Part shown: piece by piece, positions 1 to 37,152 of the stretch
Layout of the letters: each line of letters begins with the position of its first letter
Position numbering within the stretch: the stretch's first letter is position 1
NCBI GenBank assembly: GCA_900095095.1
Contig: FMBT01000608.1
Coordinates: 1 to 37,152, forward strand
Direction of reading: 5' to 3'
Length of the DNA: 37,152 bases
Source: Fragilariopsis cylindrus CCMP1102
Taxonomy: Eukaryota > Bacillariophyta > Bacillariophyceae > Bacillariales > Bacillariaceae
Notes under the pieces: model-generated
Told to the model about the DNA's origin: nothing
The model's input: the letters and a program-made list of their open reading frames with translations, nothing else
The model's database searches: none
Translations under genes and position numbers: made by a program

Positions 1-1
1 T

Positions 2-1388
2 AATAATAGTAATAATATGATCGAAACTAATGATGGTGGTTTCCTAATAGAAAGTGATCCAATATCAAATAGTATGAATAAAAATAAAGAAGAAGAACAA
101 TCATCGTCATCATCATCATCATTATCTCAGATAACGTCACAGTCGTGGTCGTCGTCGTCGTGGTCGTCGTCGTCGTGGTCGTCGTCGTCGTGGTCGTCGT
201 CGTCGACAAATCGTCGTCATCCTACATCTCTTTTTGGTCGAAAACAAAACCATCCAACCACATATGACGAACATCCATCATTTAAAGGACCATTAATTTT
301 ACCTCGTTTCGGATAGTACCTCTGATGCGAGACAACGGATCGGTCGATATTACAAGTACAATATGGTCAATAACAATAATAAGGTCAATAATGATAATGA
401 TAACTCTACTTCATCTAGTACTTCGGTACCACTACTACCGCTACCACTACCACCACAGATATTATCACCAAATTCATCCACACAAACAATATTAAAACGT
501 ATACTGGAACAATTAGCCTATAAGGATGCACCAGTGGATGCGAAAGAGGTGGCTGAAAGTATGGAATTTTATTTAAGAACCTATAAACGATTATTAAAAA
601 GTTGTAGTCCTGGTGGTGGTGGTTCTTCTTCTTCTTCAACTAATAATAATAATAGTCATAACAATATTATAACTGTCTATGATATGTGTTCGGGCCATGG
701 CCTAACAGGAATGTTATTTGCTGCCTGTAATCCACCATCACGTGGTAGTGGAAATGATAATAATAGTAAGAAACAACAAAAACAAACAATAATAATCCGT
801 GTCGTATTATTAGATCAAATTGAACCACCCTGTCATCAGATAGTAAAGGATTGTATTACAGAAATTTGTCCTTGGATTGCTACTACTACTACTGAAATCG
901 ATTCATTATCAACATCAACATCCGTTGAAGGAACTGGTAATTCAATACAATTCGTTGAATCGACGTTAGATGAATTCAAAGAACAACAACGGCAGCAACA
1001 AACGAAAAAGGTAGATGGTAGTAACGCGTATTCTTCATCGTCGATCGTTATATCTACACATGCTTGTGGGATGTTAACCGATCGTGTGATTGAGTATTGC
1101 TGCGCAAGCACACCAATCAACAACAACAACGACCCAGTGCAGCAGCAAGAACAACAGAAGAACAACAACCACCACCACAAAGTATCTGGTGTAGCTGTCA
1201 TGCCCTGTTGTTATACCGGAACTGATTATGAGGTACCGTATGGGATTAAACGTGTATTAGGTGTATCAATGAGTGCCGATATACGTCGATGTTTTCAATT
1301 ACAAGAAGCAGGATATCATGTGGATTTCAATACGATACCTTCTGAAATTACTCCAATGAATAGAATCATAATAGGTGAAAATAAATAA
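2..1388 (+). CDS. SAM-dependent methyltransferase-like protein, 5' end outside window, one frame break
   Basis: The reading frame is open from base 2, so the true start probably lies upstream. It runs to a stop at 314-316 just after PLILPRFG, then resumes in the next frame (DSTSDARQRIGRYYKYN) and continues to 1388. One surplus base near 311, or an indel error, would explain this. The first ATG of the second part is at 363. The C-terminal part has a glycine-rich SAM-binding loop (YDMCSGHGLTG, about 675-710), an acidic-strand candidate (VLLDQIEPP), IVISTHACG and a MPCCYTG motif near 1200. These recall the METTL25/TRM13-like methyltransferases that carry a Cys pair. The fold is fairly convincing but the substrate is unknown. 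Asn, Ser and Gln runs interrupt the domain, as in other proteins here. The 3' end faces the convergent oxygenase gene, and AATAAA at 1398-1403 could serve as polyadenylation signal. Confidence 0.6.
146..205 (+). repeat. 15-bp coding minisatellite (Trp-Ser4 repeats)
   Basis: Four exact tandem copies of TGGTCGTCGTCGTCG encode four Trp-Ser-Ser-Ser-Ser units in the N-terminal part of the methyltransferase-like gene. The opposite strand reads as poly-Thr, which is a shadow. Confidence 0.9.
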
Positions 1389-1877
1389 ACAAATGTCAAT
1401 AAAAATACGAGAATAGATGAGATACAAAATGAAAGATTTATAGTATATTCATCAATACAGCATAATATAGATAGAACAAGATTAATATTTTAAAAAGCAA
1501 GTTAAGTAGACTACTACTTATAGATATTATAAAAGGAATTCATTTGTGGTTATTCATGCATATCCTACCACATTATGTATACTCATTGTTTATTCTCGAG
1601 TCGTGAAGATGTATATTTATTTACATTTACATCTCATCATGACGTGTACCAACATTCGTGGTACTAGCCGCCATCGTGTTACTTTTTTGAGAAAATCGCA
1701 CATTCACTAGCTTGTCTTTCACCCACCTCCAGCCAGGGATACTTTAATAATTTAGTTGAAGATTTTACGCGATACATAAGAGTGGAATTAGATTTTCATG
1801 TATCGCCAAATTATTAATTAATTGTTCAGAAAAAACAGTTCATATAACAGTCATCGATATTTTTTATGTAAAAATAC
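1389..1877. other. Convergent intergenic region, no gene seen
   Basis: This AT-rich spacer separates two 3' ends. Apart from AATAAA-type sequence just after the upstream gene, I see no ORF, RNA or repeat in it. Confidence 0.6.
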
Positions 1878-3764
1878 TTACAGCTCGTCACTACTTGCAT
1901 CATCGTTTATGATAGCAGTAGATGGTGTACCTGAAGAATCCTCGACATCCACATCGGCATCGATATCGACACCATCGTCGTTGTGTAACTTTTGTGAATG
2001 ACCAAATCCAATAAAATTTGGATCAGCGGTTGCTTTCCACCAACGATACAAATCATATTCAGAGGTTGCCTTGAATAATGTAGGAGATACATTTGAACCT
2101 AGTTTCGGATCTTTACAGTCTACGGTACCAACACCAATTTGTCCTCCTTCAGCTTTATTATAGTCATTACCTAAGGTACAAATTGTTTCATCTTGATCAT
2201 AGTCGACTTCTCCCTTCAAGAGGGGCGCAGGACGATTGGGCATATCATCTAGATTGGTAAACCATCGATCACCATCTGCCTTCGGTCGATAATGTGTAAA
2301 CAAATTCACAAAGTGACAACCACCTTCCTTACAGGTAAGTGGACGGTTTCTACTATGCAAATTTTTTGCAGATTCATAGTACACAATATCACCAGCTTTC
2401 ATATTCACTTCATGCAATCGATCCGCATGATCAAAAATTTCAACCGGCCATGGATTTGCTAAATTGTCTTGTGCGATGTTCACAATTAAACTAACGGCAT
2501 GTGTCGTCAACCGATCGACGTGACTTAATAGCCGTGCACCTTGTTCGTATTGTCTCATTCCGTACATCGATGTTTCTTCCACTTCCACACCACTCCATTC
2601 ACTCACTAATTCATTCAAGCGATGTTGCCATTTTTGTTTGATACTCCAGGGCATCGCAATAAATTTAATATCCGTTTCCCACCAATTTACAAATAAACCT
2701 TTCCCGACCCATTCTTCATTCACCACATTATGACGATTATTGTAATAAAAAGATCCCATGGATGCAAATACGTCGTTTGGTAGTCGTCCTACTGAAAATC
2801 CTAATGAGGAAAATGTACGTTCCACCGTCTTATGTTTCGTCCATTCTGTTTGAAGTGTACGTTTCACTTCTACTTCTAATTCATTCTTATTCGTGAATCT
2901 ATCGGTTTTATCGGAGGATCCTGATGGTGGACTTGTTCCGAATGCTTTTGTGGTGGTATGTCCAATAACAATACGTTCATAAAAGTTCACAACTTCCTCA
3001 TCGGTTTCATAATTTCGATCAATACCGTATGCTTCAAAGACATGTCCAATATAAGAATGAAAACAATTTGTTTTCCTTTCACCGTATTGTAGTACTGCCT
3101 GTTCTCTTTTTTTGGATCTATCATCATCTCGTGGTAATCCTACATTAGACGGATCAATCCAATAGACATGAAGTGGTGATTTACGTGAGGCATAATTTAT
3201 TAAACAAACCTCCACACGTCGACAGGACATGGAATACCATTGTTCAAATCGATCATAATCTTTATCCGTTATTGGTGGCCTAGATGCTTCAAAATGAAAA
3301 TGTGGCATCGTATATCCTGCAATACTAATATCGGTACCCTTTTCTAAACATGCTGCCAAGCATCGTTTATCTGCTGTACCATCGGTACTATAATCTGGAA
3401 AGACCCGTTCCAGTGCAGCACCCTCTAACGCAGCAGCTATAAAACCAGTATGTGGTGTTGTACCATGTAAGTTAGCGGTATATGTACAATCAGGACGATT
3501 GGCAGGATAAACAATATAATACGAGGCAAGTTTATTATTTTCATCATATTTAAAATCATTTTCAATAGATGTAAAAGAATTATTATCGACATGTTCTTGT
3601 TCTTGTTCTCTTTCTTCCGCCAACGTAGCTTGTGCACCGGTTGGAATATTAGATGTTCCAATCGCAATCAACATAGCGAAGCAAAACAGCGAAAACATAG
3701 AGGATGTCGTCGCCGTCGTCGACGACGACGAAGAGCATATTGCTGATACTTTTGGGCGAGTCAT
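1878..3764 (-). CDS. ER-lumenal prolyl-4-hydroxylase-like 2OG-Fe(II) oxygenase with VHL-like domain
   Basis: The single-exon protein has 628 residues. A hydrophobic segment (about 23-38) followed by GAQA looks like a signal peptide cleaved near 46. Residues about 181-248 resemble the von Hippel-Lindau beta domain: CLINYASRKSPLHVYWID, a spacer, then HSYIGHVF (236-243), matching the VHL signature around S-Y-x-G-H. Residues about 330-495 look like a prolyl-4-hydroxylase catalytic core: His415 and Asp417 in LLSHVDRL, distal His470 with nearby Arg in NLHSRNRPL, and the late FVNLFTHYRP motif. These would bind Fe(II) and 2-oxoglutarate. The last four residues are SDEL, a KDEL-type ER retrieval signal. 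Hydroxylation of prolyl residues on secretory proteins is inferred; the substrate is unknown. The start at 3764 gives a good signal peptide, and a (TTG)10 tract lies just upstream. Confidence 0.75.
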   Translation of the reverse strand: MTRPKVSAICSSSSSTTATTSSMFSLFCFAMLIAIGTSNIPTGAQATLAEEREQEQEHVDNNSFTSIENDFKYDENNKLASYYIVYPANRPDCTYTANLHGTTPHTGFIAAALEGAALERVFPDYSTDGTADKRCLAACLEKGTDISIAGYTMPHFHFEASRPPITDKDYDRFEQWYSMSCRRVEVCLINYASRKSPLHVYWIDPSNVGLPRDDDRSKKREQAVLQYGERKTNCFHSYIGHVFEAYGIDRNYETDEEVVNFYERIVIGHTTTKAFGTSPPSGSSDKTDRFTNKNELEVEVKRTLQTEWTKHKTVERTFSSLGFSVGRLPNDVFASMGSFYYNNRHNVVNEEWVGKGLFVNWWETDIKFIAMPWSIKQKWQHRLNELVSEWSGVEVEETSMYGMRQYEQGARLLSHVDRLTTHAVSLIVNIAQDNLANPWPVEIFDHADRLHEVNMKAGDIVYYESAKNLHSRNRPLTCKEGGCHFVNLFTHYRPKADGDRWFTNLDDMPNRPAPLLKGEVDYDQDETICTLGNDYNKAEGGQIGVGTVDCKDPKLGSNVSPTLFKATSEYDLYRWWKATADPNFIGFGHSQKLHNDDGVDIDADVDVEDSSGTPSTAIINDDASSDEL

Positions 3765-3787
3765 TGTATGATTATTTCTTCTCTAAT

Positions 3788-3817
<30 letters not shown>
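3788..3817. repeat. (TTG)10 microsatellite upstream of the oxygenase gene
   Basis: Ten perfect TTG units (CAA on the transcribed strand) sit 24 bases before the start codon, probably in the 5' UTR. Confidence 0.9.
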
Positions 3818-3818
<1 letters not shown>

Positions 3819-4111
3819 GATCGTTTCGTTTTTTGAGCTGGAATTGCTAGTGAAAGTATGTTGTGTCTCCGGCTACTAGTATGTCCGCGTATTGTATACT
3901 CGTACTCCAAATGATTGGTGACAAAGTTCTGCTTCTCTTTTCTTCAGTCTTATTATGTTACTGTACGGTAATAGTACTAAGTTATGTTGAATTTAATTCG
4001 AGGATTTTTTCAAACTAAACTTGAAACTGTCTCTATCATTATTTATGTGTCCTACATTTATGGCGATTGAAATGAGGAAATGGAAGGAAAAATGCCTAAT
4101 GACTCCTCAAA

Positions 4112-4126
4112 AAACCCTAACCCTAA
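4112..4126. promoter_or_regulatory. Telo-box-like motif AAACCCTAACCCTAA
   Basis: Two CCCTAA units preceded by AAA match the plant telo-box (AAACCCTAA) and also the TTAGGG-type telomere repeat. It lies about 350 bp upstream of the (-) oxygenase start. A regulatory role in diatoms is not established and two units can occur by chance. Confidence 0.2.
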
Positions 4127-4568
4127 CTTCCCAGACTACGACTAAAAAAGGCTTTCATTTTATGTAGTGCGGATTGTGGATGATTGATTCGATGAATTCG
4201 ATTCTAGATTCATTCTAAAAGTATGAAAAATCGTTTCGATAGAGGAGAATAAAAAATGCACAAACGAACGAACTGTTAGAGAGAGAATCACACCATCGCT
4301 CGACCATTGCAAACCGCAAGAAGCTAGCTAGCTGTAATATACCACTATCACTGTTACTATTAGATAAGATTGTGTCAGTCAATCGAAACGAGTGGAGTTC
4401 GAGTGGAGTGGAGTCGAGTCAGAGTCAGAGTCTATCGTTCGTGGTAAAATCAATCATTCTATGAAATTTTGTCAGCAAACGCATACGTATACGCAAACGC
4501 TTTGTCTATCACTTTCTATAGCCCAAACAAAAGATAAGATAAATAGATCCCTAAGCTAGTAATACTAT

Positions 4569-5035
4569 ATGAGCTCCAATCGTCAGCTTGAGCGAGTCGA
4601 AGAAAAAGTTGTCATAGCAGAGGTAGCAGGAGTGGGAGATGCTGACAAAGCATCTTATCAAAATGGATCCACTTTTACATTAGCCGCTACAACTTAGGCA
4701 TTATACAACAACAGAGAAAATGCTTTGAACAACGATGATCATCTAAACACGACGTCTGCTTTGTTGGGAGAGAGATTGAACCCTACTATGATCGGTATTG
4801 GTTGTGATATGACGGATAGCGCTCGCGACAGTGGTGAGGTCTGTCAAAGGACGGAAAATTGTCGGCTGGAGAGAAGCCTGATGGACATGGCAATATATCG
4901 TCTATTGAAGAGATTTAAATGAAACAAGAACCTATGAAATCGTCTCCAGAGGACTTACTAGAAATCCATCGTCCGCCTCGCATTTATTGGATTGATATAA
5001 CAAGAGATCGTGAATGCATTTTTAAAATCTCGTAG
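4569..5035 (+). pseudogene. Small broken ORF of unknown function
   Basis: From ATG at 4569 a frame reads 42 codons to TAG (4695-4697), then stays open in the same frame to TGA at 4920-4922. A second short frame starts at an overlapping ATG (4919) and ends at TAG 5033-5035, with gene-like text (RPPRIYWIDITRD). Together this could be a gene of about 155 codons with one nonsense codon and one frame break, or chance ORFs. I recognise no domain. No start with a better context is visible upstream. Confidence 0.25.
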
Positions 5036-5157
5036 TAGATAAGGGGAAAATATTATTATTAAATAATACATGATCTTTCGGATAATAATATTGGAGTGTA
5101 ATTTAGCTTTATTGATCTTCATCTATATATTCTATTATATTCTATAGTAATATGCTT

Positions 5158-5787
5158 TTATGCATTCCATGCATCAAATAATGTTGTTCCACCACGTTCG
5201 GCTGCCTCTTGTGCCCCGATATCTAATGATCTCCATTCATCACGTCTTGGATCCCATAATTCTGATTGATATCCTTGAAGAGGATTATATTTATCTTTCA
5301 TATTAACAGCAATGAACCATAGATTAACATCATTTTGCAATTGTAGTAATATGGAACGACTATCAGTATTATTATTATCGTCGTTCTCGTTCTCGTCGTC
5401 GACGACGGTGGATGGTTCTGATTTTGTTTCTGATTTTGATACAATTAGATTTATACATAAACAATATATCCATACCATCATAGCATCACTAACATCACCA
5501 GGATTATTTTCAGTATTATTCTCTTTCAAAGCATGTTTTAGTATAACTTTCATTGGATGTGCTGCATTTACTGCACGAATCCATATTAACCGTCCATCTT
5601 CTAATGTCTTCCATATCGACTCTAAATCACTACCCACACTTGTTGCTATACATTTTACAGATTTTATTAAATCATTCCAGTAATATGTTGTGCTTTTAGT
5701 TGTTGTTATAGTAGCAGATGAAGTATCATCTTTACTACAGATTTCACCACTCATACCATCCTTGTTATTGTTGTTGTTGTTGTTGTT

Positions 5788-5850
<63 letters not shown>

Positions 5851-6528
5851 ACCGTCATTATCGTCGACGTCATTGCCGTTGCTGTTATTGTTCTCATCAC
5901 ATGTTCTTGCCGCTAGGACCATTTCTTCGAATGACATTGACAACATTCCATGCTCATTCTCTATTCCTTTTCCTATTGTCTTCGTTTCCGATGATGACGT
6001 TTCGGGTGGTATATGAATACCATTTTGTTCTTGTTCTTTTTCTTGTTTTTGCTGCGACGCAAATTGTTTTCTTAAGATTAATATTAATACAGATTTATAT
6101 TGGTCAGGACATAAGTCTTTTGCTAATCCTAATATGAATCCGTCACGAACAATATGTAATTCTTCTATTGTTGTACAATGTGCAAATCCAGCAAGTACCG
6201 TACGTTGCCTATTAAATGCAGTAATAAATTCATCTGGTGTACAAGAAGTAGTAGTAGTGGCGATTGTTACATCGTCAGTAGCAGCAGCAGCAGCAGCAGC
6301 ATTATCGGCGGCATCAGTGGCATCAATGGCATCAGTGGCCTTGACGTTACCTTTTTCGTTGTCCTTTTTTATTGTTGCCACCATCTCATTACATACAGAG
6401 CAGAGCTGAGGTACCAACTTTCTAGAGATGATACTTCGACGATTTGTCGATATTCGAATGTGCTCTTCGTTACTACTTTTACTTATTATCTTTTGTTGGT
6501 TGTGGCAGATCTTTCGATCGATTTTCAA
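5158..6528 (-). CDS. Asn-rich protein of unknown function
   Basis: The 456-residue single-exon frame has an N-terminal basic stretch, a Cys-x-x-Cys (QLCSVCNEM, about 42-50), an Ala-rich patch and a run of about 30 Asn, all from trinucleotide repeats. The conserved-looking parts are CTPDEFITAFNRQR through AKDLCPDQYKSV (about 95-145) and the C-terminal 180 residues, rich in Trp and hydrophobic residues and probably helical (WNDLIKSVKCIATSVGSDLE, then WIYCLCINLIV, ending FDAWNA). No signal peptide is visible and I recognise no family. It is transcribed divergently from the LRR gene across a 411-bp spacer containing duplicated hairpin units. The long (+) strand ORFs of poly-Leu or poly-Cys opposite the repeat are shadows. 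Confidence 0.65.
5763..5850. repeat. (GTT)n microsatellite encoding poly-Asn on the minus strand
   Basis: Eighty-eight bases of nearly pure GTT/ATT encode the Asn run of the unknown protein. Such tracts are polymorphic and prone to length error in assemblies. Confidence 0.9.
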
Positions 6529-6939
6529 TTGGTGATTTTGTTACGATCGATCGGGGGAAAGGAAAATAAAAAGATTCGGGGGCTAATTTAAATCCTTCCT
6601 TCATCTAACGCTAAATTCACTCCGCTATGTTGTAAAAATTTCCAGGTAAAAAGAATGAAGTCAGTCGAGTCAGTCGAAAACAAAATTTAAAAATCGATCG
6701 TTATTTTTAAGTTTCTGGACCGTACAAAATTTAAAAATCGGATCGTTATTTTTAAGTTTCCGGGACCGACCGGCCTGAAGAGTAAATAATAACTCAAACA
6801 AAACTCCGCAACACAATCACAATACGCAGTGTCATCATAAGGAAGAAACAAACACGACGGAAATTGATAGTCTTATCGTAATAATAACGACGACGTCAAA
6901 AGAAACGGATAGCGGAACAAAATACAACTGTATCGAGCG
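6529..6939. promoter_or_regulatory. Divergent promoter region
   Basis: This 411-bp spacer separates the starts of the Asn-rich gene (-) and the LRR gene (+), so it should carry both promoters. Its clearest structure is the duplicated hairpin unit at 6681-6768. I see no defined TATA box or other canonical element. Confidence 0.4.
6681..6768. repeat. Tandem pair of 42-44 bp palindromic units
   Basis: Copy 1 (6681-6722) and copy 2 (6725-6768) differ at only a few bases. Each contains TTAAAAATCG..ATCGTTATTTTTAA, an inverted repeat able to form a hairpin, and ends with TTTC(T/C)GG(G)ACCG. They lie in the middle of the divergent promoter. Confidence 0.8.
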
Positions 6940-8757
6940 ATGATGGTGAGTGAACATAAAAACAAGAGAAGAAATGTTCTCGTTTTTCGCAATAATGATG
7001 ACAACTTCGAGATTGACGAAGACGATTACCGAACAATGGATCGAATCGTACAACAACTCCGGAATGGCATGGAGGAAGAAGGATTCAAATTCGATACTAC
7101 GATGGACGCTGTGAAAGCAATGGTGGAAACTAACAAAAATGACGACGACGACGACGAAGAGCGTAGAGTTTTTACATTTGAATTGCTGCCAATGTTCAAA
7201 TCTATACTGTTACCAGAAAGTATTATCGGACTCGATGCCCTCGAAGTACTCGATCTTGGATGTACTAATTTAGAAGGACTTCCTTCATGGCTCGGGACTC
7301 TTAAAAAGTTGCATACGCTCATCTTAACAGGATCAAACATCAAATCTCTTCCTTACTCTATTGGGCAGATGAAGAATCTCAGAGAACTTAATCTCGCTGG
7401 GACGAAACATTTGAAGAAACTTCCAAAATGTATTGGGAGTTTGGAAAAGTTGCAGACGCTCATCTTAACAGGATCGAACATCAAGTCTCTTCCTTACTCT
7501 ATTGGGCAGATGAAGAGCCTTCGAATCCTCGACCTTTCTTCTACCAGTCAGTTGAAAATTCTACCAAACGAGATCTGCTTTCTAACGAACTTAGAAGTCT
7601 TGGATCTTTCTTGTTCGATTATTACATCACTACCTGATCATATCGACAGGCTACAAAATCTTAAACATCTTAACCTCAGATATACAAGAAAATTGGAGAT
7701 TTTACCAGACGTAGGTGGCCTGCACAAATTGGAGAAACTTGATCTATGTGGTTCGAGTATCTCGTCACTTCCTTCTTCTTTGGGAAAACTTTTAAACCTA
7801 AAGGATCTTAATCTCAACAACATGGAGCATTTAGAGAGTCTACCAGAGATTGAGACTGGTGAATTAAGCATTCTTCAAAGATTGTGCGTCTCCGATTCAA
7901 GAGGTTCATCGTTATCGAATTTCGTTGGAAAACTAGTCAATCTAAAAGATCTTAATCTTAACGATATAGATTTTCAAGTACAAGTTAGTTTATCAGATGC
8001 CGTGGGCTCCTTATTAAACTTGCAAAAACTCGGCCTACGCGACTCAAGAAACATATCACTCACTGATTTCAGCATGCTAAAGAATCTCCATGTGCTCGAT
8101 CTTTATGGTGGAAAAGGATTTCGGAGTCCACTCTTTGAGCTGGGTGATTTCATCCAATTGAAAGAACTCAGTCTATATGGAACAGATATTTCATCCCTCC
8201 AATCAATCGGAAAGTTGAAGAATATCATTAGACTAAATTTGTCTAACATGAATCAACTAGATTGTCTACCTGATGAAATACATGGTTTGCACAGATTAGA
8301 GTTTCTGGATATATCTCATTCGAGCATTACATCACTTCCTCGTTCTTTAACGAAGCTAAAAAATCTTCGAGTATTGGATTTGTATGAAACTTCCATTGTT
8401 GATAGCACAGTGCCAACTCAAATCCTATGGGACCTCGTTCGGCAGTGCCCTCTACTTGGATGCTTTGGTGTTACTGACAACAAAGATGAACCTGAATACA
8501 TTAAGTTGGAATATGAGTTGAGTTTTAACAGAGCAAGATCTCGTGTTGTTTTACACGATGGCACTACAACCCTCCCAACGTCATTATGGCCATCAATTCT
8601 GTTCAATGCAGAATCTGCTTTCAATAAATACCAATTTTGTGGCGATTTTTGTCATTGTGATGGTGTATATCCTAGTGGTCCACTTACCCAGTTAGATGCC
8701 ATTTTTAATCTACTCGTAGAACGTGGTGCAAAGGATGTGTTCTTTCAACAAAGCTAG
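6940..8757 (+). CDS. Intracellular leucine-rich-repeat protein
   Basis: The 605-residue single-exon protein has an acidic N-terminus (about 1-85) without a signal peptide, then about 17 leucine-rich repeats from LEVLDLGCTNLEGLPSW (about residue 100) to LRVLDLYETSIVDSTVP (about 500). The units follow LxxLxLxxxxIxxLPxxIxxLxx, the plant/Ras-group LRR type that also occurs in Shoc2-like proteins. Lengths are mostly 23 or 24 residues and partly alternate. Two 23-residue units (nt about 7309-7380 and 7447-7518) are almost identical. The C-terminal 100 residues are not LRR and include a Cys/His cluster (CGDFCHCDG). A protein-interaction scaffold is the family expectation; the partner is unknown. The ATG pair at 6940 and 6943 makes the exact start uncertain by one codon. 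Confidence 0.85.
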   Translation: MMVSEHKNKRRNVLVFRNNDDNFEIDEDDYRTMDRIVQQLRNGMEEEGFKFDTTMDAVKAMVETNKNDDDDDEERRVFTFELLPMFKSILLPESIIGLDALEVLDLGCTNLEGLPSWLGTLKKLHTLILTGSNIKSLPYSIGQMKNLRELNLAGTKHLKKLPKCIGSLEKLQTLILTGSNIKSLPYSIGQMKSLRILDLSSTSQLKILPNEICFLTNLEVLDLSCSIITSLPDHIDRLQNLKHLNLRYTRKLEILPDVGGLHKLEKLDLCGSSISSLPSSLGKLLNLKDLNLNNMEHLESLPEIETGELSILQRLCVSDSRGSSLSNFVGKLVNLKDLNLNDIDFQVQVSLSDAVGSLLNLQKLGLRDSRNISLTDFSMLKNLHVLDLYGGKGFRSPLFELGDFIQLKELSLYGTDISSLQSIGKLKNIIRLNLSNMNQLDCLPDEIHGLHRLEFLDISHSSITSLPRSLTKLKNLRVLDLYETSIVDSTVPTQILWDLVRQCPLLGCFGVTDNKDEPEYIKLEYELSFNRARSRVVLHDGTTTLPTSLWPSILFNAESAFNKYQFCGDFCHCDGVYPSGPLTQLDAIFNLLVERGAKDVFFQQS

Positions 8758-8914
8758 AACTATGGGAATATAAATCGTACGCACGCATTATTATTATTAT
8801 CTGAATTTATGATTTACATTTAATTTAAATTTTAAAGTTCGCATTTTGAGACTTGTCTATGGTCGTTTGCTGTGTACGTCAGATATCTTTTTATCTTGCT
8901 GATGCTGGCTTGTT

Positions 8915-11499
8915 TCATGCTGAGGCAGTACGCGCTGCAACAAATGCTTCAAATTCCTTACACGCACCGAGTAATCCAGCTTTATTCGAATCGGAAATAA
9001 TTGTATCACCATCAACAAATTTGACAGTCATTTGAAGATCGAGTTCGTCACCGTCGTCATCATCGCCATTGGACTGCTGCTGCTGCTGCTGCTGTTTCTC
9101 CTTCTGTTGCTTCTCCTCTGTTAAACATTTTTTAATCATTTCATCATATTCTTTCTTTTCTTGTACAACATGTTCTTCAAGATCTTCATTTAATGCATCG
9201 ATCCATGCCTTACCAGTTAGTTCTTTCCCCGTCAAATCTTTAACAATTTCAAGAAAGGGTCTTGAATTACCACATTCCCAGTAAGATTTTGTTAACGTTG
9301 GTCCAACATTCGGATTGTCAACAATATACCCATACTTGGTTTTAAAATATTCTCTTGTTTGATGAACAGACATTTCTGCAAGCTGTGTGTGCGTATAATG
9401 AATAATGATGAGACAGTAATAGTAGTGATAATAATAAACATGAATAGGGGTGAGTAATTGGTACGTTCACAGTGTTTCTCTTTTTTATATTTCCTATCCG
9501 TCCGAAGAAAATCATGTGGGAGCCTCTTTTTTCGTACACTTACCGTATATCCTTGATAGTAACAAGAAGCTTCATCACTCACAAGATGTGGGACACTTAA
9601 TAAAGGTCGGGCAGACAATCCACCTTGGATTTTAATTTCAATCTCATCGGCTAATTCTTGTATACGTTTGGATGTTAATTCCTCATCCGGTAATTCATAT
9701 AATGCCTTTTCAAAATACGACACACATAACATTGCACGTAATGAGAAGACCTTATAGGGATGCGTGGATCGGATATTTTCTTCAATGATCTCAAATGGGA
9801 TACTCTCTCCCTTCAAATTTTTTGCATACCTTGCTCTCCAGGAAGAATCATCCACTAATGAATCTAAAAACATGGATTGATTTTCTGCATATGCCACCGA
9901 GGTTGGTGAACGTTCTTGACTAAACAATGGTGATGGTTGTTTAATATTAGCAAAATGTGCAGCATGACCCGCCTCATGCATTAAGGTATTTAATGCTGTT
10001 AAACCTGATCCAACAGCGGATGGATCTGCTAAACTTGTAAAGTTTGTTTTCGATGGTTGGAACGTTCCATCGGGTTTAATCCAGGCAGGGATTGGCCAAT
10101 GACAAAATCCATTGGAATACTTTTTTGGACGATCTAATAAATCTAATGTCATGGTGGCACCACAATATCCAATTTTCATTGCTGAATACGATCGCATATA
10201 ATTTTCAACAGACTTACTAAATGGAAAATATGGATCCTATATAATAGATAATACAATAAGATGATACATAAGATGATATATATCATCGAGATTGGGTAAT
10301 GAGCGAGCAAAAGGGAATAAGGCAACGGACGATTCGGTAAGCAAAATTTTGCCTAGTATTCCGCCGTCGTAGTAGTATTATCAAATACATCAACGTCAAC
10401 AAGAACATAATAAGAAATACTGTTCCTAAAAGCATAGGACTATATTAAAGACCCTTACCATTTTTTTAATAACAGACCCTGCCATCATATAACCTGTATT
10501 CCATGGTTCTAATGCTTTTGGTCCATGTTCCTTCACTAATTCTTGACGTGCTTTAATCATTAAGGGACGTGTACCCACTTCCAGACCGTCTAGTATCTCA
10601 AATAATTTCGATTTGGAAAATCCTTCGGAATTGGATACAGTATAATCATAATAATCTTGAAAGCCTAATAGTTTTCCCAGTTGATTTCGAAGTTGGATTA
10701 TTTCCAAAAAACCATTCTCTAAGACAAATGAACCAATCGATCGTAATCCATCTTCATAGGCAGATTTACGTACCGACTCGTCAGAGGATGTTCTCATTAT
10801 GGTACGTAATCCAACAGAGGATGCTGCTATGAATTTTTTCTTATTGTTATTTTCATCATCATTATTATTTTTGCTGTAATATCCTAATGTCGTCATTTCA
10901 TTGCGTGCCTTTTCTAATGTACCTTCTAATTTATTTGTTTCTTCACGAATTAATTTTGTTTCCTTGGTTGGAAATTCATTACATTGACAGGTACGAATAA
11001 TTATATTTAATACTTTTAATAAATCGGATGATGATTCCGATGATTCCGATGATGATGATGATTCCGATGATGATGATGATGCTAATAATGTATCACGATA
11101 TGTCTCTGCTTTATTTAATAAATCAGGATTGGACAGTAAATCTTCCATCTCCTTTTTTGTTTTGGATAATAACTCAGTCGAATATGTTGTTACAGTATTA
11201 TTATCAGTGGACATTGACGACGATAATGCCATTTTAGTCCCCCAGAATTGATTTTCAAATGCTTCATGTTTTTCCGCATACTTTTTATTAAAGGTATTGA
11301 CAAAAATTTGTGCTTCTGCCCACTGAGTAGTGTCGTTATCGTCGTTGTTGTCGGTGCTTGTACTCGCCATGGTTCTGATTCTTATTTTTCCTCGCTGTTG
11401 TTGTTGTACGCCTGGTAGATTTCTTATTACTGGTATGATACGACTTTTGTTAGAACTTGTTCGGAGTAGTAATCTTGTCAGCATGCTTGGTGTGAACAT
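8915..11499 (-). CDS. M3 family zinc oligopeptidase, three exons, probably organellar
   Basis: Exons on the minus strand are 11499-10459, 10236-9544 and 9382-8915, with GTAAG donors, AG acceptors and phase-0 introns of 222 and 161 bp. The joined protein is about 733 residues. Exon 2 holds the zinc motif HEAGH in TLMHEAGHAAHF, with a downstream YAENQSMFLDS supplying the third ligand Glu. CYYQGYT joins LAEMSVHQTREYF across intron 2, as in thimet oligopeptidase/OpdA relatives that cut short peptides. The first 45 residues are rich in Arg and Ser with no acidic residue (MFTPSMLTRLLLRTSSNKSR), so mitochondrial or plastid import is likely; a second ATG (MASTSTDN) could give a cytosolic form. The role would be clearing presequence and other peptides. 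A Ser/Glu repeat near codon 150 and a Gln run near the C-terminus look like lineage-specific insertions. Confidence 0.88.
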
Positions 11500-12275
11500 A
11501 CAGTAGGTAGTAGTAGGTAGGTCATAGTGAAGTTTTCGATGATTGATTCATTCAGATTCATTCATTCATTCATTCAAATTTAGACCTTCATTATCATTAC
11601 TGTATTATCAATTCTTGCCTGGGGGGGGGGGGGGATGAATCAAACCCCCAAATTCATTTTTTATTTTTAAGTTCGAGCTCCTTTACCGAACCTCTTATTA
11701 TTGTTTTTAAGTCAGCATTGTTATCATGTTTCTTTTTGACGCGTGATTGTTGGCGGGCGATTATTGGAGAAGAGGAAGGACTGGCCCAGAACTCACCATT
11801 TTTGATAAGTACACAAAATGAGAGTGTGTAATAGATCGTCATCACGCGATAAAACTACGAGGAGCCAAAAACGAAGGAAAAATCCATTTCAATTGACACA
11901 AACACAGTGGTTTGTCTGGTTGGCAGGGGGATGAAAGATCAGAGAGTCAAGCAGAACTTAAAACCGTCGCCGTTGAAGGCGGTAGGGTTTTCTTATCTTC
12001 CTAACCTAAATAATATAATTCTTTTAACTTTCACTTACACACACACACATATTCACAAAGCCATGACTAACTGATATTGTCTATTGTAACACCAACAACT
12101 ACTACAACATCAACATCAACACGCTATTGTTCTACTATACTATATTGAAACTGCTTTATTTCACATAAATAATACAGCGTACCGTGTATTACTACCACTC
12201 TAGCTAGCCGTCCTGTGTATAATAACAATAACAACAATCGAATCAATAATACAATACGATACAATACATTCAATT
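11500..12275. promoter_or_regulatory. Divergent promoter region between M3 peptidase and ISWI genes
   Basis: About 780 bases between two starts. It contains a G14 homopolymer (11621-11634), a CATT-rich stretch and a short (AC)n tract near 12035. The open frame at 11654-11845 (-) shows no domain and is not supported as a gene. Confidence 0.45.
11621..11634. repeat. G14 homopolymer
   Basis: An uninterrupted run of 14 G, a likely sequencing-error site and a possible nucleosome-excluding or structure-forming tract about 120 bp upstream of the peptidase start. Confidence 0.9.
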
Positions 12276-15200
12276 ATGGCGCCTCAAATTAAAAAGTCCA
12301 AGACGGCTTTTCTTTTCTTTCAATCTGATCAACTTGCTAAGATTAGAAAAGAAAATAATCTAGGCATGGGTGATGCTATGACGGAGGTGAGTTTTTTTTA
12401 ATACATTCATTACCTAATAATAATATTTCTTTCGTTAGTTGCATTCCTCTCCAACTTAGCTTGACTTGAATACAATAATCGCATTGCCATTGCTATTGCC
12501 ATTGCAATTGCGAACGTCGGGGAAAATAAAACCCAGATCATCCCATCGAATAATATAATACACCACCCCGCCTCTACCACCAGGACGGAATAAGGAGAGA
12601 AGAAGACATCAACGATTGATACACAAGCAAAAATAAGCTCACCCACTTCTTATTACTTTACTGCCATAATTCTTCTTGTTTACAAAAAAAAACAGCTTGC
12701 GAAACGATGGCGATCCATGAATGATACACAAAAGCATCCATATTTTGACTCCGAACGTCAGGATCGTGAACGATTTGAGAAGGAATCCGCCACAGCGGAT
12801 ACCGAACGTCTCGCAATACAAGAACAACGTCGTCAATTATTAACGAAACAGGTGGGTGAAACAACCGGGTCACGTGGTGCACGACAACAATTGAATCAAG
12901 AACGTGCTGATCGTGAAGAAAAAAAAGAACGTCGACGAATACGTCTCGAGGAGGAATTAGATGATGATGAACGCGAACGTCGAAAACGTGCTGATACGGA
13001 AAAGAAACGTCTCACCGAAGAACGACGCAGGCTCCGTGCCGAAGAAGAGCAATTATTACAAGATCGGCATGATAAACTAGCAAAGAAAAAAAAACCAAGA
13101 CCGCGAATCGGTTAGAATATTTATTTAAACAATCACCCATCTTTGCTAAGTTACGGAAGGGAGAAGGTAGTATGGAGGAAGCCACCAATGCGGATGCTGA
13201 ATTTGAAAAAGAAGCGGCAGCTGCTGCAGCCAAAAAATCCAAAAAGAAAGGAGGAGGACGTAGTAGTAGTAGTAATGGAAATTCGAATAAAAATAGTAAA
13301 CCTCATCATGTACATGATGCCGATTCCGCGGACGATGAAGATAATTTAGGTGAAGAGGATGAGGATGGGGGTGGTGATCAACATGTTTTTTTAACGAAAC
13401 AACCCAGTATTATTAAACATGGAAATTTAAAACCATACCAATTAGAATCATTGAATTGGATGATACATTTAGCAGAAAAAGGATTGAATGGTATTCTTGC
13501 GGATGAGGTACGTGTATCGTGTATGTATGTATCATTTTGTTTGTGTTTCTAGATGGGTTGTTTGTTATACTATCATTTCTAGTTGTGCTTTCTTTAAATT
13601 CATTGTTTCCTCATCCTTATTTTTCAATTAATTTACTGCCCTTAATAAAATTTCTTATTTGTTTGTAACAATCATAGATGGGACTCGGAAAGACATTACA
13701 ATCCATTTCTATCCTAGCCTATCATTGGGAATATCTGAGAATTCAAGGACCGCATTTAATTTGTGTCCCAAAATCGACATTGTCCAATTGGATGAATGAA
13801 TTAAAACGATGGTGTCCCAGCTTACGTGCAATTCGTTTTCATGGTTCGAAAGAAGATCGTGAATACATGGTAGAGGAATTGTTTAATTCCAAAGCCGCAT
13901 CCCATGATGGCAAACGTCCCGATAAGCCACAGATCATGGACGAACATGGTGAATTAATTGATGACAATTCGGACAATCCACGACAATGGGATGTGTGTGT
14001 TACCACATACGAAATGTGTAATACGGAACGTAAAACATTACAAAAATTTGCATGGAAGTATTTAGTGATCGATGAAGGTAAGTCCAAGGAAGAAAGTTAT
14101 CATTTTGATTCATTCGTATTGTAACCATATTATATTGCATCCATTTTTCTTATCAAAATTCATCTTTTTGTTTTTTCCAAATAATATTACAACAGCTCAT
14201 CGACTTAAAAACGATGCGAGTATGTTCAGTACAACGGTTCGTAGCTTTTCAACAGCTAATCGATTGTTGTTAACGGGAACACCTCTCCAAAATAATCTGC
14301 ATGAGTTGTGGGCATTGCTAAACTTTCTACTTCCCGATATATTTTCCTCGGCGGACCAGTTCGATGAATGGTTCAACTTAGAAATCGATGACGAAGATTC
14401 GAAGAAGAATATGATTGCACAATTGCACAAGATCTTACGACCCTTTATGTTGAGACGTCTCAAGGTGGACGTAGCCAAGGGCCTTCCACCGAAGACGGAA
14501 ACGATTGTTATGGTGGGAATGTCCAAGATGCAGAAACAACTCTACAAGAAATTGTTACTACGTGATTTGGATGCCTTCACTGGGAATCAATCAAAGAACC
14601 GTACGGCCGTTCTTAATATCGTCATGCAGCTTCGGAAGTGTTGCGGTCATCCGTACTTGTTTGAGGGAGTAGAAGATCGAACAATGGACCCGTTAGGAGA
14701 GCATTTGATCCAAAATTGTGGAAAACTCTTCATGGTCGATAAACTTTTGAAGCGGTTGAAGGAACGTGATAGTCGAGTGTTGATTTTCACTCAAATGACT
14801 CGTGTATTGGATATCTTGGAGGATTTTATGGTCATGAGAGGGTACAAGTACTGTCGAATCGACGGAAATACTACTCACGAAGATCGAGAGGAAGGTATTG
14901 ACACTTTCAATGAACCGAATAGTGAGAAGTTCTGCTTCATCTTATCCACACGTGCGGGAGGTCTTGGAATCAATCTTCAAACTGCCGATGTTTGCATTCT
15001 ATACGATTCTGATTGGAATCCTCAACAGGATCTTCAAGCGCAGGATAGATGTCATCGACTTGGTCAAAAGAAGCCCGTATCTGTATACCGTCTTGTCAGT
15101 GAAAACACCGTCGAAGAAAAGATTGTACAACGGGCGCAACAAAAACTAAAACTTGATGCAATGGTAGTGCAGCAGGGCCGTCTTAAGGATAAAGACAAGG

Positions 15201-17671
15201 TCACTAAGGAGGAGATCATGGCCGCTGTTCAATTCGGTGCGCAAGAAGTCTTCCGATCAGAAGAATCTACTATCACGGATGAAGACATCGATGTGATTTT
15301 GGCACGAGGAGCAGCCAAGACGAAAGAGCTTTCGGAAAAGATCTCAAATGCGGAAAAGGGGGATCTGTTGGATTTCCGTCTCGACGGTGGTGTTTCTGCC
15401 CAAACATTCGAAGGTATCGATTACAGCGACAGAGAATTGCGAGAGCAACTACGATTGCTTGCAGCTAATTCTATGGGCAAACGTGAACGAAGGGCACCTC
15501 CAGCTGAATACAATCCCATTATGCATACAAAGAAAACCATGACAGTGAACAACGTAAAAATCAAACTTCCGAAGACTTTACGTCTACCATCCATGGAAGA
15601 TCACCAATTTTACAATCGAGAACGGCTGTTGGAGCTTGGTAAGCTTGAGTTTGAAACCTATGCGACACTTCGAATGGCCGGTAAATTGCCTGCCAGGAAT
15701 TATATCGAGAGAGTGAGGAGTCTTTTGCCGGACGAGTTGGCGGAAGAAAAATGTGAACTTCTTGATGAGGGATTCGGGAAGTGGAGTAGAAGTCAATTCT
15801 TTCACTTTGTCAAGTCGAATTCGAAACATGGCAGGGACGACATTGCTAGCATAGCCCAAGACATGGATATGGGCACGGAAGAGGTCAAACCCTATAGCTT
15901 AGCCTTCTGGAAGTACGGTCCCACTGAGCTCCAGGATGAATGGGAACGATTTACGAATATGATTGAGAGGGGAGAGAAGAAATTAGAGAAGCAAAAGAAA
16001 CTGACGCAAATGCTTAAGAAGTTTGTTTCTACCTTTGATGATCCACGACGAAATTTGGTTTTTGCAAATAAAGGAACTACTCACTTTGCACTCGAACAAG
16101 ATCGCGCGCTCTTATGTGCCGTCGATGCTGGAGGATACGGGAACTGGGAAAGTGTACGCGAGAACATTCGTTTGGACAAGAAGCTAAAGTTTCAACATTC
16201 TGTCCAAGGTATGACGACAGCGATGATTACGAAGCGAGCCGATTATCGAATCCGTCAGGTCGAACGTGAATTGGAGTCACGAGAGAAGGCCCTCGAGAAG
16301 CTACGACCAGTCGCCGTGATAGCTGCTCAAAAGTCTCTTGATGCCATCAAGGCAATGGAAAAATACGAAGTAGACGCTCGTACGAACGAATTGCAAGGCG
16401 AAGTACCACCGCAATTTGATAATTTTGATGCTGACACGAAGACAATCATGGAAGAGCGGAAGAAGGAAGGAAATTCATGCGTGGGTCGTTTACGAGAAAT
16501 CGAAGGACAAGTCAGTCGGTGCCTTCTCTTGGCGGATGAAACACGTCAAGGTATTATTCGTGGTGACCAGTATGTCAATTTCAGCAACATCAATCTGAAA
16601 GGTGGGACGACATTTACAACCGCAGGTGGAGAACACCATTTCGAGGTTTTACCCGAACTCGAAAGTGGTGCTATTGAGGCTCGTATTAATCGGTCCATTC
16701 TTTCGATCGAGGAATGTGGTCAATGTGAAAACTGCACGAACAAGGGACGTGGTGTCAGAAAGCTTTGTATGAGACGTCTTGAGGAGAGAAAGCGACTACT
16801 TAGGAACGAAACGAAAGCGGTTTTGAAGGCGCGAGGGAAGTCCACGGCTAATATGAAGCCTGGAATGATTACGACCTCCAAAATCATACCGAAAAAGAAA
16901 GCCCCTCCACCCCCACCGAAACCACCACCAAAACCAAAATCAGCCCCCACAAGTAATGGAAGCAACGGGAAGAAGCGAAAGATTGATACGAACGATATCG
17001 ATCAAGCCTCCAAGGCGAAGAAGGCGAAATTTGCTTCAGCTGCTCCGAAGAAGAAAATTCCGAAAATGATGATGACTTCTAACGGAATGAGGCCTCGTAT
17101 TACATCTCAGGGTAATAAACGCATGTCGATTCCAGATGAAGCATTTCCAGATTTTTGTCGTCGCATAGGCCCATTCGGTACCGGAGAACGCATGAAACTA
17201 ATCAATCAGTTTGCTGAAGAACACCCCGAAACATCGATCCGTCAGATTACTCTCAAGCTAGGTGAAATTACTTGCAAGGAACCCCCTGAATGTGTTGATA
17301 TGGCCGGAAGGAAGGTTCGAGCATTCATGTTTTATCTTCGACCTCGTTACTACAAATTTTTGTATCCCGAAGATCAACCTGATGATTGGGAACGATATGC
17401 CGAGGAAGATGATCTATTATGGGAAAATGAGAAAGAGGAGGAACGTTTGAAAAAGGAGATGGCAAAGAAGCAGGTATCACAGCAGCCATCTAATGGAGAG
17501 GCTGAGGCTGTGGATGGTGAAAGTGTCGCCTCAGATCGCTTAGAAACTGCTTCTAATGTATCTCCATCCGTCACGGGGGATGTCACTGGGGAGGATGACG
17601 GAGATGAGACCGAAGACGATGATGAGCAAGGCAATGAACCGGCTGTTAAAAAGCTGAAGGTGGAAGATTAA
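12276..17671 (+). CDS. ISWI-type chromatin-remodeling ATPase with N-terminal HMG box
   Basis: Exons are 12276-12386, 12696-13507, 13678-14077 and 14196-17671, with introns of 309, 170 and 118 bp, all GT..AG. A frame break in the A9 run at 13086-13094 (one A too few) interrupts exon 2; the next frame continues with [15 protein letters not shown], so an indel error is likely. Exon 1 plus early exon 2 encode an HMG box ([10 protein letters not shown] .. [14 protein letters not shown] .. [11 protein letters not shown]). Next come the SNF2 ATPase (Walker A ILADEMGLGKT spanning intron 2, DEAH box VIDEAHRLKN spanning intron 3, helicase C motifs [12 protein letters not shown] and [11 protein letters not shown]), and HAND-SANT-SLIDE ([13 protein letters not shown]). 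CGQCENC..RKLCMRR (about 16715-16780) resembles half a CXXC zinc finger. A Pro/Lys linker and a conserved-looking C-terminal block follow. It should slide and space nucleosomes in the nucleus. Confidence 0.93.
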
Positions 17672-18685
17672 AATAGAATGGAATTTTGCACTGTATAATT
17701 ACGAATTAATTTAATTAATAATTGTCTATTCTATCTTAAAGCAGTTAACTATCAATTCGAATGTTTTCATTCCTATGTTCAGTAAGATGTTTACTGCTGT
17801 CATTTATATCTGTAGTATGCTACCCTAGTTCTATAGGCACCCTGTATTCTAAAATGGCGATAGAAAGATGAAGAGTACATATTACATATGAGATAGTAAA
17901 CTTGATTGATTCATTCGATTCACTCGACCCAACGTGCGCCGTCTTGCCGTCAATAATCACCTTGTTCTTGTTTGACTTTCAAAGGTGATGTGTTGAGTCA
18001 AGTGCGTTCTTTGAGCGAAGCATATTATCGCATAATAATTAACCAAAGAACCAGATTCTTACATTCTTACTTTTTAAGTATTTCACGATGTTGAGATCTC
18101 CCTCCCACTTGGTCGCCTTGATGTGCGAACGAAAAGAGAGTGCTCCTTGCTTCTGAGGTAACTGCAATCTAATTCAACCGACCGCGATCGCAGCGTGACA
18201 ATAAGTCGATCACAGATAGTAAAGTCAGTTTCTTTTTAACGTTTCTTTCCTCCAAGCAAGCGAAAACGGCGATGATATAAAAGTTGTGTCAGTTTCTTTT
18301 TTTTTACGTTTTCCTCTTTCTCTCTGTTGATACTACTTCAAAGTAGCTAGTACCATCATGGTATAGAAGAGCAAGACAAGCGTGTCGAGAATTTTACGTT
18401 TCTTATATTCTATATTGATCCGTTTCTTCCAAACCCAACAACACTGTGAGTGTGTGAGTATTATTACTGTACGCACACGATTAATACAACAACTCTACGG
18501 GAGAGTGCGGAGGGGAAAAACAAGAATGAAATATTATGTTGTTTTGCAAGAGCAAACTGCACTATTTTACTTCCTTTTTGTATTCATAAATTTTCATTTT
18601 CTTCAAATAAAAAAGAACGAAAGTCACAAGAAGTAATTTACATCTACGTAAAACAAAAAGTTTATTTCGATACTATACCATCACC
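17672..18685. other. Intergenic region, about 1 kb
   Basis: No gene is convincing here; the short frames near 18382-18689 lack domains. A GTCAGTTTC(T)n..ACGTTT motif occurs twice (18224-18244 and 18288-18311) within 400 bp upstream of the next start. The region probably holds the ISWI 3' UTR and the next promoter. Confidence 0.45.
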
Positions 18686-20181
18686 ATGAAGTTTTCAACC
18701 TCATCATTTGTTTCGTTAGCAACCTTGTTCTTGGTTGGATCTATGGTGACGACCACGACGACGGCGCAGTCCGCCACTGCGTCCCCTCAACCTGTTGTGA
18801 AGAAAAGGAATCAATCGATCTGTATGAATTGCGTACCGTTGGTGAAGTGGGTAGTGGTAAAAAACCCGTGGGTCAAATCATGACATTAGAACCCTTCTTT
18901 GGTTTCGCCTACTTTGAGGCTCATCCATCGCAGTTAGCACCAGGAAACATTCATGTCGAACTGTTTGCTGGTGCTGTCATTGGAGAACCATGTGATTCTG
19001 GTGTATTATTGGAATCAACAGCAGGAAATCAAATCACTACCGATTCGTTTCCTGATAGTACATACAATAAACAATTTGAAGACCTGGATGGTATATCCTA
19101 TCCTGCCACCAGCAACGGTGAAGTAGTTGCTGCTGTATTCATCATTGGTGATTTCAGACTTCCTAACGGAGACCAACAAATTTATTTTCCAAACAAGGGT
19201 GAGAAGGATGGACAAATTGAACTATGTGTCCGTATGGCATTGAAAGTTGATTACGATGGTGATTCGATCGAAGACTACGTTGGTTTCGTGGATACCTATT
19301 TTGATGTGGCTGTTGACTTAACAGCGAACACCGCTACGTTTTGGAACAATAAAGTATATGAAGTGTTGGAGGTGCCATCGTATTTGGAAACTGATGTGAA
19401 TGCAACTATTACGATGAACTCCTACATCTGTGACGATGAGAATGTGGAAGTCGATCGACCAGTATTCGGTCCTGGTGAAGCCTTTAGTATCTGTGTTGGT
19501 CCAGCCGACGACGACAATTACAGTGTCGAAGATTATTTGACTCTTATTTGTAAAAATGAGGGCGAAACTCGACACTTGGTAAAGAATTATGTTCCCGATG
19601 TCTTAACCACTGTCGACAGTGAGGCAGATGAGGACGGTGTTCGAGCTGTGCGGTCTGTGGTCACCCCTGGTTTTATTGATCAAGGTGAAAATAAATTCTT
19701 CTGCGAAGGTGAAGTTTCCTTAAGTTACGATGACGAAGATGAAGAAGGACAAGGACGTCGTCGCACCATTACCAAACGATTCCATGCAACCTCACCAAGT
19801 TACAGTAACGGCAACGACAACGACAACGGGAGAAAAGATGATTCACCAAGAACGCTATTATACTCCGAAGAGTCGAGTAGTCCATTCCAAACAATTGTGA
19901 ATCTGTCCTCGTACCAAGTCCAAGACGAAGACGACAAGAAAATTGGTTTTATTCTTCTGATTATTTTTGGTATCCTTTTTGGATTACTAGCAGGAGCTTT
20001 ATGCAATCAAAAGGTTGGTACAGTTATCGTTAAAAAGGACGAGGAAGACGAGGATGTTGACGAAGAGAAAGCTTCGGTAGCATCAGTAGCATCAGTAGGC
20101 GGAACTGAAGCTATTAGTGTTGATAATAATGACGAAGAACAGGCTGCCGACAGTCAATGGAAACATGAGTGGATATACTAG
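18686..20181 (+). CDS. Secreted or membrane-anchored diatom-type protein, one frame break
   Basis: The ATG at 18686 begins a clear signal peptide (FVSLATLFLVGSMV .. TTTAQS). That frame stops at 18883, but the next frame carries on smoothly from KESIDLYELRTVGEVGSG. The switch is in AAGAAAAGG near 18805 and one missing A would explain it. The remaining 430 residues include two domain-like blocks with GQIELCVRMALKVDYDGDS and FGPGEAFSICVGP, a pattern I associate with a widespread diatom family of secreted proteins of unknown function. The end has a hydrophobic helix (IGFILLIIFGILFGLLAGAL), then an acidic tail, so a type I membrane protein is likely. An R-R-R-x-x-x-x-x-R patch before the helix may be a processing site. 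A surface or frustule-associated role is only a guess. Confidence 0.75.
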
Positions 20182-21023
20182 TGGCAACAACGATCAACCA
20201 GTGAGACCGCAATAACTTGTACATCGTTATTGTTATACATTTAGTGAATAAAGAATACGCAGTTACTCACGCTAACGCATCATCGTGCATACACACATAC
20301 AATAGTTAAAGAAAATTAATTTTATAATACATGTTATATACTAATATCTGATGATAACTTAAGATTACTTTGCTCGGTGCATTCTTTTTCTTTCTTTTCT
20401 TGCTCTTGAAGTATTAAGTTTTATTCCGGACATCTATATATTCGCATCTTTGTTGTTGGATCAACACCGATAGAGATAAAGTAACGTACATGCAGTCGGA
20501 CGTTGATTGGTACGCTATGCATTCGCTACTCAAAAATGTAAGCCGGTAGTATCTTGGTCCGCACTTACTATTGATTCGGTAATTTTTTCGGTGATATCCT
20601 TGATGTTTCCAAACAAATAAATGAATGAATATAATAAAATGTACTGATAAACGAAGACAAATTCTATTTTTATCTTAATACACATTTCAGATATGATTTC
20701 ATGCGATAAGATTCTGATTAATACAAATTCGAGGAACAAAAGAAGAGTCCATCTTTTATACCTTAGCGTTTAAAAAGAAGTCTATAAAACTATAGAGATA
20801 ATCGAATTTCATCGACACCGACCACATGGAAGAGCCAGACCAGGAAGATAGCCTACGTTCTTCCTTGTCCATCAAGCTAGCCAATCACTTTCTTTCGGTT
20901 TTGGTCATCCTCAAGCTTCGTGTCGACATTTTCCCTTCCCGTCATCAAATGCAGCTTCAACTCTGATTCCCTATCCTTCTGAGGCCGCTGCAGGACGAAT
21001 CTAGGAGTGCCGAAAACCTTTAA
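20182..21023. other. Convergent intergenic region, no gene seen
   Basis: About 840 bases between two 3' ends. AATAAA occurs near 20247, soon after the upstream stop. Short frames on either strand have no recognisable domain. Confidence 0.5.
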
Positions 21024-22854
21024 TCATGTACTCTGAATCGTTCCATTTTTTATATTTTTGACAATATCGTAAATGACTCCAATAAATGCAAACGTAGCGA
21101 TAATAATAAAAAAAGCCATGAAGATGTAATGAGCTGTCAATCTCCACTTTGGTACAGTCTCTCCATGCTTTCTATTCCAAAGTACGATTGGAATGATAAA
21201 TGATAATGGCGTGGTACTTATGGCAGCAGTCAAACCCTGGAGGTCGGATAACTATTTCGTATAGAATGAGAAATGTAAATGAAATAATTGTTAGGAAAGG
21301 TTTTGCTCCTTGCTCTTTGTGTATGTGTGTGTATATGTATATGTATATGTACATGATAATAATATATACGAGCATGCCATTTTTACTATCAACAACATTC
21401 TGGCACCTATATTTGCACTTACCAGTGGCAAATAAATCGCTAATAGTGCAGTGGCTACTACCCATAAAAACCGACACAAGAAATCAAGTTTCTTATTTCT
21501 GGGATGATGATCAACGTGATCCTCTTCTATGGCCAGACCAAATATGTCACGGATCAGAGTGAATGCGCCCTGATTGAATACCGATCCCTCGGTCCCCACT
21601 TTAAAAATAATGAAAAGCCAAAGAACAAATAAAGCAGCACCTGGCAAATATCCGGTGAAGCTGTCTAATATATCCTCGGCAACGTTGTCACCAAAAGCTG
21701 CATAACCAAGGACACTTATCATAATAAAAAAGGGCGTAGATAGCGAATATGCAAATGTTGTAGCTTTCGTCATGTCCCTATGAGCATCGGCAGTATTATG
21801 ATCGTGCAGGGAGGCCTGAATATCGGGCATGATAACGTGATAGCCCCATGCAAAAATAAAATTTCCAAAAGCAGCGAAGACACCCATTGTAAAGTCGAGG
21901 TTGGTATCGACTCCTGTTGGTCGACCATGAGTGACGTCCTCGTTTTCGCCGCTGGCTAAAACGACTATTGGCCCAATAGTCGCGAATAAAACAATTACAA
22001 TAGCCGAGATAAACCCCAGGCAACTGATCTGCCAGGCGCTACTCAGATCAGGTAACAAAGAAAGGAAAAACACACCGACGGCCATCTATTTATTTTTTGT
22101 TTTATTGGATAGGAGTTCATTTTATTTTCTCTGTATTGTAAGATACCAACTTAAATTAATAGAAAAAGCAAGAACCCAGCTACTGTATCAAGCATATCAT
22201 ACGCACGAAAAAATGTGACAACAACACGATAGCACTTACGATGGACACCCACACCTTTTTAGAAAGCGCTGCGCTGTCATCATTGCCGTTTGTTATCATA
22301 TCCAACTCGTACATGGCATTCCCACCAAGAACGAGGAATACTGCTGAGATTGGAAATAGGTACAATATTTGAAATGGTCGAAGAACTCGTCTTGAAAACC
22401 ATGTACCACCCATAATAGCATCTGCGACCTCACTGTATGTGCCCTGGTCGGGTGTTTGTAATGAAATTAGTAACGTAGCTGTATAGTAACTTCCAGATGA
22501 AACGACGAGTGCCATTATAACCGCACCAGCATATCCCAAATGTGCTGTAGCGTAGGGGAGAGATAAAACTCCTGCACCAATACAAACCACGACCGAATGA
22601 TAGAAGGCATGTAACCAGACCCGTCCGTTATGACGGCCGTCATCGATCATAGATTCGAAACCAGATGTTCTTGCATATAATCGACTCTTATTTTTAGTAT
22701 TTTTGGTGCTGTGGGGTTTCTCATTGTCTTTTCCTCCTCCTCCTTTGGTGGAATTGTCGACGTCCATTTCCGCAGACTCGGCACTGTCATCCAGAATACT
22801 CTCCCTTTCCAAAGGAAGGGATGATAATTCGCTGATAATCTCCGTACTATCCAT
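21024..22854 (-). CDS. Amino acid/auxin permease family (AAAP) transporter, three exons
   Basis: Exons on the minus strand are 22854-22240, 22085-21423 and 21236-21024, with phase-0 introns of 154 and 186 bp using GTAAGT donors. The protein is 496 residues with about eleven membrane helices. A hydrophilic cytosolic N-terminus of about 75 residues precedes the first helix pair (WLHAFYHSVVVCIGAGVLSLPYA), the hallmark G-x-G-[VI]-L-[SA]-L-P motif of AAAP carriers. Later family features include FAAFGNFIFAWGYHVIMPDI, GYAAFGDNV and the final TTPLSFIIPIVLW, formed across intron 2. It probably imports neutral amino acids by proton coupling or exports them from the vacuole; the sequence does not tell which. 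The large hydrophilic loop after the sixth helix (ASGENEDVTHGRP) is typical of plant-like members. Confidence 0.92.
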
Positions 22855-23680
22855 TATTCAGTTCGGCGGTATGTAATAATATAAAATGATGATAGAGTAA
22901 TACAATAACGGAATGCGGACACTTCAATCGACTAGGATTTTGTTACTTGTTACTTGTTTATTTTTATTTTTATTTGTTGTTGCTGTATGTCGTGACAGTA
23001 GTAGTAGCTGGGATTGCAGAATTTAGGAAGGGAGAAATATATAAGCTGCTGTCGTCGTGAACTTATGATGTTGAGTAGTACTGTACTATTCATGCGTTGT
23101 CGTTGTTTTTGCGATTTTGGTTGTCAAGACGAATTAAGATCTATCTGTTCGCTCGCTTCGCCAAGGTGTCAACTTTTTTATTCAGTAATGATACGGATGA
23201 CTAAAAATAGAAAGTTAACACGTGGTGATTAACTTTGTCCGAATTTTTGAGGCGATGCGCGATGAACAGCACGACAGAAATCCTACCGTAGTATTTTCGC
23301 ACATCAATATCAAGGAGTAATATCCGCGCGAGTGGAACAGCACACCCCTCAAAGCAATATTATCACCCCCCTGGAAAGGATCTACTTTTTACAATTTTTT
23401 ATTTTATTCGTGCTTTTATCGTGTGAAATTTTACGCGATAGCTTTATGACAAATTAGGACGAGGAGAACAAGGCAGTGTACGAAGTACTATCAGTACAAA
23501 ACAACGGTCATGTGTGTGCGCGCGCATGCATCACCTCACAATCACGATAGTACTTCGAAGTATCACGATTAACAAGCGGTTACGATAGTTCATTAAATTA
23601 AAACACAAACAAACCAAAACAGAAAACAAAACAAAAATAATCATCAATCAATAGCGAATCAATCGAATTCGGAAATAATC
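22855..23680. promoter_or_regulatory. Divergent promoter region between AAAP and four-helix genes
   Basis: About 825 bases between two starts. It contains a 12-bp inverted repeat with an alternating purine-pyrimidine loop at 23481-23557, and a weak (+) frame at 23014-23232 with no domain. Confidence 0.4.
23481..23557. repeat. 12-bp inverted repeat flanking a (TG)(CG) alternating tract
   Basis: CGAAGTACTATC (23481-23492) and GATAGTACTTCG (23546-23557) are perfect inverted repeats. The loop contains a 23-base alternating pyrimidine-purine run (23509-23531), a Z-DNA-prone sequence. The element ends 123 bp before the next start codon. Confidence 0.75.
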
Positions 23681-24634
23681 ATGGCAGCAATTCTTTGTAA
23701 CGGTATTGGAAGTTGTTGTGAATGTGTGTGTACGGCACCATTTAAACTGTGTGATAGTGGTTGTCGAGGTTGTTCCAAGGCATGTTCAAGTTTATGTAAT
23801 GGATTATGTGGTAGTCCATTATCAGTATTTGTTATTGTTACTGTCGCGACACAACTTCCAGTGGCAATTGTTAGTGCAATGGAACTGGGTAGTGTATTCA
23901 GATGTCAAGGATCGGATTGGTTATTAGGTACATTATTAGTTGCTATCGTACATATAAGTGTGGCATTTTATTTATCCTATCGTGTTACGAATGGTACAGA
24001 TGAAAAATTACGTGATCGACATACATCATGGGAAAGAATTTCATTTTTATTGTGTCATGATCCATTCTTTGCAATCTATATATTAATTTATTTATTCTTT
24101 ATTGCATGGTTATGCGTAGGATCAGTTTGGTCAATACAAGATAAAATGGATACTAGTACTACTAATGTCTGTGGAAATGATATTGAAAGTAATGTTGGGA
24201 TCGTATTAGGACTTGATTGGGCATATTTCTTTATTGGTCCATCAGTATTATCATGTATTTTATGTTGTACATGCTTTTCGAAGAAAGATTATGCTGCAAC
24301 TGATGCAGAATTTGCTGCTGCTGCTGCTGCTGCTGCTGCCAATAATAATAACAATAATGCTAATGATATCGAATCACCACCCAATGATAGTCTATCATCA
24401 CAATCGGACTCAAAAACAAAGGAAGCATCGAAACCACCTAGAACGTATTCGGTCGATGGTGTTCCGATCGATGATAATGATAACCAAGATAGAAAAAGTA
24501 GTATTAGTAGTAGCAATGCAGCATCAGCAATTCCAGAAGTTTTGGCAAAGGAAATTCCTCCTCCTGTACTACCGCCATCAACTGCTCCACATTCATCAGT
24601 TGATGATGCAGATGTAAAAGCTACCGTATACTAA
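23681..24634 (+). CDS. Four-helix membrane protein with Cys-rich N-terminus, function unknown
   Basis: The 317-residue single-exon protein starts with a Cys-rich segment: about 12 Cys in the first 43 residues (GSCCECVC, CDSGCRGCSKACSSLC), likely palmitoylated or metal-binding. Four hydrophobic helices follow at about 46-66, 80-101, 127-152 and 172-198; the last ends in CILCCTCF. The C-terminal 110 residues are disordered, with a poly-Ala run, Asn runs, Ser/Pro stretches and an RTYSVDGVP segment. I recognise no named family; the topology recalls small integral proteins restricted to stramenopiles. The start is supported by the conserved-looking MAAILCNG and by an AT-rich, A-rich leader. Confidence 0.72.
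   Translation: MAAILCNGIGSCCECVCTAPFKLCDSGCRGCSKACSSLCNGLCGSPLSVFVIVTVATQLPVAIVSAMELGSVFRCQGSDWLLGTLLVAIVHISVAFYLSYRVTNGTDEKLRDRHTSWERISFLLCHDPFFAIYILIYLFFIAWLCVGSVWSIQDKMDTSTTNVCGNDIESNVGIVLGLDWAYFFIGPSVLSCILCCTCFSKKDYAATDAEFAAAAAAAAANNNNNNANDIESPPNDSLSSQSDSKTKEASKPPRTYSVDGVPIDDNDNQDRKSSISSSNAASAIPEVLAKEIPPPVLPPSTAPHSSVDDADVKATVY
24314..24340 (+). repeat. (GCT)n coding microsatellite (poly-Ala)
   Basis: Nine consecutive GCN codons, eight of them GCT, encode Ala in the cytosolic tail of the four-helix protein. Confidence 0.9.
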
Positions 24635-24843
24635 AAGAGTGTGATGTCCTACGAAAAAGAATACAAAAAAAGATAAGAGATTGGAGATCCAGAGAGAGAG
24701 AGAAAAAAAAGAAATTTAAGAATATAGTATACGAGAAAAAGATACAAGGAAATCAAATGGGTTGTACTGTATGTCACAATATAAATAAATTAACATCATA
24801 CAATAATATTAAATGGAATACATAAATCGTAATTGTATACTGG

Positions 24844-24868
24844 ATATATATATATATATATATATATA
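24844..24868. repeat. (AT)n microsatellite
   Basis: A run of 25 alternating A and T bases. Confidence 0.9.
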
Positions 24869-25258
24869 GCTACACGTAGTCTAGAAGAAAACTTGCACTA
24901 TAATTAGGGGGGAATTATCCTTTCTAGGTTAGTTAATAGACTATTTTTTCTGTCTTTTTCAATTCAATTTCATTTTGGCATAGTAAGTTACTTAAAAGTA
25001 TTGATTCACACATATATATTCATATTCAATATATATCCTACTATGATATACTGTATATTATATTCTTTAAGATAACATGTATGTACGACTGGAGAAATTG
25101 AATAAATACAGATTTTACTCTGCCCCCCACGATGGATTTTTTAAAAAGATCTTTTTCACACTTTATTTTTGTTTATTACTTTTCACAAAACACCACGAAT
25201 AGTAATGGAATGCTAGCATAAAAGATGAAACGACAACACAGCCAAGCAAACAGCAGAA

Positions 25259-25363
25259 ATGGGAGCGTCCGATCATCAAGACAAAGAACACGAAACTGCA
25301 ACTGACCGATGTGGCATCACGAAAGGAGATATTACGTTACAGTTGATTCATTTGTGTGAGTAG
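25259..25363 (+). other. Short ORF that may be a first exon
   Basis: ATG at 25259 opens 34 codons of ordinary composition (MGASDHQDKEHETATD .. TLQLIHL) before TAG. A good donor, GTGAGT, overlaps the end, so this could be a first exon. I cannot find a matching downstream exon and see no domain. Confidence 0.15.
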
Positions 25364-25836
25364 GTCCTCGTACAAATCATTACAAAATCGTTTTTACTTT
25401 TTTGCATACCGTTATCAAAAATTACATATCACTTTGACTTGACTTGACCTCGTTCTCACGAAAAAAGGGAAAAAGTTCTCCCACGAATTGTTTCCACAAA
25501 CTTAACACGGAACAGACGCACACTCACACTCACAATACACAACTCATTCTCGCCCCGCATACGTACAGTACAACTAACAAAACCAACAAACAAAAAAGGA
25601 ATGGAGTCCAATAGGATGCGATTGCGCTGTTGAATTATTTGAAATAATTTTCGATGATGGATGTCATTTTTTTGGTGTATTACCAAAAATTCTGGTTCAA
25701 TTTGGTATATCGTATTCCAAAAACTTTTTCACTCCTCCCTTACCCTCTCCGTATTTTGTATTTGTTCTCTTTAAGCTGCAGTTCTTGTGATGTGTACATT
25801 TTTCCATTTCCACTTGAATCCCCCTTAGTACGGCGA

Positions 25837-26083
25837 CGACTCGTGATACCATATGAGATCTCCTTTTCCATAGGGTACATAGTCATTCCCATTTTGTTTC
25901 CTAATTAGGCTCCTATAACGCTAAAAATAGGGTTTTGAGAGTGAGCGACTATCACGAGGATGCGAATAACGCAAAACGACTCGTAACACCGTACGAGATC
26001 TCCCTTTCCGTGTGGTTCCTACTACTAGTATACGTTCCTCATTGCTTTCCTAATTTAGCTATGTTGAATCCGCGATAAAACAA
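25837..26083. repeat. Imperfect direct repeat, two copies of about 95-105 bp
   Basis: Copy A (25837 to about 25930) and copy B (25977 to about 26083) share CGACTCGT, GAGATCTCC, CTTTTCC/CTTTCCGT and TTTCCTAATT(T)AG(G)CT in the same order, with scattered substitutions and small indels. They end about 270 bp beyond the 3' end of the ice-binding gene and may be remnants of a mobile element. Confidence 0.6.
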
Positions 26084-26352
26084 GAATATTGCATCAGTTA
26101 ATTTTGAGTCCTAGTAGTAAAGTGAGTTATTAGAAGAACATTATTAATAGAAACGGCACCTAATTTATTTGTTGTCTTATTTTTTACTATTGCCTAAATT
26201 GTCGTTGTCGTCGTCGTCGCCATCACATCATATTGTAATCTCCCAACAACGGGCCATATCGACACTCTCCTAGAGCTCTATTCCTAGTTTCCAAACGCAC
26301 CGGCCTTGCCGACTTCAACCTATAATTCATCAGCATTGTCATCTACAACTAC

Positions 26353-27936
26353 TTATGGTTTCTGAGTGACGGTCGCTATCTGGAGGGCGACCGCCGTCTG
26401 CGACAAGATACGTCCGTTCAAACTGGATGTAGTTTTCATTGTAACAGCTGTCTTGACCAAGAGGATTCCCTCCATATGCGAACCTGCGCCGATGCTTACC
26501 GTTTGGGGGACCGACCAGAAGATGTTCTCTGCCAACGCACCACCAGCAAGAAAGACATTGGTGTTTGCGGCTTGGATAATGCTCCCTGATGTCCTCATGA
26601 TGAAGATGTCCGTTGCAGTACCGTTGAATTGGACATTAGAAGTGATCCCAATATTTGTGTTAAAAGTGTAGACACCGGGGCCCAACTGCAAGCCGCCGAT
26701 TTCGCCTGCTCCAACATTGTTGTAGGCGTCGCTCAAGCCGGGATTAATAGAGGCGAGACGTCCTTGGGAGTCATTGTATGCAGTCAACATGTCGCTTGCC
26801 GCTGTGGTCAAATGAGTGCTAGTTGGAGCGGTGTAGTCCGCCGCATAGGCCTTTCCTGTGACCTCGGTAGACGTCGAAAATGTAGTAGTACTGTCCATGA
26901 CTAAGCCAAAGCCAGTCATAGCGGTCGCAGCGATGGGCGAGACGGCGATGTCGCCGGTAATAGCTGAGCCGGGCACGTTGGTGATACCAGCCGCTGCGAG
27001 AATGACGTAGTTCGCAGCAGTTCCAAGTTCGACCGGGTCGGGCATTTCGCTGTCGGGTAAACGATAATCAAAAGCAACAGCATAACTTACAGTTTGGGTT
27101 GTGCCGTCTAGATGACGGCGACCACTAAGAAAGTCGACACGTTGTTTCAATGCACGATGCATAGAAATAGAATCAAATGATGGTGTATCAGTAGTCTCAA
27201 TGTCATTACATTCTAGTAATTTACGACGACTATTATTGGTACATTCTTCATTCGGAATGAAGGTCATATCACCCATAACAATATGGTCTTGATTCCATGA
27301 AGCACGACCAGTGGTGACAGGTTCGATACTACTAATTCGGTGTCAGTATTGCCAGTACTATTGTCATAAACCTCTTCAGCGATAACTAAACGCGCATCAG
27401 TACCTTTTTCATTTGCTAACCACATGCTAGCAATATCTTCACTTGAAACACAACGACCAACCACTAGTTTCGTAAAAGTGGCTCCGTCCGTTGTTGTTTC
27501 TTCATTCATCATAACACTTCCATCTGTTTGAAATGTTGTTCCTTGTGCCTTTACAGTAACAATGTCAATACCATCTGTACCACCATTGACTTTCATCACA
27601 CCAGATTTCATATCAACAATAGTATCCTTACTATTCTTGACAGCCATCACAGTACCGGCAATAGTTCCAATGCATAAAAGCACGCAAAGGATGGCAAGTC
27701 CATACAATTGCTTCTTGATTGATTGATTATCTTCCTTCAAGCTTTGGAACTGTGTGCCCAGCGATACAATTCTTGTCTTGATAAATGTCCTTTCCCACCA
27801 ACGTCCATGTTCTTTGCGATACGTTCTGCATCCGTTAGAAATCCCTTTTCGGCTTGATCCCATAATTTACTTCCACGGGACATCGTTTTAGCCCTTCGAG
27901 GGCGTCGCCATTAGACGCTTGTTCAGCCGTATTCAT
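26353..27936 (-). CDS. Chimeric membrane-anchored ice-binding (DUF3494) protein, three frame breaks
   Basis: Four successive frames read as one protein if one base is restored near 27885, 27800 and 27348. First comes MNTAEQASNGDALEG (ATG at 27936), then SRGSKLWDQAEKGFLTDAE with an EF-hand-like NMDVGGKGHLSRQELY. Next are a coil (LKEDNQSIKKQLYG), one membrane helix (LAILCVLLCIGTIAGTVMAV) and an ectodomain of about 230 residues including MGDMTFIPNEECTNN and RRKLLECND. The last 226 residues (about 27033-26356) are a complete DUF3494 ice-binding domain: VELGTAANYVILA, GDIAVSPIAATAMTGF, TGKAYAADY, LGPGVYTF, TDIFIMRTSG, NIFWSV and a late SLNGRILSQTAVALQIAT. Such domains bind ice and inhibit recrystallization. 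This part is visibly GC-richer than the rest. No secretory signal other than the helix is seen, so a type II surface-anchored protein is inferred, if the breaks are errors. Otherwise it is a young pseudogene. Confidence 0.7.
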
Positions 27937-29189
27937 TATGATCGATGATTAGGGAGAGAAAGTCTGTTATTCTTGTTTAGTACTTCTCTGTTGGTATTTT
28001 TGTGAGGTAAGAACTATTGTCAGAAATTTGTAAACGTTCTTCGTTTTAAAAAAGTTTATCGTGGTGTCTGCCTGTACGATGTAGAGAATTTATCGTTTTG
28101 GATATTATGGACCGCTACGTGACGGTATTCCTTCTTTGAATCATTTTGATATTAGCTCGGGCCAATGAGGTCGAAAACGATCTAAAGCTTGAGCAGTATT
28201 AAGTACCTCATACAACAACAACTCCTAAGCTTCAATCTCGATGTTGATATTATTCTGAGTCACTAGATAGTTAGAAAGTTACTAGGCAACCGAAGTTTAG
28301 ATTTTTCTTCTGTGCGACTGGGGGTGGTAATAATTAGAGTATTCCCGCATACAAGGTAGGTTTATCGTTGTGTCTACTTGTAATCTGAAAAACTACGAGT
28401 AACATCTTGCTTTAGTCTTGGAAGTTGTGATAGTAAACGCGAAGACATCTTGCTTTAGTCTGGAAGTTGTGAAAGTAAAATGCGAAGACATCTTGCTTTA
28501 GTCTTGAAGTTCTGATAGTAAACGCGAAGATATCTTGCTTTAGAGTAATTGGAGTTGTGATAGTAAACGCGAAGAATCACAACATTCAACTACTTGAAGT
28601 ACATCACATAGCCTATTTTAATAATAATAATATGAAAGAGAACAAAAAATAGAACACTGAAAATGAAAAGTGTAACACTGAAATGAGAAGTTTAAATTAT
28701 TGAAGTTAAAAAGTAGGATTTTTTAATAAATAAGTTAGGTTCCGTTGAAGAAGCTTGAAGTATTGGCACGCGACAAGAATACTTTACCACGAGATACTAC
28801 GGGAAGACGACGACTGACTCAGACTGTAACGCTGTTCGAGATGGTGATTCCTATCCATTTCACCAATTCTCCCCCTAAATAACCCTATTCCCCTTTTATC
28901 TCTCCTACCGGTACTGTATTTAAAAAAAAATGTTTTGTGAACAGTTCTTGTTGTTTCACGTTATTGATTATACATAGTCTATTTGCGTTGTTGGATATTA
29001 TTTTTGTATCAAAAGCAGACAACACTGTCACATCATGTGCTTTTGTTGATTGCTGTTGTTGCTGTTTAGACTTCAAGTCTTAACAGCTTTCAAGCTACTG
29101 CTCCATTAATGGCGCAGGTATTTGGGGTACTTTTTTCTTTGGGTGTTATTCAGTCAAAAAATGGTCTTATACCCCCCTATTGAGACACA
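27937..29189. other. Gene-poor region with minisatellite
   Basis: No gene is seen in about 1.25 kb. It holds the promoter side of the ice-binding chimera and a 43-bp minisatellite at 28402-28574. The frame at 28885-29076 (-) has no domain. Confidence 0.5.
28402..28574. repeat. Minisatellite, four tandem copies of about 43 bp
   Basis: Units 28402-28444, 28445-28487, 28488-28529 and 28530-28574 each begin A(C/T)ATCTTGCTTTAG, continue with a GAAGTT(G/C)TGA(T/A)AGTAAA core, and end with GCGAAG. They differ by small indels, the last being most divergent. They lie about 470 bp upstream of the ice-binding chimera start. There are no unique spacers, so this is not CRISPR. Confidence 0.88.
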
Positions 29190-29886
29190 GTGCATCTCCG
29201 TTCAAGGGCACGTGTCTTTTATATACTTAATACTACTCCCTTGGGATTTGTAACAGTCCAACGGACACCCTCACTTGCCTGTACCTACTTAATTTCGGCC
29301 CACCAGTGTTTGGATCGGAGAGACGCGAAAATGAGCCGCGCAATTTATAAGATGGTCCATCCTGGAAGGAAAGAGATGCCTTTGAAAGAATGTATACATA
29401 ATCTGACATACTCTCTTCTTCAAAGAGGTGATCCTATGTGACATCGGGATATAGGACCTCCACCAAGTGCCACAAAGGATATTACTACTTCTACTTCAGT
29501 TGATGGTAGAAGTATAAGATCTGATTCATTTACCCAACCCTTTTCTTCTCCAGGAGCCCAAGGAACTAGAATTCTAACTGATATTGGTACACCTCGTTCA
29601 TCTTCAACTACTGCTCAAGGTTAGTAGTAGGAATAAGCTCCAAAAACAACAAGCTTTTAAGAAGCGACAGAAGCTACAGCCTGATTGTGTTCATCAACCA
29701 ATGCCATGTCTTGTAAGGAGTAAGGATAATGATAAACCTGGAAGTGGACCCTACTGTAAATACGAAAAATGTGCAGATCTCAAGAGCAAAGCCATAGTAA
29801 AAAGACCTTATAAAACAGTCTATCAATGTGAGCAGTGTACTGTGGAAAAAGGATTCCCTTTTTGGCTTTGTTGTATTTCCCATTAA
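29190..29886 (+). pseudogene. Degenerate transposase-like remnant
   Basis: One frame (29190-29441) includes KMSRAIYKMVHPGRKEM and SLLQRGDPM, hits TGA, and stays open in frame (HRDIGPPPSATKD .. SSSTTAQG) to a cluster of stops near 29624. A second frame then carries QPMPCLVRSKDND and a Cys-pair region (CKYEKCADL .. YQCEQCTVEKGFPFWLCC). The PPSATKD text and the C-terminal Cys-x-x-Cys block remind me of diatom DDE/piggyBac-like transposases. There are stops and a frame change, and I see no terminal inverted repeats. Identification is tentative. Confidence 0.35.
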
Positions 29887-31058
29887 CAATATTGATTTCG
29901 ATCGAAAATCACTGTATTTAGTGCGTGCTAATTTAGCGCACTTTATGGTTTATGTACTCAATTTGCTTGTAAATCTTCAGTGTAGTAAAATCTTCCACAG
30001 ATTCCAATGGATTTGGCTAGATTGATATTATTAGTAACTGAGGTCGTTAGTCCGAGTCGATCTAGTGCAATCTAATAGGGTGAATGCTTTTGTCTTCTAC
30101 TAGGTTTCCACCTAGGATAATATTCTAAGTTATTTATTTTTTTGGAAAATTAGCGTTTGAATTTACTAGTAAAAAAAATAAGAAAAAGCCGAAAAATTCG
30201 TTATAGCTTGAAAGCTGTTAATATCTTTGATTGCTCATCCTCCTTTTAGTTCACATCTTGCAATTCTACTAGTACCAAATATTGAACATTATCTTACATA
30301 CCACTTCTTTGTCACATCGAACCCATCTTCGTAAAGCCAATTCTCTGTATCCTCATTCAATTTGCTAAATGCATCCTTTGCTTTCCGCTTGAGTGGAGTA
30401 AGGTCCCGACTGAGAATCGGAAGTGATCTTGTCACGGATACCATAATCTATATATGGAGTACAGTACTACTGTAGCACCCACCAATATTTGAATATTATC
30501 ATGCCATGAAATAAATTGAGTTGAGATTCAGGAGGGGGAGGGGGTGATTTTGTGTTACGCTGCTCGATTTTTCAGAATAATTTAAAGAGAAGATCACGTT
30601 TTTAAAAAAAAAAGGCATTTTTGAAATTTATTCAGATAGCCGTAAATGCACATATCTAACAAAGCAAAGCTTCTCAAACTTTCAAAGCTGTACAAGAAGC
30701 ATTTACTGTACTCTATTTCATCAGACATACTATATAAAACGAAGACAATAAGACAAAGACAGGAGAGCGATCTCATATATTTGAATTGGAAAACGATTTT
30801 CCCTGAAAATTTTTGAGAGGAACTCTCTAAAGCATTCATTCCCTTAAAAAAAAAAAAAAAGACACAAAACGTGTGCAATCAATATACAATCACAATTGTA
30901 TCTCGGTCCACTCCAGCGGTACTCGCCATACGCTTTTACTGTCGACATCGTCCTCTTATGAATTCTGAAGATCAACGTCAACTCAAAACAAAAACAAGCA
31001 GCACGAGAATTATTCTTTCAATCACAACCACCACCACCACAACCCACCACCACCACCA
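29887..31058. other. Gene-poor region upstream of the tricorn gene
   Basis: About 1.17 kb. It contains the short Hsp110-like fragment at 30289-30444 (-), an A-run near 30846-30860 and CAC-rich sequence just before the tricorn start. The frames at 30594-30878 (-) and 30871-31062 (+) show no domain; the latter is probably 5' UTR. Confidence 0.45.
30289..30444 (-). pseudogene. Hsp110/Grp170-like C-terminal fragment or exon
   Basis: A 51-codon frame includes KRKAKDAFSKLNEDTENWLY followed by EDGFDVTKKWYV. The pattern E-x-x-x-W-L-Y-[ED]-[ED]-G is characteristic of the C-terminal helical region of Hsp110/Grp170-type chaperones. It is preceded by ATATATAG and followed by GTAAGA, so it could be one exon, but I find no neighbouring exons on this strand. 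A gene fragment is more likely. Confidence 0.35.
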
Positions 31059-34000
31059 ATGAACGGCGGTAATGACGATTATTCCGATTCACATGCCTCT
31101 GATGATTTGGAAGATGGAGGAGCAGTACTAGGAAACGAAAACAACCAACGGCAGTTGATGATGAAAACCCAGGATTAATGCGTACTACACGTCGTACAAG
31201 AGGTTCCTATGAAAGTGTTCTGACAAATAATAATCCACAATCAAAAAAACAATCAAGCAGTAGTTTTGTAGGTCAGTATGATTCTTGGTATGGATATTCC
31301 ATTGGTCACAGCAATGATGTTAATTGGTACGACTGGATTTTTAATAGGTAGTGCCAAACCTGATTTATCAATTGCAACACCACCGAACAATAGTATTATG
31401 TGTGACGAACAACAAGAAACTATAAATGAACATTAACAATGATGAATGAAACTGAGATTACTGATATTATTGATACAGAAATTAAAAAGAAAAAGAAATG
31501 ATCACAGTTCGATACGATCCGATACTGTACTTTCTAATAGTAATACTGATGATGATAATGATGCATCGAATAATAATAGTATATAATCCATTCAATATTC
31601 CACCAGGAGGAACAGGGAATAATCTTTTCCTTACCCACCGCAGTTCAATAGTGACGACTCCTCCGCATTATTGGTGCTGCTGGTGTTGGATTTTTAACAC
31701 ATCCACATTTAGTGGATAATCGTTTAGTATTTTTATCTGAAGGAGATGTCTACGTCACCCAACTTTCTTCTAATTCTATCCTAATTCTGATTCTAATACT
31801 AATACTTTTGATTCAATGATATCAGCATCAAAAGTAACAACAACAATTGGTAATATAATTGATCCTAAGTGGCATCCAACATTACCGTTAATAGCGTATA
31901 CAGCAACATATTCAGGACGTAGAGATGTGTATTTAATGGATTTATCATCTGGTAATGAAATGAAAAGAAATCATTACAAGTACCCAATCCGATTAACATA
32001 TTGGGATGTTGGTGCTGGTGGTGTTAGTGGTATTATTGGTTGGACGTCAACAAATAATGATGGTAATTATAATGCATTAGTATTTCGTGCATTATCAAAT
32101 GATTCATCATTACCTGATAATAGATTATATATAATTCATCTATCAGCATTAGTATCATCATCATCAGAAACAAAAGCAACAGGTTCATCAAATTCAGCAA
32201 ATGCAAATGCAAATTCACCATCAGTACTTGAAATTGAACCAATCCCATTAGCACAGGCAATTGATGCAACACGATATAATAAATGTTGGTACTTTGTCCG
32301 GATTAATCAATCATCACATACTATTCGATATGTTGGCGGTACTGCAGAAAATTTATGGAAATATTGTTGACAATAATGACAATAGTGATGACGATGACTC
32401 TAATTCGTCATTATCGTTATCGTCACAACGATTATTTACTGATGATGGATATAAAGGAACAAGTAAATCACCACAATTATATCATCATAAAATTGGTGAA
32501 GATCATCATCATTACTTATTCTTCTTATCCGATCGTGGACGGAATACTGTTTGAATCACATCCAGTATGGGTCCCTGATCGGATGAATGTTTGGGCATTA
32601 CGTTTGAATGATAATATAGAATTGTATTCCACAAATGATTTAATACAAATTACTGATACATCCTGTGATTTTGAAGGAAGGACAATACGAGAGTATACTG
32701 TTGATTCCATTACAGGAAATTTAGTTGTAAGGATTGGTGCTGATTTATATTTCATGTCCAATAATGATATACAATCTAAATTGAAAAATATAATGATTCT
32801 AATTCTGCTGAGAATAATAATCGTAGGCAAAGATCTTTAGAACAGGAAGATGGTAGTACCGGTGACGATAACGACGAAAAGGAGAAAAGGAAGAAAATAA
32901 TACGACAACGATGACAACCGGTGCATTAAAGGATAAAGTAGGAGTAAAGGAAAAATCGGATAACAATAAAACCAAAGTGCCGTTGCTATGGAGGACGATA
33001 CCAACAATACATCATCATCGGTAACGACGACCACTACTGCCGAGAAGGATCTTTCTCCTGTAGCGAAGAATACAGAGAACGCACTTGCAGGAACAACAAC
33101 TACGTCATCAACATTAACGAGCGGTAATACTGCTGATACGAGTGATACTGCCAATGAGGACGATACCGGGACGGTATCCAAGGAAAAAGCAACGGAGGAG
33201 GAAGATAATGATAAGCTTCCTGAAACGGTCCCCGCAATTGTTCCTGATACGACAGAGGAAGACAATGTCACTACAAAGAACACCATCATAGATGCTACTA
33301 CCCCTGTAGATCAAAATGATGATGGAAGTCCTACCACCACCACCACCGTAACTGTTGAATCATTGGAAATTGATGACGATTTGGGAATTAACATTACAAG
33401 TTTTGACAATATTGATAACAGTACCGAACCACCAGCTAAGTACTATTACGACTTCGAATCTCCTGATCTTGTTTCTCGTAGTGCCGTTAACGCCGCTGAT
33501 GACCTAAATGTTGATCATTATTCGGGTCATTCTACCGAATTGAAACGTTTACCGATTGTGGTCTATTCTGACTTTCAGAATGTACAAGAAAGGATCGTTC
33601 CTGTTAATATTATAGATCATTTTAAGTACGGTGATGTTTTTGAAACTATTACCGGTTCAATTCAAATGTTAATGACATTAAGGGGGCAGTTGTGGGTTGC
33701 ACCCGTCGTCGATGATGAGATATCATCCTACAAGGATTCAGGAAAGAATATGCCAGCACGACGGTACCGTATCGCACCTGGTGCTATGATGGGCGGTGTT
33801 ACTCGTATTTTAGCATCTATGCACGTCCCTAACCCTGTTGAAGATGATACGTCCGATCGACGTCTTGCGGTCATCCTCGCCACGGACCCATTAACGTCCA
33901 CGGCGGAACATGCATTCTATTTAGTTGAAACTCAACCGGGTGTGTCACCACTCTTTGTTGATATGGAACGTTTACCAAAACCTTTTCTTGGTGGATTCGT

Positions 34001-36847
34001 TTCAGGTGGCAGTACGAAAGATGGTGGATTGGGTAGTATCAAACCTGATACGTTAGCAATGAGCCCATGTGGTAATAGAATGGCCTGGTCGGATACCGAC
34101 GGTAGAATTGTTGTTATGAACTTACCTCAATACCAAGAACTGGATGGCGGCGAATCATCCTCATCACTAAAGCAATCTGTCAAATTCGTTGTATTACCCA
34201 AGAAAATGAATTGGACGAATCTATGGTCGGGGATGAGGTGGATCTTGTATTTAGTCCCGGTGGAAGATATTTATCAATTCAACATAATGCACGTAATCAG
34301 TTTCAAATTATCAGCATTGCAGACCTTGGTGATCCTCTCGGTGAAGAGAATAAGATTGCCGATATTGTTCTTGGTCGGATTGTTCAAGCAACGCCATCCA
34401 GATTCAATTCGGTTAGCGCGTATTGGGGTAAAACCCCTACAGATATACATAATTTTGTACAAAATAAAACAATGTCAAAATTGTTTTCAGTGGACGAACC
34501 AGATGATGTCGCCACAACATTATACTATTTATCTGACCGTGATATTATGACTGATGTATCTAATCCGTGGGGTAGCCGGCAACGGATGCCACATTTTGTT
34601 AATACGTATGGTGTATACGCACTTCCATTCCAAGCAAAGTACATCAAAGCATCAGACTCCCACTATGGACAATTCCGAGGTGGTGGTGTCGAAGGTACGT
34701 GTGTATGATGATGATGATGGCGATTACTCAGCCGTGCGTCACATACCGTGTCCTTTTCCCTTTCCTGTTTAATCTTACACAACTGTTTTGTTTTGTCTTT
34801 GACGTCTACTTCAAAACAACTTGTATCTTCTCTTCTTTTCAGAATTGCACGTGGAGACATTGCTGGAGCGTATGGATCTAATCCAAGCCTTGTTGGATGA
34901 GAAAACAGCATCTGCGGTAGAACGTCGTGAAAGGCGTAAACTTGCCGAAACGCTCCATCCTCTAGCTGGTGCTTTTGGCTTTGCTGAAAAAGCCTTTGAG
35001 AAACAAAAGCGAAGGAGCACCACTATTCATCGTCAACTCGGCGAAGATAGCAAGGATAGAAGTAAGGACGACGAGAACGATGAGATGATCAATGCGGATC
35101 ACTTGGAGGAAGCTGAATTTCCAATTGACATGGATATTGATTTCGGTCCTGTCGATCTGACATTCGCACGAAAAGCCTATCGACTTTCAACCATCCCAGA
35201 GGGTGCTTATAATGATATTCTTTGTCAGAATCCTGATGGTAGTCTCCTATTAACTAAAGACGGAACACACGTAGAAGTGTTCCAGGCAGAGGGTTATCCA
35301 TCGGATCAGTACGAAAGCAAGAGTTTCCAGGCTACAAGTCGACGTCTTGCCGATTACGGATTAAGCGCATCGCGAAAGTTTATCTATCTTGTATACTCTC
35401 CTGACGGAGCTATTCGTGTGGTTCCCAATACTGCCGCAGGGACCGCATCATTGTTGGCCGATGATGTACTGGACGAGAATGTCGTTGATAAGGAAGGGAT
35501 GCATCTAAGTATCTGGCCTTCTCTCGAATATCGTCAAATGTACGATGATGCATGGCGGATGCTTCGGGATTACTTTTATGATCCGGATATGACTGGTATT
35601 GATTGGTCTGCGATCCACGAACGTTTCCTTCCACTAGTAGAGCGCTGTACGAAGCGAGAAGAAATAGACGACGTCCTAATTCAAATGGCATCGGAGCTTA
35701 GTGCATTGCATGTCTTCGTTTACGGTGGCGAATATAACTCCCCAACACACGGTGATGACGACTTGGAGTATGTCAACGAAGTTGGTAGTTTGGGAGCAAT
35801 TTTGAAACGCACTCCTGCCTGGAAAGGATACACTGTCATGAATATTCCAGAAGCCGATCCGGACTTTACCAAGATTGATCATTCGGTTACGATATACAGT
35901 CCATTAAGTGACCAATCCCTTCGACTAAGTGGTCAACGTGGATTACAAGTTGGGGATGTCATTGTTGGAGTCAATGGCGAGTCTGTGATGTCAGTCCCAG
36001 ATATACATATGCTGCTACGTGGTACATCGGTAGAAGTATCCGATTAGATGTTTTGCGTTTGACATCTGGGACTGCTGCAACTACAGATGATGATGGTACA
36101 GAAGCTCCCGTCGAGTCACTGATTACTGTTCCAATATCTCCAAGTGCGAATGCAGATCTATTATACAGTGCTTGGGAATATAAGACAGAACAGAAGGCCG
36201 AAGAACTGGCAGCTAAGGCAGGAATTTCGGTCGGATACGTCCATATGAGGGATATGTCAGGTGCTCAAGCCGAAGATGCATTCGCACGAGGATTTTTCCC
36301 TAATTACAAGAAACAAGGTTTTATTTTGGATGTTCGTCACAATCGTGGTGGGAACATCGACTCGTGGGTGCTAGATGTGTTGCAACGAAAACCATGGATG
36401 TATTGGCAATCTCGTGATTTCGATGCAACGAATGGCGGACTCGATTGGGACATGCACTTTGCCTTTCGGGGACATGTGATTGTTTTATTGGACGAGAAAA
36501 CATCCAGTGACGGAGAAGGCGTCTCGAGAGGGATCAAGGAACTTGGTTTGGGTAAATTGATTGGCACCCGTACGTGGGGAGGTGGGATATGGTTATCATC
36601 AGACAATCATTTAGTCGATGGTGGTATCGCAACCGCACCCGAAATTGGCACATTCAATGAGCATATTAATTGGGGTTTAGGTGTTGAACAGATGGGCGTT
36701 GATCCTGATATTGTAGTTGATAATGACCCACATGAGGCCTATACAGGTAAAGATCGACAATTAGAACGTGCGATTGTAGCATTAAAGAAATGGATCGAAG
36801 AAGAACCGGTTGTGATTCCCAAACTAAAGGAAAGAGAAAGGATATGA
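31059..36847 (+). CDS. Tricorn-type S41 protease with N-terminal membrane anchor, multiple frame breaks
   Basis: The ATG at 31059 begins an acidic N-terminus, then a membrane helix (MILGMDIPLVTAMMLIGTTG, near 31278-31340). Beta-propeller text follows: GFLTHPHLVDNRLVFLSEGDVY (part), DPKWHPTLPLIAYTAT, YLFFLSDR and HPVWVPDRMNVWAL. After a long Thr/Asp-rich insert the second propeller continues (KPDTLAMSPCGNRMAWSDTD; DLVFSPGGRYLSIQHNARN). An intron lies at 34695-34842. The last exon has a PDZ-like GLQVGDVIVGVNG and the S41 core: LSALHVFVYGGEY with the catalytic His, DVRHNRGGN, TSSDGE with the probable nucleophile Ser, GTRTWGGG and GVDPDI. Archaeal tricorn degrades peptides released by the proteasome. 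About fifteen one-base frame shifts break the reading frame, near 31153, 31275, 31433, 31494, 31580, 31637, 31668, 31778, 32350, 32549, 32790, 32890, 32970, 34200 and 36040, without loss of conserved text. Confidence 0.85.
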
Positions 36848-37152
36848 CCATGGGAGATCGTGAATGCAAAGCTCCATCACCAGAACAAAGTAGATAGAAG
36901 ATTTCTATAATGGACAGAAAAAATACTATAAAAAAAACCTCAGGTAAATTTTGGGTTGTGCGTTCAGATAATTCAACTTTTTTTAAAATAGAGATTTATC
37001 TGTTATTGTTATTGTGACTGGGATTGTTATTGATGTTCTTCCAAGCTCGTTTCGATGCATTCTTTAGGCACGACATTCGCATACGAATCGTTCAAATTTG
37101 ATTTTTGTTGTTGTTCACTATTTTAAAACATTCACAGCATCTGTTGTATATA
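36848..37152. other. 3' flank of the tricorn gene, nothing seen
   Basis: An AT-rich sequence with TTATTG runs near 37003-37035. No ORF, RNA gene or clear repeat is visible before the window ends. Confidence 0.5.

Follow-up and report, generated by a model that had tools for sequence, protein, structure and literature searches.

Candidate membrane-anchored ice-binding proteins encoded by a multicopy gene family of the diatom Fragilariopsis cylindrus

The gene at 26353-27936 and its ice-binding domain

The window, by which we mean the whole stretch of DNA analysed (37,152 nt), is the entire contig C396 (FMBT01000608.1) of the Fragilariopsis cylindrus CCMP1102 assembly (67.9 Mb in 818 contigs); a second contig, C590, also covers this locus. 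On the minus strand, at 27936-26353, lies a gene for an EF-hand-like segment followed by one membrane helix, an ectodomain and a complete DUF3494 domain, spread over three reading frames with three frame breaks. An earlier note on this DNA had given the coordinates and strand correctly, and the module order and the three breaks that it described were confirmed in our analysis. The DUF3494 part belongs to a 329-aa stop-to-stop frame (26353-27342), the helix and ectodomain to a second frame (27866-27264) and the EF-hand-like segment to a third (27883-27770), all on the minus strand. Elsewhere in the window we noted, also on the minus strand, an ORF with a long poly-Asn run (5158-6540) and a Peptidase family M3 gene (PF01432) in two frames (9292-11547).

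We describe the features in the direction of the gene, all on the minus strand. The first candidate ATG (27934-27936) is out of frame with the EF-hand-like segment of the window and aligns with the presumed start of the intact paralogs (MTS... or MAS...), and the second (27881-27883) is in frame with that segment; break 1 (27894-27895) lies between the two. The EF-hand-like N-terminal segment, presumed cytosolic, occupies 27770-27880 and contains two degenerate loops (27859-27824 and 27805-27770), and break 2 follows it at 27768-27769. The single transmembrane (TM) helix YGLAILCVLLCIGTIAGTVMA, assigned on the basis of hydrophobicity, relatives and a predicted model, is encoded at 27642-27704. 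The ectodomain (27109-27641) has two conserved Cys, is interrupted by break 3 in an Asp/Thr-rich linker (27330-27380, near 27333-27370) and ends with an RxL motif (RHL, 27109-27117) at the junction with the payload. A fast-evolving linker with the start of the ice-binding region (27004-27108) leads to the DUF3494/Ice_binding domain (PF11999) at 26365-27003, which is complete and has a predicted fcIBP11-like fold, and the stop codon is at 26353-26355.

The PF11999 profile matched this frame over its full length (1-208 of 208) with an E-value of 4.7e-54 and 183.6 bits (cut-off 28.7), and the closest solved structure by sequence was 6a8k (E 4e-82). We predicted the structure of the window's own DUF3494 domain with AlphaFold, using a 30-row alignment in which the window was joined by 29 of the 79 fetched loci from bacteria and archaea. 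The model, with a mean pLDDT of 90.7, consists of strands plus a helix at residues 87-107; residues 114-120, a short insert absent from the five fused paralogs, fall under 50. DUF3494 proteins fold as a beta-solenoid with a long alpha helix alongside, and the predicted model fits this description. Its best Foldseek match was again 6a8k (TM 0.92, rmsd 1.5, 63% identity). The gene product of C307:329391-330077 matches the 6a8k chain with 100% identity over 229 aa, and we take this chain to be FcIBP11 of F. cylindrus; the PDB title reads sea-ice microalga. A passage of a review (PMC8991070) names FcIBP11 of this species together with Kondo et al. 2018. In domain, fold and genome, the window's protein is like fcIBP11 and the other secreted diatom DUF3494 proteins; fcIBP11 differs in that it lacks a TM module and that its N-terminus, shortly before DUF3494, is hydrophobic and signal-peptide-like. 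The window's domain would presumably bind ice.

Fused copies and other DUF3494 genes in the genome

We searched the genome with DNA and protein queries for further copies of the module order, and found the fused order at six loci on four contigs: C396 (the window), C297 and C520 (twice in tandem on each) and C456. Three of the copies are single open frames from a presumed Met, namely C297a (492 aa), C297b (517 aa) and C456 (506 aa). The other two have one break each, C520a near the tail and C520b in the linker, and in C520b, as in the window, the first ATG is out of phase with the internal one. DUF3494 begins at residue 282-296 of the intact paralogs, behind a hydrophobic helix that starts near residue 70, and the signal-peptide-like N-terminus shortly before DUF3494 that marks secreted diatom ice-binding proteins was not found in them. 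An ice-binding domain and a transmembrane domain are present in one chain in these three proteins, and in the window copy only across its frame breaks. Because the same order occurs at six loci, and in one frame at three of them, the fusion of the EF-like, TM, ectodomain and DUF3494 parts is real and well beyond chance. Since these three paralogs carry the whole order in a single frame, a separate signal exon for DUF3494 is not needed, and an internal start with such an exon was dropped as a candidate. We also considered whether the assembly had wrongly joined a gene for an ice-binding protein to an unrelated membrane gene, as the contigs are error-rich with many single-base indels. Besides C590, four contigs carry the identical junction, at six loci in all, in diverged sequence and at three of them in one frame. 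Unless every copy has the same artefact, this leaves such a chimera with practically no chance, and we reject it.

Three other contigs, C464, C67 and C447, carry the tail, TM helix and ectodomain common to the fused copies, and all three continue into other sequence immediately past the same point; in C447, an in-frame TAG occurs once near the start. In a tree of the module (11 rows, with a very distant outgroup), the six fused rows formed one clade in 0% of bootstrap trees, with a p-AU of 0.0496 for this grouping, and this result suggests that the non-fused copies may have been derived from fused ones. A tree of the DUF3494 domains was built from 29 of 53 PF11999 matches, the other 24 being incomplete, broken, distant or retrieved only in part. 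On it, 2 changes are required for the six fused domains, and a single clade of them was not rejected (p-AU 0.378). Among viral contigs, 27 pattern matches were obtained and none was a relative of the TM/ectodomain module.

The same 29 matches comprise 12 short proteins with signal-peptide-like starts (judged by eye, without SignalP), 4 domains in long Pro-Ser-rich ORFs, 7 members of a second lineage and the 6 fused domains, so the fused class is one among several architectures. The Pro-Ser-repeat ORFs are very long (739-1982 aa), are located on C19 (L044), C631 (L045) and C425 (twice; L046 and L048), and perhaps encode cell-wall ice-binding proteins. A single 760-aa ORF at C674:243466-245442 has three tandem DUF3494 domains. 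The secreted-type FcIBPs (fcIBP11 on C307 (L038), and those on C623, C83, C439a/b and C552) have a common C-terminal tail, RRGLRGLQVA or similar, and also RxL motifs.

Pairwise dN/dS was computed by the Nei-Gojobori method, which averages the shared history of two copies and does not isolate the window's own recent branch. Among C297a, C297b, C456 and C520a, the ratio was 0.07-0.50 for the tail, 0.04-0.25 for the TM part (five of six pairs, the synonymous sites of C297a-C456 being saturated and the pair not computable), 0.18-0.37 for the ectodomain, 0.36-0.53 for DUF3494 and 0.36-1.0 for the linker. The window's pieces compared with the paralogs gave 0.18-0.47 for the ectodomain, 0.31-0.59 for DUF3494, 0.34-1.46 for the linker and 0.03-0.24 for the TM part, except for 0.80 against C520b (39 codons with few changes). 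For the non-fused pair C464-C67, the tail gave 0.73 and the ectodomain 0.31, on few changes. As judged from these ratios, purifying selection has acted between copies on the tail, helix, ectodomain and DUF3494 domain, and not on the linker.

Frame breaks of the window copy

C590 aligns with the window at 21972-37151 in inverted orientation with 98.3% identity, 38 substitutions and 133 gap openings. Over the gene (26353-27936) without the linker at 27330-27380, there are 1504 identical columns, 1 substitution and 27 gap openings; the window is the shorter at 2 places, which correspond to breaks 1 and 2 (27894 and 27768), and C590 (C590:64070-65647, L028) at 25. The linker itself has 5 substitutions and 5 gap openings, and the remainder of the overlap 32 and 101. 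The gaps of C590 are denser in the gene than in most neighbouring kilobases, and its copy of the gene is probably an unpolished consensus.

The three breaks differ in what the other copies tell about them. At break 1, the window is one base short of C590 in a short G run, and the phase is nevertheless the same in both contigs because C590 lacks a second base, at 27912. The two ATGs are 53 bases apart in the window and C590, 80 in C520b (the same phase) and 57 in C520a (in phase), and a Met stands at the position of the second ATG in C297a, C456, C520a, C520b, C464 and C67, and is absent in C297b. Break 1 may be real, would do no harm if the second ATG is the one used for translation, and may lie upstream of the true start. 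At break 2, the window is one base short; the base is present in C590, and since all five other fused loci agree with C590, this break is probably a consensus indel of the assembly. The Asp/Thr-rich linker of break 3 differs among the seven aligned copies and also in C590, which does not contradict the break.

As a control, we examined the neighbouring S41/tricorn-like protease gene (PF03572, E 2.5e-21) found in several frames at 31774-36847 on the plus strand. The window is broken at 34202 and 36027, and at both places C590 has an extra base and keeps the frame open; conversely, C590 is broken at 23597-24634 where the window is open, and its protease region is also not one frame. The protease breaks at 34202 and 36027 look like assembly errors, and from the reciprocal pattern of breaks we take most indels of the two contigs to be consensus errors. 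That the breaks are biological, the window copy being a true pseudogene and only the other loci functional, appears rather unlikely to us. For decay speak the three breaks themselves, a copy on C590 that is likewise, and badly, broken, the phase at break 1 shared with both C590 and C520b, a break 3 uncontradicted by C590, and a copy on C307 near 276 kb that is truly decayed. These have to be set against a break 2 that neither C590 nor any of the five paralogs has, a break 1 that a start at the second ATG would render harmless, an open DUF3494 frame of 329 aa, and a ratio of 27 gap openings to 1 substitution that is better explained by consensus error than by neutral decay. A functional window copy is possible on this comparison, and, more generally, a frame break in this assembly should lead to a pseudogene call only together with a second haplotype or paralogs.

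Membrane topology, the EF-like tail and the RxL junction

One hydrophobic helix per module was found in seven of seven relatives, after about 70 residues; C520a has an additional weak hydrophobic peak, over 1.6, further on. The single-sequence model of the window's own piece shows a continuous helix at residues 2-50, with a mean pLDDT of 50.9, too low to read a fold of the ectodomain from it, and 61-88 in the helix blocks. The flanking charges (+1 to +2 on the N side, -1 to +1 on the C side) weakly favour an N-in orientation. The two Cys past the helix are kept in all seven aligned relatives, as is expected of an oxidising lumen or the outside. We consider that the genes form a small family in F. 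cylindrus encoding a type II (N-in, C-out) single-span membrane protein with its ice-binding domain outside, and give this reading a probability of roughly 0.6. The single helix would serve as an uncleaved signal anchor that leaves the short tail with its degenerate EF-hand-like loops in the cytosol, and would place the ectodomain (about 150 aa, with the conserved Cys pair), the fast-evolving linker and the DUF3494 domain outside. At the cell surface, DUF3494 could then bind ice at or near the membrane, and this would serve membrane protection, by keeping ice off the membrane, or adhesion, by holding the cell to ice.

The idea that F. cylindrus has membrane-anchored ice-binding proteins is not new in itself. 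A passage of a review (PMC8991070) that draws on Mock et al. 2017 attributes transmembrane domains to several FcIBPs and proposes that these protect membranes or sense ice; other roles, e.g. ice sensing, are called equally likely there. These proteins (FcIBP-1 and others) are like ours in species and in combining ice binding with transmembrane domains; the text available from that review mentions no EF-like tail, ectodomain, RxL junction or exchanged tails. What appears new, in view of the portions of the literature covered, is the structural detail, i.e., the module, the RxL junction and the exchanged tails. In the openly licensed (CC) PMC literature on ice-binding proteins, as far as its accessible portions go, we found no description of the EF-like/TM/ectodomain/RxL module, nor of exchanged tails or the RxL junction, and the sections obtained from PMC9756366 and PMC7245778 contain nothing on the module.

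Similar arrangements are known from other organisms. Among prokaryotes, 8.34% of 2886 single-domain DUF3494 proteins have a transmembrane domain (PMC9957290), a minority of prokaryotic ice-binding proteins; its authors, in the parts available, see minimal evidence of ice tethering, and those parts do not mention an EF-like/ectodomain module. A haptophyte protein resembles ours in that an ice-binding domain is C-terminal in a larger algal protein, and its authors suggest, in the available text, surface ice binding. If tethering is right, MpAFP of Marinomonas primoryensis would be alike in holding an ice-binding domain at the cell surface, and differs, according to the excerpts, in being a 1.5-MDa bacterial adhesin with roughly 120 repeats (PMC4083281, PMC5014055). 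Diatom ice-binding proteins have mostly been discussed as diffusible secreted molecules. With a conserved form that is anchored in the membrane and encoded by several gene copies, a cell would be able to bind ice, fend it off or sense it right at its surface.

A canonical EF-hand loop has ligand residues at positions 1, 3, 5 and 12. The loops of the window, DQAEKGFLTDAE and DVGGKGHLSRQE, depart from this pattern, with Lys at position 5 of each, Ala at position 3 of the first and Gly at position 3 of the second, where the paralogs have an acidic residue. All five relatives examined have the two Lys and the Ala, and four of them carry Gln at position 12 of the second loop. Pfam assigned to the window's 39-aa piece at best EF-hand_6 with an E-value of 0.047 and 13.9 bits, below the cut-off of 25, and in the three intact paralogs it found neither an EF-hand nor an output domain at E <= 1. 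The earlier note had called this part an EF-hand; an EF-hand-like segment is indeed present, and the label was generous. The calcium-sensing tail that it had also envisaged finds no support in these loops or profiles. Of four more distant relatives that we read, three (C367, C524 and C478) have a canonical-looking EF loop before the TM helix and C260 has a slightly altered one, and comparison with the Lys at position 5 here suggests that calcium binding was lost rather than gained. The module order and these distant loops are what a sensor of ice or calcium, signalling ice binding outside across the membrane to an EF-hand tail, could be built on, and ice sensing is among the roles proposed for the transmembrane FcIBPs in the review passage (PMC8991070). 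With Lys and Ala at ligand positions across five relatives, Gln in four, and neither an EF-hand nor an output domain in the intact proteins, we regard a sensor as very improbable.

The RxL junction bears on whether the ice-binding domain stays tethered. An R-x-L was found within 25 residues after the motif HRxLKxRV in nine of nine relatives checked, against an average of 2.84 of nine in shuffled segments; as the nine are homologous, this is to be read as conservation and not as nine independent events. Its position is the same within two residues in seven of the nine, and 8-13 residues later in C520a and C447. In all nine it lies as it does in RXL-processed diatom secretory proteins, between what would be a pro-part and a mature part, and an RxL-like motif, read by eye, follows the ectodomain in three of the four distant relatives. 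C464 and C67 may be two haplotypes of one locus. Their DNA shows 96% identity over the gene as far as the last RxL codon (L032:2015 and L033:1869); the tails from there (L032:1774-2014 and L033:1479-1868) are unalignable, and the alignment resumes downstream at 87%. Because both flanks align and the tail DNA does not, the tail in this pair, as judged from the alignment, is replaced at the RxL point, and a mere frameshift was rejected. Downstream of the module in C464, C67 and C447, no DUF3494 remnant was detected at E <= 1.

These observations make release the strongest rival to tethering, and a serious one, because the RxL is conserved and RXL domains are removed in silaffins. According to the part of PMC5525289 available, an unknown protease removes them, and its authors suspect the same for Silicanin-1, a diatom protein that spans the membrane once and has a large lumenal part, an RXL motif and a proposed proteolytic release; it differs from ours in being type I and silica-associated, with a signal peptide and a C-terminal cytosolic tail, and no ice-binding domain is mentioned in that part. 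By analogy, the TM helix and ectodomain may merely deliver a membrane-bound precursor to the secretory pathway or the silica vesicle, where a protease would cut at the RxL so that DUF3494 is released in soluble form or built into the wall. The linker, with dN/dS values reaching 1.46, and the exchange of the C464/C67 tails exactly at the RxL would suit such a precursor well. The module, some 250 aa long, is however better conserved than a mere delivery signal would require, DUF3494 proteins with signal-peptide-like starts already exist in the genome, and the removal described in PMC5525289 concerns, in its available part, silica-associated proteins and not ice-binding ones. On balance, we hold release to be unlikely, and retain the anchored type II protein as our reading; the RxL junction makes the choice between tether and release directly testable.

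The payload after the module is an ice-binding domain in the six fused loci, and the three other contigs have unrelated tails in its place. A broader proposal, which we make tentatively and with less than even confidence, is that the module is a type II membrane presenter ending in an RxL site, with exchangeable payloads, so that ice-binding domains would be displayed on the membrane or shed from it on demand. If this is true, these proteins would be unlike the FcIBPs secreted by a signal peptide.

Two of the distant module relatives, L066 (C524) and L068 (C260), have an EF-like loop, a TM helix, an ectodomain and an RxL-like motif followed by long Ser-Ala repeats. The decayed copy of the TM/ectodomain module on C307 (C307:275300-276400, L035) has a simple-sequence insert and a different tail.
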